From NCBI RefSeq assembly GCF_021531695.1, contig NZ_JADYUI010000006.1:1-64000 (forward strand): a stretch of DNA of 64,000 nucleotides, written 5' to 3'. Origin of the DNA: Roseburia hominis (lineage in GTDB: Bacteria > Bacillota > Clostridia > Lachnospirales > Lachnospiraceae). The notes under the pieces were generated by a model that was given only the letters and a program-made list of their open reading frames with translations, made no database searches and was not told where the DNA came from. Positions 1 to 64,000 of this stretch are shown here, in pieces. Both the position numbers and the translations under genes were made by a program. How positions within the stretch are numbered: the stretch's first letter is position 1; each line of letters starts with the position of its first letter.

Positions 1-10
1 CTTTTTGTTG

Positions 11-33
11 AGCCCGCTCTTGTGCGGGCTTTT
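11..33 (+). terminator. Rho-independent terminator of a gene left of the window
   Basis: A 7-bp GC-rich stem (AGCCCGC/GCGGGCT) with a six-base loop is followed by a short T-run on the + strand. It probably ends a rightward transcript entering from outside the window. Confidence 0.7.
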
Positions 34-72
34 ATATTAGGGATTTCTCCGAAAGGAGAAATTTCCTAATAT
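34..72. repeat. Hairpin with GAAA tetraloop and GGAGAAAT/ATTTCTCC arms
   Basis: Arms at 34-50 and 55-72 are complementary except for one bulged base, and they close on GAAA at 51-54. It directly follows the terminator at 11-33, so it could be a second stem-loop of the same 3' end. The outer part (ATATTAGG/CCTAATAT) loosely resembles the GGAAATTTCC-centred palindromes at 22077-22100 and 41592-41630. Confidence 0.6.
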
Positions 73-73
73 A

Positions 74-213
74 GAACAAAAGTGTGCAAATCACACTCGC
101 GCGTTTCAACAGACGAATCTGCACAGCTTTTGTTCCGCGCGCGAGCTGTGCATTATTGCAAAAAGCAGAGATGTGTGTTATCAAAGGTGGCTATTTTCCA
201 CACACATCTCTGC
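74..213. repeat. Intergenic cluster of competing inverted repeats
   Basis: There is no gene here. Four complementary pairs are visible: 74-88 with 120-135 (one bulge); 96-103 with 138-145 (CTCGCGCG/CGCGCGAG); 120-128 with 144-152 (TGCACAGCT/AGCTGTGCA); and 165-178 with 200-213 (14 bp, perfect). The first three share sequence, so they are mutually exclusive or would form a pseudoknot. The last could act as a 3'-end stem for the leftward lysA-like transcript, but no T-run follows it. Confidence 0.6.
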
Positions 214-259
214 ACGCTATTGCACAAAATGCTCTTCTGTTGTTCTTTGTCTCGTAATC

Positions 260-1537
260 TTAATCATCAAACTTCATATCTTTTAAAATATCAAAGCAAT
301 CAAATGTCTTAAAATAATCTTTTGGTGTTTCGGCACGACGAATCAACTGTGTACTACCGTCTTCTTTTAACAGAATCTCTGCATGTTTTAATTTTCCATT
401 ATAATTGTATCCCATGGAATATCCGTGTGCACCGGTATCATGAATCACAAGCAGATCTCCGATATCAATTTTCGGAAGCATACGGTCTACGGCAAATTTA
501 TCACAGTTTTCACAAAGAGAACCTGTTACATCATATTTATGGTCACAAGGCTCCTCTTCTTTTCCCATCACCGTAATATGATGGTAAGCGCCATAAATAG
601 CCGGGCGCATCATATCTACCGCGCAGGCATCTACACCAATGTAATCTTTGTATGTATTTTTTTCGTGAATTGCTTTTGTCACAAGGCAGCCATACGGTCC
701 TAACATAAAACGTCCCATCTCTGTATAGATTGCAACATCACCCATACCTGCAGGTACCAGAATCTCTTCATAAACTTTTCGCACACCTTCTCCAATCACA
801 CGGATATCATTCGGCGTCTGATCCGGTTTATATGCGATGCCGACACCACCGGACAAATTGATAAAACTAATTTTGCATCCGGTTTTCTCTTTAATTTCTA
901 CTACAAGTTCAAACAACGTTCTGGCAAGTGCCGGATAATAATCATTCGTTACCGTATTACTTACTAAAAATGCATGAATTCCAAAACGTTTTGCACCCTT
1001 TTCTTTTAAAATCTTATATCCTTCTATAATCTGATCTTTTGTAAATCCGTATTTGGCATCTCCCGGATTGTCCATAATTCCATTACTGATTTCATAAACT
1101 CCGCCCGGATTAAAGCGGCAGCTTATGGTTTCCGGAATATGTCCGATGGCTTTTTCCAAAAATTCAATATGAGAAAAATCGTCTAAGTTAATTGTTGCTC
1201 CGATCTTATCTGCATAAACAAATTCTTCTGCCGGAGTATCATTGGAAGAGAACATGATTTCCTCCCCTTTAAAATGCAGTGCATCTGCAAGCATAAGCTC
1301 TGTAAGAGATGCACAGTCACATCCACATCCATACTCTCTTAAAATATTTAAAATAAATGGATTTGGAGTTGCTTTTACTGCAAAATATTCCCGGAAGCCT
1401 TTATTCCATGCAAACGCTTCCTTTACTGCTTTTGCATTTTCCCGAATTCCTTTTTCATCATAAAGATGGAAAGGAGTCGGATATTCTTTTATAATTTCTT
1501 CTAACTTTTCCTTGGTTACAAATGGCTGTTTTTTCAC
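260..1537 (-). CDS. lysA: Diaminopimelate decarboxylase-family enzyme (LysA-like)
   Basis: A PLP-dependent fold-III decarboxylase of the LysA/ornithine decarboxylase superfamily, 425 aa, cytosolic. The expected product is L-lysine from meso-diaminopimelate. The PLP lysine is in YFAVKATPNP (about residue 55). A glycine-rich phosphate loop (SGGVG, about residue 230) and a C-terminal GSLCENCD, equivalent to the GPLCES(x)D substrate motif, follow. The start is GTG and overlaps the stop of the upstream TrmB-type gene (GTGA), so the two are translationally coupled. The sequence is not the most typical LysA: an extra loop with DHKYD precedes the GSLCENCD motif. A related amino-acid decarboxylase is possible, so the symbol is tentative; the family is firm. 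Confidence 0.8.
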   Translation of the reverse strand: MKKQPFVTKEKLEEIIKEYPTPFHLYDEKGIRENAKAVKEAFAWNKGFREYFAVKATPNPFILNILREYGCGCDCASLTELMLADALHFKGEEIMFSSNDTPAEEFVYADKIGATINLDDFSHIEFLEKAIGHIPETISCRFNPGGVYEISNGIMDNPGDAKYGFTKDQIIEGYKILKEKGAKRFGIHAFLVSNTVTNDYYPALARTLFELVVEIKEKTGCKISFINLSGGVGIAYKPDQTPNDIRVIGEGVRKVYEEILVPAGMGDVAIYTEMGRFMLGPYGCLVTKAIHEKNTYKDYIGVDACAVDMMRPAIYGAYHHITVMGKEEEPCDHKYDVTGSLCENCDKFAVDRMLPKIDIGDLLVIHDTGAHGYSMGYNYNGKLKHAEILLKEDGSTQLIRRAETPKDYFKTFDCFDILKDMKFDD

Positions 1538-2250
1538 TTTTCGTTGTCTCCCTTCGTTAATTCAATTAATTTTATTTCATTTTTCATGGAATCCTTAAAG
1601 ATCCTGACAAAATTTCTCTGACCTGTATAAAGACAGCTGCTCTCATCCTTTTTCCCATATTCTCCGGTCAGCACATGCGTGGAATCTGTAATGACACCAA
1701 TCTGATTCGTCTTTACCTCATTCTCGTAAACAGTGGCTTTTAATGGTATTTGGGTTGATTTATCTGTCAAAATCACAACTTTAATCCCTGCATCGCACGC
1801 CTTTTCAAGCTCCGGCAGAAATTCCTGTAAGACGGCTGCCTCTACTTCAAAATAAACCCTGTGCTCTGCCTTTTTTAACATCATTCTGATTTTATCTGCA
1901 ATATGGCGGTCTCCTAAAATCGTAAGATACCCTTCTGCCTCTTCCCTTTCTTTCGGCATATGACCGGTCAAGTATTCCTCTATCTTATGAAGTGCCCTTA
2001 TCTTGTTTTCACAAAATTCCGAGACATGAACAGCAACATATCTGGTAGCCGTTCCCTCCTCAGTATAAGCAGCTCCTTTGTCAACCAGTCCTGCCAATGC
2101 ATTATAGGCATTAGAGCGAGATATTCCGGTCTGCTTTGCAATCTCATATCCGGTTTTTCCCCCGGCTTCGTGTAATGCCAAATAAATTGTCGCTTCCTGT
2201 CTCGTCAAATTAAATGCCATCAACTTTTCTATTAATTGATTCGTGTCCAT
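1534..2250 (-). CDS. TrmB-family winged-helix transcriptional regulator
   Basis: 238 aa. Residues 1-75 form a helix-turn-helix of the TrmB type (LTRQEATIYLAL, then GISRSNAYNALAGLVDKG). A helical linker (about 80-110) leads to a C-terminal sensor domain (about 110-230) with a phospholipase D-like strand pattern, as in TrmB proteins. It is the first gene of a two-gene operon with the lysA-like decarboxylase, sharing GTGA. The promoter carries an inverted repeat over the -10, which suggests autoregulation. The ligand cannot be read from sequence; context suggests an amino-acid rather than a sugar signal, which is inference. Confidence 0.8.
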   Translation of the reverse strand: MDTNQLIEKLMAFNLTRQEATIYLALHEAGGKTGYEIAKQTGISRSNAYNALAGLVDKGAAYTEEGTATRYVAVHVSEFCENKIRALHKIEEYLTGHMPKEREEAEGYLTILGDRHIADKIRMMLKKAEHRVYFEVEAAVLQEFLPELEKACDAGIKVVILTDKSTQIPLKATVYENEVKTNQIGVITDSTHVLTGEYGKKDESSCLYTGQRNFVRIFKDSMKNEIKLIELTKGDNEK

Positions 2251-2268
2251 TTTTCAGCCTCTGTTTCA

Positions 2269-2317
2269 TAGTGGTTCTTTACAGGAACACTATATTGTAT
2301 TTCTATTCTTTTGTCAA
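2269..2317 (-). promoter_or_regulatory. Promoter and likely operator of the trmB-like/lysA-like operon
   Basis: On the minus strand TTGACA (2312-2317) and TATAGT (2289-2294) are separated by 17 bp. An inverted repeat, TAGTGTTC-N7-GAACCACTA (2269-2292, one bulged base), overlaps the -10 and the expected start site. This position suits repression by the regulator encoded first in the operon. Confidence 0.75.
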
Positions 2318-2371
2318 GCCTTTTCCTTTCTTTCTCATGAAATTTTTTTGCTATATTTTTAGTTTTATCTC

Positions 2372-2400
2372 TTGACAAGCCACTTCCCATATAGTATATT
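2372..2400 (+). promoter_or_regulatory. Sigma-A promoter of tRNA-Thr
   Basis: Consensus TTGACA (2372-2377), a 17-bp spacer and TATATT (2395-2400), ending 22 bp before the mature tRNA. Confidence 0.85.
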
Positions 2401-2422
2401 AAACGAGTTGAGTTTTTCAATT

Positions 2423-2495
2423 GCTGCCTTGGCTCAGTTGGTAGAGCGTCGCCTTGGTAAGGCGGAGGTCGGCGGTTCAAGTCCGCTAGGCAGCT
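2423..2495 (+). tRNA. tRNA-Thr (anticodon GGU)
   Basis: A complete cloverleaf. The acceptor stem pairs GCTGCCT (2423-2429) with AGGCAGC (2488-2494), followed by discriminator T. The D arm has GCTCAGTTGGTAGAGC. The anticodon stem TCGCC/GGCGG encloses TTGGTAA, giving anticodon GGT. The T arm has GGCGGTTCAAGTCCGC. CCA is not encoded. It is a single-gene unit with its own promoter and terminator. Confidence 0.95.
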
Positions 2496-2505
2496 TATAG
2501 ATGAT

Positions 2506-2541
2506 AAAAGGGTTCAAAAGAAAATCTTTTGAACCCTTTTT
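2506..2541. terminator. Bidirectional terminator between tRNA-Thr and the transglycosylase gene
   Basis: AAAAGGGTTCAAAAGA and TCTTTTGAACCCTTTT form a long stem with A- and T-runs on either side. It can end both the rightward tRNA transcript and the leftward transglycosylase operon. Confidence 0.9.
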
Positions 2542-2560
2542 CGTTATAAAAAACACATTT

Positions 2561-3382
2561 CTATGTATAGATGTTATTCAATGACTTCCAAAGTGGATTG
2601 TACTGCCGTTGTTCCTGAAAGACAGTAAAAATGGATTCTTCTGTATTCTCTTTCTCTTCATTCTCATCCACCAGATCTGCCGTAATTTCAAAATAATCAT
2701 TTAAAAAGATTTCCAGAAACTTTAGATATTCATCATAGGAAAATACCGAATTCAGGTCATCCGAAATCTCTGTACTATTCGTTGTTGATGCATCCCTTTT
2801 TTGCGGTTCCGCTTCCTTTTGCTGTGGCACGCCCGCATCTGCTATCATTTCATTTTCTTTCACTGTTACCATAGTGTTCGGTATGGTAACGCCTGTCTCT
2901 AAAGATTCTGTAATCTTTGCCACATAATTTTGTGTTTCTTTAAATGGTGGTATTCCACCATATTTTGCTACATTATTACTGCCCGCATTATACGCCGCCA
3001 AAGCGTAGCTGACATTTCCTTCATACTTTTTTAAAAGCTGACTTAAGTATTTTGCCCCACCCATGATATTTTGTTCCGGATCATAAGCATCCGTGACGCC
3101 AAGACTCTCTGCTGTTTTAGGCATAAGCTGCATAAGTCCCTGTGCGCCGCATTTTGATGTTGCATTCGGATTAAAAGAAGATTCCTGTTTTGCAACTGCT
3201 TTCAACAAATCCGTTGAAACACCATATGTATCAGATGCTTTCTGAAACAATTCTTCCAAAGAAGTTTCCTTCGTCTGATTTTTTAATACACCAGAAAACG
3301 AACCTTCCTTCTCCTGACTGGTTCTGTTCAAGCAATCCATGTCAGCACTTTTTGCAATGTTCAAAATAGAGTTTACCTGCAT
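2561..3382 (-). CDS. Lytic transglycosylase (SLT domain)
   Basis: 273 aa. Residues about 45-155 are a family-1 SLT domain that cleaves the MurNAc-GlcNAc bond of peptidoglycan with formation of a 1,6-anhydro end. The catalytic glutamate is in KQESSFNP (E67), followed by GAQGLMQLMP and ALAAYNAGSNNV, the standard SLT motifs. The C-terminal 110 residues are acidic and low in complexity. No signal peptide or N-terminal membrane segment is visible (the protein begins MQVNSILNIAKS), which is odd for a wall enzyme. Flagellar-type export or spore-compartment action are possibilities. It is last in a leftward series with greA and the DUF3810 gene. Confidence 0.88.
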   Translation of the reverse strand: MQVNSILNIAKSADMDCLNRTSQEKEGSFSGVLKNQTKETSLEELFQKASDTYGVSTDLLKAVAKQESSFNPNATSKCGAQGLMQLMPKTAESLGVTDAYDPEQNIMGGAKYLSQLLKKYEGNVSYALAAYNAGSNNVAKYGGIPPFKETQNYVAKITESLETGVTIPNTMVTVKENEMIADAGVPQQKEAEPQKRDASTTNSTEISDDLNSVFSYDEYLKFLEIFLNDYFEITADLVDENEEKENTEESIFTVFQEQRQYNPLWKSLNNIYT

Positions 3383-3410
3383 ACCTTTTCTCCTTTGTTC
3401 TAAAGCAAGC

Positions 3411-3914
3411 TTAAAAACTTCTCAGCTTATCTGTACCATCATCCACTGTATTTTCAATGGAACGAATTTCTACATAATAACCATAATCATCATTTACTTT
3501 TACAAAAACACGATCTCCCACCTTGTGTCCTAAAATTGCTTTTCCTATCGGAGATTCAATACTGATTCTTCCTTCCAGCGAATTTCCTCTCACCGTAGTG
3601 GTAAGTTTGAACTTTTCTACCTCGTCATCTTCTTCAAAATAGACTTCGACGGTATTATTTAATCCCACTTCATCCTCACTGGAATCATCCGAAACAATCT
3701 CTGCCGTCTTAATCATACGCTCTAAATAACGAATACGACTTTCATTCTTATTCTTATCTTTTTTTGCAGCATAATATTCAAAGTTCTCACTTAAGTCTCC
3801 CTGTGCTCTTGCTTCCTTAACCGCTTCGATTGCCTGTTTTCTGACAACCAGTTTTCGATATTCAATCTCTTCTTCCATCTTTTTGATATCTTTTTCTGTC
3901 AACTGATTATTCAC
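3411..3914 (-). CDS. greA: Transcript cleavage factor GreA/GreB family
   Basis: 167 aa. An N-terminal coiled coil (about 1-75) carries the tip motif GDLSENFEYYAAK, whose acidic residues reach the RNA polymerase active site through the secondary channel and trigger cleavage of backtracked RNA. The C-terminal FKBP-like domain (about 85-155) includes IGKAILGHKVGDRV. The chosen start is GTG at 3914, because GGGAGG lies six bases upstream and this start is 1 nt beyond the stop of the preceding gene. An upstream ATG would add nine residues and overlap that gene. A second greA-type gene elsewhere in the genome is possible. Confidence 0.85.
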   Translation of the reverse strand: MNNQLTEKDIKKMEEEIEYRKLVVRKQAIEAVKEARAQGDLSENFEYYAAKKDKNKNESRIRYLERMIKTAEIVSDDSSEDEVGLNNTVEVYFEEDDEVEKFKLTTTVRGNSLEGRISIESPIGKAILGHKVGDRVFVKVNDDYGYYVEIRSIENTVDDGTDKLRSF

Positions 3915-3915
3915 A

Positions 3916-5034
3916 TTAATCCTCCCACAAAATTCCATCATAATAATCTAATAATAATCGTACCACACGACTATAACTTATCATGCCATCCGAAACACCA
4001 TTGGCTTTCAAATTACTCTGCAAAAAGCCGTCCGTCGCCTTGTTTACTGTTTCTGTCGAAATAACTGCTTTTTTCTCCACCTTGTCCCATGCTTCTTCTG
4101 TCAAAAATACCCTGTCTTTTCTGACATATCGATTCATTTGCGGTAACGAATCCTCCATTACGTCACATTTTTTTACTTCGCGCTCAAGATAGTCTATCAC
4201 ACTCAAATAGCCGCTATACTGTAAAAATGCATCTTTCGACTGAATACATGCCACAAATCCAAAATAATTTGCTTCATCTTCTAATATGATTCCCTTTAAA
4301 TGGGAAAACTCATGGCAAATTGTTGCCGGAGCATTCACAAGATACATTGTCGTATTATAATTTGCTTCTAACGTAAACGGAAAATAAATTCCGGTTAAAT
4401 ATTGCTGACTCATAAAATCTGAAGATGCAATCGGTTTTGGATTCGGATAATATCCTGACAAATAAGGATAGGTAGTCCCAAGCTCCTGCATTGCCGTCTT
4501 ACATGCCGCATACAAATCACCATCATAGACAACATTCCCTGCTGCATCTCTTTCCATCGCCAGCGACAATTCATTTGCTCTTTCTACTACTTCACCATAC
4601 ACAAGACACAATTCTTCCCTTCCATATGTCTTATTCTCATAATACTGTTCTTCAACGGTAGAAGCATGATAAAGCACAAAGCAATTCATGGTTTCCGTTA
4701 AAACCACCCATGCAATTACCCATAACAAAAATTCATAATACTTTTTTGCTTTATTCCAAAATACCTGTTTCTTCCAAATGGACAAAAACAAAAATATCAT
4801 TGCCACAAATACGAAGAAAATACCAACGTAAATCAATATTTCTCCTACAGAAAAAGGAAAAAGAGACATCACTCTGGCAAGTGTATTCGTCCACAGTGGG
4901 AAAACAGACAAACGATAAAAATCAACCGCCGGTTTCAAAAACCAGGCAAGGGAATAAACAATGATGGAAAATAAATATATTCCAAGCAACACTTTATGTC
5001 TTAGCTTTATCTTTTTTCCCACGAAACGTTTCAT
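3916..5034 (-). CDS. DUF3810 membrane protein with HExxH motif
   Basis: 372 aa. Three membrane segments occupy the N-terminal third (about 14-34, 60-82 and 98-115). The extracellular remainder contains ATICHEFSHLKG followed by EDEANYFGF, a zincin-like HExxH plus downstream glutamate arrangement. This matches what I recall of the DUF3810 family, which is annotated as of unknown function but looks like a membrane metallopeptidase. It lies 14 bp after a lipoprotein gene and directly before greA. Whether it cleaves anything is untested; catalysis is inferred only from the motif. Confidence 0.75.
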   Translation of the reverse strand: MKRFVGKKIKLRHKVLLGIYLFSIIVYSLAWFLKPAVDFYRLSVFPLWTNTLARVMSLFPFSVGEILIYVGIFFVFVAMIFLFLSIWKKQVFWNKAKKYYEFLLWVIAWVVLTETMNCFVLYHASTVEEQYYENKTYGREELCLVYGEVVERANELSLAMERDAAGNVVYDGDLYAACKTAMQELGTTYPYLSGYYPNPKPIASSDFMSQQYLTGIYFPFTLEANYNTTMYLVNAPATICHEFSHLKGIILEDEANYFGFVACIQSKDAFLQYSGYLSVIDYLEREVKKCDVMEDSLPQMNRYVRKDRVFLTEEAWDKVEKKAVISTETVNKATDGFLQSNLKANGVSDGMISYSRVVRLLLDYYDGILWED

Positions 5035-5048
5035 CTATACTCACCCAT

Positions 5049-6329
5049 TTATTGTGGATTTTTGATACGGCAGCTGTCTGCAATGGTATTTCTGAGTCCT
5101 GCCAGATCTCCACCGTCCGGTTTACAACCGATGACCAGTACATAAGTTGAAACGGTATTGGTCATAATGGTATAACGGCTCTGATAATCAATACCATCCA
5201 CAGAAAATACGCCTTCAAATGTCATATAAGTAAAATCCCCCTGTTGTGACATAGCAAAATTTTCTCCGGAATAATTGTAAAATCCAAGCTGTCCCATAAT
5301 ACTTGCACAAGAATTCATATCCGTAATGGTTGCAAGGGCTTCTTTGCTAATACCGGAAAGTCCTGTTGCCGTATAAATAAACGCTCTGTCATTTCGAAAC
5401 AGGCTCTTGGTATCGGACTGCATCAAATCATTTCCATAATCAAAAGTAAAATATAAATTATCATTTAGAAGTGTCATTCCATCTACGTCGACATAAGAAA
5501 GTGTAACATCCGTGCCATTCGCATGCATTGCGGTAAGGTCTGTTTTGATATCCTCATTTCCCACTGCAACAATTGTCTTATCTTTAAAACGCATCTCATC
5601 TACCATATAATCACCAATTGCTTTTATGGTTGCATTATCATAAGAAGCATTCCCAAAAATCAGATTCACCTGATGCTTTCCGTTCTTTAACGCATAGTAT
5701 TCTCCCTGCCATGTATGCTGCTGTTCAATACTATTTATCGTGGCTGTCTTCGTAAGCGGTGTATCAAAACTTACGGCAAGCGTGCCATTATCATGTTTTG
5801 TAATCACAGGTTCCGTAGTCAGACGAAATGCATCATTGGATTTGCCCCATTTTACCTGGGCATCACTTAAAGTCACGGAATCTGTAATATTACTGCTGCC
5901 ATCCTCATTGGTATACACGCAATTTTGGTCTCCCTCATCATAACCTGCTACATATAAGAAAAATCCATTGGCATCATGATACTGATATACACTGTCAGAC
6001 GGTTCACAAATAATATAATTATTCCAATCATCCTCAGAAGCAACACCACCTCTAAAACGTGTCGTATCAATCAGTGCCGACGGTACCGGCATCTCAACTC
6101 CTGCCCGGTCAAAATCTATCATCAAAAACGGAACCTCTACACCCGCAATATTTTCTGTAAAAGTATCTCCCACCTGATGCTGTGGCTTAACATTCTCTGC
6201 AGACTCTTCCGTAGAAGCTACCTGTTCTGTCGCTTCTATCTGAACATCCTTTTCACTCTTTCCACAACCAGTCACCATACCTGACATCATTCCGATGATC
6301 AGCATAATTGCTACTACTCTTTTTTTCAT
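5049..6329 (-). CDS. Uncharacterised lipoprotein
   Basis: 426 aa. A signal peptide ends in a lipobox (GMVTGC, Cys about residue 22), followed by an acidic, low-complexity linker (about 25-50). The remaining ~370 residues are beta-rich and globular with no family I recognise. It is the first gene of the leftward group lipoprotein-DUF3810-greA-SLT. Role unknown; a surface-exposed position is the only safe statement. Confidence 0.8.
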   Translation of the reverse strand: MKKRVVAIMLIIGMMSGMVTGCGKSEKDVQIEATEQVASTEESAENVKPQHQVGDTFTENIAGVEVPFLMIDFDRAGVEMPVPSALIDTTRFRGGVASEDDWNNYIICEPSDSVYQYHDANGFFLYVAGYDEGDQNCVYTNEDGSSNITDSVTLSDAQVKWGKSNDAFRLTTEPVITKHDNGTLAVSFDTPLTKTATINSIEQQHTWQGEYYALKNGKHQVNLIFGNASYDNATIKAIGDYMVDEMRFKDKTIVAVGNEDIKTDLTAMHANGTDVTLSYVDVDGMTLLNDNLYFTFDYGNDLMQSDTKSLFRNDRAFIYTATGLSGISKEALATITDMNSCASIMGQLGFYNYSGENFAMSQQGDFTYMTFEGVFSVDGIDYQSRYTIMTNTVSTYVLVIGCKPDGGDLAGLRNTIADSCRIKNPQ

Positions 6330-6558
6330 TGTTTATCTATCCTCTCTGTCACTCAGTTTTCGACCCACTCATGTTTGGACGGGTTATAAGTTCAAAAGTC
6401 TTTTGTATAAACACAACAGCTTTATGACCTTTTGACCCTAATGCTATTATTATATTACTCCTACGTGCTTCAAATCAAGTTTATTGCTATAAAAAAAGGA
6501 ATATTCATAAAATTATCACATTTATTTTCTGTATTTTTCCAAATATTTTTATTTTCTA
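6330..6558. other. Intergenic region between divergent genes, no clear element
   Basis: AT-rich DNA between the lipoprotein gene and the FliD-like gene. It contains a short palindrome (CAAAAGTCTTTTG) and a CCTTTTGACCC segment resembling the repeat arms around 15185-15498. I cannot identify a convincing promoter for the lipoprotein gene. Confidence 0.4.
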
Positions 6559-6586
6559 CTAATATTTTCCCATTTTATGCCGAAAT
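6559..6586 (+). promoter_or_regulatory. Possible sigma-28 (motility) promoter
   Basis: CTAAT (6559-6563), a 15-bp spacer and GCCGAAAT (6579-6586) resemble the flagellar sigma consensus (C)TAAA-N15-GCCGATAA. A TATAAT follows at 6588-6593 but lacks a matching -35, so an ordinary sigma-A promoter is a weaker alternative. Confidence 0.45.
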
Positions 6587-6622
6587 TTATAATAGAACTA
6601 TTATTCTAAGGAGGGACACGAC

Positions 6623-7204
6623 ATGAATTTAACAATAAATGCGGCTTTTTCCTCATCCTTTTACCTGAGAAGTTTTTATTCTTCCAATCGCAGTGCAGCA
6701 TCAACAGACAGTTATCGCTCCAAAGCATCGAATTATACTTTATTATCTGCTGACACAAATGCCATCCACAATGCCGTAAAAAAACTGTCTTCCATGGATT
6801 TTGATGATGAAGAAAATCAAGGCGACATCGACAACAGCATCAGTGCTTTTGTTTCTACCTATAATAATCTAATAGAATCTTCCGGCTCTTCCGATGCAAA
6901 TTCTGTACGAATTGCAAGAAACCATATCAAAAGTATTGCAAAAGATTATGAAGAACAGTTAAAAGAAATTGGTCTTACCTTAAACAGTAAAGGAACTCTC
7001 AAACTGGATCGTGATACCTTATCGGAAGCTTCTTTAAAAAAGTTAAAATCTCTTTTTTCGGATTCTGATGATTCAGACAGTTTTATAGGCTCTATTAAAA
7101 AACATTCCAAATCCATTCAGAATTATATCAGAAAGCATCCGCCGGTTACCAAAGCTGCCCCGGATTCTCTTGATTCTCCTTCTCAAATTAATTTGCTTAT
7201 TTAG
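6623..7204 (+). CDS. Small FliD-like (hook-associated) protein
   Basis: 193 aa, no signal peptide. Two segments resemble the coiled-coil C-terminal region of the flagellar cap protein FliD: ISAFVSTYNNLIES (about 72-85) and SKGTLKLDRDTLSEASLKKL (about 128-147), the latter matching FliD's GxLxxDxxxLxxAL helix. A full FliD is usually far larger, so this is either a compact paralog or a flagellum-secreted protein of unknown role. It is alone on the + strand, has a strong AGGAGG ribosome site and a possible sigma-28 promoter, and lies next to a chemoreceptor gene. The assignment is from short motif similarity and is moderate. Confidence 0.55.
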   Translation: MNLTINAAFSSSFYLRSFYSSNRSAASTDSYRSKASNYTLLSADTNAIHNAVKKLSSMDFDDEENQGDIDNSISAFVSTYNNLIESSGSSDANSVRIARNHIKSIAKDYEEQLKEIGLTLNSKGTLKLDRDTLSEASLKKLKSLFSDSDDSDSFIGSIKKHSKSIQNYIRKHPPVTKAAPDSLDSPSQINLLI

Positions 7205-7210
7205 AGATGA

Positions 7211-7266
7211 AAAAAGCATTCAAGGTTTGCGTTACTTACATAACTGCAAATCAATGAATGCTTTTC
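7211..7266. terminator. Bidirectional terminator between the FliD-like gene and the chemoreceptor gene
   Basis: AAAAAAGCATTCA pairs with TGAATGCTTTT across an inner GCAAA/TTTGC stem. A- and T-rich flanks suit termination from both sides of these convergent genes. Confidence 0.8.
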
Positions 7267-7274
7267 CTTTTTCT

Positions 7275-8969
7275 TTATTTCAATCGAAACATTTTTACAA
7301 TTTTATATAATTCTTTTACATAATCCAGATTATTATTCACTAACTCATAATTATTATTCGTACTTGTTACGACTTCGCTAACCTTTTCTGCCATATCATT
7401 GATTCCTTTGGCCGATTCATTAATCGTCATATCAATTCCCTCAACTGCTCCCGTAACAGAATCTATTCTGACATTTAAATCAGAAACGGATTTTTCTACA
7501 TTTCCCATTCCTTCTTTATAAATACCGGCATCTTCCTTATACTGCATACCGATTTCCTGGAATGACTGATAATCCTTTAATACTGTATTCTCAAGAAAAT
7601 CAATAGATACTCCAAGGCTGTCTGTCATACTGGAAACGGCAACCTTAACTTCCTTTATAATCTGATCAATATCTTCTACCGTCTGTGAAGTCTGATTTGC
7701 AAGATTTCCTATCTCATTTGCCACAACGGCAAACCCTTTTCCTGCTTCTCCTGCTCTTGCTGCTTCAATGCTTGCATTTAAAGCTAACAAACTGGTCTGC
7801 GAAGAAATGGAACGAATTGCCTCTGTCAATTCATTAATCTTATCCACCGATTTAGACTCCTCGATTGCCCGCTCGGTTCTTTGTTTTACATCCTGATACA
7901 TGTCTTCCGTACGTCTGCTTGCTTCCTCGGTCGTTCTTTGCATATCATTTGCACGCTTCATAACTTCATTGGAATTATCGGCACCTTCTTTCGAAAGCTC
8001 TAAAATTTCATCCGCTTCGCGCTTCATATTTGTAATTTCTTCATTGATACGATCTGTTGTGGCAGAAGTTTCTTCCATGCCGGCTGCCAGCTCCTCTGTT
8101 GTGGCAGAATTATCCGTACATACCAGATTAATCGTATTACTGCTTTCTCTTAACTGATTGGTATTATCTTCCAGTTCCTTGCATGCAGTCTCAATACTTC
8201 CAACAATTTCACGAAGACTCTTTCGCATCACATGAGTTGCACGACTGATGGCACCAATCTCATCTTTTCTGCGATACAGCTTATCCATATTCTTATTCGG
8301 TACAAAATGAAACTGCGAAGTGTCCGTTATAATCTTTGTCATCTTTCGAATCGGCTTTACAATTCGAAGCGATGACATATAAGCTCCAATAATCGCTATA
8401 ATCATGATAAAGACTGCTAAAAGAATTGCCTCACGTGTCATCTTAGCTTCCGATGCCAGGATATCTTCTCTGTCTTCGGTTGCTACTACGATACTGCCAT
8501 TCTTTAATTTTGCACAGGCTGCATATTTTGTGGAACCCTGATAGTCATATTCCCCCACCATATTTTCCGCCGAATCCTGTATCATCTGCTGTACAACTTC
8601 ACTTTCGGCTTTTGTTCCGATTTTATCTGCCTGCGGGTGATATAGAATCGTCCCCTCATCATCTACCAGATAACTGTAAAACGACTCTATTCCTTCTAAT
8701 TTTTCCCCCTGCATGATTTTCGCATACAATTCCGTAGATGGTTCTGTTTCAGCTAACGCTATATCCAAAAATGATGCAGAACTTTCTGCAAGACTACGTA
8801 ATGCATCCTTTGCCTGTCCTGTCATCATATTTCGATACCCGGGTACCAGCACTACCAGCATAACAATCAGTGCCATAGCCACGGCAATTAATACATTCCT
8901 GCAGATTTCTGCACTTAAAGAATGAAAAAAACTGATCTTTTCTGTATTTTCGTTACTATTTTCGCTCAT
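7275..8969 (-). CDS. Methyl-accepting chemotaxis protein
   Basis: 564 aa chemoreceptor. Transmembrane helices lie at about 20-42 and 180-200, flanking a single extracellular sensor domain of about 135 residues (Cache-like by length and the [14 protein letters not shown] motif). A HAMP domain (about 200-260) and a long cytoplasmic coiled coil follow. The conserved hairpin tip that contacts CheA and CheW is visible as [20 protein letters not shown]. No C-terminal CheR-tethering pentapeptide is present. It has its own sigma-A-type promoter and converges with the FliD-like gene. The ligand is unknown. Confidence 0.93.
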
Positions 8970-9004
8970 GTAAAACCCCTTCCTTTATCTTCCAATCTGT
9001 CTGT

Positions 9005-9033
9005 ATTATAGTAAATCCTATGCATTTCTTCAA
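9005..9033 (-). promoter_or_regulatory. Sigma-A promoter of the chemoreceptor gene
   Basis: On the minus strand TTGAAG (9028-9033), a 17-bp spacer and consensus TATAAT (9005-9010), about 35 bp before the start codon. Confidence 0.75.
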
Positions 9034-9079
9034 CACTTTTCTTTACATTTTATTCCTTTCACAATATGTATTTACATCA

Positions 9080-9110
9080 AATCAAGACTCGCTTTCTGCA
9101 AGTCTTGATT
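9080..9110 (-). terminator. Terminator downstream of mecA
   Basis: AATCAAGACT and AGTCTTGATT form a 10-bp stem with a 10-base loop between mecA and the chemoreceptor promoter. The T-run on the minus strand is short, so it may be an inefficient terminator. Confidence 0.55.
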
Positions 9111-9131
9111 CAAAAATTATCTCCCGGTTGA

Positions 9132-9692
9132 TTATAAATTTACTAATACCTGCAATGCATGTTCCGGAATGATTGTCTTAGCATGCTCACGTAAAAATGC
9201 CGCTTTCCAACTATTTTCCTCTACACTTTGTGCAAATTCAAATGCTGCCGCAAAAAACCGATCCACTTCTCTCATATCTGCATCCTTCAAATCCACAATC
9301 AGCACCAGTCTGTTTTGATTTTTATACAACGCAGCATCCTCATATCTGCCCCACTCTACTTTTTTTCCAAAGGCAATACACTCTGACAATGTATTAAAAT
9401 ATAAGATTCCGGTAAACTCTTCGATTCCACTTTCCTCTGTTGCTATCTCTTTCTTATCCGAAAATGTAAGTACCAGTGCATTTCCCGGAATACATACTGC
9501 CTGCACCGTTTTGGTTCCATCCCCCATCGGACAACCCATCTCCTCTTCTGCCATATCCAAGATTTCATTCAAAAAATCCTGTGCTTTTTCGGTATTTGAA
9601 AAAATATCTTCTACCCTTAATCCATAGCGCTGCATTTCTTCTTCTGTAACTACGCATTGAATATTACTCCCATCAATCATTTTAAACCTCAT
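9132..9692 (-). CDS. mecA: MecA-family ClpC adaptor
   Basis: 186 aa, somewhat shorter than the ~220 aa of Bacillus subtilis MecA. The N-terminal domain (about 1-80) shows the MecA pattern: MRFKMIDGSNIQCVVTEEEM, then LRVEDIF, then a helix ending DMAEEEMG. The C-terminal alpha/beta domain (about 95-186) would bind ClpC and target substrates to ClpCP. In Bacillus it controls competence through ComK and also sporulation factors; the target here is unknown. It is monocistronic between the sigH operon and the chemoreceptor gene. Confidence 0.8.
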   Translation of the reverse strand: MRFKMIDGSNIQCVVTEEEMQRYGLRVEDIFSNTEKAQDFLNEILDMAEEEMGCPMGDGTKTVQAVCIPGNALVLTFSDKKEIATEESGIEEFTGILYFNTLSECIAFGKKVEWGRYEDAALYKNQNRLVLIVDLKDADMREVDRFFAAAFEFAQSVEENSWKAAFLREHAKTIIPEHALQVLVNL

Positions 9693-9856
9693 AACATCAC
9701 GCTTTCTGCATCCTCTCAGATGCTTTTTGATATTCGGATATCTACGCTTCTCTATAGTAATATTTTACCATAATTCATTCTATTTTTTAAGCATTTTTTT
9801 AAATTTTTTAGATATTTTTTCATTTTTCTTCTTCTATTTCAGACAAATAAAAGCGT
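9693..9856. other. Intergenic region upstream of mecA
   Basis: AT-rich, with no hairpin or promoter strong enough to call. It separates mecA from the end of the cysE-sigH operon, and no clear terminator for that operon is visible. Confidence 0.35.
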
Positions 9857-10279
9857 TTAGGAATGTTTCTTCTTGTTCATTTTCCACATTTTATACTTAT
9901 AGACAGCTATAATCAAAATGCATAGTATAATTGCAATCCAGAAAAATACAGGATTTCCATAAATACCCATAGCATCACAAACTGCTGTATAACATGTCAT
10001 GGTAACTAAAACCACCTTAAGATCACGAGCCAGTAAAAATGCATACTGTTCATTTTCTTCTGTCACCGGTATTAAAATATTCCATATTTTTGTGTAACGC
10101 TCCATCACACTTAACAATAAATAAATCCCTACCATCAAAAGACAGGTTGTTATCGTATAAAAAACGGAAGCCCCGCTGTCCATCATATAATAGATTTCCA
10201 ATCCGATACTTCCACATAATCCAAACAGACAAAGTAATTCCATTACAAGGTTCACTCTATTTTTCCTGTTGTACTGCAT
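9857..10279 (-). CDS. Small four-helix membrane protein
   Basis: 140 aa with four predicted membrane helices (about 10-28, 38-56, 82-100 and 108-126) and a lysine-rich C-terminus (KYKMWKMNKKK). It is the last gene of the cysE-cysS-mrnC-rlmB-sigH run, 12 bp after sigH, with an AGGAG ribosome site. No family is recognised. In Bacillus the equivalent position holds rpmGB and secE, and this is neither. Co-transcription with sigH is its only functional hint. Confidence 0.7.
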   Translation of the reverse strand: MQYNRKNRVNLVMELLCLFGLCGSIGLEIYYMMDSGASVFYTITTCLLMVGIYLLLSVMERYTKIWNILIPVTEENEQYAFLLARDLKVVLVTMTCYTAVCDAMGIYGNPVFFWIAIILCILIIAVYKYKMWKMNKKKHS

Positions 10280-10291
10280 ATTTTTCTCCTA

Positions 10292-10912
10292 TTAGGCATT
10301 TTTTAATTTGTTTCGAATCCTCTGCAAGGCATTATCAATTGATTTTGCAGATTTTTGCATTACTTCCGCAATTTTTGTGTAATTCATCCCCTGCAGATAA
10401 TATGCAAGCACCTCTTTTTCCATCGGACTTAAAACGCTGTCTGCCTTTTTTCTCATCTGTTCTAATTCCTCTTTATTAATAACAATCTGCTCCGGATTTG
10501 TTCCTGACAATTCTTCCAAAAGTTCCGGCAGATTTTCCCCAGACTCATTTTCCTCACTTGCCGACAAAGAAATATAAGAATTTAGTGGCGCATGCTTTTT
10601 CCGGTTCGATGCTTCCATCGCAGTATACATTTGTCTTGAAATACAGATTTGGGCAAAATGAAAAAAAGAACTGTCCTTTTCTTTATCATAATCACGGATT
10701 GCCTTAAACAGACCAATCATCCCTTCCTGTATCAGATCATCCGTATCTCCACCAATCAAAAACAATACCTTTGCTTTCTTTTTTACCAGATTTTTGTATT
10801 TATTCAACAGATAATCCATAATTTCCGTTTCATTTTTTTCCCGTAAAGCGAAAATCAATTCTTCGTCTGAATAATTCTCATAGATTACCGTATTCCCCAA
10901 ACTCTCCTGCAT
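10292..10912 (-). CDS. sigH: RNA polymerase sigma factor SigH
   Basis: 206 aa sigma-70 family protein of the SigH (Spo0H) type, the early-stationary and sporulation-onset sigma. Region 2 includes GDTDDLIQEGMIGLFKAIRDYD and region 4 includes MNYTKIAEVMQKSAKSIDNA, the helix-turn-helix reading the -35. The start at 10912 is preferred because GGAGG lies five bases upstream; an ATG four codons earlier overlaps that ribosome site. The gene order cysE-cysS-mrnC-rlmB-sigH matches Bacillus subtilis apart from the missing yacP, which supports the specific assignment. Confidence 0.92.
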   Translation of the reverse strand: MQESLGNTVIYENYSDEELIFALREKNETEIMDYLLNKYKNLVKKKAKVLFLIGGDTDDLIQEGMIGLFKAIRDYDKEKDSSFFHFAQICISRQMYTAMEASNRKKHAPLNSYISLSASEENESGENLPELLEELSGTNPEQIVINKEELEQMRKKADSVLSPMEKEVLAYYLQGMNYTKIAEVMQKSAKSIDNALQRIRNKLKNA

Positions 10913-10927
10913 ATTTTCCTCCATATG

Positions 10928-11674
10928 CTATCTTCTCTGTCTTACCATCTCATACGCAAGTACTCCGCATGCAACAGATGCATTCAAAGAATCAATGTCT
11001 CCCTGCATCGGTATCGATGCTACAAAATCACAATTTTCTTTTACTAATTTGCTGACACCTTCTCCTTCATTTCCAATGACGAGTCCCATCGGACCGGTCA
11101 AATCCAGATCATACATCGGTGTTCCATCCATATCTGCACACACAAACCAGATTCCTTCTTTTTTTAATTCTTTCATCGTCTGCGAAAGATTCGTGACCTT
11201 TGCAACCGGCGTATAATTAATCGCGCCTGCAGACGCCTTTGCAACAGTTGCGGTAAGTCCTACTGCACGACGTTTTGGAATAATCACTCCATGTGCCCCC
11301 GCAAGATTTGCAGTTCGTATAATTGCCCCCAAATTATGCGGATCCTCAATATTATCCAACAAGATCAAAAATGGTGGCTCTCCTTTTTCTTTTGCACGAT
11401 TTAAAATATCTTCAACCTCAGCATAATGATACGCTGCAGCATAGGCGATCACTCCCTGATGCTTTTTCGTCTCAGAAATCTGGTCTAAGCGTTCTTTTGT
11501 TACAAAATTAACAATCGTATCATTTTTTCTTGCTTCTCGCATAATAGACTGTATCGGTCCATCCTTACAGCCATCTAAAACAAATAATTTATCAATTGTC
11601 TTTCCGGAACGAAATGCTTCTAAAACAGCATTTCTTCCTTCGATTTTTAACCCTTCATTTATTTCATTTTCCAT
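10928..11674 (-). CDS. rlmB: 23S rRNA (guanosine-2'-O-)-methyltransferase RlmB
   Basis: 248 aa SpoU-family (SPOUT) methyltransferase that methylates the 2'-OH of G2251 in the 23S peptidyl-transferase loop. An N-terminal L30e-like RNA-binding domain (about 8-85: KIEGRNAVLEAFRSGKTIDK) precedes the knotted SAM domain. That domain shows the three SpoU motifs: NIEDPHNLGAIIRTA, GLVIGNEGEGVSKLV and IPMQGDIDSLNASVA. It lies 15 bp after mrnC, within the cysteine T-box operon. Confidence 0.93.
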   Translation of the reverse strand: MENEINEGLKIEGRNAVLEAFRSGKTIDKLFVLDGCKDGPIQSIMREARKNDTIVNFVTKERLDQISETKKHQGVIAYAAAYHYAEVEDILNRAKEKGEPPFLILLDNIEDPHNLGAIIRTANLAGAHGVIIPKRRAVGLTATVAKASAGAINYTPVAKVTNLSQTMKELKKEGIWFVCADMDGTPMYDLDLTGPMGLVIGNEGEGVSKLVKENCDFVASIPMQGDIDSLNASVACGVLAYEMVRQRR

Positions 11675-11689
11675 CTGATTCTCCGTTCT

Positions 11690-12136
11690 TTACACTGTTT
11701 TTCCTGTCTTTATATCATAATGCGAAAGTCCGCACTTTACCAGTTCCACAATCCTGCCAAATTCATCTTTCAAATACAAATAGCCCATCAAAGCTTCAAA
11801 TCCGGTTGCCCTTCTGTAATCCGACATGGTCGCATTCTTCGCCATTGTCGGTGATTTTGCATTTCTGCCTCTTCTGTAAACATCCTCTTCCTCTTCCGTT
11901 AAAAGCGGCAAAATTGCGTTCATCATCTCGGACTGCGCATGTGCTTTTACAAGCTGACTGGTCGTCTGATGCAGCTTTGCCGCTTTCGTGTTTCCTCTGT
12001 CTACCACAACGGAACGGATAACCAGATCATAAATGCCATCACCGATATAAGCTAACGTAAGTGGCGAATATGTTTTAATATCTACCTCTTCTATTGCAAA
12101 CTGTTCTTTAATATATGCATTTATGCCCTTTTCCAT
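11690..12136 (-). CDS. mrnC: Mini-ribonuclease III
   Basis: 148 aa. It is an RNase III catalytic domain without the double-strand RNA-binding domain, as in MrnC, which matures 23S rRNA. The signature [17 protein letters not shown] holds the metal-binding aspartate, and [13 protein letters not shown] corresponds to the second acidic helix. The start overlaps the 3' end of cysS by 16 bp. Confidence 0.92.
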
Positions 12137-13527
12137 TTTACTCCTTCTCTGGTATCCTCTAAAACGATTCCCATCTCTAACAATGTATCACGAATTTCAT
12201 CTGCACGTGCGAAATTCTTTTCTTTTCTTGCCATCTGACGTTCTTCAATCAGTTTTTCAATATCTGCATCTAAAATTTCCTGTTTGCGTTCCACAATAAT
12301 TCCAAGCACATCACATAAGGTAAATAGCCTCTGATACATTGCCTCTAAATATGCTTTACTGCTCTCTGCCGAAGCATTGGAATTTGCAAATTTTACAAAT
12401 TCAAAAACGCTTGCTACCGCATCTGCCGTATTTGCATCATCATCCATGGCAGCTTCAAATTTTTTTACAAATAATTCCGTTTGTTCAAACAATTCATTTT
12501 CTTCCCCTGTCATGTCCTCTTTCTCTGTCACACCGGATAAATGTTTCAGATTCTCTGCCGCGGTAATAATACGTTCTAAACTATTTTTTGCCACATCCAT
12601 TAATTCTTTGCTGAAATTAAGCGGTGTACGATAATGCGCATTCAGCATAAAAAAGCGAAGAACCTGTAAATCGTATTTTTCTCCGATTTCACGAACCGTA
12701 AAGAAATTCCCTAAAGATTTTGACATTTTCTGGTTATTAATATTCAAAAATCCATTGTGCATCCAGTAATTTGCAAATGGTACACCATTGGCAGCCTCAG
12801 ACTGTGCAATCTCATTTTCGTGATGTGGAAATACCAAATCTTCACCGCCGGCATGAATATCAATGGTATCACCAAGATATTTTTTTGCCATCACGGAACA
12901 TTCAATATGCCAGCCCGGGCGTCCTTTGCACCACGGAGATTCCCAATATGGCTCTCCTTCCTTTTTCGGTTTCCAAAGTACAAAATCAAGCGGGTCTTCT
13001 TTTAACTCCCCGGTCACTTTGATATCTCTATGTCCCGCCTCCAGATCATCGATATTCTTATGGGAAAGCTTTCCGTATCCATCAAATTTTCTGGTACGAT
13101 AATAAACCGTTCCATCTTCTGCCGCATATGCATAGCCTTTTTCAATCAGAGTCTCTATCATCTCAATCATTCCGGCAATTTCATTCGTCGCAAGCGGATT
13201 CGTCGTAGCAGGTTTAATATTTAAGTCTGCCATATCTTTTTTACACTCTTTAATAAAACGAGTGGATATTTCTTCTGCTGTTGTATTTTCCTCGATTGCT
13301 GCCTTAATAATCTTATCGTCTACATCTGTAAAATTGGAAACATACGTTACCTCATACCCTTTATATTCTAAATAGCGACGAAACGTATCAAAAATAATCA
13401 TCGGTCTTGCATTCCCGATATGAATATAATTATAGACCGTTGGTCCGCAGACATACATGCGGACTTTTCCTTCTTCAATTGGCTTAAATTCCTCTTTTTT
13501 TCTCGTCAATGTATTATAAATCTTCAT
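12121..13527 (-). CDS. cysS: Cysteinyl-tRNA synthetase
   Basis: 468 aa class-I synthetase charging tRNA-Cys. The HIGH motif appears as YIHIGNARP (about 34-42), and zinc and cysteine ligands as [10 protein letters not shown] and [19 protein letters not shown] is exact in [12 protein letters not shown] (about 266-277). The C-terminal helical and anticodon-binding part ends in GVKWKRA. Its start overlaps the end of cysE by 14 bp. Expression should respond to uncharged tRNA-Cys through the leader before cysE. Confidence 0.97.
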
Positions 13528-14251
13528 AATTTCCTCCAGATTTTCTATTATTTTTCCATAACCTTTTTTCCTGCTGGCATTTCTCGTGTTCTTCCCGCAA
13601 AGTTTTTAATTCTTTTTCCAGATCAATCACTTCATTACAAAGTGCAGAATTTTCTTTTTGCAGTAAATCAATGTCTTCTTTCACCGGATCCGGTAAATGA
13701 ATCTGATCCATGTCATTTCTCGGCACTTTCACATTATCTCTTTTTACAATTCTGCCCGGGACACCAACAACCGTACAGTTCGGTGGAACTTCTTCAATCA
13801 CAACACTGCCGGCACCGATTTTGGAATTTTCACCGATCGTAAAAGAACCGATGATTTTAGCACCTGCACTGACCATAACGTTATCTTCGAGCGTCGGATG
13901 CCTTTTTCCGGTTTCCTTTCCGGTACCGCCTAAAGTCACACCCTGATACAACGTAACGTTATCACCGATAATTGCCGTCTCTCCTATGATAACACCGGCT
14001 CCATGATCAATAAAAAATCCCTTTCCAATCGTCGCTCCCGGATGAATCTCGATTCCTGTTTTTCTTGCTGCCCGCTGTGAAATCCATCTTGCCAGAAAAT
14101 AATGTCCTTTTAAGTACAATTTATGAGCTCTGTGATAACTTAACATCACCCAGAACGTCGGATACAAAAAAACCTCTGCCGACGTTTTAATCGCCGGATC
14201 TCTTTCTTTTATTATCTGAATTTCTTCTTTGACAAATTGAAAAAATCCCAT
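13514..14251 (-). CDS. cysE: Serine O-acetyltransferase
   Basis: 245 aa. It makes O-acetyl-L-serine from serine and acetyl-CoA, the first step of cysteine synthesis. Left-handed beta-helix hexapeptide repeats run from about 64 to 160 ([31 protein letters not shown]). The length and missing N-terminal helical domain match the short Firmicute form. Residues about 170-245 are a charged, probably coiled-coil tail ([20 protein letters not shown]) not present in typical short CysE proteins of roughly 170-220 aa. It is the first gene after the cysteine T-box. Confidence 0.93.
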
Positions 14252-14296
14252 ATCATCTGCTTCCTTTCCTACTGTTTTTCTTCCTATTAAATTAAA

Positions 14297-14572
14297 TGTT
14301 TTTTTGCTGTTTTTGTTACAACAAAAACAGCGGATAACTTCTTAGAGACGAAGTTATCCGCGGTTCCACTCTATCTAAAGATGCCTGTTACATCTTTCCC
14401 TCTGCTACTAACGCGTAGTAAACGTATCAGGCTACTTTCTTTCACCCAATCTGCTCCCGGACGCACTTTCAGATAAGTCTCATAAAAACTGCTCCCAGCC
14501 AATGGCAATTTCTCTCTGATACGATAGCTTTCTTACTCTTTCCGTTCTATGCATTTATCCTTATACAACCAG
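14297..14572 (-). promoter_or_regulatory. T-box riboswitch leader, cysteine specific
   Basis: The minus-strand leader of cysE contains the T-box antiterminator core AGTGGAACCGCGG (14358-14370), which overlaps the start of the terminator stem. Upstream, GAAAGTGCGTCCGGGAG aligns with the Stem I specifier region of known T-boxes (GAAC-codon-...GGAG) and places TGC, a Cys codon, at the specifier position. Uncharged tRNA-Cys should pair with it and permit read-through into cysE, cysS and the downstream genes. Confidence 0.93.
14329..14361 (-). terminator. T-box-controlled terminator
   Basis: GCGGATAACTTC and GAAGTTATCCGC form a 12-bp stem followed on the minus strand by TGTTTTTGTT. It shares CCGCGG with the antiterminator, which is the expected mutually exclusive arrangement. 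Confidence 0.92.
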
Positions 14573-14577
14573 AGTTA

Positions 14578-14606
14578 AGTTTACGCAAAATATCCCTGTT
14601 TGTCAA
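14578..14606 (-). promoter_or_regulatory. Promoter of the cysE-sigH operon
   Basis: On the minus strand TTGACA (14601-14606), a 17-bp spacer and TAAACT (14578-14583). It lies immediately after the ispF stop codon and just before the T-box leader. Confidence 0.8.
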
Positions 14607-14608
14607 GA

Positions 14609-15154
14609 CTATTTTCCCCTTTTACAACCACCGCAAGACCCGCAGGGCGTTTCGGTTCCACCGACATAGGCACTGTTTTCATAAATGGAGGATAACGCAC
14701 AGATGGCCTGTGCAGAAATTCCTTCTTCCCTTCCGGTAAATCCAAGTCCTTCCTCCGTAGTTGCCTTGATATTGACTTGATTTTTTGAAATACCAAACAC
14801 TCCTGCTATATTTTCTTCCATCTCATCAATAAAAGGACGCATTTTCGGTTTTTGTGCAATAATCGTAGCATCAATATTTTCAATCACATAACATTCTTTT
14901 TCGATTAATTTTCTTACTTCTTCCAACAGCTTCAGACTGGAAATTCCCTTATAATTTTCATCTGTATCCGGAAAATGTTTTCCAATATCTCCCAACGCTG
15001 CTGCTCCAAGCAGTGCATCCATAATGGCATGCAATAACACATCTGCATCCGAATGTCCGAGCAAACCATATCTATGTGGAATCTTTACTCCACCAATGAT
15101 TAAATCTCTGCCCTCTACCAGTTTGTGAACATCATAGCCCATTCCTACCCGCAT
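14609..15154 (-). CDS. ispF: 2-C-methyl-D-erythritol 2,4-cyclodiphosphate synthase
   Basis: 181 aa. It cyclises CDP-ME 2-phosphate in the non-mevalonate isoprenoid pathway. The metal ligands are visible in GYDVHKL (D8, H10) and [14 protein letters not shown]. The start at ATG 15154 is chosen because GGAGG precedes it by seven bases; the longer open frame would add 18 unlikely residues. The usual family length is about 157 aa. The extra C-terminal tail ends [17 protein letters not shown], with a CxxCxxC cluster that is not part of the IspF fold. Confidence 0.93.
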
Positions 15155-15184
15155 GATTTTTCCTCCGTTCTTTTCCTTTTTATT

Positions 15185-15498
15185 GATGTTGGGGTCAAAA
15201 GGTCGCAAAAAAACATTAATCTGTCATATTGCACAAAATGAATTTGGTATTTGTGACTTATGAAGGATATTAGATTTTCTTAATGTTCTGTAAACTACTC
15301 CAGCAACTCAGCAACAGGATGTTGATGAGAGCCCATGTTGAGCCATGGATGGCGAATCTTGGGCGGTTGCGGTCGTGCTCCAAACACCTGCCAGAACATT
15401 TAGAAAATGTTATATCCGTAATTCGGAACAAATGACAAATTACATCTTTGTGCAATATGACAAGCAAAAATTAGTTTGCAACCTTTTGACTCCAACAC
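15185..15498. repeat. Outer inverted repeat enclosing structured element copy A
   Basis: Arms at 15185-15209 and 15475-15498 are inverted copies with three mismatches (core GGGGTCAAAAGGT against ACCTTTTGACTCC). They enclose the whole element at 15222-15462 with unequal spacers. The CCTTTTGACCC-type arm also occurs once near 6430. No matching arms surround copy B at 50201-50439. Confidence 0.65.
15222..15462. ncRNA. Structured ~240-nt element, copy A
   Basis: No credible gene. Complementary ends (15222-15237 with 15447-15462) give 16 perfect pairs. A second stem pairs 15265-15290 with 15392-15417, 23 of 26 positions, with T.T mismatches at 15271/15411 and 15281/15401. The apical part can form two hairpins: CTCAGCAAC/GTTGATGAG, and GCCCA/TGGGC enclosing a GCC/GGC stem. 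It ends with GGTTGCGGTCG, which is identical in copy B. Whether it is transcribed, and from which strand, is unknown. The strongest alternative is a non-autonomous mobile element. Confidence 0.6.
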
Positions 15499-15536
15499 CT
15501 TTTACTTAGTCTACCATAAGAAATCCACCAAAACAA

Positions 15537-15565
15537 TTGCCTAATTCTTTCGGCTATGTTAACAT
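15537..15565 (+). promoter_or_regulatory. Promoter of the FecCD/FecE pair
   Basis: TTGCCT (15537-15542), a 17-bp spacer and TAACAT (15560-15565), 39 bp before the chosen start codon. No Fur-type operator is obvious. Confidence 0.55.
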
Positions 15566-15603
15566 ACAAAAGTAATAGGTTTCAAACAAATAAGGATGAT
15601 TTC

Positions 15604-16602
15604 ATGAAAAAGCATAAAAAAATTACGATATTACTTTTATTTATTTTACTTATCTTTGCTGTCATAGCAGGGATATCTTTTGGAAGCGTAATGATAGCAC
15701 CAGAAGATATTATCGCCGCTTTGGGCAAAAAAAATGTGGGAAGTACTGCATATCTTTTAATCACAACGGTTCGTATTCCACGAGTTCTCGGCGGCCTTTT
15801 TGCAGGGATTGGACTTGCCTCTTCCGGCGTTATTTTACAAAGTGTCATGAATAACTCGCTTGCCAGTCCAAATACCATCGGTGTCAATTCAGGCTCCGGT
15901 TTTTTTGTGATGCTCTCCATGCTTCTTTTCCCGGCAAACACTGCGCTTACCCCATTTTTTGCTTTCCTTGGTGCGCTTCTTACTACCATTTCCATCTTTT
16001 TACTTGCTTCCTTATCGGATAGTTCAAGAACCACCATTATTTTAGCGGGTATTACAATTTCTTCTTTTTTGAATGCCGGAATCAATACGATTAAACTTTT
16101 AAATACCGATTTAACCATTAATATGACTTCTTTTTTGATTGGAAGTTTATCCGGATTAACCATGAGTAAGCTGGTTCTGCCATGCACCTGTATTTTGCTT
16201 GCTTTTTTTCTGTCACTCTTTTTTGCCAAGCCTTTAAATATTCTTGGACTGGGTGATGATATTGCACGTTCCTTGGGACTTCGTGTCGGACTGACACGTT
16301 TTCTTCTTCTTACCCTTTCAAGTATTCTTGCCGGATGTGTCGTAAGCTACGCGGGACTGCTTAGCTTTATCGGTCTCATTGTCCCGCATATCTGCAGACA
16401 TCTTTTTGGCAATGACGTACGCTTTTTACTTCCTTGTTCTGCCTTACTTGGCGCGAGTTTTGTTATTTTTTGTGATCTACTTGGAAGAGTTCTTTTTTCT
16501 CCTTTTGAACTGCCTGCCGGTATCATCATGTCTTTTATCGGAGGACCGTTTTTCTTATACCTCCTCCTAAAAAAGAAAGGAGGACGAAGAGTTCATGCTT
16601 AA
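15604..16602 (+). CDS. FecCD-family ABC transporter permease
   Basis: 332 aa, about nine or ten membrane helices. It belongs to the BtuC/FecCD family that moves iron-siderophore, heme or cobalamin. Family motifs are present: VRIPRVLGGLFAGIGLASSG (about 57-76) and, near the end, AGLLSFIGLIVPHICRHLFG, the loop that contacts the ATPase. The start at 15604 removes 16 residues from the longest frame and gives a normal hydrophobic N-terminus after an AAGGAT ribosome site. The coding end overlaps the ATPase gene by 8 bp. No substrate-binding protein is adjacent, so the substrate cannot be named. Confidence 0.9.
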   Translation: MKKHKKITILLLFILLIFAVIAGISFGSVMIAPEDIIAALGKKNVGSTAYLLITTVRIPRVLGGLFAGIGLASSGVILQSVMNNSLASPNTIGVNSGSGFFVMLSMLLFPANTALTPFFAFLGALLTTISIFLLASLSDSSRTTIILAGITISSFLNAGINTIKLLNTDLTINMTSFLIGSLSGLTMSKLVLPCTCILLAFFLSLFFAKPLNILGLGDDIARSLGLRVGLTRFLLLTLSSILAGCVVSYAGLLSFIGLIVPHICRHLFGNDVRFLLPCSALLGASFVIFCDLLGRVLFSPFELPAGIIMSFIGGPFFLYLLLKKKGGRRVHA

Positions 16603-17353
16603 TTTTTCTCATGTATCGGTTTCCTGCCAGCATGAAACCATTTTAAATGATATCTCTGTTGCTTTTACACAGGGAACAATTACTTCCTTAGTCGGTCCGA
16701 ATGGCTCCGGAAAAACCACGCTGCTTCAATGTCTAAATGGTATGTCTACCGTGACTTCAGGAACCATTCTCTTAGACGGAGAAGACTATTTAAAAATTGC
16801 TCCGAAAGAAAGGGCAAAAAAGGTTGCCTTCCTTCCTCAGGTACGGACAATCCTGCCTGCCCTTCCGGTAAAAACATTAGTCGAACACGGACGATTTCCT
16901 TATCTTGGCTTTACCAGAAGAAAAAATGAGCATGATATTAAAATCGTAAATGATGCCATGCGTTTTACCAATGTAAACCAGTATGCAGAGCAATCCGTCG
17001 ATACTCTTTCCGGCGGTATCCGCCAACGCGTTTTTCTTGCCATGGTACTTGCCCAGGACTGTGATTATATTGTATTGGATGAACCGACAACTTATCTTGA
17101 TATTGAAGGACAAAGAGAATTTTTGGCACTCCTTACCACATTACGTTCGCGCGGAAAGACCATCATTGTGGTTTTACATGATTTAAACCAGGCACTTCGT
17201 ATTTCCGATTCCATCGTTGTTATGGAAGAGCAGAAAATCGTTACCCATGCAACGCCAAAGGAATGCTTGCAATGCCACATATTGGAAGATGTGTTTCATA
17301 CTAAAATAAAACAGTTTAAAGATGACGAGGGTGAATATTACTTTTTTCTCTGA
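16595..17353 (+). CDS. FecE-type ABC transporter ATP-binding protein
   Basis: 252 aa. Walker A is GPNGSGKTTLL (about 34-44), the signature LSGGIRQRV (about 139-147), and Walker B YIVLDEPTTYLDI with the switch histidine in VVLHDLNQAL. It partners the FecCD permease, with which it overlaps. Its 3' end overlaps the convergent CobW-type gene by 16 bp, so the two transcripts end inside each other without a visible terminator. Confidence 0.92.
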   Translation: MLNFSHVSVSCQHETILNDISVAFTQGTITSLVGPNGSGKTTLLQCLNGMSTVTSGTILLDGEDYLKIAPKERAKKVAFLPQVRTILPALPVKTLVEHGRFPYLGFTRRKNEHDIKIVNDAMRFTNVNQYAEQSVDTLSGGIRQRVFLAMVLAQDCDYIVLDEPTTYLDIEGQREFLALLTTLRSRGKTIIVVLHDLNQALRISDSIVVMEEQKIVTHATPKECLQCHILEDVFHTKIKQFKDDEGEYYFFL

Positions 17354-18495
17354 TTTTCCAACGTAGCTTCTTTCGCTACGCAAAAATCCAGTGCTGAAAT
17401 TATTTTTTCCTTGTCATAATTTTTTCCAATAAAGACAATCTGATTCATCCGGTCGCCATAATTTTCATCCCATTCGTCCAAAACTTCCGGGTAATTTTCA
17501 AAGACTTCTTTTTGATCTTCCTCAGGTAACGCTGCTACCCAGTTAGATAATTCTGTAATGGAAGCATTTCTTCCTGCCTGTTCAAACAGCTGCACATGAA
17601 TATCATCATCCCAGAACCAGAGATATCCCTTGGCTCGAATCAGTTCTTTGGGATAATCCTGCTCCATAAATGCAAGAAACCTGTCATAATCAAGTGGCCT
17701 TTTTTCCTCATATACAAAAGAAGTCACTCCATATTCATCCATCTCGTTTTCCTGCATGGCCTTATCCCTTGCCAACGCCCTTTGTATTGCGGAAGAATTC
17801 ATGACCTTATCATAGTCAAATTTGTCTCCAAAGAAAATGCGATCCGCGTTTACTTTTCCCATTATACACTCAAAAATCTCTGCTTCTTTCTGAAAAGTTC
17901 GTATCAGTTTTTTTACTTCTTTTATCTGATCCGTTGATAAAAGATCGCACTTATTTAAAATGACCAGATTACAAAATTCAATCTGATCCATGATAAGATT
18001 AATAATATCTGCATCCTCTGTATCCGCTTCATCTTCTGCAATTTCCTGCATCTGTTCCAAAAATTCCGTATAGATTCTGTCAGCATCCACTACTGTAACA
18101 ATAGAATCCAGATAAACTTTTGATTGTTTTATCACCTCGTCATATGCCAGAAATCCTTCTGCAATAGATGCCGGATTACTGATACCGGATGCCTCTACAA
18201 TAATTCGCTTCACACTTTTATCTTTTGCCAGTTGTTCCAACTGTTCCATAAAAGCATCACGCAATGTACAACAAATACAGCCATTTTGAAGTTCAATCAT
18301 TTTAGTATCAGATTCAAAAACACTGTTTTTCTTTACCAGATTGGCATCAATATTAATGCTTCCCATATCATTAACAACTACTGCCAGTCCCCCGTCCCGT
18401 TCTTCTTTTAAAAGCTCATTTAACAACGTTGTTTTCCCTGAACCCAAATATCCCGTCAGTATCGTAACCGGCTTTCTTTTCTGTCCAAACATCAT
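17338..18495 (-). CDS. CobW/COG0523-family metallochaperone GTPase
   Basis: 385 aa G3E GTPase. Walker A is GYLGSGKTTLLNELL (about 15-29), the metal-binding CxCC motif is GCICCTL (about 72-78), and the nucleotide specificity motif is LNKCDL. A CobW C-terminal domain occupies about 255-345. Members next to zinc importers and under Zur control are proposed or shown to deliver zinc to client enzymes (the ZNG1/YciC group). Here the gene follows znuB by 38 bp at the end of the zinc operon, which supports a zinc role. The client is not evident. Confidence 0.88.
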   Translation of the reverse strand: MMFGQKRKPVTILTGYLGSGKTTLLNELLKEERDGGLAVVVNDMGSINIDANLVKKNSVFESDTKMIELQNGCICCTLRDAFMEQLEQLAKDKSVKRIIVEASGISNPASIAEGFLAYDEVIKQSKVYLDSIVTVVDADRIYTEFLEQMQEIAEDEADTEDADIINLIMDQIEFCNLVILNKCDLLSTDQIKEVKKLIRTFQKEAEIFECIMGKVNADRIFFGDKFDYDKVMNSSAIQRALARDKAMQENEMDEYGVTSFVYEEKRPLDYDRFLAFMEQDYPKELIRAKGYLWFWDDDIHVQLFEQAGRNASITELSNWVAALPEEDQKEVFENYPEVLDEWDENYGDRMNQIVFIGKNYDKEKIISALDFCVAKEATLENQRKK

Positions 18496-18533
18496 TTATT
18501 TCCTCTTACTATTTTTTATTCTGCTTTATTTTT

Positions 18534-19370
18534 CTACCTGCCAAGAATTTTCCCCAAGATACAATTAAAGAAAAAAATCAAAATATGAATCAGCACAATC
18601 GTAGAACCGACCGGTGTGGAAAAAAGGATGGAAATAAGCATTCCAAAAAATGCTCCTAATACAGAAAGAACCGCTGCATACAAAACAACTCCTTTAAAAC
18701 TGTACATAAGCCGCATTGCCGATAATGCCGGAAAAATAATAAGTGCCGAAACAAGAAGGGAACCCACTAAATTCATCGCAAGTACAATAATCACCGCCGT
18801 AATAATGGCAATCAGCAAATTATAAACGTCTGCTCTTTTTCCCATCGCTTTTGTAAAATTTTCATCAAAAGTAACAGAAAAAATCCGATTATAAAATAAA
18901 ACATAAAATACCACTACAATCACCGACATAACAATACACATAACCACTTCTTCTTTCGTTAAAGTAAGAATCGATGTAGAACCAAACAATGTTGAACATA
19001 CGTCTCCCGTGATATTCGCAGAAGTGGAAAATACATTTAACACAAGATATCCGATTGCCAATGCTCCTACCGAGAGCATCGCAATCGCCGCATCCCCTTT
19101 TAATTTTGTATTCTGTCCTGTTTTAAGAAGCAGTATGGCTGCCAAAACCGTCACCGGCATGATAAATATTGTATCATTGGTCAGATTAAAAATTGTTGCA
19201 ACAGCCATGGCTCCAAACGCCACATGTGACAATCCATCTCCAATGAATGAAAATCTTCTTAAAACCAGGGTCACTCCCAAAAGCGAAGAACAAAGTGCTA
19301 TCAATACACCAACTATGAGCGCATATCGTACAAAGGGATATTCTATATAATATTCAAATTTTTCAATCAT
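18534..19370 (-). CDS. znuB: Zinc ABC transporter permease ZnuB
   Basis: 278 aa ABC-3 family permease with about eight membrane helices. The motif VLRRFSFIGDGLSHVAFGAM (about 35-54) is diagnostic of zinc/manganese permeases, and the carboxyl half has LAMNLVGSLLVSALIIFPAL. The start is the ATG that overlaps the znuC stop as ATGA at 19370-19367; the longer open frame would run 48 bp into znuC. With ZnuA and ZnuC it forms a high-affinity importer. Confidence 0.9.
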   Translation of the reverse strand: MIEKFEYYIEYPFVRYALIVGVLIALCSSLLGVTLVLRRFSFIGDGLSHVAFGAMAVATIFNLTNDTIFIMPVTVLAAILLLKTGQNTKLKGDAAIAMLSVGALAIGYLVLNVFSTSANITGDVCSTLFGSTSILTLTKEEVVMCIVMSVIVVVFYVLFYNRIFSVTFDENFTKAMGKRADVYNLLIAIITAVIIVLAMNLVGSLLVSALIIFPALSAMRLMYSFKGVVLYAAVLSVLGAFFGMLISILFSTPVGSTIVLIHILIFFFNCILGKILGR

Positions 19371-20083
19371 GCTTCCCACTCTCCATTTTCCCCAATGCAC
19401 TGAAACAATTTCCACTTATCACTCTTTAAATATTCCTCTTTTGTCCCATAAAAGGAATGTTCCCTCTCCACATGCAGAATATGTGTCGCATAAGAAACAG
19501 CCTGTATATCATGAGACACCATGATAACGGAAATACCTTCCTCACTCAATTCTTTTGTCACCTGATAAAATTCTGCCGTAACTTTCGGGTCTAATCCTGT
19601 CACCGGTTCATCTAATAAAATTACTTTCCCGGTTGCGCACAATGCTCTTGCAAGTAATACCCTTTGTTTTTGCCCACCGGACAAATTACGATAACACTTT
19701 TTCCTTAAATCCCAAATTTCCATCCGCTTCATTTTTTCTTTTTCAAGTGCAAGTTCTGCTTTCCCATAAAAAAACTTTCTTCCGCATTTTGCAAGTGTCC
19801 CGGACAGTACAATTTCCTGTACGGTTGCCGGAAAATCTTTCTGCACAACAGTCTGCTGCGGAAGATAGCCTACTTCATAGGGTTTTAGCCCATCACCTGT
19901 AATAATCTGTCCACTTAACGCATCTTTTAAATGTAACAATGTTTTTACTAAGGTACTTTTTCCAGCTCCGTTTTCCCCTACAATACAAAGGTAATCTCCT
20001 TTGTTCACTTCAAAATTCAAATCCGACACCATTACCTTTCCTTCATACCCAAGTGCCAGATGATTACAAGTAAGATATGCCAT
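19367..20083 (-). CDS. znuC: Zinc ABC transporter ATPase ZnuC
   Basis: 238 aa. Walker A is GENGAGKSTLVKTLL (about 37-51), the signature LSGGQKQRVLLARAL, and Walker B GKVILLDEPVTGLDPKV with the switch histidine in MVSHDIQAV. The Q-loop lies in VGYLPQQTVVQ. It is translationally coupled to znuB and lies 18 bp after znuA. Confidence 0.9.
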   Translation of the reverse strand: MAYLTCNHLALGYEGKVMVSDLNFEVNKGDYLCIVGENGAGKSTLVKTLLHLKDALSGQIITGDGLKPYEVGYLPQQTVVQKDFPATVQEIVLSGTLAKCGRKFFYGKAELALEKEKMKRMEIWDLRKKCYRNLSGGQKQRVLLARALCATGKVILLDEPVTGLDPKVTAEFYQVTKELSEEGISVIMVSHDIQAVSYATHILHVEREHSFYGTKEEYLKSDKWKLFQCIGENGEWEA

Positions 20084-20101
20084 ATTCTGCCCTTCTTCTT
20101 T

Positions 20102-21148
20102 CTAATTCAAAGCCTGTTTTAAAACTTCAAGATTATCCTGCATTGCTTTTAAATAAGTAAATCCCCCATCCAGATCTGCATTTGTGACAGACTGTAAAGA
20201 ATTCATTGACAGAATATTCTGATTTTTCTTCTCTGTATTTTGCTTTATGTTTTCTGCAATCTCATGGTTGGAATTTTCAATGGTCAAAATGGTATTTAAT
20301 CCTAACTCATCTACTTTTTTTGCTAAAAATGTAATCGTTTCAAAGCTTGCCTCTGTCTCTGCACTGCATCCGACAAAAGCTGCATAATAATTAAGCTTGT
20401 AATCATCTACAAGATAACGGAATGGGAACCTGTCTCCAAATACTACTGTTTTTACATTCGCATTCTGTACGGTTTCCTCATACTGGCTGTCTAATTGATT
20501 CAACTTTTCAAGATATGCGGACGCATTCTCTTTATAACTTTGTGCATTTTCTGTATCAACCGCCTGAATCGTGTCAGAGATATTTTCTACCAGTACTTTT
20601 GCATTCTTTAAGGACAACCAGACATGTTCATCATATTCCGGTTCTTCTTCGCCTTCTTCGGCTTCTTCTTCCTCTTCTGCCTGCATTCCCTCTACAATTT
20701 CTTCTTCTTTTACCGTATCACCTAATACTTCCATCATATTGATTGCTTTTAAATCCGGATTGGTTGCTTCTTCTAAGGCGTCTTCTACCCAACCGTCTGA
20801 TTCTCCACCAACATAAATAAAAATATCGGAAGAACTGATTTTTGCAATATCCTCTGCTGTCGGTTGATAACTGTGCAAATCAACACCGTCATCCAAAAGT
20901 AATGTCAGGTCAAACTGATCCTTTTGGTCTCCAATCACTTCTCTTACCCAGTCATACTGTGGAAAAGTCGTACAAACAATACTGATTTTATCCTCTGTTT
21001 TCTCTGTACCTTTTTCCTGCTTAATGTCTACTGCATTTGCTTCTTTTTCCACGGGATAATCTGTTTTGCTGCTTCCACAACCGGCAAAAAGTCCCACGCA
21101 AAGTGCAAGTGTCATAACAAGTCCCAATATTCTATTTTTTTTCATCAC
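20102..21148 (-). CDS. znuA: Zinc-binding lipoprotein ZnuA
   Basis: 348 aa cluster A-I solute-binding protein. A signal peptide ends in LFAGC (Cys about 24). The zinc-ligand histidines appear in DLHSYQPT and DEHVWLS. The family's usual histidine-rich loop before the second ligand is replaced by an acidic run of about 15 Glu with almost no His (about residues 156-173). At the expected third ligand the sequence is FGDRFPFRYL, without histidine, as in some clostridial homologs. Zinc rather than manganese is inferred mainly from the Fur-family and CobW neighbours. Confidence 0.88.
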   Translation of the reverse strand: MMKKNRILGLVMTLALCVGLFAGCGSSKTDYPVEKEANAVDIKQEKGTEKTEDKISIVCTTFPQYDWVREVIGDQKDQFDLTLLLDDGVDLHSYQPTAEDIAKISSSDIFIYVGGESDGWVEDALEEATNPDLKAINMMEVLGDTVKEEEIVEGMQAEEEEEAEEGEEEPEYDEHVWLSLKNAKVLVENISDTIQAVDTENAQSYKENASAYLEKLNQLDSQYEETVQNANVKTVVFGDRFPFRYLVDDYKLNYYAAFVGCSAETEASFETITFLAKKVDELGLNTILTIENSNHEIAENIKQNTEKKNQNILSMNSLQSVTNADLDGGFTYLKAMQDNLEVLKQALN

Positions 21149-21197
21149 AAATAAACCTCCATATTCTAAAAATGTATCCTTTATTTTCAGAATATGG

Positions 21198-21494
21198 TCA
21201 ATTTAATAACTCCACCTTAAGCGTAATCAAGGTGTTATTTCGATTCTCATTTTCTTTTTGTACTCTGTCCTTTTTCATGCATACCAAAAAAACTGCCACT
21301 ATATATGGCACTACCGGAACAAATTTAATGGTTGAAAGGAATTGCACTGCTTCCTCAAGCTGCATACAAATCGGACATTCCCTGCCGGAACAGTCGTGGT
21401 GTGTCTCTTCAATAATATAATCGTAAGAAAGCAAAATCGCTGCAGCTAAAAGCAGACTTAACAAAACAGCTATCACTTTATTTTTCTTACTCAC
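21198..21494 (-). CDS. Small membrane protein with His/Cys motif, zinc-operon associated
   Basis: 98 aa. Two hydrophobic segments (about 7-24 and 58-75) flank a short loop containing HHDCSGRECPICMQLE, a dense set of potential metal ligands (two His, three Cys). No named family is recognised. It lies between the Fur-family regulator and znuA, with spacings of 24 and 49 bp, so it is very probably co-transcribed with the importer. A metal-capture or sensing role is inference from composition and position. Confidence 0.75.
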   Translation of the reverse strand: MSKKNKVIAVLLSLLLAAAILLSYDYIIEETHHDCSGRECPICMQLEEAVQFLSTIKFVPVVPYIVAVFLVCMKKDRVQKENENRNNTLITLKVELLN

Positions 21495-21518
21495 TCTGAC
21501 ACACCTCCGTTCTTTGCT

Positions 21519-21932
21519 TTATTTTTTTATTCCTTTACATTTATCACATACTCCCCCGAAAAAGGAGTCATCACATTCTAGTTTAAAACCATATGTTTTC
21601 ATTAGATGGGAAATAATCTCATCCGTATAGCCCTCTTCCAGATGAATAATTCTTCCACATTCTTTGCACTGCATATGCAAATGCGCGTGACAGTTGCAGG
21701 TCTCTCCCGCTGCACGATACAAATACGAATCACTGCTTGCCGTCTTAAATTTGATGATTACATTTTTCTCCGTCAGCCGATCCAGGTTACGATAGATTGT
21801 CGCAAGATTAACCGCAATTCCCTGACCTGTCATATAGGAATACACTTCTGCTGCACAAAAGCTCTGCTCTTTTTGCTTTGCAATATATCGCTCTAATTCC
21901 TGACTGACTTTTGTATGATATTCTCTTTGCAT
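21519..21932 (-). CDS. zur: Fur-family metalloregulator, probably Zur
   Basis: 137 aa. A winged helix (about 10-75; NLATIYRNLDRL is the recognition helix) precedes a dimerisation domain with ligands in CHAHLHMQCKECGRIIHLEE and a structural-zinc pair C-x2-C near the end (GGVCDKCKG). The start at 21932 is chosen because GGAG lies six bases upstream. The longer frame would add 28 residues encoded by a repeat found elsewhere as non-coding sequence (21948-21990). It leads the zinc operon, and a palindrome covers its start site, supporting zinc-dependent autoregulation. Confidence 0.85.
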   Translation of the reverse strand: MQREYHTKVSQELERYIAKQKEQSFCAAEVYSYMTGQGIAVNLATIYRNLDRLTEKNVIIKFKTASSDSYLYRAAGETCNCHAHLHMQCKECGRIIHLEEGYTDEIISHLMKTYGFKLECDDSFFGGVCDKCKGIKK

Positions 21933-21947
21933 GTTTTCTCCATTCAA

Positions 21948-21990
21948 ACGGATATTTACAATCCGCTTCGCCACCTGCTCATGAACCATT
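21948..21990 (-). repeat. Short dispersed repeat, copy 1 (zur leader)
   Basis: Minus-strand core GTTCATGAGCAGGTGGCGAA, continuing to GCGGATTGT. It shares most positions with copies at 41686-41727 and 48178-48216. It lies between the operon promoter and the chosen zur start. Confidence 0.7.
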
Positions 21991-22019
21991 GCCACTTCGT
22001 GCCTTAAATGATTCAATTT

Positions 22020-22068
22020 GCAAATGATTTGCGTTTTTCATTCTAATACCACAATATGGAATTGTCAA
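22020..22068 (-). promoter_or_regulatory. Promoter and palindromic operator of the zinc operon
   Basis: On the minus strand TTGACA (22063-22068), a 17-bp spacer and TAGAAT (22040-22045). A perfect 13-bp palindrome GCAAATCATTTGC (22020-22032) sits at the expected start site, followed by AAATTGAATCATTT, a partial second copy. Its position and AT-rich dyad form suit a Zur box, though it is not identical to the Bacillus consensus. Confidence 0.75.
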
Positions 22069-22076
22069 GGGATTTT

Positions 22077-22100
22077 TTGTATCGGAAATTTCCTATACAA
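22077..22100. repeat. 24-bp near-perfect palindrome centred on GGAAATTTCC
   Basis: TTGTATCGGAAATTTCC followed by TATACAA reads the same on both strands except for one position on each side. It lies just upstream of the zinc promoter and after the alcohol dehydrogenase terminator. A related hairpin occurs at 41592-41630. Confidence 0.65.
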
Positions 22101-22105
22101 CAAAA

Positions 22106-22135
22106 AAATTCCCGGACATTTCTGCCCGGGAATTT
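22106..22135 (-). terminator. Terminator of the iron alcohol dehydrogenase gene
   Basis: AAATTCCCGG and CCGGGAATTT form a GC-rich stem with a ten-base loop, followed on the minus strand by seven T. Confidence 0.9.
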
Positions 22136-22155
22136 TCCCATTCAGGACTCGTTCA

Positions 22156-23373
22156 TTAGAAATCCACTTCGGTATCATAATAACAGCATTTTAAGAGTTT
22201 TTCCATCTCTTCCTGACTCGGCTGTCTCGGATTCGAACCGGTACATGCATCAAGGAGTGCATTCGCCGCAATCTCAGGAAGACGCTCTAAAAATACTTCT
22301 TCCGGTACAAATCCATTTTCTGTCGGATAACTGTCTGCACCATAATTTTTAATACAATGCGGAATCTTAAGCGCATCATTCATACCTCTTAAATATGTAA
22401 TTAAGTTTTTAATCTTTTCATCGGCTGTGTCTCCGCCTAATCCCATCTCATCGGCAATCACACAGTAGCGTTTCTTTGCCGTCTCATCTTTTGCATTAAA
22501 TGCAATAACCTTTGGCAGATACATTGCATTGGCTGCACCGTGAATAATATGTGCACCAAAATCTGCAAAGGCAGCTCCGGTCTTATGTGCCATGGAATGC
22601 ACGATACCAAGAAGTGCATTGGAAAATGCCATTCCCGCCAGACACTGTGCATTGTGCATGGAATCACGCTTTGCCATATCTCCATTATAGGAATCTACCA
22701 AATCATTCTGAATCATACGGATTGCGTACAATGCCAGCGGATCCGTAAAATCACAGTTTGCAGTAGACACATAGGCCTCAATTGCATGTGTGATTGCGTC
22801 CATACCGGTATGGGCAACCAGTTTCTGCGGCATCGTTTCAGCTAAATCCGGATCTACAATTGCAACATCCGGTGTGATTTCAAAGTCAGCAATTGGATAC
22901 TTAATTCCTTTTTCATAATCCGTAATAATCGAGAATGCTGTTACTTCCGTCGCCGTTCCTGATGTGGAAGAAATTGCACAAAAATGTGCTTTTTTTCTTA
23001 ATTTTGGTAATCCGAACACCTTACACATATCTTCAAAGGTGACATCCGGATATTCATATTTAATCCACATCGCTTTTGCCGCATCAATCGGAGAACCGCC
23101 GCCCATGGCAACAATCCAGTCCGGTTTAAACTCTTCCATGACTGCAGCACCTTTCATAACCGTCTCTACCGATGGATCCGGTTCAATTCCTTCAAATATT
23201 TTTACCTCCATGCCTGCTTCTTCCAAATACTTCTGTGCCTTCTCCAAAAAGCCAAAACGCTTCATAGAGCCCCCACCGACACAAATAATTGCACGCTTTC
23301 CTTCGAAAGTCTTTAATGCTTCTAACGCACCCTTTCCATGATATAAATCTCTTGGTAATGTAAATCTAGCCAT
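22156..23373 (-). CDS. Iron-containing alcohol dehydrogenase
   Basis: 405 aa group-III dehydrogenase using NAD(P)H. The nucleotide-binding GGGSPIDAAKAM lies near residue 98. The metal-binding half includes HTGMDAITHAIEAYVS and HSMAHKTGAAF, then GAANAMYLPKVIAFN. The start at 23373 has AGGAGG six bases upstream; a frame extension of eight residues is less likely. It is monocistronic with its own terminator. The likely role is fermentative reduction of an aldehyde or ketone (ethanol, butanol or 1,3-propanediol type); the substrate is not readable from sequence. Confidence 0.92.
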   Translation of the reverse strand: MARFTLPRDLYHGKGALEALKTFEGKRAIICVGGGSMKRFGFLEKAQKYLEEAGMEVKIFEGIEPDPSVETVMKGAAVMEEFKPDWIVAMGGGSPIDAAKAMWIKYEYPDVTFEDMCKVFGLPKLRKKAHFCAISSTSGTATEVTAFSIITDYEKGIKYPIADFEITPDVAIVDPDLAETMPQKLVAHTGMDAITHAIEAYVSTANCDFTDPLALYAIRMIQNDLVDSYNGDMAKRDSMHNAQCLAGMAFSNALLGIVHSMAHKTGAAFADFGAHIIHGAANAMYLPKVIAFNAKDETAKKRYCVIADEMGLGGDTADEKIKNLITYLRGMNDALKIPHCIKNYGADSYPTENGFVPEEVFLERLPEIAANALLDACTGSNPRQPSQEEMEKLLKCCYYDTEVDF

Positions 23374-23504
23374 TTTTATCCTCCTTCTCCTACTCACATT
23401 TCATTATTTGAGCTATTTTTATCATACCATATTTTTACTTTTCAAAAAACTTTTTTCTTCACTTTTTTATCAACTTTTTTATCAGCTGACACAACAGTTT
23501 ATTA

Positions 23505-24755
23505 CTATTCATTTCCGGAAAGCACCCGGTAGAGAACATCTGCCAAAGGCTCCATTGCATTCCTTGCTTCTTCCACCGTATTTGTCTGCGCACCAACTTC
23601 AACCAAAAGGGATTTCGGACAATAATGCATATTATACCGATACCCTTTTAAATAAATCGGTCGTACTAAATTCGGATAATACTGCTTTGCCATAAGCTGC
23701 ATTTGCAAGGAAAATGCCAGATTATCCTTAAGATTCGGATTATAAAGATACGGTATATCGCCCGTTGCCGTTGTACGGCTTAATCCGTTAAAAAACATAA
23801 TCGACGCCATCTTTGTTCCATTTACCTCTGTGACAAGCCTGGTCGTGTCAGCAACTCCATCACGATGCAAATCGATTACCACTTCAATACTCGGATTCTC
23901 TGCCAGAATCTGTTCCAATGCCGGTCCCGCCTTTGCATATGCATTATCCCTGTTTTCCACATCATATTCCCCCGTATGATGAATCACATGAAATCCATAG
24001 CGTTCTGTCAGTATTTTTGTAAGAATTTCTCCAAGCCCCATAACGGTTGTACTTTTATCTCCCGGAATGGAATCTGCATACCCTTCCTGCGAATGTGTAT
24101 GATAAATCAGAATCTGCGGTGTTTCCGGTCCATGCGTCAATTTCATATTTCTTGCAAGAAGTTCCCCCACATTCAACTGACTGCTGTTAATTGTTGTCGT
24201 TCTGTCAACGACATAAAAGTTGTGAATAAAATAGTCAAAATCATTCAATTTTTCTAAAGATATCTGTTCCTTTGGTGTTTCACTTAATACAAATTCGCCC
24301 GTATTGGTACTGTTTACCGAATTTTCCATTGATGTCACCTGATTTTCACATCCTCCCGTTTCTTTTTTATTTGTCATTGTACCATCCTTTACTTCCGGCT
24401 CATCCGCTGCTTCTTTTGCCACAATTTCTTCATAAGAAAGTGAACTTTCAATCTGCGTCTCATAATCACTGCCAGATGCCATATAATTACAGACCAAAAA
24501 AAGCTTTTCCGGTGTATGTATGATAAATTCTGCAGCCGTCCTGTCATTATTCTCATCTTGCAAAATATAATCAAGCTGCATCGCATATTGTTTCGCTGTA
24601 TTTTGAAACACTACCCGTTTTACTTCCGAAACCAGTCGCTCTCCCAATGTTTCATATTCATTCCGGCTATTTATATGAAAACACAAAAACAGCAAAAGAA
24701 GTAAGGCAGCAATCGAAAAAAGCTGCCCTATTCTTCGAAACTTTCTTTTTTGCAT
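23505..24755 (-). CDS. spoIIP: Stage II sporulation protein P
   Basis: 416 aa. An N-terminal membrane helix (about 12-30) anchors an extracytoplasmic domain. The C-terminal part (about 210-410) is the SpoIIP amidase/endopeptidase with ILIYHTHSQEGY, VVIDLHRDG and LLVEVGAQTNT, the zinc-site segments. It degrades septal peptidoglycan with SpoIID and SpoIIM during engulfment. The chosen start gives a short basic N-terminus before the helix. It lies 95 bp downstream of gpr, the classical gpr-spoIIP arrangement. Confidence 0.92.
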   Translation of the reverse strand: MQKRKFRRIGQLFSIAALLLLLFLCFHINSRNEYETLGERLVSEVKRVVFQNTAKQYAMQLDYILQDENNDRTAAEFIIHTPEKLFLVCNYMASGSDYETQIESSLSYEEIVAKEAADEPEVKDGTMTNKKETGGCENQVTSMENSVNSTNTGEFVLSETPKEQISLEKLNDFDYFIHNFYVVDRTTTINSSQLNVGELLARNMKLTHGPETPQILIYHTHSQEGYADSIPGDKSTTVMGLGEILTKILTERYGFHVIHHTGEYDVENRDNAYAKAGPALEQILAENPSIEVVIDLHRDGVADTTRLVTEVNGTKMASIMFFNGLSRTTATGDIPYLYNPNLKDNLAFSLQMQLMAKQYYPNLVRPIYLKGYRYNMHYCPKSLLVEVGAQTNTVEEARNAMEPLADVLYRVLSGNE

Positions 24756-24850
24756 ACATCTTTTTCCCCTTGTCGCTTGTAATGATGCTCTACACATTTG
24801 CGGTGGGAACCTTCTCCAACCAAAATAAATATATGCAGCAAGAACAGTTC

Positions 24851-25807
24851 TTATGAAATTTCTTCTTTTTGAAATGCAAGATTTAATCCCTCTGACAACG
24901 TATCACTAATCCTTCTTATTGATTCATCAATATCTTTCGGGGTCACAAACATCGCATTCAGATAAGGCGATAGCAGTTCCCGAAATAATTCATGCTTCTC
25001 CGCTTCCTCTAATGCACTTAAAGAATTTCCGATTTTTTTCAAATGTTCCGCCTCACTCATCGCACCAATCAAATTGCTCATCGTATCGCTTACAATCGTT
25101 GCAGCGTCCACTACCGTAGGAACTCCGATTGCAATAACCGGAATTCCAATACTCTCTTTGTTAATTCCATTCCGGTAATTTCCCACACCGGACCCCGGAT
25201 GAATACCCGCATCCGTAATCTGAATTGTCCGGTTTAAACGCTTTACGCTTCGCGCTGCCAACGCATCAATCACAAATAAATAGTCCGGTTTTGTTTCTTT
25301 TACGATTCCCTGTATGATTTCAAGGCTCTCCATTCCCGTCTGCGCCATAACTCCCGGAACAATGCCGCTGATTCTATTCGTATTCTTTTCCCCTAATGCA
25401 TATTTTCCAAATTCTTTTATCATATGTCTTGTGATCAATAAATGGTCCACCACATTAGGTCCCAGCGCATCCGGCGTCACCTCTCTGTTACCAAGCCCCG
25501 CTACCAGAATCGTACAGTCTTCCTTTTCCACAGGGAACAACTGTTTTATAATTCTTGCAAGCGTGGCAGAAATCTCTCTATGATATTCTTCATCATCCTC
25601 CATCATATTCGGAGCTTCTAAGGTAATATACGTCCCCTTCGGCTTTCCCATGATTTTCGCTCCATTTTCCGTTTCAATCACGACTTTTGAGATATGCATA
25701 TCACGCCCAGCATCCTCTTCTTCCAAAATAACTCCCTTTACCTCTACATTATCTTCCTCAAATTTTTCTCTTGCTTCCAATGCAAGGTCGGTTCTGATTT
25801 CATACAT
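24851..25807 (-). CDS. gpr: Spore germination protease GPR
   Basis: 318 aa. This endopeptidase degrades small acid-soluble spore proteins at germination (peptidase family A25). Signatures include IRTDLALEAREKF at the N-terminus, VAGLGNREVTPDALGP, and TGMESLEIIQGIV. The start at 25807 (MYEIRTDLA) follows a GGTGG ribosome site; a 16-residue longer frame exists. The preceding intergenic region is divergent with rpsT. Confidence 0.94.
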   Translation of the reverse strand: MYEIRTDLALEAREKFEEDNVEVKGVILEEEDAGRDMHISKVVIETENGAKIMGKPKGTYITLEAPNMMEDDEEYHREISATLARIIKQLFPVEKEDCTILVAGLGNREVTPDALGPNVVDHLLITRHMIKEFGKYALGEKNTNRISGIVPGVMAQTGMESLEIIQGIVKETKPDYLFVIDALAARSVKRLNRTIQITDAGIHPGSGVGNYRNGINKESIGIPVIAIGVPTVVDAATIVSDTMSNLIGAMSEAEHLKKIGNSLSALEEAEKHELFRELLSPYLNAMFVTPKDIDESIRRISDTLSEGLNLAFQKEEIS

Positions 25808-25873
25808 GACTTCCACCACCTGTATCTTTTCAATCTTTTTTAGTATTTTTTGCAAAAAAAGCGGAAATATGTA

Positions 25874-25902
25874 TTGACAGATTTTCTTTTAAAATCTATA
25901 AT
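25874..25902 (+). promoter_or_regulatory. Strong sigma-A promoter of rpsT
   Basis: Consensus TTGACA (25874-25879), a 17-bp spacer and consensus TATAAT (25897-25902). About 85 nt of leader precede the start codon. Confidence 0.9.
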
Positions 25903-25993
25903 ATCATAGTATGTTTACATTAAATCGTCCGTGTCCGGCTTTAATGTGTAACAGGTTCATTTTAGATTAGTTATTATATTGGAGGTGTACAGG

Positions 25994-26257
25994 TTGGCTA
26001 ACATTAAATCTGCTAAGAAAAGAATTTTAGTAAACGAGACAAAAGCTGCTAGAAACAAAGCTATTAAATCAAAAGTTAAAACATCCATTAAAAAAGTAGA
26101 AGCTGCTGTCAATGCAAAGGACAAAGCTGCTGCAACAGCTGCTTTAACAGTTGCAATCAGCGAAATCAACAAAGCTGCTTCTAAGGGTATTTACCATAAA
26201 AACAATTCTGCCAGAAAGATTTCCCGTTTAACAAAAGCTGTAAATAAAATCGCTTAA
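25994..26257 (+). CDS. rpsT: 30S ribosomal protein S20
   Basis: 87 aa, lysine/alanine rich, all helical, binding the 5' domain of 16S rRNA. The sequence starts (M)ANIKSAKKRILVNETKAARN. The start codon is TTG at 25994, with GGAGG eight bases upstream. A UUG start is also used by Escherichia coli rpsT, where it contributes to autoregulation. The only upstream ATG would add five residues lying inside the ribosome-binding region. The gene is on the + strand between leftward gpr and holA. Confidence 0.95.
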   Translation: MANIKSAKKRILVNETKAARNKAIKSKVKTSIKKVEAAVNAKDKAAATAALTVAISEINKAASKGIYHKNNSARKISRLTKAVNKIA

Positions 26258-26332
26258 TGTAACGGATTTTCCGGCATAATAAATAAGTTAGGAAGTATAT
26301 GCTGCATACTTTCTGATAACAGCAGAAAAAAG

Positions 26333-26360
26333 CATCCGTACCGTCATACGGATGTTTTTT
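26333..26360. terminator. Terminator of rpsT (and of convergent holA)
   Basis: CATCCGTA and TACGGATG form an 8-bp stem with a six-base loop, followed by T7 on the + strand and preceded by A-rich sequence, so it can act in both directions. Confidence 0.88.
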
Positions 26361-26365
26361 TGTAT

Positions 26366-27346
26366 CTATTTCTTACTATATTGTATCAAAAACATTTCTA
26401 CTGCAAGCTGATCCGCCATACGACCGGTTTTTACTGCTTCTTCTGCTGCTACTCCGTCTTCTAACGCCTGGCGAAGTTCCTTTCCCTGAAATGCTTTCGC
26501 CTGCACAAGATTTCTTCTGACTGCAAATTCAGGAATTCCCACTTTACTTGCAATTGTCTTATTATCAAAACCAAGCCCTCGCATTTCTTTTACCTGTAAC
26601 AGAATCTGAAACTGTCGTGTGATAAGAAATAAAATACGCATTGACGGCTCTTTTAATGCCAACAAGTCATAATATAAATCCAATGCTTTTTTCTGATTTT
26701 TCTCTGCAATAGCATTTACCATTTCAAATATCTTATTTTCCGTCCGTCCCACGCAGACAGCCTCTACATCGGAAGCTTCAATGATATCCCGCCCCATCGT
26801 ATAACAAATCAGCTTTTCTAATTCTTTATCAATATTCTCCATATCCGTTCCGGTCTTAGTCAAAAATAACTGCATGACCGGATTCGTAATCTTCCGGTTT
26901 TCTTTTTTTAATCGTCCCAAAATCCAACGAACCAGAATTTCATCTGTTTGTTTCTTAAATTCAACAACCGTTCCGTTTTTACCCACTGCCTTATACATTT
27001 TTGAACGTTTATCTACTTCGTCTTCTACAAACACCATACAGGTACTGTCCGGCATATCGGAAAGATAACCGGAAAGCTCCTCGCAGGCGTTTTTGAAAAA
27101 TCCGCTGTTCTCAAGCAGAATCAATCTACGTTCTGCAAAAAAAGGCAAAGTCTCCGCAAGATCAATGACTGCCTTTGGATTAATATCTTTCCCCGCAAAA
27201 GAAGAAAAATTCATCGTATCATCTTTTGCAACAACTGCCGCTTTTAACTTGTTCTTATACTGATGCTTCAGATAAGCTTCTTCCCCATACAAAAGATATA
27301 TCTTTTTAATTTGTCCGTTCTTAATATCTTCATCAATTGCTTTCAT
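26366..27346 (-). CDS. holA: DNA polymerase III subunit delta
   Basis: 326 aa clamp-loader subunit. The N-terminal AAA-like domain begins MKAIDEDIKNGQIKKIYLLY with GEEAYLKHQYKNKL, and the middle region has the family's LVRWILGRLKKENRKI. It opens the beta clamp during loading. Its position after comEC and beside rpsT-gpr-spoIIP matches the Bacillus comEC-holA-rpsT order. Confidence 0.93.
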   Translation of the reverse strand: MKAIDEDIKNGQIKKIYLLYGEEAYLKHQYKNKLKAAVVAKDDTMNFSSFAGKDINPKAVIDLAETLPFFAERRLILLENSGFFKNACEELSGYLSDMPDSTCMVFVEDEVDKRSKMYKAVGKNGTVVEFKKQTDEILVRWILGRLKKENRKITNPVMQLFLTKTGTDMENIDKELEKLICYTMGRDIIEASDVEAVCVGRTENKIFEMVNAIAEKNQKKALDLYYDLLALKEPSMRILFLITRQFQILLQVKEMRGLGFDNKTIASKVGIPEFAVRRNLVQAKAFQGKELRQALEDGVAAEEAVKTGRMADQLAVEMFLIQYSKK

Positions 27347-27435
27347 CTATATCAATGCCTTTCTTTTACACTTGAACTAAGTATAATAGAACTTGCCTGT
27401 AAATGCAACAACATGCCTGCCGGATAAGAGCCACT

Positions 27436-29730
27436 CTACCTGTTATGTATCCTTATACCGGTGTATTCCTTTTCCGGTAAAATTGTAATCTGCCCACAGT
27501 CCATCGTATAGTATAAGTTCTTTGAATTCTTTTTCATATGCAATACCGCCTCTTTTCCCGGATGCCCATAACGATTATTTTTTCCACAGGAAATAGCACT
27601 AATATCTGGTGATAACTTTTCTAAAAATTCTTCTGAATTCGAATATTTTGATCCATGATGCGCTGCTTTATAAAAGGAAACTTCCTGCAATCTATTTTCT
27701 TCTAACAGATATTGTTCTTCTTCGGACGAAATATCTCCGGTAAAAAGTGCTGAAAAATTTTTGCTTTCATACAATAAAACCATGGATCTTGCATTGATTT
27801 CTTCCTCCTTATAATCATCATCCGGAAACAGGCATGTTATCCGGCTTTTTTGAAATCGCATTTCATCCCCTGCATCTAAATATAAAATCGAAATCTTTTG
27901 TGCCTTTGCTTTTTCTAACAACACTTCATAATTTTCCTCCTTACAACAGCTTCTTGCAAAAACAAGGTGTTCCATCGGATACCCGGATTCTATCACCTCA
28001 CAAAGTCCACTGATATGATCACTGTCCGTATGGCTCACAAACCAATAGGAAATCTTAGCAATTCCCCTGTTTTTTAAGAATGGTAAAATCCGATAGGTTC
28101 CTACCCCGGATACGTCACTGCTTCCTCCATCAATAAACATGGAAACACAATCTGCCGTACAAAGATAAATACCATCTCCCTGCCCGACATCAAGCACATC
28201 AAGCCGTTCCTGTTTCGGTAATGGTTTTAACAAAACGAAAAGTAATGCCACAATTCCCACCGGTAATATTTTTCTTTTCTTCCATAACTTTAGAATAAGC
28301 AATACTAAAAACAATATTCCATAATAAAGAAATAAGCTGCTTTTTTCCATTGTACCTGTTACAAGATATGCATAGGGTAACCCGGAAAAAAGATATAATA
28401 CTTTTTCATAAAAACCTAAAATAAGCGTTGCCGGAAATAATCCTGCTTTTCCAAGAAACAGCCGGATACTTCCAAGCGCGCCTCCGAGAATCCCACTATA
28501 TAACACAACGTTCATCATAGGCAGTAAAAGCAGATTTAAAAGCATCCCGTACAGCGGTATTTCATAATAGAAAAGCCTGGTAAGCGGCAGCGTCATAAGC
28601 TGAATTCCAAGGCTTACCAAAATACTTCCCATCCATTTATGCCCCGGTTTTATCCATTTTATGAGATTTAGTCCAATCCCGATGACTCCAAACACCGCAA
28701 AAAAGGAAAACAAAAATCCCGCATGCTGTAATAATTTCGGATTTTCTAATAGCAGTAAAAATGCCGCAACCGCAAGTGCCGTCAAAGAATCATAGGCTCG
28801 TCCAAGACAGTTTGCCCAAAGCATCAGACAAAACATCAAAACAGCACGTTTGGTGGAAACGCCAAATCCACTCATTTCTGCAAATAAAATAACAAGCATG
28901 CCGCTACCAATGCCGGAGAATGCATAAGATATTCCTCTCTTTCTCAAAAAACGATATATCGTCATTCCAATCACTGAAATATGAAGTCCGGAAACACATA
29001 ATACATGAGAAAAACCATTTCTCTGATACATATTTTTTAAATCTTTTTCCAGCAAAGATTTATCTCCCAGCAACATTCCCGTAAGCACTCCGGCTTCTTT
29101 TTCCCCCATGCAGCTTAAAAATATCTTTTTTAAATGCTCCCTTACCTCAAAAAGTCCCTGTTTTACTCTGTTTTCTTTTCCATATACTCCAAGGATTGTT
29201 ACATCTTTTACCTTAAAATCGACATTTAAGGTCTGATAATATGCCCTTTCATCAAAATTTCCTTCATTTCCTGCCTCAGCAAATGGTGTTAAGGTTCCTT
29301 TTACTACAAGTGTTTTCCCTATGGGATATTCGTTTGAATCAACGCAGATAATAATAGAATTACAAGAATAAGTTGCAGATGTTGTCTGAAAAATACATCC
29401 TTTCAAAAAAATAAGCGTTTGATTTGTCTTTTGTTCAATTTGACTAATTTCTCCCTGGCATGTGATCTGTCTTTGCTCTTCGATGCAATCTTTATAACAG
29501 GCATTCCTGTTTCCATCCTGACAGGCAACAATATTTCCCAGCAAAAAAGCAGCCAGAAAACAGACGCTTCGCATAACTGCCAGTTTTCTTCTCCCCTTAA
29601 AAAGAAGTTCTGCCGTCATCTCTAAAATAAGAATAACGGCAAGACATAGAACTATTTTTTCTTTCCAAAGGAAAAAAGAAATCCCAAGCGCAAACGAAAC
29701 CGTCATCATACAAACCGGTCTTTTATTCAC
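27436..29730 (-). CDS. comEC: DNA uptake channel protein ComEC
   Basis: 764 aa. An N-terminal DUF4131 region (about 1-190) with membrane helices leads to the Competence domain (about 215-480) with GDKSLLEKDLKNMYQRNGFSH-type sequence and many helices. A C-terminal metallo-beta-lactamase-like domain (about 505-760) has SHTDSDHISG, the HxDxDH metal motif, and AAHHGSKYS. It forms the channel through which single-stranded DNA enters. It starts with GTG and overlaps the GerMN lipoprotein gene by 8 bp. The protein looks full length and intact. Confidence 0.94.
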   Translation of the reverse strand: MNKRPVCMMTVSFALGISFFLWKEKIVLCLAVILILEMTAELLFKGRRKLAVMRSVCFLAAFLLGNIVACQDGNRNACYKDCIEEQRQITCQGEISQIEQKTNQTLIFLKGCIFQTTSATYSCNSIIICVDSNEYPIGKTLVVKGTLTPFAEAGNEGNFDERAYYQTLNVDFKVKDVTILGVYGKENRVKQGLFEVREHLKKIFLSCMGEKEAGVLTGMLLGDKSLLEKDLKNMYQRNGFSHVLCVSGLHISVIGMTIYRFLRKRGISYAFSGIGSGMLVILFAEMSGFGVSTKRAVLMFCLMLWANCLGRAYDSLTALAVAAFLLLLENPKLLQHAGFLFSFFAVFGVIGIGLNLIKWIKPGHKWMGSILVSLGIQLMTLPLTRLFYYEIPLYGMLLNLLLLPMMNVVLYSGILGGALGSIRLFLGKAGLFPATLILGFYEKVLYLFSGLPYAYLVTGTMEKSSLFLYYGILFLVLLILKLWKKRKILPVGIVALLFVLLKPLPKQERLDVLDVGQGDGIYLCTADCVSMFIDGGSSDVSGVGTYRILPFLKNRGIAKISYWFVSHTDSDHISGLCEVIESGYPMEHLVFARSCCKEENYEVLLEKAKAQKISILYLDAGDEMRFQKSRITCLFPDDDYKEEEINARSMVLLYESKNFSALFTGDISSEEEQYLLEENRLQEVSFYKAAHHGSKYSNSEEFLEKLSPDISAISCGKNNRYGHPGKEAVLHMKKNSKNLYYTMDCGQITILPEKEYTGIRIHNR

Positions 29731-30661
29731 TTGTTTCCTCTTCTTCCTCCTTATTATTTACCTCAATATAATCAAGATTTCTGTCATACAACGTTCCAAA
29801 AGAAAATTCATCGCGATATTTTCCGCTTGTATCGCCATTCACCGCAATTTGAACTTTATTTACCGTTGGAAGTTCTGCCAGAGAATCTATAATTGAGTAC
29901 ATCACAATTGCTTCCTGTATCTCATAATTTTGATTTAAAAAGCCCTCATCAAAATTCACATAACAGATCCCATCCACCGTAGACACGCTTACCAGCTTTG
30001 TTCCTGTCGGGATGGTTGCACGGGCATTTTTACTTTTCGGCCCTTCCAGTAAGCGTTCCACAATCAGCTTCTCCACAGAAATATTACTGCTGTAATGAAC
30101 TGTCTGTGTTTCCTTTATCAAGCGGTTTCCCTCTGCATTTGAAAAGTAGAGTGTTACGGATGTCTCCTGAATAGCATTAATCTGTTCCCCCGGATTCTCC
30201 ACAAAACTTTCCTCTGTCATAACACCGACCACTGTCCCATTTTCATCCGTAAGCGGTGCTCCGTCCACATAAAATGATACACAGCTGACTCCCGGAGCCT
30301 GCATCATCGTCCGGACAACTGCTGCTCTGCACAATACCTCCGTCATGGCATCCATGCTATAATAACTATTGTCAAAATTTACAATGAGCTGCGTCTCTGA
30401 CATATTGTAACCTGTCACATTCACATCAGATGGAATCGCATTCGTATATTCGATACTGTCCGGAGCCGTTGTAAGCGTCTCGAACAATTCCTTTTCGATT
30501 TTTTCTTCCTCTTTTGCTGTTAGATCACAATCGGTTTCAACTATTTTTGTTCCTTCTTTATTAATATAATACGCATGATACCCTTCTGTATCATCCTGTT
30601 TATCTCCGCAACCGCACAATAGTAAAAGTAACAGCGGAAACACAAAGAATAATTTTTTCAC
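29723..30661 (-). CDS. GerMN-domain lipoprotein
   Basis: 312 aa. A signal peptide ends in a lipobox (LLCGC). Two GerMN (sporulation/germination, PF10646) repeats follow, about 50-150 and 165-290, each with a VxxGY/VNFDxxxYxxxxE-type core (for example LIVNFDNSYYS and CYVNFDEGFLN). The tail is acidic. It sits 12 bp after a sensor kinase gene and overlaps comEC. It resembles GerM of Bacillus in domain layout, but the neighbouring two-component genes recall LpqB, the GerMN lipoprotein partner of actinobacterial MtrB. Confidence 0.85.
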   Translation of the reverse strand: MKKLFFVFPLLLLLLCGCGDKQDDTEGYHAYYINKEGTKIVETDCDLTAKEEEKIEKELFETLTTAPDSIEYTNAIPSDVNVTGYNMSETQLIVNFDNSYYSMDAMTEVLCRAAVVRTMMQAPGVSCVSFYVDGAPLTDENGTVVGVMTEESFVENPGEQINAIQETSVTLYFSNAEGNRLIKETQTVHYSSNISVEKLIVERLLEGPKSKNARATIPTGTKLVSVSTVDGICYVNFDEGFLNQNYEIQEAIVMYSIIDSLAELPTVNKVQIAVNGDTSGKYRDEFSFGTLYDRNLDYIEVNNKEEEEETSE

Positions 30662-30673
30662 TGCTTTCTCCTC

Positions 30674-32101
30674 CTATGCGATATAATTTAACGGAATTCG
30701 AACATTAAATATCGTTCCTTCCCCTACGGTACTAAAAACTTTAATTGCACCACGATGCATAAGTACTGCATTTCTCGTGATGGCAAGTCCCAGTCCCGTT
30801 CCACCGATTTCCCTCGAATGAGATTTATCCACACGATAAAATCTCTCATAAATATGTTCTAAGGAATCCTCCGGTATTCCGATTCCAGAATCCGACACCT
30901 TCAGATAACAAAACTGATGATCTGCATTTAAAGAGACATGTACCCATCCTTCCGGCTTATTATACTTAATCCCGTTTTCAATCAGATTGGTAATGGCAAG
31001 CGTAATCTTTACCTCATCCACCTCTGCTGTCACGGGTCTGAAACTTTCTAACACCAGATCTACATGCTGTTTATCTGCAATCGGACGCAGACGCTTTAAT
31101 ATCTGCTCTAACAATTCATTCATATTAACAGATGAAATATTAAGTTCTCCTGCCGACTTATCCATCTTGACCAAAGAAAGTAAATCATTGATGATTTTCG
31201 TTTCCCGCTCGATTTCTCCACCAATGTCTGCCATAAATTCCTTATACAATTCAATCGGCACATCTTCCTGCCCATTCAGGGAATCCGCCAACACTTTCAT
31301 CGAAGTAAGCGGCGTTTTCAGCTCATGAGACACATTGGATACAAACTCCTGCCTGGAATCATCAAGTATTTTCATTCTGCCGGTTAATTCATTTAACTTT
31401 GTTGAAATATCCTGAAACTCTGAATAATCGTCAATCATAAGATTGCTGTCACCATAACCGGTCTGTATTTCTTCAATCGACTTTGACATTCTCCCAAATG
31501 GTTTGGTTAAATGAATGGCAAGAAATAAGGAAATCGCAAAAATTGCAATACTGCTAATGACCTCCATAATTAAAAGATTCTGCTTTAAATAGTCAGAATT
31601 TGCCACAATACTGTCCATCGAAACACTGACAAGCATGACTCCGATTACTTCATTGGTATCTGTGTTTGTCAATGGAATCGTCATCTCAATATAACGGTTT
31701 TCCGAATCATAATTAGAGACCTCTTTTCCCCTAAAGCTTTTCATCACTTCTTCGGAAATTATAGTCTTATTCTGATCCAGACCATAAGTATCTTTTACAA
31801 TGTGAAACATGTGATCAATAAGGATTACCCTGCCATCATAAATCATGGATAACTGCTCCAACTGGGCGGTAATCACTTCAGATGAGATATCATTCAGATA
31901 ATCGGATGCCACCATTTTATTCGCCAGAATCTTCGACTGGCTTAAAATGTCAATACTCTTATTCGAAACTGCCTTTTTCTCATAAGATTTTAACATTCCT
32001 GCTCTTAAAAGCATTCCTGGCAGAATCCCTAATATCATAAATATAATAATCAGCCTGAATCTAAGGCTCTTTAGAAATGTAATAATTCTTCTTTTTGTCA
32101 T
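30674..32101 (-). CDS. Sensor histidine kinase
   Basis: 475 aa, membrane-bound. Transmembrane helices at about 15-35 and 175-197 flank an extracellular sensor domain of about 140 residues. A HAMP region (about 198-247) precedes HisKA with the phospho-acceptor in NVSHELKTPL (H259). The HATPase has NLIENGIKYN, DSGIGIPE and GGTGLGLAI. It is of the PhoR/WalK/MtrB class. It lies 15 bp after its response regulator and just before the GerMN lipoprotein, so the three probably form one signalling unit. The signal is unknown. Confidence 0.92.
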   Translation of the reverse strand: MTKRRIITFLKSLRFRLIIIFMILGILPGMLLRAGMLKSYEKKAVSNKSIDILSQSKILANKMVASDYLNDISSEVITAQLEQLSMIYDGRVILIDHMFHIVKDTYGLDQNKTIISEEVMKSFRGKEVSNYDSENRYIEMTIPLTNTDTNEVIGVMLVSVSMDSIVANSDYLKQNLLIMEVISSIAIFAISLFLAIHLTKPFGRMSKSIEEIQTGYGDSNLMIDDYSEFQDISTKLNELTGRMKILDDSRQEFVSNVSHELKTPLTSMKVLADSLNGQEDVPIELYKEFMADIGGEIERETKIINDLLSLVKMDKSAGELNISSVNMNELLEQILKRLRPIADKQHVDLVLESFRPVTAEVDEVKITLAITNLIENGIKYNKPEGWVHVSLNADHQFCYLKVSDSGIGIPEDSLEHIYERFYRVDKSHSREIGGTGLGLAITRNAVLMHRGAIKVFSTVGEGTIFNVRIPLNYIA

Positions 32102-32116
32102 GACTGCTTCCTTCGG

Positions 32117-32806
32117 TTATCCCTGATAGTAGTAGCCTACGCCCCATTTCGTATGCACATACTTTGGTTCACTTGGATTTTTCTCAATTTTTTCCCGCAA
32201 ACGTCGTACATGTACATCAACCGTTCTTACATCACCGGGATACTCATATCCCCATACAATATTCAATAAATTCTCTCTACTGTATACTTTATTCGGATTT
32301 GTAACCAAAAGCTCCAGCAAATCAAATTCCTTTGCTGTCAGATTAATTTCCTTCCCAAGAATAAATAACCGCCTGCTCTCGCAATCCAGCTTAAGATCAC
32401 CGCTCTCGATTACTTTGGCGTTTTCTTCCTTTGGCTTACTGCCCGCTGTTCTTCGCATAATCGCCTTAATTCTTGCTTTGACTTCCAATATATTAAAGGG
32501 TTTTGTGATATAGTCATCTGCACCGTAATCCAGTCCTAAGATTTTATCCATATCATCCCCTTTGGCTGTCAGCATCACAATCGGAACATCCGAAAATCCC
32601 CGAATCTGCTGACATACCTCAAAGCCATCCATTTTAGGCAACATAATATCAAGAAGTATCATGTCATACTGATTCTCCGTCGCAAGCCTCAATGCTTCCT
32701 CTCCATCATAGGCACACTCTACTTCCATTCCATCCTGTTCCAAACTAAAACGGATTCCCTTTACAATTAATTTTTCATCATCTACTACAAGAACTTTTTT
32801 CGCCAT
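32117..32806 (-). CDS. OmpR-family response regulator
   Basis: 229 aa. The receiver domain (1-115) has the acidic pair VVDDEK, the phospho-acceptor D53 in LLDIMLPKMDG, and the conserved lysine in DYITKPFN. The C-terminal winged helix (about 130-228) contains DVRTVDVHVRRLREKI, close to WalR/MtrA-type recognition helices. It is the second gene of the comEA operon and precedes its kinase. Confidence 0.93.
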   Translation of the reverse strand: MAKKVLVVDDEKLIVKGIRFSLEQDGMEVECAYDGEEALRLATENQYDMILLDIMLPKMDGFEVCQQIRGFSDVPIVMLTAKGDDMDKILGLDYGADDYITKPFNILEVKARIKAIMRRTAGSKPKEENAKVIESGDLKLDCESRRLFILGKEINLTAKEFDLLELLVTNPNKVYSRENLLNIVWGYEYPGDVRTVDVHVRRLREKIEKNPSEPKYVHTKWGVGYYYQG

Positions 32807-32815
32807 TCTTCCACC

Positions 32816-33445
32816 TCAATTGACCGTTATACAATCTTTGATTTTCTCATAAACACCATCCTTGATGCCAGAGATATTCTTTAGTTCTTCTATTTTGGCA
32901 AATGAACCATGTTCTTCCCGATACGAAAGAATCGCCCCGGCTTTTGCCTCACCGATTCCCGGCAAAGTCATAAGCTCTGCCGCAGTCGCCGCATTCAAAT
33001 TGACCTTGCCATCCACGATACCGGACTCTGTCTTTTCTACCGATTCGCCATTGCCATCCGGAGTGTTATCTGACTGTAAAGCTTCCTCTTTTGTAAGGAT
33101 GTGTATCATCTGTCCATCTGTAATTTCCAGTGCCTGATTCAAACTAAAAGGAGCTGCCGTATCCAAAAAACCACCCGCTTTTTCTACTGCCTCATACACA
33201 CGACTCCCCGGTGCAAGCCGGTATACACCCGGTGCTGCCACTGCTCCACACACATAAACATAACAGTCCGCTTCTTCCTCTGTCTCGGTTTCTGCCGGTA
33301 AAGACATCACATCCTGTTCCTTCTCTGTTACTTGTTCTTCTGTATTTTCTGCCATAAGATACATTTCCTGTTTCTGTGCGCATCCCGTAAACAAAAAACA
33401 GATACCTGCAAGGAACAATCCTATATTCTTACTCATTTTTGACAT
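32816..33445 (-). CDS. comEA: ComEA-type DNA-binding protein, lipoprotein form
   Basis: 209 aa. A SLBB/BON-like domain (about 60-120: YVCGAVAAPGVYRL) precedes a linker and tandem helix-hairpin-helix motifs at the C-terminus (about 145-205: KVNLNAATAAELMTLPGIGE). This is the layout of the ComEA DNA receptor of the competence machinery. The N-terminus ends in a lipobox (FLFTGC) rather than the simple membrane anchor of Bacillus ComEA, so it is predicted to be lipid-anchored. The start at 33445 gives a nine-base spacing to GGAG. It is the first gene of the operon running to holA. Confidence 0.88.
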   Translation of the reverse strand: MSKMSKNIGLFLAGICFLFTGCAQKQEMYLMAENTEEQVTEKEQDVMSLPAETETEEEADCYVYVCGAVAAPGVYRLAPGSRVYEAVEKAGGFLDTAAPFSLNQALEITDGQMIHILTKEEALQSDNTPDGNGESVEKTESGIVDGKVNLNAATAAELMTLPGIGEAKAGAILSYREEHGSFAKIEELKNISGIKDGVYEKIKDCITVN

Positions 33446-33505
33446 AAACATTCACTCCTTTATAACTTGCATTATAAAAGAGTGTCTCATGTCTGACTAA
33501 CCTAT

Positions 33506-33534
33506 ATTTTAGCGAAAATTTCACATTCTGACAA
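33506..33534 (-). promoter_or_regulatory. Promoter of the comEA-TCS-gerMN-comEC-holA operon
   Basis: On the minus strand TTGTCA (33529-33534), a 17-bp spacer and TAAAAT (33506-33511). It lies only 61 bp from the end of the inverted-repeat element at 33596-33797. Confidence 0.65.
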
Positions 33535-33595
33535 GTAGATGTTTCTTAAATCTTTCGAAAGAGTTTTCACTTTTTTGTTTTTCCTTATTGTTTCA

Positions 33596-33797
33596 CCCGA
33601 ATTATTCACAGCCACCACACAGACAAGCCACAGACCAGCTACGCCTGCGTATCTGTCGCTGCTTCGCAGCTTTTTTGTCTGAGGCTGTGTGGTGGGTGAA
33701 TTCTATTCACTCGCCAAGTGAAATCATAAATTCGGCTTACAAGCAGGCTTGACACACGAATTACAGATTTCACTTGGCTACTTTGAATAATTCGGGT
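33596..33797. mobile_element. MITE-like inverted-repeat element, long copy
   Basis: 202 bp bounded by CCCGAATTATTCACAGC (33596-33612) and an inverted copy ending at 33797 with two differences. Inside are a large hairpin based on CCACCACACAG/CTGTGTGGTGG and another on CCAAGTGAAAT/ATTTCACTTGG. No open reading frame for a transposase is present. Its right end lies inside argD: the last eight argD codons (PELFKVAK) and the stop are element sequence. The 81-bp element at 59998-60078 matches both of its ends. Confidence 0.75.
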
Positions 33798-34990
33798 TTC
33801 ATTTTGTCGAACACTTTCGACAATTTCTCAATCATTTCATCTACGTGTTCTTTCTCAATAATAAGCGGTGGTACAAAACGAAGGACATTGGCGCCTGCCG
33901 TAATCACAATGAGTCCTTCTTTTAATGCTTCTGCCGAAACTTTGCTTACCGGCATTTCACAAACCAGTCCCTGCATCAGTCCCATACCACGGCGTGCTGT
34001 CAGAAAATCATATTTTGTGACCAGCTCATCTAAGCGCTTCTCTAAATATGGTGCAATCTCTTTTACATGGTCTGTAATCTTTTCTTTTTCCATTAATTCT
34101 AAAACCGTATTTACTGCTGCCCCGATAAATGGATTGCCACCATAAGTCGTTCCGTGGTCTCCCGGTGCCAGTGATTTTTCCGCCACATGTTCTGTCATAA
34201 GAAATGCTCCGACCGGCACTCCACAACCAAGTGCCTTTGCACTTGTCATGATATCCGGTTTCACGCCGTAATTCTGCCATGCAAACATCTCACCGGTTCG
34301 TCCCATTCCGCATTGGATTTCATCCAAAATCAAAAGAATATCATGTTCATCGCAGAGTTCTCTTACCCCTTTCATAAATTCTTCTGTTGCAGGATAGATT
34401 CCGCCTTCTCCCTGAACCGGCTCAAAAATGATTGCACAGGTCTTATCGGTAATCAATGCCTTAACACTCTCTAAATTATTAAATTCTGCAAATTTAACAC
34501 CCGGCATCAATGGCTCAAATGGTTCCCTGTAATGTTCATTTCCCGTTATGGATACCGCTCCAATGGTTCTTCCATGAAAAGAATGATTCATGGAAATAAT
34601 TTCATGTCCGGCATGACCATCTCTGGTGTATGCATATTTTTTGGCAGATTTAATTGCACCTTCAATTGCTTCTGCGCCGCTGTTTGTAAAAAACACGCGA
34701 TCCATCCCCGATGCCCTTAGTATACGCTCTGCTGCCTGAATCGTCGGTACATTATAATAAAAATTTGAAGTATGCATGACCTTATCAATCTGATTTTTCA
34801 ATGCATCATTATATTCTTTTTTCCCATAGCCAAATGCCTGAACTGCAATTCCTGCCGCAAAATCCAGATATTTATTACCATCCGTATCATACAGATAAAC
34901 GCCCTCGCCTCGATCTAAAACAAGCGGATAACGATTATAGGTATGTACGAGTTCTTCTTCTGCTTTCTCAATATATTCTTCTTTATTCAT
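33770..34990 (-). CDS. argD: Acetylornithine aminotransferase
   Basis: 406 aa class-III PLP aminotransferase that makes N-acetylornithine from the semialdehyde. Motifs: [47 protein letters not shown] with the cofactor aspartate, and the PLP lysine in [15 protein letters not shown]. The start is ATG at 34990, overlapping the argB 3' end; the 45-residue longer frame would lie inside argB. The C-terminus is written by an inserted repeat element, so the last eight residues are probably not ancestral. It is the last gene of the argC-GNAT-argJ-argB-argD cluster. Confidence 0.94.
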
Positions 34991-35882
34991 GATAAAACTT
35001 CGTCTCCTTATCTCCAAGAATTGCTGTGCCGATTCCTTTATTTGTAAAGATTTCAAGTAACAGACAATGTGGTATTCTGCCATCCAGAATATGCACTCTC
35101 GAAACGCCATTTTCAATTGCTTCAATGCAGTTATTTAATTTTGGAAGCATTCCACCACCGATAAATCCATCCTGAATCAAATTTCTTGCCTCTGCAACCG
35201 GAAGCTCTGAAATTAAAGTCTCTTTTCTTTCCGGATCTTTATATACCCCTTCAATATCAGTAAGAAATGCAAGTTTTTCTGCCTTTACAGCTCTCGCGAT
35301 TGCACAGGCTGCATCGTCTGCATTGATATTATAAGTATTAAAGTCATCATCCATTCCAACCGGACAGACAATCGGTAAAAAGTCTTTTTCGAGTAAATCA
35401 TACAGGATTTTTGGATTTACTTCCTTGACATCCCCGACAAAACCAATATCCTGACCATTGGAAAGCTTTTTATTCACTTTAAGAAGTCCACCATCTTTTC
35501 CACTGATTCCAATCGCATTAACTCCCAGTGCTTCCACCATCTGTACCAGGGATTTATTGACCTTTCCAAGTACCATCTCTGCAATCTCCATCGTAGCAGC
35601 ATCCGTTTTTCTAAGACCATTCACAAACTCCGGTTGCATTCCTGCTTTTTCTACCCATTTGCTAATCTCTTTTCCACCACCATGTACAATAATCGGCTTA
35701 AAACCAACCAGCTTTAATAAGGTAACATCCTGAATTACGTTTCGCTTTAATTCTTCATCTACCATCGCACTTCCGCCGTATTTTACCACGATAATTTTGC
35801 GGTTAAAACGCTGAATATATGGTAATGCCTCAATTAATGTCTCTGCTTTCTGCAAAATTTCCTGCATATTTTTCTCGTCCAT
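34983..35882 (-). CDS. argB: Acetylglutamate kinase
   Basis: 299 aa amino-acid kinase that phosphorylates N-acetylglutamate. Motifs: [10 protein letters not shown] (phosphate-binding), VHGGGKEIS, and [21 protein letters not shown] with the nucleotide site. An N-terminal helix (about 1-25) of the kind found in arginine-inhibited hexameric enzymes is present, so feedback inhibition by arginine is plausible. It overlaps argD by 8 bp. Confidence 0.95.
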
Positions 35883-35908
35883 TTCTTTCTAATCCTCCAT
35901 CTATCCCC

Positions 35909-37132
35909 TTAAGAACGGTAATCCGCATTAATTTTTATATAATCATAAGTAAGATCACAGCCCCACGCTGTCGCTTCCGCTTCGCCCAACTTAAGATCTG
36001 CTATTGCTGTCACTTCATCTGCTGAGAGAATCTTTGTTGCTTCTTCCTCAGAATAGTCCAGTGCAACACCATTTTCAATAATCTGAATACTTCCGTTCTT
36101 ACTTTCAAAATATAAATCAACCTTTTCCGGATCAAATTCTGCACCGGAATAACCCATAGCGCAAAGGATTCTTCCCCAATTTGCATCATGTCCGTAAATG
36201 GCTGCTTTGGTAAGATTTGATGTAATGACCGCCTTGCTTAAAACCTTCGCCTGCTCTTTCTCTAAAGCATGAACAACCTTTACTTCAAAAAGTGCTGTCG
36301 CACCCTCTCCATCTCCTGCCATCTTTTTTGCCAGTGTGGTATTCACAAAATTGAGTGCTTCCTTAAACTTAATATAATCATCATTTTTCGTTATGATTTC
36401 TTCATTCCCTGCCTCGCCATTCGCAAGTAAAAGACAAGTATCATTCGTAGAGGTATCCCCATCTACCGAAATCATATTATAAGTATCTTTCACATCCTCA
36501 CTCAACGCTTCCTGCAACATCTGCTTTGAAATCTTTGCATCTGTCGTCACAAAACTTAACATCGTACACATATTCGGATGTATCATACCGGAACCTTTAC
36601 ACATACCGCCAATCGTAACTGTCTTTCCTGAAAGTTCAATTTCTACAGCAATCTCTTTTTCTTTCGTATCTGTGGTCATAATAGAGAGTGCTGCCTCATG
36701 CCCTGCTTCCAAACTATCCTTTAACTCCGGCACCATATTCTTTACACCATTTTTGATTCGATCCATCGGAAGCTGCTTTCCAATGACACCGGTAGAGGCT
36801 ACCAAAACACTGTCGGATGAAATATCTAAAAGTTCTGCCGCACAATCAGCAGTTTCCTTGCAATAACCCATTCCCTCATCACCGGTGCAGGCATTTGCAA
36901 TTCCGGCATTTACCACAACTGCATGTGCACATTTGCTGTTAGCAACCACTTCCTGATCCCATTTGACCGGAGCCGCCTTTACCAGATTCGTGGTAAAAGT
37001 TCCTGCCACTTTACAAGGTGTCTTTGAAAAAATCATTGCCATATCTTTTCTGTCTTTATATTTAATTCCTGCAGCTGTAGATGCTGCCTCAAATCCTTTT
37101 GCCGCAGTTACGCCACCTTTTACCTGTTTCAT
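35909..37132 (-). CDS. argJ: Bifunctional ornithine acetyltransferase / N-acetylglutamate synthase ArgJ
   Basis: 407 aa. It recycles the acetyl group from N-acetylornithine to glutamate. The autocleavage site is in KKMAGDGEGATALFEV, where the threonine becomes the nucleophile of the beta chain. The oxyanion glycines and STGVIGKQLP are present in the alpha half. The start at 37132 gives a seven-base spacing to AGGAGG, while the ATG two codons earlier is too close. Whether the enzyme is mono- or bifunctional cannot be decided from sequence. Confidence 0.94.
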   Translation of the reverse strand: MKQVKGGVTAAKGFEAASTAAGIKYKDRKDMAMIFSKTPCKVAGTFTTNLVKAAPVKWDQEVVANSKCAHAVVVNAGIANACTGDEGMGYCKETADCAAELLDISSDSVLVASTGVIGKQLPMDRIKNGVKNMVPELKDSLEAGHEAALSIMTTDTKEKEIAVEIELSGKTVTIGGMCKGSGMIHPNMCTMLSFVTTDAKISKQMLQEALSEDVKDTYNMISVDGDTSTNDTCLLLANGEAGNEEIITKNDDYIKFKEALNFVNTTLAKKMAGDGEGATALFEVKVVHALEKEQAKVLSKAVITSNLTKAAIYGHDANWGRILCAMGYSGAEFDPEKVDLYFESKNGSIQIIENGVALDYSEEEATKILSADEVTAIADLKLGEAEATAWGCDLTYDYIKINADYRS

Positions 37133-37165
37133 ATCCATTCCTCCTGATTTAAAGACTTGCTCTTA

Positions 37166-37627
37166 CTATTTATTAAAATTTGTAATGTTTTCCTCATTTA
37201 ATGTAAAATCATAATAATTCAAATCATCACGAAATGTCCAGCCAACACTTTTCCAAAAATTATTTCCAATCGCATTATCCTTAAATGCAATCAGACACAC
37301 TTTATTGATCTTTTCTTTCTGTAAGGCATGCATTGCTGCCACTGCCATGCTTTTTCCGATTCCATGATTTCGATATTCTTCCGCTACGCAGACATGATAA
37401 AAGCAGCCACGTCTACCGTCATGCCCACAGAGAATAGAACCAACAATCCTACCCTCTGCCTCTGCGACAATACTGGTAGTTGGATTTCTCTTAATAAAAG
37501 CCTCAACACCCTCTTTGGAATCATCAATTGTCCGGATTCCGAATCCTTTAATTGTCATCCATAAATTATGTACTTCCGTATAATCCTCGATTTTCATCTC
37601 GCGAATCGTAAAACCTAATTCTTCCAT
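37166..37627 (-). CDS. GNAT-family acetyltransferase in the arginine cluster
   Basis: 153 aa single-domain GNAT. The acetyl-CoA loop is VAEEYRNHGIGKSM (R/QxxGxG/A type), and CGHDGRRGCFYHVCV is the preceding strand. It resembles the YpeA-type subgroup. It lies between argC and argJ, with spacings of 21 and 33 bp, so it is probably co-transcribed. A role as a short N-acetylglutamate synthase is possible but not shown by sequence; protein N-terminal or small-molecule acetylation is the alternative. Confidence 0.82.
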   Translation of the reverse strand: MEELGFTIREMKIEDYTEVHNLWMTIKGFGIRTIDDSKEGVEAFIKRNPTTSIVAEAEGRIVGSILCGHDGRRGCFYHVCVAEEYRNHGIGKSMAVAAMHALQKEKINKVCLIAFKDNAIGNNFWKSVGWTFRDDLNYYDFTLNEENITNFNK

Positions 37628-37648
37628 CCTTATCCCCTTCATATCTAT

Positions 37649-38704
37649 TTATGGAAACATCGGAACCAGTTCTAATCCTTCTGATTCCTTAAACCCAAAC
37701 AGCAGATTCATATTCTGCACTGCCTGGCCTGCTGCTCCCTTAACCAGATTATCCAAAGCTCCCATCATAATAACTCTTCCGGTTCTTTCATCCACTTTAA
37801 AATTCACATCAACATAATTGCTGCCCTCTACCCATTTTGTCTCCGGGCAGACTCCCTCTTCCAATACACGGATGAATTTTTCCTTTTTATAATATTTTTC
37901 ATAAGCATTTCTTATTTCTGCTGCTGTCGGGAAAGTTCCATCTTCTTTTTTTACCAAAGATGCATATTCTGTTGCAAGAATTCCCCGATTCATTGGTGCA
38001 AGATGTGGAGTAAAGGTAACTGTAATATCATGTCCTGCCGCATAACCAAGCTGTTCTTCAATCTCCGGTGTATGTCTGTGTGTCGTTACACCATACGCTT
38101 TCATATTCTCATTGACTTCACAGTAAAGGTTTGGGACTTTTGCTCCTCTTCCTGCCCCTGAAGTACCGCTTTTGGCATCAATAATCAGGGTATCCGGATC
38201 AATCAAACCCTCTTTTACCAAAGGATATGCCGTTAAAATGGAACATGTTGTATAACAGCCCGGATTTGCAACAAGTCTTGCATTTCTTACCTTGTCTCTG
38301 TTGATTTCGCAGAGTCCATAAACCGCTTCCTCTATAAATTCAGGACTTTTATGTTCTATTTTATACCATTTCTCATAAATAGCAACATCCTTGATTCGAT
38401 AGTCTGCTGACAAATCAATAATTTTTACTTTATTTAAAATATCCTCTGTCAGGATAGAAGCAAGATATCCCTGTGGTGTTGCCGTAAAAATAACATCTAC
38501 TTCCTCAGCCAATTTTTCAATATTATCATCTAAACAAGAATCTTCAACTAACTCAAACATGTTCTGATACACTTCTGCATATTTTTTATCAATATAGCTT
38601 CTTGAGCCATACCATTTAATTTCTACTTCTTTATGTCCAAGAAGGATTCTGACTAATTCGCCCCCTGCATATCCGGTTGCCCCTATAATTCCTGCTTTTA
38701 TCAT
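37649..38704 (-). CDS. argC: N-acetyl-gamma-glutamyl-phosphate reductase
   Basis: 351 aa NADPH-dependent reductase. The Rossmann motif GIIGATGYAGGELVRIL opens the protein, and the catalytic cysteine is in VANPGCYTT (about 142-150). The start at 38704 has AGGAGG seven bases upstream and begins directly at the Rossmann fold; a 15-residue longer frame is unlikely. It is the first gene of the leftward arginine cluster. Confidence 0.95.
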   Translation of the reverse strand: MIKAGIIGATGYAGGELVRILLGHKEVEIKWYGSRSYIDKKYAEVYQNMFELVEDSCLDDNIEKLAEEVDVIFTATPQGYLASILTEDILNKVKIIDLSADYRIKDVAIYEKWYKIEHKSPEFIEEAVYGLCEINRDKVRNARLVANPGCYTTCSILTAYPLVKEGLIDPDTLIIDAKSGTSGAGRGAKVPNLYCEVNENMKAYGVTTHRHTPEIEEQLGYAAGHDITVTFTPHLAPMNRGILATEYASLVKKEDGTFPTAAEIRNAYEKYYKKEKFIRVLEEGVCPETKWVEGSNYVDVNFKVDERTGRVIMMGALDNLVKGAAGQAVQNMNLLFGFKESEGLELVPMFP

Positions 38705-38733
38705 CTTTTTTCCTCCTTTATTTTCATCATCTA

Positions 38734-38769
38734 ATGCATAATTATACATTCATTCTTTTCATTATGCAA
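38734..38769 (-). promoter_or_regulatory. argC promoter with likely ArgR box
   Basis: On the minus strand TTGCAT (38764-38769), a 17-bp spacer and consensus TATAAT (38741-38746). The palindrome-like ATGCATAATTATACAT (38734-38749) covers the -10 and resembles an ARG box half-site pair, so repression by ArgR with arginine is likely. Confidence 0.7.
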
Positions 38770-38916
38770 GTATTATTTTTTCCTTTTATTTTGAAACATC
38801 ACATTTTTCAAAAAGAACTCTTTCATTATATAACTATACATATCTTCTTTACCAGAAATCTCATTTTTCACAGATTATTTTGTATATTTATTTATTTTTT
38901 ATGTATATTTTCACAC

Positions 38917-38945
38917 TTGCTTTTTTAAAAATTATAGGGTATATT
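38917..38945 (+). promoter_or_regulatory. argG promoter
   Basis: TTGCTT (38917-38922), a 17-bp spacer and TATATT (38940-38945). AT-rich TGTATATTTA and ATGTATATTT repeats lie just upstream and could be ArgR sites, but they are too AT-rich to be sure. Confidence 0.65.
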
Positions 38946-38996
38946 ATCTTTAATGGCAAAAGAAGCCCTATACTACGATTGAAAGGATGAATAAAA

Positions 38997-40220
38997 ATGA
39001 AAGAAAAAGTTGTTTTAGCTTATTCAGGCGGATTAGATACAACAGCAATCATCCCATGGTTAAAGGAAAACTATGATTGTGAAGTTATCTGCTGTTGTGT
39101 AGACTGCGGACAGGAAGAAGAATTAGATGGTTTGGAAGAAAGAGCGAAATTATCCGGCGCTTCCAAATTATATATTGAGGATATGGTAGATGAATTCTGC
39201 GATGACTTTATTGTACCTTGTGTACAGGCAGATGCTGTATATGAAAATAAATATTTACTCGGAACCTCTATGGCTCGCCCGGGTATTGCAAAAAGACTGG
39301 TAAAAGTTGCAAGACAGGAAGGTGCTACTGCAATCTGTCACGGTGCTACCGGAAAAGGAAATGACCAGATTCGTTTCGAACTTGCCATCAAAGCTCTTGC
39401 CCCTGATCTTAAAATCATTGCTCCTTGGAGAAGCGACAAATGGAACATGCAGTCCAGAGAAGACGAGATTGCTTTTTGCCAGAAACACGGCATCCATCTT
39501 CCGTTTTCTGCCGATTCCAGCTATAGCCGCGACCGTAACTTATGGCATATCAGCCATGAGGGCTTAGAGCTTGAAGACCCATCAAAAGAGCCAAATTATG
39601 AGCATGTTCTGGTATTAAGCGTTCCACCGGAAAAAGCACCGGATGAAGGAGAATATGTTACCATGACATTTGAAAAAGGTGTTCCGACTTCTGTAAACGG
39701 ACAGAAAATGAAAGTTTCTGATATTATTCGTACTTTAAATAAACTCGGCGGAAAACACGGAATCGGTATCATTGATATTGTAGAAAACCGTGTCGTTGGT
39801 ATGAAATCCAGAGGTGTCTATGAAACTCCTGGCGGAACCATTCTTATGGAAGCTCACAGACAATTGGAAGAACTCGTATTAGACCGTGCCACTTTTGAAG
39901 TCAAAAAGGATATGGGCAATAAGATGGCTCAGATTGTTTACGAAGGAAAATGGTTCACACCGCTTCGCGAGGCAGTTCAGGCATTCGTAACTTCCACACA
40001 GGAATATGTAACCGGTGAAGTCAAGTTCAAATTATACAAAGGAAACATCATAAAAGCCGGAACAACTTCTCCTTATTCCTTATACAATGAATCTCTGGCA
40101 AGCTTTACGACGGGTGATTTATATGACCATCATGACGCAGAAGGTTTCATCACATTATTTGGTCTTCCGTTAAAAGTCCGTGCCATGAAAATGCAGGAAT
40201 TAGAAAACAAAGACAAATAA
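38997..40220 (+). CDS. argG: Argininosuccinate synthase
   Basis: 407 aa. It joins citrulline and aspartate using ATP. The PP-loop motif is [16 protein letters not shown] (about 7-22), and the C-terminal half has the substrate-binding [13 protein letters not shown] and [12 protein letters not shown] segments. It is divergent from argC with a shared 290-bp control region. argH, which usually follows, is absent; a terminator comes directly after. Confidence 0.97.
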
Positions 40221-40240
40221 AAAGCAACATCTTTTCCAAA

Positions 40241-40295
40241 TAAGAAAAAACCTTTTGAATCGAGATTATCTCACATTCAAAAGGTTTTTTTCTTA
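40241..40295. terminator. Bidirectional terminator between argG and the surface-protein gene
   Basis: A 19- to 20-bp stem (AACCTTTTGAAT/ATTCAAAAGGTT extended by A- and T-runs) with a 14-base loop ends both convergent genes. Confidence 0.92.
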
Positions 40296-40300
40296 TAATA

Positions 40301-41494
40301 CTATCTTGGCTGTGCATGTCCCATCGCATCAAAATAAACCGGTTCTCCGGTTGGAGAATAAGATTCCTGATTTGTCATAAGTGCACCATTTGCTTCTGCA
40401 TATCCAAGGTCTCCATTCGGAAAATAAAAATAACCGCCTCTTTGTAACACACCATATGGATTGATATAATACAAATTCGTATCACTTCCCTGACCATAGG
40501 TAAGTTTATCACGGTACATATATCCAAACGTATCAAAATAACAGATATCATCGACCGGATTTCCCTCAATACTCTTCTTGACATTTACAAATTGATCAAA
40601 TGCTTCATGACCATTCTGATCAAAATAAATAATATTTACTCCATTCGGATGATAAGTAAGCCTGTCTTTCATCGGAGTTCCATCTTTCTGTAAGTAATAC
40701 GTATATGTCCCATCACAGAAAAAAGCATCCGTTACCATTGTGCCATCCTCAAGATAATAGTGTGTCCCATCCCAAATATCACCATTGTTCTGTAAGGTAT
40801 AATGGCGAACAAAACGCCCTGTATATCCATTTGCAATCGTAATATCACCCATGGAAATATTGGTCTTGCTCCTTAAGATATAAGAATAATGTCCATCCTC
40901 ATCTATCATCTGGATATCATGAAGTCTCCACTCACCACTCACTGCACTGGTTGGTATTTTTATGGTAATTGTATACACTCCGGTATTCTGATTATATCTG
41001 CAATATCCTTTTTCATTCTCCATTGTTGCTGACGTCGTCTGAAATGTTTTTGTTTTCTTATCTGAAGTACGATAATCATAATAAAAATGAATCCGTGCCA
41101 CATTCTCTGTCTTTATGGTTATTTTTACGCTTTCTCCCGGATGAACCGTCTCTTTATCCAGAGTGAGACTGGAAAGATCCGCTGTCCCTTTCCCCTCTAT
41201 ATCATCAGTTTCAATGTCAATTTTTCCTTTATCGTCATTTTCTGTACTATCTTCCGTATCATCTTCTTCTGTATCCTCTTCCTCTGTATCATCGTTTCCT
41301 ATGATTTTATCCAAAATCGATGAAAGTCCGGTTACAGACTCCTCCAACGCTGTTTCATTTGCAATCCCATCTGCCTCATCCGCTGTCCCTTGTGCAATCT
41401 CATAATTATCAGCCCTTTCTGCTGCTGCAAGCGGCACGCTGATACCCAAAGTCATTGCCAGCACCATCATGATACTTACTATCTTCTTTTTCAT
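40301..41494 (-). CDS. Secreted surface protein with C-terminal Tyr/Phe-rich repeats, paralog 1
   Basis: 397 aa. A signal peptide (to about residue 25, cleaved near PLAAAE) is followed by a disordered acidic region (about 65-100, rich in D, E and T). A beta-sandwich-like domain follows (about 105-205: DKETVHPGESVKITIKTENV, then WRLHDIQMIDEDG). The C-terminal ~150 residues contain repeats such as YYLQKDGTPM, IYFDQNGHEAF and CYFDTFGYMY, resembling glucan/choline-binding repeats. The last ~135 residues are very similar to the adjacent paralog, whereas the N-terminal half has diverged. The function is unknown; wall or polysaccharide binding is inferred. Confidence 0.82.
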   Translation of the reverse strand: MKKKIVSIMMVLAMTLGISVPLAAAERADNYEIAQGTADEADGIANETALEESVTGLSSILDKIIGNDDTEEEDTEEDDTEDSTENDDKGKIDIETDDIEGKGTADLSSLTLDKETVHPGESVKITIKTENVARIHFYYDYRTSDKKTKTFQTTSATMENEKGYCRYNQNTGVYTITIKIPTSAVSGEWRLHDIQMIDEDGHYSYILRSKTNISMGDITIANGYTGRFVRHYTLQNNGDIWDGTHYYLEDGTMVTDAFFCDGTYTYYLQKDGTPMKDRLTYHPNGVNIIYFDQNGHEAFDQFVNVKKSIEGNPVDDICYFDTFGYMYRDKLTYGQGSDTNLYYINPYGVLQRGGYFYFPNGDLGYAEANGALMTNQESYSPTGEPVYFDAMGHAQPR

Positions 41495-41523
41495 ATGCAT
41501 CCTCTTTTCCTATCATTTTCCTC

Positions 41524-41565
41524 ATAATAGCACGTTCTTTCTTATCGTGCAAGCAGTAACGATAA
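41524..41565 (-). promoter_or_regulatory. Promoter of surface-protein paralog 1 with inverted repeat
   Basis: On the minus strand TTGCAC (41547-41552), a 17-bp spacer and TATTAT (41524-41529). TTATCGT (41542-41548) and ACGATAA (41559-41565) form a dyad overlapping the -35, a candidate repressor or activator site. Confidence 0.6.
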
Positions 41566-41591
41566 AGCCGACTTTTACGCACGAACTGCTT

Positions 41592-41630
41592 TTGCTGTAT
41601 AGGAAAGTCGAAAAATTTCCTATATAGCAA
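41592..41630. repeat. Palindromic hairpin TTGCTGTATAGGAAA / TTTCCTATATAGCAA
   Basis: Two 15-base arms (one mismatch) with a nine-base loop. The inner TATAGGAAA/TTTCCTATA is shared with the palindrome at 22077-22100. It lies between the terminator of paralog 2 and the promoter of paralog 1. Confidence 0.65.
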
Positions 41631-41678
41631 AAAGCACTCCCCATCAAAAGATAAAATATCTTCTGACAAGGAGTACTT
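41631..41678 (-). terminator. Terminator of surface-protein paralog 2
   Basis: On the minus strand AGTACTCC and GGGAGTGCT close a long imperfect stem, with an inner AGAAGATA/TATCTTTT part, followed by TTTTTGC. Confidence 0.75.
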
Positions 41679-41685
41679 CCGTATC

Positions 41686-41727
41686 GCAGACATTCGCAAT
41701 CTGCTCCGCTACCTGCTCATAAACCAT
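41686..41727 (-). repeat. Short dispersed repeat, copy 2 (3' of surface-protein paralog 2)
   Basis: Minus-strand ATGGTTTATGAGCAGGTAGC, continuing to GCAGATTGCGAATG. It starts 12 bp after the paralog 2 stop codon and precedes the terminator stem, so it would be in the 3' untranslated region. It matches copies 1 and 3 at most positions. Confidence 0.7.
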
Positions 41728-41739
41728 TTCTCATTTTAA

Positions 41740-42873
41740 TTACTGTTTTGCATGTCCCATTCCATCAAAATGAACCAATGCACCTGCTGGTGAATAAGAA
41801 TCCTGATTCGTCATCAATGCACCATTTGCCTCTGCATATCCCAAATCACCATTCGGGAATGTAAAGTAACCACCTCTTTGCATTACTCCACATGGATTAA
41901 TATAGTAAAGATTACTGTCTCCATTCTGACCATAAGTAAGTTTATCCTGATACATATAACCTGATGCATCGAAATAGCAAATATCATCAACAGCTTCACC
42001 GGTGATGCTCTGCTTTACATTCACAAAGCTATTAAATACTTCATGACCATTTTCATCAAAATAAATAACAGCTACACCATTTGGATGATAAGTAAGTCGA
42101 CTCTTCATCGGTGTTCCGTTTGCCTGTAAATAATAGGTATATGCACCATCAAAGAAGAATACATCCTTTTTCACTTCACCATTTACTTTATAATAAGTAC
42201 CATCCCACGTTTCGCCCGCAGCTGTATTCAAAGTACAATGTGGTACTGTTCTTCCTGCAGAAGATGGAAGACTTGCTCCACCGATTGAAATATAATATGG
42301 AGAAAGATCTGCGGAATCTTCCCATGAAAACTGATTATTATCCCAAACATAAGAATATTTTTCATTCTGATCAATCATCTGAATATCATCCAAATACATC
42401 ACACCTGTTGCTGCATCATCCGGAAGGTTTACCGTAAGTGTCCAGTAACCGGTCATTTCGTCATAAACAGCATTTCCTTTTGAGTTTTCAAAAGATGTTG
42501 TTGAGAACGTTTTTTCTTTTCCATCTGTAGCTTTGTAACTAAAATAAAAATGCAATCTCTTTACATTTGCTGTTTTTAAGCGAATCACTACAGTATCTCC
42601 TGCATTTCTCAATCTGCTGCTATAACTAATCGTAGAAAGATCCACGGTACCCGTCGCATCTGCATTGCCGGATTTTTTACCAACCAGCTGTTCTTCCTCA
42701 TTTGTAGTTCTTTCTGCTTTTGCTTCGTCATTTACATTTGCATCCTTAACATCATCTGTTGTTTCCGCTGCAACCTGTGTCTGTGCCTCGGTCACTTCTT
42801 CTGCAAATACGGTTGTGCTCATAGAAAAAACCATTGCTGCAGCTAATACCAGGCTCGCTATTTTTTTCTTCAT
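41740..42873 (-). CDS. Secreted surface protein with C-terminal Tyr/Phe-rich repeats, paralog 2
   Basis: 377 aa. It has a clear signal peptide (cleavage near TTVFAEE, about residue 25), a disordered acidic stretch (about 30-75), an Ig-like beta domain (about 80-200, including MYLDDIQMIDQNEKYSY), and the same C-terminal repeat block as paralog 1 (YYLQANGTPM, IYFDENGHEVF, CYFDASGYMY, YFTFPNGDLGYAEANGALM). Its C-terminal third differs from paralog 1 by only a minority of residues. It has its own promoter and terminator, so the pair is a tandem duplication with separate expression. Confidence 0.82.
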   Translation of the reverse strand: MKKKIASLVLAAAMVFSMSTTVFAEEVTEAQTQVAAETTDDVKDANVNDEAKAERTTNEEEQLVGKKSGNADATGTVDLSTISYSSRLRNAGDTVVIRLKTANVKRLHFYFSYKATDGKEKTFSTTSFENSKGNAVYDEMTGYWTLTVNLPDDAATGVMYLDDIQMIDQNEKYSYVWDNNQFSWEDSADLSPYYISIGGASLPSSAGRTVPHCTLNTAAGETWDGTYYKVNGEVKKDVFFFDGAYTYYLQANGTPMKSRLTYHPNGVAVIYFDENGHEVFNSFVNVKQSITGEAVDDICYFDASGYMYQDKLTYGQNGDSNLYYINPCGVMQRGGYFTFPNGDLGYAEANGALMTNQDSYSPAGALVHFDGMGHAKQ

Positions 42874-42906
42874 TCCTAATCCTCTCTTTCTTAATATACC
42901 AGATTT

Positions 42907-42935
42907 ATTCTATTGAAATCCCTGTTCTCTGTCAA
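42907..42935 (-). promoter_or_regulatory. Promoter of surface-protein paralog 2
   Basis: On the minus strand TTGACA (42930-42935), a 17-bp spacer and TAGAAT (42907-42912). The strong -35 and good ribosome site suggest high expression. Confidence 0.75.
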
Positions 42936-43001
42936 TTAAATTTTCCATATTTTATAATTTTATTACAACTTGATTTGGTTTCATTCTTTTTATTTTTACA
43001 A

Positions 43002-44411
43002 TTATAAACTTTCTAACAGCTTAGATAAACCTGCAACACTCTGCTCTATTTCTTTTTCCGGAATACTTCCATATCCGATCAAAAGTGTTGGATACTTTGC
43101 CTTGTCCGGTTTTGTAATATAATTTTCCGACAAGCCATAAAGTCTTATCCCATGTAATTTTCCTGTCTGAATCAATTGTTCTTCTTCCATCTCTGTTTCG
43201 ATTTCAACCAGAAAATGCAAGCCGGCATTATCTCCATAAATTTTATGAACCCATGGTTGCTTTTTTAATTCCGCACTCATAAGATCATGCTTTGTTTTAT
43301 AGATTCCCCTCATGCGGTTCAAATGACGCTCAAAATAACCATCCCGCATAAAACATGCCAAAATTTCCTGTTGGATTTTTGATACGGTAGAGGCATAAAA
43401 TCCACAATTTTCCTGATATTTATTTAATAACTGTTTTGGAAGAACCATATAGCTGATACGAAGCGCCGGAGCAATACTTTTGGAAAACGTTCCAAGATAA
43501 ATCACACTGCCATTCTTATCTTTTCCCTGTAAAGACGGAATCGGCTTGCCCTTATAACGGAATTCACTGTCATGATCATCTTCTATAATATAACGGTTCT
43601 CTTTTTCAGACGCCCACGAAAGCAACTCCATACGCCGTTTTAATGGCATGACCACTCCTAACGGATACTGATGGGAAGGCATCGTATAAACGATATCCGG
43701 ATCATAATTACGAATTTCTGCTAAAGAAATCCCACTCTTATCCATAGAAGCACCAAATACTTCATAATGCATATTACGAAAAATACGATAAGGCTGCAAA
43801 TACGTTGGATTTTCCATCACCACCCTTTTCCTATTTCCTAAAATCTGTACTAAAAGCAAAAGAAGGTATTCATTTCCCGCACCAATAATAATTTGTTCCG
43901 GTTCACAGTTCACTCCTCTTGCCTGATGCAGATACCGGCTCACTTCATAACGAAGTGCCAATTCTCCGGATGGATTCCCCGCCTGAAATAATTTTTTTTC
44001 TTCTGATAAAACATTTTTGTTGATCTTTTTCCATGCACTATAGGGAAAATAACCGAGATCTACCATGTATGGAGAAAAATCATAACGGTATTCCTGCCTC
44101 TTTTTCCTCTTTTTCTCTTCTGCCGGTTTAAGCTCCCCACGAATTTCCGCTTTATAAATATCCACAATATCACAGACATAATATCCACTGCACGGTCTCG
44201 CTTCAACATATCCTTCTGACACAAGCTGTTCATATGCCAATTCAACTGTACTGCGGCTCACTGCAAGATTTTTAGCCAATAAACGAGTAGACGGTAATTT
44301 TTCGTTTTTGAAAATCTTACCGTCTGCTATCTCATTTCTTATGTATTCATAAATCTGTTCATAGAGTGCTTTCTTACTCTCCGGCTGCAAATTCACCATT
44401 ATTTCTATCAT
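43002..44411 (-). CDS. MocR-type GntR/aminotransferase transcriptional regulator
   Basis: 469 aa. An N-terminal GntR winged helix (about 8-75: YEQIYEYIRNEIADGKI, then LPSTRLLAKNLAVSRSTVEL) is joined to a class-I aminotransferase-like domain (about 110-465) with the PLP lysine in LGTFSKSIAPALRISY. Such regulators use bound PLP or a PLP-amino-acid adduct as effector (PdxR, GabR). No pdxST or gab genes are adjacent, so the target is unknown. The usual self-regulation cannot be tested here. Confidence 0.9.
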   Translation of the reverse strand: MIEIMVNLQPESKKALYEQIYEYIRNEIADGKIFKNEKLPSTRLLAKNLAVSRSTVELAYEQLVSEGYVEARPCSGYYVCDIVDIYKAEIRGELKPAEEKKRKKRQEYRYDFSPYMVDLGYFPYSAWKKINKNVLSEEKKLFQAGNPSGELALRYEVSRYLHQARGVNCEPEQIIIGAGNEYLLLLLVQILGNRKRVVMENPTYLQPYRIFRNMHYEVFGASMDKSGISLAEIRNYDPDIVYTMPSHQYPLGVVMPLKRRMELLSWASEKENRYIIEDDHDSEFRYKGKPIPSLQGKDKNGSVIYLGTFSKSIAPALRISYMVLPKQLLNKYQENCGFYASTVSKIQQEILACFMRDGYFERHLNRMRGIYKTKHDLMSAELKKQPWVHKIYGDNAGLHFLVEIETEMEEEQLIQTGKLHGIRLYGLSENYITKPDKAKYPTLLIGYGSIPEKEIEQSVAGLSKLLESL

Positions 44412-44447
44412 ATTTGCATCCTGTCTATTTAGCGTCTATCCAAAATT

Positions 44448-45317
44448 TTAATTTCCTTTTTCCTTATGGATTACCGCAACAATCTCCTCTTTCATTGCAA
44501 GTGCTTTATCTTTAATCTTTCTGTTCGCTGAAACAGATGTCAATACATTTGCAATACATTTTGATGCTACATCATACTGTTTAAAATGAGATGCCATGCA
44601 TGCTAACAAATAATCCACTGTGCTCTGATCCATTCCGCACATCGGAAACATCTCTGTCGCAACTGCCTTTAAAAAGCCATCATATGCCTGTTTGTAAAAC
44701 GCTTCTTCTTCTTTTGCACAAGCCTCTTTTTTTGCCTTATTTTCTTCGGTATCATCCGAAAGGCTTTCTTTTTGTGCACGCAATAACCATGAAATCACAA
44801 GGCAATTATATGCTTTTTCACTTGTCTTTGCTTTTTTTGCAATTGCTGTAAACAAAGACAGTTTATGCATAGCAACCGCCGTGTCATAATCATATGGTTT
44901 GATTTCATCTTCCTCTTTCTGCGGTTCCGGTTTAAAATTCGCACAGATCTTTTCCTGGACCAGCTTCACCTGACCTGCCGGAAGATGCTCAAAATAGTTA
45001 TTGAGTGCTGTATAACCACAAAATGGGCATGACGTAATGTTATATTTTAATGTATCAATATATTGATGACGCGGACGAAGATCCATATCCGGTTCCTCAC
45101 GTTTTACACGCCCGTTTTTTACCATTTTACGTTTAAATACTTTGTCACAAACAGCACAACGTACAGCCTTTGGCAAAAGAAATGTTTCTTCTGTTGGAAT
45201 TTCTGCTTCTTTTGTTACACCACCTGCTACGGAACCTTTTTTGCTCTCATCCTCAAATAAATTCATCTCTTCATCTGCTTTTAAGCCAAATTTCTCCAAC
45301 CCTGAAAATAAATTCAT
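44448..45317 (-). CDS. DUF2225 zinc-finger-like protein
   Basis: 289 aa. Residues about 50-105 contain two cysteine pairs, CAVCDKVFKRK and SCPFCGYTALNNYF, a probable zinc-binding treble, followed by an all-helical, TPR-like region (about 125-285) with an acidic, lysine-rich insert. This matches DUF2225 proteins found in Firmicutes; the function is unknown. The start at 45317 follows GGAGGG by eight bases. It lies between glnS and the MocR gene on the same strand, 46 bp after glnS. Confidence 0.82.
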   Translation of the reverse strand: MNLFSGLEKFGLKADEEMNLFEDESKKGSVAGGVTKEAEIPTEETFLLPKAVRCAVCDKVFKRKMVKNGRVKREEPDMDLRPRHQYIDTLKYNITSCPFCGYTALNNYFEHLPAGQVKLVQEKICANFKPEPQKEEDEIKPYDYDTAVAMHKLSLFTAIAKKAKTSEKAYNCLVISWLLRAQKESLSDDTEENKAKKEACAKEEEAFYKQAYDGFLKAVATEMFPMCGMDQSTVDYLLACMASHFKQYDVASKCIANVLTSVSANRKIKDKALAMKEEIVAVIHKEKGN

Positions 45318-45363
45318 GTTTTGTACCCTCCATTCCATTTATCGCAAGTCATTCCCAAATTAC

Positions 45364-47034
45364 CTATTTTGTCTGTGCCGGCAATTTATAAGAACTCTTT
45401 AATGATACAATACGATTAAATACAAGCGCATCTTCCTTAGAATCTTTCGCATCTACGCAAAAATATCCCTGACGCACAAACTGAAAACTATCATACGCTT
45501 TTGCATCCGCAAGTGCCGGTTCTACATAACAATCCTTTAAAATTGTTAGTGAATTCGGATTCAGATTTAAACTTCCATCTTCATTATACACCCCACGTTC
45601 TTCATCGACAATATTTTCATACAGACGAATCTCTGCCTTTTTTGCATATGGTGCAGGAACCCAGTGAATTGTTCCTTTTACTTTTCTTCCATCCGGACTG
45701 TTGCCGCCTTTTGAGGCAGGATCATACGTACAATGAATCTCAACTACTTTACCATTCTCATCTTTGATAAAACTTTCACATTTCACAAAATATGCCTGCA
45801 TTAAGCGTACTTCATTTCCCGGGAACATACGGAAATATTTCTTTGGCGGATCTTCCATAAAATCCTCTCTGTCAATATATAACTCCCGACAGAATGGAAC
45901 TGTATGTGTACCAAGCTCTTCATTTTCCATGTTATTGACAACCGTAAGTTCTTCCATCTGTCCTTCCGGATAATTATCAATAATTACTTTAATCGGATCT
46001 AATACTGCCATCATTCTGGAGCGTTTTAGCTTCAGATCCTCTCTGATACAATACTCAAGCATTGCATAATCTGTAACGGAATTTGCCTTTGAAATTCCAC
46101 AAAGCTCCACAAACTGTTTTAAAGATTCCGGAGTAAATCCCCTGCGTCTTAATGCTGCAATAGAAACAAGACGCGGATCATCCCATCCATCTACAACTCC
46201 ATCTTCTACTAATTTCTTAATATAACGCTTTCCGGTTACGACATTCTTAAGATAAAGCTTTGCAAATTCAATCTGCTTTGGCGGATTCTCAAATTCAAGT
46301 TCTCTTACAACCCAGTCATAGAGCGGTCTGTGATCTTCAAATTCCAGCGTACAGATCGAATGTGTAATGCCTTCTATTGCATCTTCAATTGGATGTGCAA
46401 AATCATACATTGGATAAATACACCATTTATCTCCGGTTCTGTGGTGAGTCATATGAGCCACACGATAAATAACCGGGTCTCGCATATTAATATTCGGAGA
46501 TGCCATATCTATTTTTGCACGAAGTACCTTTTCTCCATCAGCAAACTTTCCATCTTTCATATCCTGAAATAAAGAAAGATTTTCCTCAACACTTCTTGTT
46601 GCATAAGGATCTTCCTTTCCCGGCTCCGTCAGTGTTCCCCTGTATTCTTTTATTTCTTCTGCGGAAAGATCTGAAACATATGCTTTCCCTTTTTTAATTA
46701 ACTTAACCGCACATTCATACATCTCATCAAAATAATCAGAAGCAAAAAACAGGCGATCCTCCCAATCGGCTCCAAGCCACTTAATATCTTCTTTGATTGC
46801 CTCTACGAATTCATTCTTCTCCTTTGTCGGATTCGTGTCATCAAAACGCATATTGAACTTACCGCCATACTCTTTTGCCAATCCATAATTCAAAAGAATT
46901 GATTTTGCATGTCCAATGTGCAGATATCCATTCGGTTCCGGTGGAAATCTGGTATGAACCGTCTTACAATGTCCCTCTTCCAAATCTTTATCAATAATCT
47001 GCTCAATAAAATTTCTAGAGCTTGTTTCTTCCAT
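45364..47034 (-). CDS. glnS: Glutaminyl-tRNA synthetase
   Basis: 556 aa class-Ib synthetase. The HIGH motif is [16 protein letters not shown] (about 31-46), and the catalytic-domain motifs MRFDDTNP and [11 protein letters not shown] are present. The C-terminal two-barrel anticodon domain has [20 protein letters not shown]. The residues aligning with the KMSKS loop (VMSKRKL in Escherichia coli) read [12 protein letters not shown], so Met-Ser is replaced by Thr-Gly. Most Firmicutes charge Gln-tRNA by the GatCAB route, and a direct GlnRS is common in Lachnospiraceae, probably by ancient transfer. No T-box is visible upstream. Confidence 0.94.
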
Positions 47035-47069
47035 GTTGTTTTCCTCCTGACCCTTATATCATAGTATTT

Positions 47070-47098
47070 ATTATAGGAAAATTTTTTTCGAAAATCAA
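47070..47098 (-). promoter_or_regulatory. Promoter of glnS
   Basis: On the minus strand TTGATT (47093-47098), a 17-bp spacer and consensus TATAAT (47070-47075). A separate TTGACA overlaps the amidase stop codon but is spaced wrongly for this -10. Confidence 0.7.
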
Positions 47099-47116
47099 CC
47101 AAAATATGGCTTTTTG

Positions 47117-48118
47117 TCAATTCGCTACTGCAAAATAGGAATCAATTCCATCTGCAATTCCTGTCGCAATCTGATTTTGATAATCTGCCGATGCCATTTT
47201 CTTATCTTCTTCCGGATTTGTCATATACCCCATCTCTACAATGGTAACAGGAACCATACACCAATTAATTCCACTCATGGTATCTGTCTGCCATACATAC
47301 TCTTTTCTACAGCCGGTCGCAGCAACAAGTCCGTCCAAAACACAGGAAGACAACTGCTTACTCCTACTATAATATGCACTATTATATGGATTTGATGCCG
47401 TCTGGCAAATCGTCATTGCACCATTTATACTGCTGTTTTCTGAACCATTCGCATGAATTCGGATAAATGCATCTGCCCCAGCATTATTTGCAATTGCCGC
47501 ACGTTCACTGTTACTGATATCTACATCGTTTGTTGTTCTTACCATCTGAACCATATAGCCTCTTTTCGTAAGCTCTTCCTGTAATTTCAGTGCCACTTCA
47601 AGATTAAGCTCATATTCCGTCAGTCCACTCACCACTCCGCTTGTACCACCGGAAACTTTTGCCTTCACCTCAGACGCTCCTGGACCAATTGGTTCCTTCT
47701 CGCTATTTCCTTTTGCCTGATGTCCCGCATCAATCACAATTAATTTATTTTCTGAATGATTCTGATTTTCTGTATTAACAGACAATTCTGTATCATCCTG
47801 TGATTTTGTATTTTCTAACTCAGAATTTTCCTGTTTCACCGACAGTTCAGTATCATTCTGCAATTCCGTATTACTTTTTAATTCAGAATCTTCCTGCATC
47901 ACAGACAATTCGGTGTCATTCTGCAATTGCGCATTACTTTCTACTTCAGAGTCTTCCTGTATCATCAGCCATTCTGTATTATCTTGTTTTTCTGTAGTTA
48001 AGTCCGTTCCACCAATCTCCTCTACAGTAACTGTTTTTTTGCCACAACAGGTCACTGAAAAGAGAAACAATATTCCTATGAAAACGGCAAAAATTTTCTG
48101 ATACTTTTTAAATTTCAT
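47117..48118 (-). CDS. N-acetylmuramoyl-L-alanine amidase (Amidase_3), membrane or lipid anchored
   Basis: 333 aa. An N-terminal hydrophobic segment (about 8-24) ends in FLFSVTCC, a possible but imperfect lipobox. A repeat-rich acidic linker (about 55-118) precedes the catalytic domain (about 125-332) with the zinc site in [10 protein letters not shown], the second ligand in [11 protein letters not shown], and FIRIHANGS and [12 protein letters not shown] further on. It cleaves the amide between MurNAc and the stem peptide. The start at 48118 has GGGAG five bases upstream. The linker carries a 21-residue tandem repeat. Confidence 0.9.
47768..47956 (-). repeat. 63-bp tandem repeat in the amidase linker
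   Basis: Three in-frame units of 21 codons encode [20 protein letters not shown]-type sequence. Units 1 and 2 are nearly identical; unit 3 is shifted by one codon inside. The repeat keeps frame and composition (acidic, Asn/Gln-rich), as expected of a spacer that can change copy number. Confidence 0.8.
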
Positions 48119-48177
48119 CCCTGCTCCCATTCTTTGCATTTCACCTAATGCATTGACATATCAATACACCAGGTAAA

Positions 48178-48216
48178 GCAGACATTCGCAATCCGCTTCA
48201 CCACTTGCTCACGAAC
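48178..48216 (-). repeat. Short dispersed repeat, copy 3 (overlaps rhomboid-like stop codon)
   Basis: Minus-strand GTTCGTGAGCAAGTGGTGAA, continuing to GCGGATTGCGAATGTCTGC. The TGA stop of the rhomboid-like gene (48209-48211) is inside the repeat. An imperfect hairpin (ATTGATATGTCAAT core) follows, as a stem-loop also follows copy 2. Confidence 0.7.
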
Positions 48217-49120
48217 GGCGAATATGCTCATGTGTAAATAAATGATCCTGACAATATTCATAATTCCCTTCGCATTTGGAGCAGAAACGAAATGTCAGAT
48301 TCGGGTCATCCAACTCTGTCCGTCCACAAATTGCACACTTATGTTTTGAAATCTTTGCCCCACGTCTTGGCTGTGCTGTCTGTGCACGATAGACATGCCT
48401 GCGATGTACTTCCTTGGGTGACATTCGCCTGAAATTTCTGGTTGACAAAAAGAAAATCAGAAAATTTAGAAGTGACAAGAGAATCGTCACAAACAAAATC
48501 GCTGTCACCCACCATGCCATCGTAGTCCCTGCCTGCACAGAAATACTGCGGAATGTCTCAATCAAATTAAATCCGATCATTGCCACATAGACATATGCCA
48601 TCCATTTCATTTTGATTGGAATGATAAAATACAACATAACCTGCATCTGTGGATACATAGTTGCAAATGCAAGAAAAATAGACATATTAATATAATTCGT
48701 ACTGACAAAACTTCCCATCAGACTACTTGCAATAAATGCTGCCTCTCTGCCAAAGAACAGATAAATTACTGCATACATAAGAATGGTTCCGACTACAGTA
48801 AAAAGCATCCCACCGAAAATATATGCATTAAAACGGAATGTTCCCCATGTATTTTCAAGCACTCTTCCAAGCTGGAAATAGAACAGCATCATAATAATCA
48901 AAAATAAGATATTACTATCCGTCGGCTGAAAAATCCATGTAACCAGTCTCCATATCTGTCCGTGTAAAATATAATATGGCTGTAAATTCAAATAACTCAA
49001 AAGCTGTGGACTAACATATTGCAAAACAAATCCGATGCAATATGCGCCAATCAGATATACAATCAAATTTGGTATGGCATATCTGCCAAATTTTCGTTCC
49101 AGTTTATTCAAAAAATTCAT
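48209..49120 (-). CDS. Rhomboid-like membrane protein with C-terminal zinc ribbon
   Basis: 303 aa, six membrane helices (about 18-38, 65-85, 95-120, 135-155, 165-190 and 200-225). The overall helix pattern, WRLVTWIFQP and LENTWGTFRFNAY fit the rhomboid/Der family. The catalytic GxSG serine motif in helix 4 is not present (the region reads ASSLMGSFVSTNYINMSIFL), so it is probably an inactive pseudorhomboid. The C-terminus carries CAICG and CSKCEGNYEYCQDH, a likely zinc ribbon. Derlin-like binding of membrane proteins is a possible role. The start at 49120 follows GGAG by eight bases. Confidence 0.8.
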   Translation of the reverse strand: MNFLNKLERKFGRYAIPNLIVYLIGAYCIGFVLQYVSPQLLSYLNLQPYYILHGQIWRLVTWIFQPTDSNILFLIIMMLFYFQLGRVLENTWGTFRFNAYIFGGMLFTVVGTILMYAVIYLFFGREAAFIASSLMGSFVSTNYINMSIFLAFATMYPQMQVMLYFIIPIKMKWMAYVYVAMIGFNLIETFRSISVQAGTTMAWWVTAILFVTILLSLLNFLIFFLSTRNFRRMSPKEVHRRHVYRAQTAQPRRGAKISKHKCAICGRTELDDPNLTFRFCSKCEGNYEYCQDHLFTHEHIRRS

Positions 49121-49145
49121 CTGCTTCACTCCATTTACTTAAAAA

Positions 49146-49172
49146 GTAGCTGTCAAATTCAAAGACAGCTAC
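49146..49172 (-). terminator. Terminator of the LysM gene
   Basis: GTAGCTGTC and GACAGCTAC form a perfect 9-bp stem with a nine-base loop, followed on the minus strand by TTTTTAA, just before the rhomboid-like gene. Confidence 0.85.
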
Positions 49173-49246
49173 CTTAGAATTTCTTTTTTTATTATATTGG
49201 TGAAGCCTTCTTTTGTCAATGAATCCGGCTTTTCTTCATAAATTCT

Positions 49247-49693
49247 TTATAATTCGCTGTCATCGGTTATTTCATACTCAAGTCTGCTCATCCCGCCAAT
49301 CACTTTTTCTTCTACTGTTTTTTCATTGTTTTCCCCATCATTTCTTTTTTCCACACTCATTCTTCGCATGGAATCATTTTCTAAATTTTCCTTGCTTTGC
49401 TGTCCAAATCCGGTTGAATTCTGTGGCATATTCTGCATCGGCACTGCCGCATTTTCTCTTACCGGTTCTTTTTCCATTCCCTGCTGCATAGGATAAACCG
49501 GGACACAAAGTTCGTCCCCAATCTGCAGATTGTATACATTGACATACGGATTGGCATACATAAGTGCGGACACGCTGACTCCATGCATTTTCCCAATTTT
49601 ATATAAGCTGTCGCCTTCCTTTACCACATGAATAATACCATTACAACGATTTGTAATATACTGGTTACGATAAATATTCATTCCCTGATCCAT
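49247..49693 (-). CDS. LysM-domain protein
   Basis: 148 aa. One LysM motif (about 22-66: VVKEGDSLYKIGKMHGVSVS, then NPYVNVYNLQIGDELCV) binds glycan of peptidoglycan or spore wall. The remaining half is Met/Gln/Asn-rich and disordered. There is no signal peptide, which is common for spore-coat LysM proteins such as SafA-type; a coat or cortex-interface role is inference. The 920-bp region upstream has no gene. Confidence 0.82.
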   Translation of the reverse strand: MDQGMNIYRNQYITNRCNGIIHVVKEGDSLYKIGKMHGVSVSALMYANPYVNVYNLQIGDELCVPVYPMQQGMEKEPVRENAAVPMQNMPQNSTGFGQQSKENLENDSMRRMSVEKRNDGENNEKTVEEKVIGGMSRLEYEITDDSEL

Positions 49694-49809
49694 TATTTTA
49701 CTCCTTTTGCCTTTTCCTTTATCCTATTCATTTTTAAACAGATTCGTTCCATGCCGACTTATAAATTCTGATTTGCAGAATTAGATGAACTAAGATTATG
49801 CACTGCTTC

Positions 49810-50083
49810 TTTTGCTAGAATTTTATTATAAACATCAGAAGAAAATGCCGCCTGTAAAAAAGACCTGGACTGTCTTCCTTGTTTTTCTAAGAGCCCGCCG
49901 GAAAAGCTTCGATTACAGTGCTGCTCCCACAACTCGCCTTGCAGACAGTGGATTTTTGTATGTTCTTGTGCTCACACATGTGTCCGCAGCATGATTGCTT
50001 TCCCGGCTTTCACTCTAAGAAAAACAGCGGAAGACGAAAAGGTCTTTTCCACAGGCGCATTTTCTTCTGCTGTTTTAGCAAAA
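49810..50083. repeat. 274-bp imperfect long palindrome
   Basis: Arms of about 110 nt fold back on each other. TTTTGCTA (49810-49817) meets TAGCAAAA (50076-50083). 49838-49865 pairs with 50041-50067 at 25 positions with one bulge. GTCTTCC, TGTTTTTCT and GCCGG segments then pair further in. Two small open frames here (60 and 74 codons) lack ribosome sites and family likeness. Two adjacent A.C oppositions in the main stem would be G.U pairs if the minus strand were transcribed, weakly suggesting that strand. Confidence 0.6.
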
Positions 50084-50200
50084 TATATGCGCAAAAGAAG
50101 CAGGGATATACGGTTCATTGTGTTTTTCTATGCATGGATTGAAACAAAAAATAATTCTTTTTGATGATGTAAAATAAAACGTACTTTCTTAACGTCGAAC

Positions 50201-50439
50201 TGTCATCTTACACAAAATCATTTCAGTCTTTGTGACTGGTGAAGGACATTAGATTTGGTTAATGTTCTGTCGATACCAAGCAATCCGGCAGCATGGATGC
50301 TGACGGAAGGCTGAACCTGAGCCCGGATGGCGAATTTCAGCCGGTTGCGGTCGACTTTCATAATGATATCAGAACATTTACAAAATCTTATGTCCGTAAC
50401 CTCGGAACAAAGAATGAAATGTTTTTTTGTAAGATGACA
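50201..50439. ncRNA. Structured ~240-nt element, copy B
   Basis: 239 bp, the same architecture as copy A. The terminal stem pairs 50201-50212 with 50428-50439 (12 pairs, continuing after one mismatch). The second stem pairs 50244-50269 with 50370-50395, 23 of 26 positions, with T.T at 50250/50389 and 50260/50379. Two apical hairpins follow: CCG-CAGCA/TGCTG-CGG, and GGCTGA/TCAGCC enclosing GCC/GGC. GGATGGCGAAT and GGTTGCGGTCG are identical to copy A. It lies about 180 bp before the 1424-aa activase gene and upstream of its promoter. Confidence 0.6.
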
Positions 50440-50526
50440 TTCGTAGACGCTGAAAAATACCTGTGTACTATTTTTACAAATCAGAATTTGCAAAAATAAA
50501 CTATTTCTAAAATATTTTTTTCTCCG

Positions 50527-50555
50527 TTGTTTTTTGTATTTTCCTGTCGTATAAT
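50527..50555 (+). promoter_or_regulatory. Promoter of the activase-fusion gene
   Basis: TTGTTT (50527-50532), a 17-bp spacer and consensus TATAAT (50550-50555), about 60 bp before the start codon. Confidence 0.65.
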
Positions 50556-50616
50556 GTAGTTTGTTTGAGTTTGCAAATAATAAGTATATTATAAATATGA
50601 AGTAATAGGTGATATA

Positions 50617-53600
50617 ATGAAGAACAGTAACTTACATAAACTTGGAATAGACATTGGTTCTACTACCGTCAAAATTGCTATTTTAAATGCAAAGGATGAA
50701 CTTTTATTTTCCGATTATGAGAGACATTTTGCCAATATCAGAGAGACCCTACAATCTCTCATGAAAAAAGCATTTGATGTACTCGGTAATATTCCGGTAG
50801 CTCCAATCATTACCGGTTCCGGTGGTCTTACACTCGCAAAACATTTAGGCGTTCCTTTTGTACAGGAGGTAATTGCGGTATCAACTGCCCTGCAGCATGC
50901 TGCACCACAGACAGATGTTGCTATTGAGCTTGGTGGAGAAGATGCCAAGATCATTTATTTTGAAGGCGGCAACGTTGAGCAGCGTATGAATGGAATCTGT
51001 GCCGGAGGTACCGGTTCCTTTATTGATCAGATGGCTTCTTTACTTCAGACAGACGCCCCTGGATTAAATGAATATGCCAAAAATTATAAAGCGATTTACC
51101 CAATTGCCGCGCGTTGTGGCGTTTTTGCAAAAACAGATATCCAGCCACTTATTAATGAAGGTGCTACCAGAGAAGATTTAGCTGCTTCTATCTTTCAGGC
51201 AGTCGTAAATCAGACCATCAGTGGTCTTGCCTGTGGAAAACCAATCCGCGGACATGTTGCATTTCTCGGCGGTCCGCTTCACTTTTTATCGGAACTTAAG
51301 GCAACATTTATCCGCACACTTAAATTAGATGAAGAACATGCCATTACACCGGAAAATTCTCATCTTTTTGCAGCGATTGGCTCTGCGCTTAATTATAAAG
51401 AAGACGTTACGACCACAACACAGGAATTAATTGACAAGCTTTCTTCCGATATTCATATGGAATTTGAAGTAGAACGCTTAGATCCTTTATTTCAGGATGA
51501 AGCCGAATACGATGCCTTTTTGAAACGTCATGGAAATAATCATGTGAAAACCAGAGATCTCGCTTCATATAAAGGAGATTGCTATCTTGGTATTGATGCC
51601 GGCTCTACTACAACCAAAGTTGCACTGGTTGGCGAAGACGGTTCCTTATTGTACTCCTTTTACAGTAATAACAACGGCAGCCCACTTGCAACCTGTCTTC
51701 GTTCCATCAAGGAAATTTATAAACTTCTGCCGGAAGATGCCCACATAGTCCACTCCTGCTCTACCGGATATGGCGAGGCTTTAATTAAAGCTGCCCTCAT
51801 GTTAGATGAGGGCGATGTTGAAACGGTATCACACTACTATGCTGCCGCTTTCTTTGATCCGGAAGTTGACTGTATCTTAGATATCGGTGGACAGGATATG
51901 AAATGTATTAAAATTAAAAACCAGACGGTAGACAGTGTTCAGTTAAACGAAGCATGTTCCTCCGGCTGTGGCTCTTTTATTGAAACTTTTGCCAAATCCT
52001 TGAATTTCAGTGTGCAGAATTTTGCCAAAGAAGCTCTTTTTGCCAAGAACCCGATTGATCTTGGAACACGCTGTACTGTTTTTATGAATTCCAAAGTAAA
52101 ACAGGCACAAAAGGAAGGCGCCAGCGTTTCTGATATTTCTGCCGGACTTGCTTACTCTGTTATTAAAAATGCTTTATTTAAAGTAATTAAGCTTTCCGAT
52201 GCAAGTGAACTTGGAAAACACATCGTTGTTCAGGGTGGTACTTTTTACAATGATGCCGTGTTAAGAAGTTTTGAAAAGATTTCCGGATTAGAAGCTACCA
52301 GACCGGACATTGCAGGTATCATGGGTGCGTTCGGTGCAGCATTAATTGCCAGAGAACGCCATACGAAGGATTACAAATCCACCATGCTTTCCATTGATGA
52401 AATCAACAACCTGACTTTTGACACGAAATTGACAAGATGTCAAGGCTGTACCAACCATTGTCTTCTGACAATCAATCTTTTCTCCGGCAATCGACGTTAC
52501 ATTACCGGAAACCGTTGTGAAAGAGGTCTTGGAAAAGAAAAGAATAAGGAGAATATTCCGAATCTTTTTGAATATAAGAATAAACGGATTTTTGACTACG
52601 AACCACTTTCTGAAACGGAGGCAGTCCGTGGAACAATTGGTATTCCAAGAGTCCTTAATTTATACGAAAATTATCCGTTCTGGGCTACTTTTTTTGCTGC
52701 GTTGAAATTCAGAGTTGTACTTTCTCCACAGTCCACCAGGGCCATTTACGAAATGGGAATTGAATCCATTCCGAGTGAATCTGAATGTTATCCGGCAAAA
52801 TTAGCACACGGACATGTTTCCTGGTTAATTGAACAGGGAATTGACTGTATTTTTTATCCATGTATTCCATATGAACGTAATGAATTTCCGGATTCCAACA
52901 ACCACTATAACTGCCCGATTGTAACCTCTTATGCTGAAAATATTAAAAATAATGTAGACGAAATTACCTCTGGAAAGGTTCGTTTCTTAAACCCATTCAT
53001 GTCCTTTTCAGATCAAAAGGTTCTTTCAAAACAGTTAGAGGAAGTATTTAAAAAAGAGTTTGATATTCCGGCATCCGAAACAAGGGCTGCAGTAGATGCT
53101 GCCTGGAAGGAATTAAATCATACCAGAGAGGACATGAAGCGAAAGGGAGAAGAAGTCATTAAGTACTTAAAAGAAACCGGGAAACGCGGTATCGTCCTTG
53201 CCGGACGTCCTTATCATGTTGACCCTGAAATCAATCATGGTATTCCGGATCTTATTACCTCTTATGGGATTGCTGTGCTGACAGAGGACTCTGTTGCACA
53301 CCTTGCTCCGGTAGAACGCCCGCTTATCGTCATGGATCAATGGATGTATCACTCCAGACTATACGCTGCGGCAAACTATGTCAAAACCACAGACAATCTA
53401 GACTTAATCCAGCTTAATTCTTTTGGCTGTGGACTGGATGCTGTTACTACCGACTGTGTCAACGATATTTTAACAAAATCAGGTAAGATCTACACCTGTC
53501 TTAAAATTGATGAAGTAAACAATTTAGGTGCTGCCCGCATCCGTATCCGTTCTCTTCTTGCTGCAATCCGCGTCAGAGAGATGCGTGGAACGGATAAAGA

Positions 53601-54891
53601 CCGTAAAATTGTTCCGGCAAATTATACAAGAACCGTATTTACAGAAGAAATGCGTAAAAATTACACCATTCTCTGTCCGCAGATGTCTCCGATTCATTTT
53701 GAATTGTTACAGCCTGCTTTTAATACTGCCGGTTATAATTTAGTAGTCCTGTCAAACGATAACAAATCGGCTGTCGATGCAGGATTAAAATTTGTAAATA
53801 ACGACGCATGCTACCCTTCTCTTATGGTCGTTGGGCAGATTATGGATGCTGTTTTATCTGGAAAATACGATATGACAAAAACTGCCGTTTTAATCTCACA
53901 GACCGGTGGTGGATGCCGTGCGAGCAACTATATTGGATTTATTCGCCGTGCCTTGGAAAAAGCAGGTTATCCAGACGTTCCTGTTATTTCAATCAACTTA
54001 AACGGGCTAGAAAAGAATCCGGGCTTTAAATTTACTCCGGCGCTCATTCAGCACGGACTATATGCATTGGAATTTGGTGATATTTTTATGCGTTGCCTCT
54101 ATCGTGTCAGACCATACGAAGCAGAAAAAGGTGCCGCCAATGCCCTTCATGAAAAATGGAAAGAAAAAGTCATTGCATTTATCACGCAGGATAAGATTTT
54201 ATCACACAAACAATTCAAACAGATGTGCCGCGATATTATCCGCGATTTTGACAATCTGCCAATGCTTGATATTAAAAAACCTCGCGTCGGCGTTGTCGGC
54301 GAAATTTTGGTTAAATTCATGCCGGCTGCAAACAATTACCTGGTTGATCTTTTGGAATCCGAAGGTGCCGAGGCTGTTGTTCCGGACTTAACCGATTTCT
54401 TACTTTACTGCTTCTACAACCAGAACTTTAAGGTAGAGAATCTTGGTTCCAGTAAGAAAACCCGTCTTTTCTGCAACATGGGAATTAAATTCTTTGAGTG
54501 GTTAAGAAGTGCAGCAAGAGATGAATTTGAAAAGAGTAAACATTTCACCCCGCCTGCCCATATTGAGACCCTTGCAAAATATGCAAATGAAATCGTTTCT
54601 ATGGGAAATCAGACCGGAGAAGGATGGTTTTTAACCGGAGAAATGCTGGAGCTTATTCACACCGGAACCAACAATATTGTCTGCACACAGCCATTTGCCT
54701 GTCTGCCGAATCATATTGTAGGAAAAGGTGTTATCAAGAAAATAAGACACGAATACCCACTTTCCAACATTGTAGCGATTGACTATGATCCGGGTGCCAG
54801 CGAGGTAAATCAGTTAAACCGTATCAAATTAATGCTCTCTACGGCAAACAAAAATCTCGCAAAGGAAAACAAACAAAATCACGTTGGCTAA
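50617..54891 (+). CDS. Giant 2-hydroxyacyl-CoA dehydratase activase-type fusion protein
   Basis: 1424 aa. Two ASKHA ATPase domains of the BcrAD/BadFG type (about 5-260 and 325-585) each begin with a phosphate loop ([10 protein letters not shown] and [13 protein letters not shown]). Each carries the two cysteines that hold a [4Fe-4S] cluster across a dimer in HgdC-type activators ([12 protein letters not shown]128 and AARCGVF C167; CSSGCGSF and GTRCTVF in the second). A DUF2229 region (about 650-880) and a dehydratase-subunit-like region (about 1000-1390) follow. Such long proteins are widespread in anaerobes; the substrate and electron acceptor are unknown. An ATP-driven electron-transfer role is inferred from family knowledge. 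Confidence 0.88.
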
Positions 54892-54918
54892 AAAGTTTAT
54901 ATTTATTTAATAATTTTT

Positions 54919-54944
54919 GAAACCCTTGAAAACTCAAGGGTTTC
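54919..54944 (+). terminator. Terminator of the activase-fusion gene
   Basis: GAAACCCTTGA and TCAAGGGTTTC form an 11-bp stem with a four-base loop, followed by TTTATTTTG. Confidence 0.85.
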
Positions 54945-54953
54945 TTTATTTTG

Positions 54954-54980
54954 TTAGCACTCATTTTTAAAGAGTGCTAA
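54954..54980 (+). promoter_or_regulatory. CIRCE element (HrcA operator)
   Basis: TTAGCACTC-N9-GAGTGCTAA matches the CIRCE consensus exactly. HrcA repressor should bind it. It is placed 7 bp upstream of the -35 of the htpG promoter rather than downstream of the start site. Confidence 0.93.
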
Positions 54981-54987
54981 TTTTCTA

Positions 54988-55016
54988 TTGACTTTTCTTT
55001 TTTTGCGTTATAATAT
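54988..55016 (+). promoter_or_regulatory. Promoter of htpG
   Basis: TTGACT (54988-54993) with TAATAT (55011-55016) at 17-bp spacing; the overlapping TATAAT (55009-55014) would be at 15 bp. Confidence 0.7.
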
Positions 55017-55102
55017 CTTATTTGTAAAGTTTTTCTATTTGTAAAAAGAACAAAAGCAAACTGCTTTTTGCCTTCAAAATATAATTAAAGGAGTGTTGAT
55101 TT

Positions 55103-57208
55103 ATGAGTAACAAACATGGAAATCTTTCTATTGACAGTGATAATCTTTTCCCGATTATTAAAAAATGGCTCTATTCTGACCATGACATTTTTTATCGTGA
55201 ATTAATCAGTAATGGGTGCGATGCCATCACCAAGTTGAAAAAGCTTGAAATGATGGGTGAATACACACTTCCAAATGATTACAAACCAAAAATTGAAGTC
55301 ATTGTAAATCCGGATGAAAAAACATTAAAATTCATTGATAATGGTCTTGGTATGACTGCAGATGAAGTCGAAGAATACATTTGTCAGATTGCTTTCTCCG
55401 GTGCAACAGATTTTATTGAAAAATATAAGGACAAAGCCAATGACGACCAGATTATCGGTCACTTTGGTCTTGGCTTCTACTCTGCTTTTATGGTAGCAGA
55501 TGAAGTAGCAATCGATACTTTATCTTATAAAGAAGGTTCTACTCCGGTTCACTGGACTTGTGACGGTGGTTCTGATTATGATATTACAGATGGCGACAAA
55601 ACTACAGTTGGTACAGAAATCACCTTATTCTTAAATGATGACTGCTTAGAGTTTGCAAATGAATATCGTGCAAGAGAAGTCATTGAAAAATACTGCTCTT
55701 TCATGCCTACCGAAATTTATCTGACAAAAGCAAATGCAGAACCGGAATACGAAACCATCGCACCGGAAGATAAATTAGACACGGATACCGTCATTGAAAC
55801 AATTGTAGAAGAAGCAAAGACAGAAGAAAAAGAAAATGAAAACGGTGAAAAAGAAATCGTTGAGGTTTCTCCTAAAACCGAAAAATTAAAAATTTTAAAA
55901 CGTCCGGTTCCGTTAAATGATACTAATCCATTATGGGCAAAAAATCCTAAGGACTGTACCGATGAAGAATACAAAGCTTTCTATCGCAAGGTATTTATGG
56001 ATTACAAAGAGCCTTTATTCTGGATTCATTTAAATATGGATTATCCGTTCAATTTAAAAGGTATTTTGTATTTCCCGAAAATCAACACCGAATATGATTC
56101 CATTGAAGGAACCATTAAATTATATAACAATCAGGTATTTATTGCCGATAACATCAAAGAAGTCATTCCTGAATTCTTAATGCTCTTAAAAGGTGTCATT
56201 GATTGTCCGGATCTTCCACTCAATGTATCCAGAAGTGCATTACAAAATGACGGATTTGTCAAAAAGATTTCCGAATATATCACAAAGAAAGTTGCAGATA
56301 AACTCATCGGTATGTGCAAAACCGAAAAAGAATCCTATGAAAAATACTGGGATGATATCAGCCCGTTCATTAAATTCGGTTGCTTAAAAGATGAAAAATT
56401 CTGTGATAAGATGAATGATTACATTTTATTCAAGAACCTTGACCAGAAATATTTAACACTTCCGGAACTCTTAAAAGCAGACGAAGAAGAAAATGCTGAT
56501 ACTTCCTCTGAAGCATCGGAAGAAAAGAGTGACGCTTCCGAAACCAAAGCAGAAGAAAACGCTGATGGTTCCACAAACGATACAGAAGAAGAAAAAGATA
56601 CCAGAAATGTGATTTATTATGTTACAGACGAGGCACAGCAGAGTCAGTACATTAACCTTTTCAAAGAACAGGGCATGGATGCGGTTATTTTAAATCACAA
56701 CATTGACTCTTCTTTCATTTCCCAGTTAGAGCGAAGAAATGAAAAATACAAATTCATGCGTATTGATGCAGACGTTACCGATTCTTTAAAAGAAGAAGAC
56801 AGCGAAGATTTAACTGCTGCGACGGATACTTTAACAGAAACTTTCCGCAAAGCACTTGGAAAGGATAAACTGAATGTTAAAGTTGAAAAATTAAAAAATG
56901 CAGATATTTCTTCTATCATCACACTTTCCGAAGAAGGCAGACGTATGCAGGATATGATGAAAATGTATGCTATGAATGGCATGGGTGGTTTTGACTCCTC
57001 TATGTTTGAAGGTGATGTTACCCTGACTTTAAATGCCAATAACGAACTCGTAAAATATATCTTAGACAACAAAGATTCCGAACACGTTCCTGCATTCTGT
57101 GAACAATTATATGACCTTGCAATGTTAAGCAACCAGCCATTATCACCGGAAGCTATGACGAAATTCGTAAAGAGAAGTAATGATATCATGTTACTTCTTG
57201 CGAAATAA
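55103..57208 (+). CDS. htpG: Molecular chaperone HtpG (Hsp90)
   Basis: 701 aa. The GHKL ATPase domain (about 1-215) has the motifs ELISNGCDAITKLKKL, DNGLGMTADEV and GHFGLGFYSAFMVAD. A glutamate/lysine-rich linker (about 232-258) precedes the middle domain, with the catalytic arginine region LPLNVSRSALQNDGFVKKI. A second acidic, Ser/Thr-rich insert (about 460-500) comes before the C-terminal dimerisation domain. Bacterial HtpG is usually about 620-630 aa and lacks such inserts, so both acidic segments are distinctive. An exact CIRCE upstream predicts HrcA control. Confidence 0.96.
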   Translation: MSNKHGNLSIDSDNLFPIIKKWLYSDHDIFYRELISNGCDAITKLKKLEMMGEYTLPNDYKPKIEVIVNPDEKTLKFIDNGLGMTADEVEEYICQIAFSGATDFIEKYKDKANDDQIIGHFGLGFYSAFMVADEVAIDTLSYKEGSTPVHWTCDGGSDYDITDGDKTTVGTEITLFLNDDCLEFANEYRAREVIEKYCSFMPTEIYLTKANAEPEYETIAPEDKLDTDTVIETIVEEAKTEEKENENGEKEIVEVSPKTEKLKILKRPVPLNDTNPLWAKNPKDCTDEEYKAFYRKVFMDYKEPLFWIHLNMDYPFNLKGILYFPKINTEYDSIEGTIKLYNNQVFIADNIKEVIPEFLMLLKGVIDCPDLPLNVSRSALQNDGFVKKISEYITKKVADKLIGMCKTEKESYEKYWDDISPFIKFGCLKDEKFCDKMNDYILFKNLDQKYLTLPELLKADEEENADTSSEASEEKSDASETKAEENADGSTNDTEEEKDTRNVIYYVTDEAQQSQYINLFKEQGMDAVILNHNIDSSFISQLERRNEKYKFMRIDADVTDSLKEEDSEDLTAATDTLTETFRKALGKDKLNVKVEKLKNADISSIITLSEEGRRMQDMMKMYAMNGMGGFDSSMFEGDVTLTLNANNELVKYILDNKDSEHVPAFCEQLYDLAMLSNQPLSPEAMTKFVKRSNDIMLLLAK

Positions 57209-57243
57209 TTAAAAACGTACTTTATAAATTTCACTCATAACAC

Positions 57244-57282
57244 AAAACCGCAAAAGTGTCCTTTCACACCTTTGCGGTTTTC
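57244..57282. terminator. Bidirectional terminator between htpG and the foldase gene
   Basis: AAAACCGCAAA and TTTGCGGTTTT form an 11-bp outer stem, with GTG/CAC inside. It serves both convergent genes. Confidence 0.9.
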
Positions 57283-57299
57283 TTTTAAATAATAATTTA

Positions 57300-58286
57300 C
57301 TAGTCACAATACTGTTCATATACTACAAAAAAGCTATTGGTCTTAATTTCACCACTGTAATCTAACTCCGTTTTCTCCCAGAGCTCTTTATTTAACATGG
57401 AATCCTGTTTTGCGACAAAGTCATCATAAGCATCATTAAATGCCGTCTTTTCTCTTTGTTCTGCGATTTTCACTTTATTTTCCTGTGTTAATTCTTCATC
57501 ATACTTGTTCACACATTCGATAAAATAATAACCATCTTCTGTCGTAAGGCAACCGGTAATATCACCATCTTCCATAGAAAATATGGTATCTTCCACCTCT
57601 TGCGGCATCATCCCACGCCCTAATGTCACTTCTATCTCAGCCGCCTCATTATATTCACTGGCAAGTGCAGAAAAATCGTCTCCGTTTGCCAAACGCCCGG
57701 CAACTACATCTGCAACTTCTCTTTTGGTCACAAAAATTTGCATCGCATGCATGATACGCGCTTCATCATCACTCACCTCTTCATTCACACTTTCTGTCAG
57801 TGCATGATAAAGCTTATCTGCCAACGCATAATTCTGATACATCGTCTGAAGCGTTTCTTCCGACACATCCATGTATTTAACTTCTGCGTCATTCAGCGAG
57901 CTATAGTATGATTTTGCTGCCTCTTTTGTCTTTGCAATTTCATCTTCACTCAATGAAATCCCCTGTTCTTCTGCCAACAGATCCATGCAGGTAATTCTCG
58001 CCAGTTCACTGATGGTAAGATCACGGATATATTTTTCCAACGCTTCACTGCTGTTTTTTTCCTCTAACAGATTAAGTCCATAAGCTGTTCCGTATATATT
58101 CTGATAATTACATAAATATACCTTGGCTTCCGGCAACGTGCAGGTATGTTCCCCGATCCGGAACACATCCTTAGAACCAAGTCCTGTCGTAAACACTACT
58201 TTTCTTCCTGCAACAGTACAACCACTTAACAACATGCAAAAAAGAAGCAGTAAAACAATGATTAAATTTTTCCTTCGTAGTTTCAT
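57300..58286 (-). CDS. PrsA/SurA-like foldase lipoprotein
   Basis: 328 aa. A signal peptide ends in a lipobox (LLSGC, Cys about 23). A helical SurA_N-like region (about 40-170) is followed by a parvulin-type segment (about 175-265; MHAMQIFVTKREVADVVAGR resembles the RHILV opening of PpiC domains with histidine replaced) and a helical tail. It would act outside the membrane on folding of secreted proteins. The parvulin core is divergent, so peptidyl-prolyl isomerase activity is uncertain. It lies 4 bp after the FAD oxidoreductase stop at the end of the addA-maf group. Confidence 0.78.
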   Translation of the reverse strand: MKLRRKNLIIVLLLLFCMLLSGCTVAGRKVVFTTGLGSKDVFRIGEHTCTLPEAKVYLCNYQNIYGTAYGLNLLEEKNSSEALEKYIRDLTISELARITCMDLLAEEQGISLSEDEIAKTKEAAKSYYSSLNDAEVKYMDVSEETLQTMYQNYALADKLYHALTESVNEEVSDDEARIMHAMQIFVTKREVADVVAGRLANGDDFSALASEYNEAAEIEVTLGRGMMPQEVEDTIFSMEDGDITGCLTTEDGYYFIECVNKYDEELTQENKVKIAEQREKTAFNDAYDDFVAKQDSMLNKELWEKTELDYSGEIKTNSFFVVYEQYCD

Positions 58287-58290
58287 TTTT

Positions 58291-59694
58291 CTATTCCTGT
58301 TCTAATGTTTTTAAAATACTTCTTGCCACGGAAAGACCATTCGCAGATGCCTGCTGTAATCCTCTCGTCACAGAAGAACCATCTCCGACTGCACGCAAGC
58401 CTTTGATATTGGTCTCAAAATCCTTATTTACCACAACCTTATTGGAATAGAACTTAACCTCTACACCATATAATAAAGTCTCATCACTGGCAAGTCCCGG
58501 TGTCACCTTATCGAGTGCCTCTATCATTTCTACGATATCAACCATAATTCGATGCGGAAATACCAAAGACAAATCGCCCGGCACAGCATCTTTTAAAGTA
58601 GGAATCAGATTGTTACGGCAAAGACGCTCCTCGGTCGTTCTTCTTCCGCGTTTAAAATCTCCAAAAGTCTGCACCATAATCTTACCGTCACAAAGCATAT
58701 TGGAAAGCTGTGCAATCTGTTTTCCATATTTAATCGGTGTACGGAATGGTTTGGTAAAATTCTTTGATACCAGTAACGCAAAGTTGGTATTTGTCGTTTT
58801 AAAATCAGCAGATTTATATGCGTGTCCATTGACGACCGCAAGCCCGTCATCATAATATTCCGTTGCCACTTCACCTGACGGATTCGTACAGAAGGTACGA
58901 ACCTTATCATCAAATGTCGGTGTATGATAGACAAGTTTTGCTTCGTATAGATTCTTATTTAAAAAATCCATCACTTCATCACGCACTTCCACGCGCACTC
59001 CAATATCTACGGTACCGACTTCTGTTTCCACATCATGCACCTGACACACACGAGAAAACCAGTCTGCTCCTTCTCGTCCTACGGCAGAAACTACTTCCGC
59101 AGCATAATAAGTCTCTCCCTTTTCTGTCACAACACCCTTTGCTGCCCCATCTTCAATCAGAATATCCGCTATCATGGTATCAAATAAAATCTCTACACCG
59201 GCTTCCAACAAATCTGCCTGTAATCTGGCATAAATCTTATACCCTTCCTCTGTTCCGAGATGACGGATTGGACATTCAATTAATTTCAGATTCGCATTGA
59301 TGGCTTTTCTACGAATCTCACGAATTTCCTTTTCTTTATCCACACCATAAATGTTTTTATCCGCACCAAACTTTAAATAAATCTCATCGGATTCATGAAT
59401 TAACTTTGTTGCTTCATCATAGCCTAAAATTTCCGGAAGATTTCCACCTACATCCGCAGATAACGATAACTTACCATCGGAAAATGCACCGGCTCCCGCA
59501 AATCCGGTCGTGATAGAACATGGTTTACAGCCTACACAGACATTCGTTTTTCGCTTCGGGCACTGTCTGTTCTCGATTCTCCTTCCCTTTTCTATCATAA
59601 GTACTTTAAGTTCCGGTCTGGTATGTATCAACTCATATGCACAAAAAATTCCGGATGGTCCGGCACCAATAATAATCACATCATAATTTTCCAT
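58291..59694 (-). CDS. FAD-dependent oxidoreductase of the COG2509 type
   Basis: 467 aa. The N-terminal dinucleotide motif is DVIIIGAGPSGIFCAY (about 5-20), and the C-terminal FAD motif is GLRAVGDGSSVTRGLQQASA. A cysteine cluster, QCPKRKTNVCVGCKPC (C45, C53, C56, C59), follows the first Rossmann strand, as in the uncharacterised FAD-dependent dehydrogenase group COG2509, and could hold an Fe-S centre or zinc. Substrate unknown. It is downstream of maf and an 86-aa protein on the same strand. Confidence 0.85.
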   Translation of the reverse strand: MENYDVIIIGAGPSGIFCAYELIHTRPELKVLMIEKGRRIENRQCPKRKTNVCVGCKPCSITTGFAGAGAFSDGKLSLSADVGGNLPEILGYDEATKLIHESDEIYLKFGADKNIYGVDKEKEIREIRRKAINANLKLIECPIRHLGTEEGYKIYARLQADLLEAGVEILFDTMIADILIEDGAAKGVVTEKGETYYAAEVVSAVGREGADWFSRVCQVHDVETEVGTVDIGVRVEVRDEVMDFLNKNLYEAKLVYHTPTFDDKVRTFCTNPSGEVATEYYDDGLAVVNGHAYKSADFKTTNTNFALLVSKNFTKPFRTPIKYGKQIAQLSNMLCDGKIMVQTFGDFKRGRRTTEERLCRNNLIPTLKDAVPGDLSLVFPHRIMVDIVEMIEALDKVTPGLASDETLLYGVEVKFYSNKVVVNKDFETNIKGLRAVGDGSSVTRGLQQASANGLSVARSILKTLEQE

Positions 59695-59708
59695 AAAAAT
59701 CCCCCTTT

Positions 59709-59969
59709 TTATGCTTCCACAATAAGATATCTTCCATCACCAACTACAAATACTTCCTCGGCACTTAAAATTTCTTCTTCGCTCATACCGGAAATATCTG
59801 CTCCACTTTCTTCAAAATACTTTTTTACTTCTTTTTTATTTTTGCAAACGACCGCCATACAGTCCTCTAAAAATTCTTCCGCTTCCTCTAATGTCTCTGC
59901 TACATTCTCCGGAAAAAGCTGTAACTGATGTTTTAAGAAACAATTTAAACATGCTTTATCATAATTCAT
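59709..59969 (-). CDS. Uncharacterised 86-aa acidic protein
   Basis: 86 aa, soluble, strongly acidic, beginning MNYDKACLNCFLKHQLQLFP with a CxxC pair and one further Cys (VVCKN). No family is recognised. It is 14 bp before the FAD oxidoreductase gene and has a normal AGGA ribosome site, so it is likely real and co-transcribed. A MITE-like element separates it from maf upstream. Confidence 0.65.
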   Translation of the reverse strand: MNYDKACLNCFLKHQLQLFPENVAETLEEAEEFLEDCMAVVCKNKKEVKKYFEESGADISGMSEEEILSAEEVFVVGDGRYLIVEA

Positions 59970-59997
59970 TGGTATACTTCCTTTCTCTTATACTCAC

Positions 59998-60078
59998 CCC
60001 GAATTATTCACAGCCACCACACAAGCAAGCTTGACGCGCAAATTACAGATTTTACTTGGCTGCTGTGAATAATTCGGG
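59998..60078. mobile_element. MITE-like inverted-repeat element, short copy
   Basis: 81 bp with perfect 17-bp inverted ends, CCCGAATTATTCACAGC (59998-60014) and GCTGTGAATAATTCGGG (60062-60078). The inner sequence AAGCAAGCTTGACGCGCAAA resembles the right-hand part of the long copy, so this is an internally deleted version. It lies between maf and the 86-aa gene inside a probable operon. Confidence 0.8.
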
Positions 60079-60096
60079 CTCACCCTTAACATCATA

Positions 60097-60684
60097 TTAT
60101 GAAACCTCTAAAATATCAATGCCAAGTTCCAACAATTTCTGATAAATTCCGGCAATCGGAAGACCTACCACATTATTATAATCACCTTCTATTTTTTCAA
60201 TAAATGCTGCAAATTTCCCCTGTATTCCATAGGAACCTGCTTTATCCATCGGCTCTTTTGTGGCAATATAAGATAAAATCTCATCTTTTGTCATCGGATA
60301 CACAAAAACCTTTGTCTTTTCTGCAAATACAATCTCTTTCCTTTCCAGTGGATTCTGAACAATAAGTGCCACACCGGTATACACTGCATGCGCTTTCCCC
60401 TGTAACATGGAAAGCATCCGGTACGCATCTTTTTCATCCTTTGGTTTCCCAAAAATCTCATCCCCATATGCTACAACGGTATCGGCACCAATCACAAGTA
60501 CCGGTTCTTCTTCATCTTTTGCAACTTCTCTTGCCTTTTGTAATGCAAGCTCTTTTACCACTTCCCCTGGTAAGTTTTTCGTAATCTTTTCTTCTCCCTT
60601 CGCCGGCTCTATCATAAACTTCACACCGATTTGTTCTAATAGTTCTTTCCGCCTTGGCGATGCACTCGCAAGTATAATTTTCAT
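60097..60684 (-). CDS. maf: Maf-family nucleotide pyrophosphatase
   Basis: 195 aa house-cleaning pyrophosphatase acting on non-canonical or pyrimidine NTPs. The N-terminal ILASASPRRKELLEQIG is the Maf signature, followed by VIGADTVVAYGDEIFGKP and AGSYGIQGKFAAFIEKIEGD. It lies 22 bp after addA. In Bacillus the protein is linked to septum control; here the main role is presumably nucleotide pool cleaning. Confidence 0.95.
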   Translation of the reverse strand: MKIILASASPRRKELLEQIGVKFMIEPAKGEEKITKNLPGEVVKELALQKAREVAKDEEEPVLVIGADTVVAYGDEIFGKPKDEKDAYRMLSMLQGKAHAVYTGVALIVQNPLERKEIVFAEKTKVFVYPMTKDEILSYIATKEPMDKAGSYGIQGKFAAFIEKIEGDYNNVVGLPIAGIYQKLLELGIDILEVS

Positions 60685-60706
60685 TTTCTGTCCTCTTTTC
60701 GCTTTT

Positions 60707-63700
60707 TCAGACTATAATTTCCTGTTTTAAATGGAAAGAATAAATAATCTTTTCTTTCACCTTTTTCCCGGTTGCTTCAAAAAGTGCTCTTTCATATAAG
60801 TCAAGCTGTGTCTTATAACGCCCGATTAGCTGCTCTGCCCTGTCTACGGAATCCGTCTTATAATCCATAATAACAATTTCATCATCCTCATAGAAAAACG
60901 CATCCACAATTCCCTGAACCAGCACCAGCTCTTCACTATCGCAATCCCAGATTTCTTTTGCCGGAACCCCTAAAACGAATGCTTTTTCCCGGAATAACTC
61001 GCCTCGCTCATCTGCCTGCATCATACGTCTGGCAAGATCCGAGGTGAAAAATCCGGTAAGCATTGGAACACAGATTAATTCATACATTTCCTCATCCATA
61101 CGACCTGCCTCTTCCAACAAATGAAGTTGTTTGGTAAGCCACCCAGAGAGTTCCTTTTTATTCAACGACACATAAGGTAACGTGTCCGCAAACGGAAGAC
61201 ACTGCATAGCAAGATGAACCGCACTTCCTCTCATTGCTCCTTTATTTTCCCGATTTTGTTTTTCTATAAAATCCGGAACAATATCCACGGTATCTTCCGG
61301 CTCAAACCAGGTTACACTTTCCTTTTCTTCCTCCAAAAATTCCATGTGTGCATGCTTAATATCAGAAACCGATACTTTGGTGCGAATATCCTTTTCCTTC
61401 TCATAAGGATAAGAAAAAGAAAGACGATTTTTAATTTTTTCGTAAATATCATGATCGGCAGAGCCGGATAAATTTTTTATCTGTTCTTCCTTTAACATCG
61501 TTTGCAAATCTTCTGCCACCTGTGTTTCGACAAAATCCTTTTTTGAAAAAACCTGAATTTTATATTTGTCCTCATAAGCATAAAGAGCCGGAAGCACCCA
61601 GTCAAAAAAGGTCATCGCACTGCTTCGTTCCAGATAAGATAAATTTTTTGCTTCTCCCTGTTTTTTATATTCTTCCAGTTTTTTTCCGGCATCTTTTAAG
61701 CAACCGGTCAAAATCAGCTTTTCCTTTGCTCTGGTCAGTGCCACGTAAAGCACACGAAGTTCTTCTCCTCGGTTTTCCGCATTGGTTTGATGCATCAGGG
61801 CACGTTTTAATAGAGTCGGCGTCTTCGTGCGTCTTTTGGCATCCATATAATCCAGACCAATTCCAAAATCAGGGTGCAGAATCAGGCGGCTTTTTGTATC
61901 CTGCATATTAAAATTTTTCCCCATACCGGAAACAAATACAATCGGAAATTCCAGCCCCTTACTCTTATGAATACTCATAATCCGCACTGCATTATCATTT
62001 TCTCCGACAATGTCCGCCTCTCCATAATCCACATCATATTTATGCAACTTTTCAATATAACGCACAAAATGAAACAAACCTTTATAACTGGTATTTTCAT
62101 AGGAAATTGCCCGCTCAATCAACATATTGACATTCGCGCGTTTCTGCTCCCCTGCCGGAAGTGCCGTAATATAATCCAGATATCCGGTTCTTTCCAATAC
62201 AGTCATAAGTAATTCATGCACCGGTGTATACGGCACTAATGCACGAAATTCCTCTAATTGCTCCAAAAACTGTTCCAGGTGCTTCACAAGAGCTTTCTCG
62301 GCATGTTCATTCTCCTTAGAAACATACCAGAGGATACTGTCATAAAACTCTTTTTTATCCGATGCCACTTTGATTTTTGCCAGATCTTCACCAGAAAAAC
62401 CACCAATTACAGAATGTAACACTGCCGCAAGCGGAATATCCTGCCTGGGATTATCTATGATACGAAGCATATTTAACACCGTCTGAATCTCAATTGTCGA
62501 AAAATATCCGGTCTTTGAAGGTGTTATTGCAGGAATTCCCTGCTGCATCAACACTTTTACAAATGTATCCGCATAATTACTGACACTACGAAGTAAAATG
62601 ACAATATCTCCATAAGTGGCCGGTCGTAATTTCCCGGTCTCTTTCTCTGTTACCAGCTGCGTTTTCAGCAACTTTTTTATCCGCGTTGCAACAAGATTGG
62701 CTTCCAGCTCCTTTTTATCCCAATCTGGTTCTGTCAGATTCTCATTTTCTTCCTTTTCCTCTGCAACAAGAACTTCCATACAAAAATCATCTTTTTGGTC
62801 TGTCCTGGGATAATCCGCTCCCACATACAACGCTGCCTCTTTGTCATATACAATGTTGCCAAGATCCTTTTTCATAATCTGATAAAAAATATCATTGACA
62901 CCATCAAGCACTTCCTTACGGCTTCTAAAGTTTTTCTGTAAATCAATGCGCTGTTTTTCTCCATCATCAGTCGTATAAGTATCAAACTTTTCCATAAACA
63001 ACTCCGGTCTCGCCAGACGAAAACGATAAATGCTCTGTTTTACATCGCCAACCATAAAAAGATTGTTCTGCCCGAACCGTTCTCTTGAAATTGCTTTTAA
63101 AAGTGTCTCCTGCACAAAATTGCTGTCCTGATATTCATCAATCATGATTTCATCAAACAATTTTGCAAACTCATCTGCTGTCTCCGTTGGTTCTTTCGTT
63201 TCTTCGTTGATTAAAATCTTTAATGCAAAGTGTTCCATATCAGAAAAATCGACCAGATTTTTATTTCGTTTTTCTAATGCAAATGCTTCTTCATAACTTT
63301 TTGTCAGCGTAATCAGCATTTTTGCCATCGGTGCAGTCTTTTCCAAATCACCAAGAATATCTTCCGGTGCTTTAAAAAAGTATTTGTCACGAAGGTCCTT
63401 TACCGTCTTTTTCATTTCATCACGCATTGCCTGCACTCGTTCTTTTTTTTCTAAATCTCCTGCAAATTTTCTTGCCGCTGCAAGTTTTGGGAACGCTATA
63501 GCATACGCATTTATTCCTGCACTTAACTCTTCGTACTTCTCTAATTGTACAAGGTCTGTAAGACATTCTACATCTTCCTTTAATGCATCCTCATACATAT
63601 AAGGGCCATCGGATTCCTGACAAATACCAAGAGCTTCTCTTATCATCACAAGGCAGTCAGCAAGCGTTTCTTTCACAGAATCTACCAGTGTAACTAACCA

Positions 63701-64000
63701 TACACTGTTTTCTGCTTCTTCTGCTGTAAAGCCCGACTCACAGGAAGTAAGCCACTCCATTGGCCACGGATAGCTCAAAGAATAATCATGCAGCTTCAAA
63801 ATCATGTCACGGATTGCCTGATCATTTTTTGCATTACCGTAGCTTTCCACAAAAGTCAGAAATTCATCAGAACCAGCTTCATAATACGACTCAAGTACCT
63901 GATCTAAAACATCAGAACTAAGAAGGGCAAGCTCTCCGTCCTCTGCCACACGAAAATTCGGCTCCAGATCGATTTTATGAAAATAATTCCGAATCACATA
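60707..64000 (-). CDS. addA: ATP-dependent helicase/nuclease subunit AddA (partial, N-terminus outside window)
   Basis: At least 1096 residues; the frame continues off the right edge, and the Walker A region is missing. Visible helicase motifs: IMIDEYQDSN (motif II), FMVGDVKQSIYRFRLARPEL (III), VRIMSIHKSKGLEFPIVFV (V) and RVLYVALTRAKEKLILTG (VI). The C-terminal RecB-type nuclease has VDAFFYEDDEIVIMDYKTDS with the Asp-Tyr-Lys active site. With AddB it processes double-strand ends for recombination. addB would be expected beyond the window. The GTG at 63997 is an internal codon, not a start. Confidence 0.95.
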   Translation of the reverse strand, partial: YVIRNYFHKIDLEPNFRVAEDGELALLSSDVLDQVLESYYEAGSDEFLTFVESYGNAKNDQAIRDMILKLHDYSLSYPWPMEWLTSCESGFTAEEAENSVWLVTLVDSVKETLADCLVMIREALGICQESDGPYMYEDALKEDVECLTDLVQLEKYEELSAGINAYAIAFPKLAAARKFAGDLEKKERVQAMRDEMKKTVKDLRDKYFFKAPEDILGDLEKTAPMAKMLITLTKSYEEAFALEKRNKNLVDFSDMEHFALKILINEETKEPTETADEFAKLFDEIMIDEYQDSNFVQETLLKAISRERFGQNNLFMVGDVKQSIYRFRLARPELFMEKFDTYTTDDGEKQRIDLQKNFRSRKEVLDGVNDIFYQIMKKDLGNIVYDKEAALYVGADYPRTDQKDDFCMEVLVAEEKEENENLTEPDWDKKELEANLVATRIKKLLKTQLVTEKETGKLRPATYGDIVILLRSVSNYADTFVKVLMQQGIPAITPSKTGYFSTIEIQTVLNMLRIIDNPRQDIPLAAVLHSVIGGFSGEDLAKIKVASDKKEFYDSILWYVSKENEHAEKALVKHLEQFLEQLEEFRALVPYTPVHELLMTVLERTGYLDYITALPAGEQKRANVNMLIERAISYENTSYKGLFHFVRYIEKLHKYDVDYGEADIVGENDNAVRIMSIHKSKGLEFPIVFVSGMGKNFNMQDTKSRLILHPDFGIGLDYMDAKRRTKTPTLLKRALMHQTNAENRGEELRVLYVALTRAKEKLILTGCLKDAGKKLEEYKKQGEAKNLSYLERSSAMTFFDWVLPALYAYEDKYKIQVFSKKDFVETQVAEDLQTMLKEEQIKNLSGSADHDIYEKIKNRLSFSYPYEKEKDIRTKVSVSDIKHAHMEFLEEEKESVTWFEPEDTVDIVPDFIEKQNRENKGAMRGSAVHLAMQCLPFADTLPYVSLNKKELSGWLTKQLHLLEEAGRMDEEMYELICVPMLTGFFTSDLARRMMQADERGELFREKAFVLGVPAKEIWDCDSEELVLVQGIVDAFFYEDDEIVIMDYKTDSVDRAEQLIGRYKTQLDLYERALFEATGKKVKEKIIYSFHLKQEIIV

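Follow-up and report, generated by a model that had tools for sequence, protein, structure and literature searches.

The two copies of the element found in the window (the whole 64,000-nucleotide stretch analysed here, contig C114 of a 3.11 Mb draft genome) are best read as non-autonomous, MITE-like mobile DNA palindromes that carry the Rfam family RF01731 (TwoAYGGAY) at their tip, whose stems are maintained at the level of DNA and whose tip is a candidate ligand of CsrA; we give this joint reading a probability of about 0.7. A known RNA motif, listed by Rfam since 2010 with no function assigned, appears to sit as a conserved tip on a mobile DNA element. The points against the joint reading are a transposase that was not found, a composite around copy B without a target duplication, a flagellin gene that tracks the element, the presence of CGA loops and pentaloops, and signs of a mild G.U excess in the stems.

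The two window copies and family RF01731

Both window copies match RF01731 over the full model (positions 1–168; cmscan, gathering cut-off 43 bits). The earlier note had described a two-copy element as a candidate undescribed structured RNA or cruciform DNA and had suggested a comparison with Rfam, which settled both points differently: the central 168 positions correspond to a family published in 2010, with 117 and 109 bits over the core of each copy, and the genome contains 32 RF01731 matches. The motif was originally reported as a probable RNA (Weinberg et al., PMC2864571). Its Rfam entry gives function unknown, type “Cis-reg” and membership of CL00106, the Csr-Rsm protein-binding clan (PMC5753348). 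The published mentions of TwoAYGGAY that were found are lists, structure updates or the description “relatively unexplored”, and no published account was found placing the motif in mobile palindromes or dealing with maintenance of its stems at the DNA level.

Copies A and B are identical at 167 of 243 positions. The compensatory pairs reported earlier between them are exact (A 15228-15456 A-T and B 50207-50433 C-G; A 15231-15453 G-C and B 50210-50430 A-T; A 15268-15414 T-A and B 50247-50392 C-G; A 15279-15403 C-G and B 50258-50381 G-C), and so are the invariant blocks, GGATGGCGAAT at 15347 and 50325 and GGTTGCGGTCG at 15365 and 50343, which have no further occurrence in the window. Two hairpins per copy are closed by AYGGAY-type loops (AGGAU and AUGGAU in A, AUGGAU and CGGAU in B), one loop in each copy being one base shorter than that type. 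A conserved protein in the minus-strand open frame, a possibility raised in the earlier note, was not seen, the frame being interrupted by stops in most sister copies.

The positions first assigned to the copies, 15222-15462 and 50201-50439, were correct, but the element is larger: copy A extends beyond them on both sides and copy B lies inside a composite (Table 1). The outer inverted repeats of copy A are GATGTTGGGGTCAAAAGGTCGCAA / TTGCAACCTTTTGACTCCAACACC; it also has inner repeats, TGTCATATTGCACAAA, which copy B shares. The terminal ends of copy A read GATGTTGGGGTC.../...GACTCCAACACC and, as expected of a MITE, it is small and lacks a transposase gene. The predicted fold of copy A including its outer arms lies 9.9 SD below dinucleotide shuffles, and that of the composite around copy B 15.5 SD below shuffles. 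5' to copy B the composite contains a second palindromic module, of which the genome has 15 or more copies, a number of them apart from TwoAYGGAY. That this module might be a diverged TwoAYGGAY was rejected, as it does not match the TwoAYGGAY model; it has no Rfam match either. Elsewhere in the window, a T-box leader (RF00230, 114.8 bits) is found on the minus strand at 14341-14558.

Table 1. Features of the TwoAYGGAY elements in the window
Feature	Positions	Strand	Basis
Copy A, full mobile palindrome, 315 bp, subfamily A	15185..15499	+	inverted repeats found in some twelve sister copies
RF01731 TwoAYGGAY core of copy A	15258..15424	+	cmscan 116.8 bits
Apical hairpin 1 of A (CTCAGCAACA-GGA-TGTTGATGAG)	15307..15329	+	sequence; covarying stem, GGA loop
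Apical hairpin 2 of A (GCCCA...GCC-AUGGAU-GGC...TGGGC)	15331..15364	+	sequence
Degraded 7-bp target-site duplication of copy A, left half (TTTTATT)	15178..15184	.	6/7 identical to 15500-15506
Degraded target-site duplication of copy A, right half (TTTTACT)	15500..15506	.	6/7 identical to 15178-15184
Copy B palindrome, subfamily B	50201..50439	+	18 sisters at 90-95% identity, one partial at 84%
RF01731 TwoAYGGAY core of copy B	50237..50402	+	cmscan 109.4 bits; covariance model R1 of this study 153.5 bits
Apical hairpin 1 of B (C-AUGGAU-G loop)	50284..50307	+	sequence; covarying stem
Apical hairpin 2 of B (GCC-CGGAU-GGC loop)	50309..50342	+	sequence
725-bp composite enclosing copy B, bounds AATTCTGATTTG / CAAATCAGAATT	49764..50488	+	no target-site duplication at the outer ends
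Second, unrelated palindromic module (~310 bp), 5' side of copy B	49797..50110	.	arms 49803-49893 and 50013-50103

Dispersal, ends and genomic context

The mobility of the element is well supported by its anatomy: the copies are dispersed, bounded by inverted repeats and flanked by 7- or 9-bp duplications, coreless derivatives exist, coding capacity is absent, and the orientation relative to genes is random. Relative to copy B, the A subfamily of its own genome stands at 71–75% identity. Of 299 genomes sampled from the family, roughly one for each genus, 45 carry the motif, and no RF01731 match was obtained in 14 control genomes, nor any TwoAYGGAY match in plasmid or phage records. Matches of the DNA pattern outside the Lachnospiraceae (Micavibrio, Brucella, Geobacter and others) were dismissed as chance, since none of those tested matched the covariance model.

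Two end families were distinguished, GATTCGGGTGTCAAAAGGT (GATTCGGGTGTCA ends) with 7-bp and CACGGAAATCAATTTT with 9-bp duplications, the lengths being read by hand from printed flanks. Exact 7-bp direct repeats flank several copies of the A subfamily (ATAACAT, ATATTAT, ATTTATT, ATAAACT and TGTATAG); by locus, the 7-bp duplications include ATAACAT at L026, ATAAACT at L030, TGTATAG at L028 and TTATTCT at L190, and the 9-bp ones CCGCTATAT at L078 and CTTCATGCC at L160. Over copies from many genera, flanking direct repeats of at least 8 nt occur in 12 of 136 cases, against 11 of 1360 mismatched flanks. The family as a whole has the fixed-length target duplication of MITEs, which copy A retains at six of seven positions, while none is visible at the outer ends of the composite around copy B. 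The end GATTCGGGTGTCAAAAGGT is found in several genera, where it bounds both core-bearing elements of ~300 bp and coreless ones of 85–118 bp; in one genome (G536) it occurs 72 times, and the loci sampled there bound elements of ~300–313 bp or 85–118 bp. A coreless A-type hairpin is also present in the window's own genome (L062, C124:77672-77786), with outer and inner inverted repeats kept and the core absent. In the nearest relative, G489, which was checked for an empty site, the flank alignment ends at 14268.

Since no transposase with these ends was found in the own genome, in 298 further family genomes (exact 15-mer) or in 24 genomes bearing the terminal inverted repeats or the motif, we infer transposition in trans; a DDE-type transposase would act on the element ends. 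In the own genome the 15-base end TCAAAAGGTCGCAAA bounds short elements or stands as single relics only, and no transposase-type ORF lies between the A-type ends at C92:133391 and C92:138165. An exact 15-mer overlapping TCAAAAGGTCGCAAA matched once in the 298 other family genomes, at a site within a long ORF, and the genomes bearing the inverted repeats yielded elements of ~300 bp and ~100 bp only, with no autonomous partner. A spacing of ~1.4 kb between two oppositely oriented GATTCGGGTGTCAAAAGGT ends (L280, 123-1518) was considered as an autonomous transposon and rejected, as it contains a ketol-acid reductoisomerase gene. Elements are themselves interrupted at some loci: a ~200-bp palindromic element (TAGCCCGAATTATTCACAGC...) is inserted in an A-type copy at L063 (~1665-1868; C135:62164-62367), and a ~660-bp segment with inverted AATGTCATTTAGAT repeats at its bounds splits hairpin 2 of another at L109 (~1310-1977).

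Regarding genomic context, the earlier note had placed both copies in divergent regions before a + strand gene. Both window copies do precede such a gene, but this is no rule across relatives. Together with the Rfam type, that arrangement would suit a leader that acts in cis on whichever gene follows its 3' end. When the distinct copies having such a gene within 200 nt were counted (ORF-based gene calls), however, the gene lay in the same sense in 61 and in the opposite sense in 76, a random orientation that argues against the “Cis-reg” label. In addition, the genes flanking the window copies are unrelated (YgbB/IspF, FecCD, LysM, BadF-type activase), and the score given to cis-regulation by Weinberg et al. 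is “n” (probably not), a riboswitch being likewise considered improbable (PMC2864571). A leader function is accordingly extremely improbable.

Pairs of elements within 1.5 kb of each other are always head to head (− then +, with 5' sides facing) in the 18 pairs collected, several of which come from one genome (L181, L139, L206, L208, L209, L230, L196, L152, L136, L213, L084, L112, L107, L110, L108, L090, L114 and L095); two further head-to-head pairs and one tandem pair are present among the matches in the sampled genomes. A leader arrangement is an unlikely cause, given the random gene orientation. The pairing looks as if the ends had polarity, which would be in keeping with a tip that serves as a single-stranded DNA hairpin signal for a mobility enzyme, as with HUH transposases, REP hairpins or attC sites, and such a role would also agree with free stem sequence, a conserved loop and exclusively Watson-Crick pairing. 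However, coreless derivatives have the same ends, so that the tip seems dispensable for movement, and duplications of 7–9 bp point to a DDE transposase; we regard this role of the tip as quite unlikely.

Covariation and maintenance of the stems

Nearly all stem pairs of the element are Watson-Crick, and the exceptions show at most a slight bias towards G.U relative to A.C. A covariance model was built from ten cores and gave 98 and 84 matches among the loci examined; this model and a covariation test, along the lines proposed in the earlier note, returned many homologues with strongly covarying pairs. In two alignments of relatives, 86.6–87.5% of pairs are standard, 798 and 1203 cells are changed on both sides, and covariation scores of 0.40 and 0.70 compare with 0.12 and 0.16 in shuffles. 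None of 500 shuffles reached the observed structure support, and many stem positions show three or all four Watson-Crick types.

An RNA helix tolerates G.U pairs and not their mirror image, A.C, whereas in duplex DNA the two are equivalent. Counted as cells rather than as phylogenetic events, the outer arms contain 284 G.U, 234 A.C and 8380 Watson-Crick pairs under a strand-neutral alignment score. Counted likewise and summed over the two alignments, apical hairpin 1 has 10 G.U against 29 A.C and hairpin 2 has 34 against 29 (44 against 58 in total), whereas terminator-like hairpins in the same loci, used as a control under equally neutral rules, have 48 against 10. Alignments made with the covariance model show a mild excess of G.U in the best-paired columns (91 against 51 A.C). 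A single stem position has G.U in roughly half the copies (columns 19/268 of alignment A4 and 23/277 of A5), and no other wobble in the structure looks clearly RNA-like. Because of this position and of the excess in the best-paired columns, some RNA-level constraint may act on the stems.

The outer arms provide a further view of how pairing is kept. In Lachnospiraceae 28-4 the cores are alike, while the purine-rich arms of 80–110 bp are unrelated between copies and most are near-perfectly paired. The argument that simple transposon ends would share sequence and not only pairing, made in the earlier note, fails on these arms. More broadly, arms of 80–130 bp that are unrelated within a genome, purine-rich on the 5' side and mostly self-complementary were noted in Lachnospiraceae 28-4 (L159, L174, L181, L198, L238, L246) and in S10_Bin3 (L165, L180, L191, L211).

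A true structured RNA, a small RNA with stems under RNA-level selection that is incidentally multi-copy, would account for the strong covariation, the conserved GGA loops, the conserved G.U pair and the excess in the best-paired columns. It does not agree with arms or apical stems in which G.U is not favoured over A.C, unlike the terminators of the same loci, with outer arms whose sequences are unrelated among the copies within a genome, or with inverted repeats and target duplications, and we consider it unlikely. Of the two options first offered, structured RNA or cruciform DNA, the fold and its covariation are real, but the RNA option gives way to a DNA palindrome, which is favoured by the dispersed copies, terminal inverted repeats, target duplications, random gene orientation and lack of a G.U preference over A.C. 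The covariation is strand-symmetric and fits maintenance in DNA, so it does not prove an RNA here. These data support the maintenance of stem complementarity at the DNA level. The mechanism is probably replication template switching between the arms, which would keep them complementary in place of selection on an RNA helix; template switching is described as making and keeping perfect hairpins (PMC8794818). The covariation of this element, of a strength that normally passes for proof of an RNA structure, is explained in this reading by strand-symmetric maintenance of DNA, and the count of G.U against A.C offers a simple check applicable to other orphan RNA motifs.

The conserved tip, CsrA and known systems

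In 140 of 169 copies both hairpins carry GGA in the loop, the loops being mostly CANGGATG, ATGGAT or CGGAT, with a GGA-to-GGA spacing of 27–31 nt where measured; some loops have CGA in place of GGA, and many have five bases, not six. High-affinity sites of CsrA/RsmE are ANGGAN or CANGGANG hairpin loops (hexaloops), often paired (PMC7652899, PMC4894983). Among the 299 family genomes, of which 154 have csrA and 156 flagellin, csrA is found in 44 of 45 carriers and 110 of 254 non-carriers (Fisher p = 1.7e-13). Flagellin is present in all 45 carriers and follows the element just as closely as csrA, so the link with csrA is confounded with flagella and may in part reflect common descent of the motile lineages.

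A core without a function of its own, conserved through descent from recent masters, would be in line with an element that is clearly mobile and chromosomal, being absent from plasmid and phage records. Between genera, however, the stems vary among up to four Watson-Crick types while the GGA loops, the closing C-G and the GCAA/TTGC stem stay, for which selection on the core is needed; a functionless core is therefore very unlikely.

Under the mobile-palindrome reading, the conserved tip would be cargo and, more tentatively, a nucleic-acid ligand when read through. Its best candidate partner would be CsrA, as the two loops usually offer a GGA within a hairpin resembling (C)ANGGAN(G) and nearly every carrier is a csrA-positive flagellate; a role of the element as a dispersed CsrA decoy is a plausible hypothesis. 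In the own genome csrA follows fliW and is intact, and by eye, in an alignment with the E. coli protein, its product keeps the RNA-binding L and R of E. coli positions 4 and 44. FliW is a known CsrA antagonist in Bacillus subtilis. The elements could go further and act as transposable CsrA sponges, the transcribed tip titrating CsrA as an RNA antagonist beside FliW in flagellated Lachnospiraceae, with a dosage set by copy number, a speculative and unlikely extension. If true, the CsrA reading would add an RNA antagonist to the CsrA-FliW system, for which none was found described in the literature. Extra, divergent CsrA copies were noted in five carrier genomes (G180, G320, G363, G379 and G142). 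Second csrA copies as part of a mobile element were rejected, the inspected one (G180, L247) adjoining flagellin.

Compared with known systems, the element resembles bacterial MITEs in its length of ~300 bp, terminal inverted repeats, target duplications, lack of coding capacity and tens of copies, but differs in being wholly self-complementary, with a conserved branched tip, at least two unrelated end types and an autonomous partner that was not found. RAYT/REPIN and IS200/IS605 hairpin elements make no target-site duplication and have a hairpin recognised by a Y1 transposase, whereas duplications of 7–9 bp flank the TwoAYGGAY palindromes, which do not fit this type in that respect. The window copies share with RF01731 as described the two hairpins with (A)NGGA-type loops and the Clostridiales hosts; in contrast to that probable RNA, they lie within mobile palindromes whose arms extend past the Rfam model, with target duplications and stems maintained at the DNA level. 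In hairpins maintained by template switching, too, compensatory changes arise instantly and G.U intermediates are few, but the described cases are RNA genes under RNA selection (PMC8794818), whereas the TwoAYGGAY arms reach ~200 nt and belong to a mobile element. Finally, CsrB/C and RsmX/Y/Z belong to the same clan as RF01731 (CL00106), and the element likewise has GGA in two adjacent hairpin loops and a host that encodes csrA. Unlike these RNAs, TwoAYGGAY has two sites only, inside a very long duplex, is spread as dispersed mobile copies, is a putative ligand of CsrA, and is set in a genome with fliW beside csrA.
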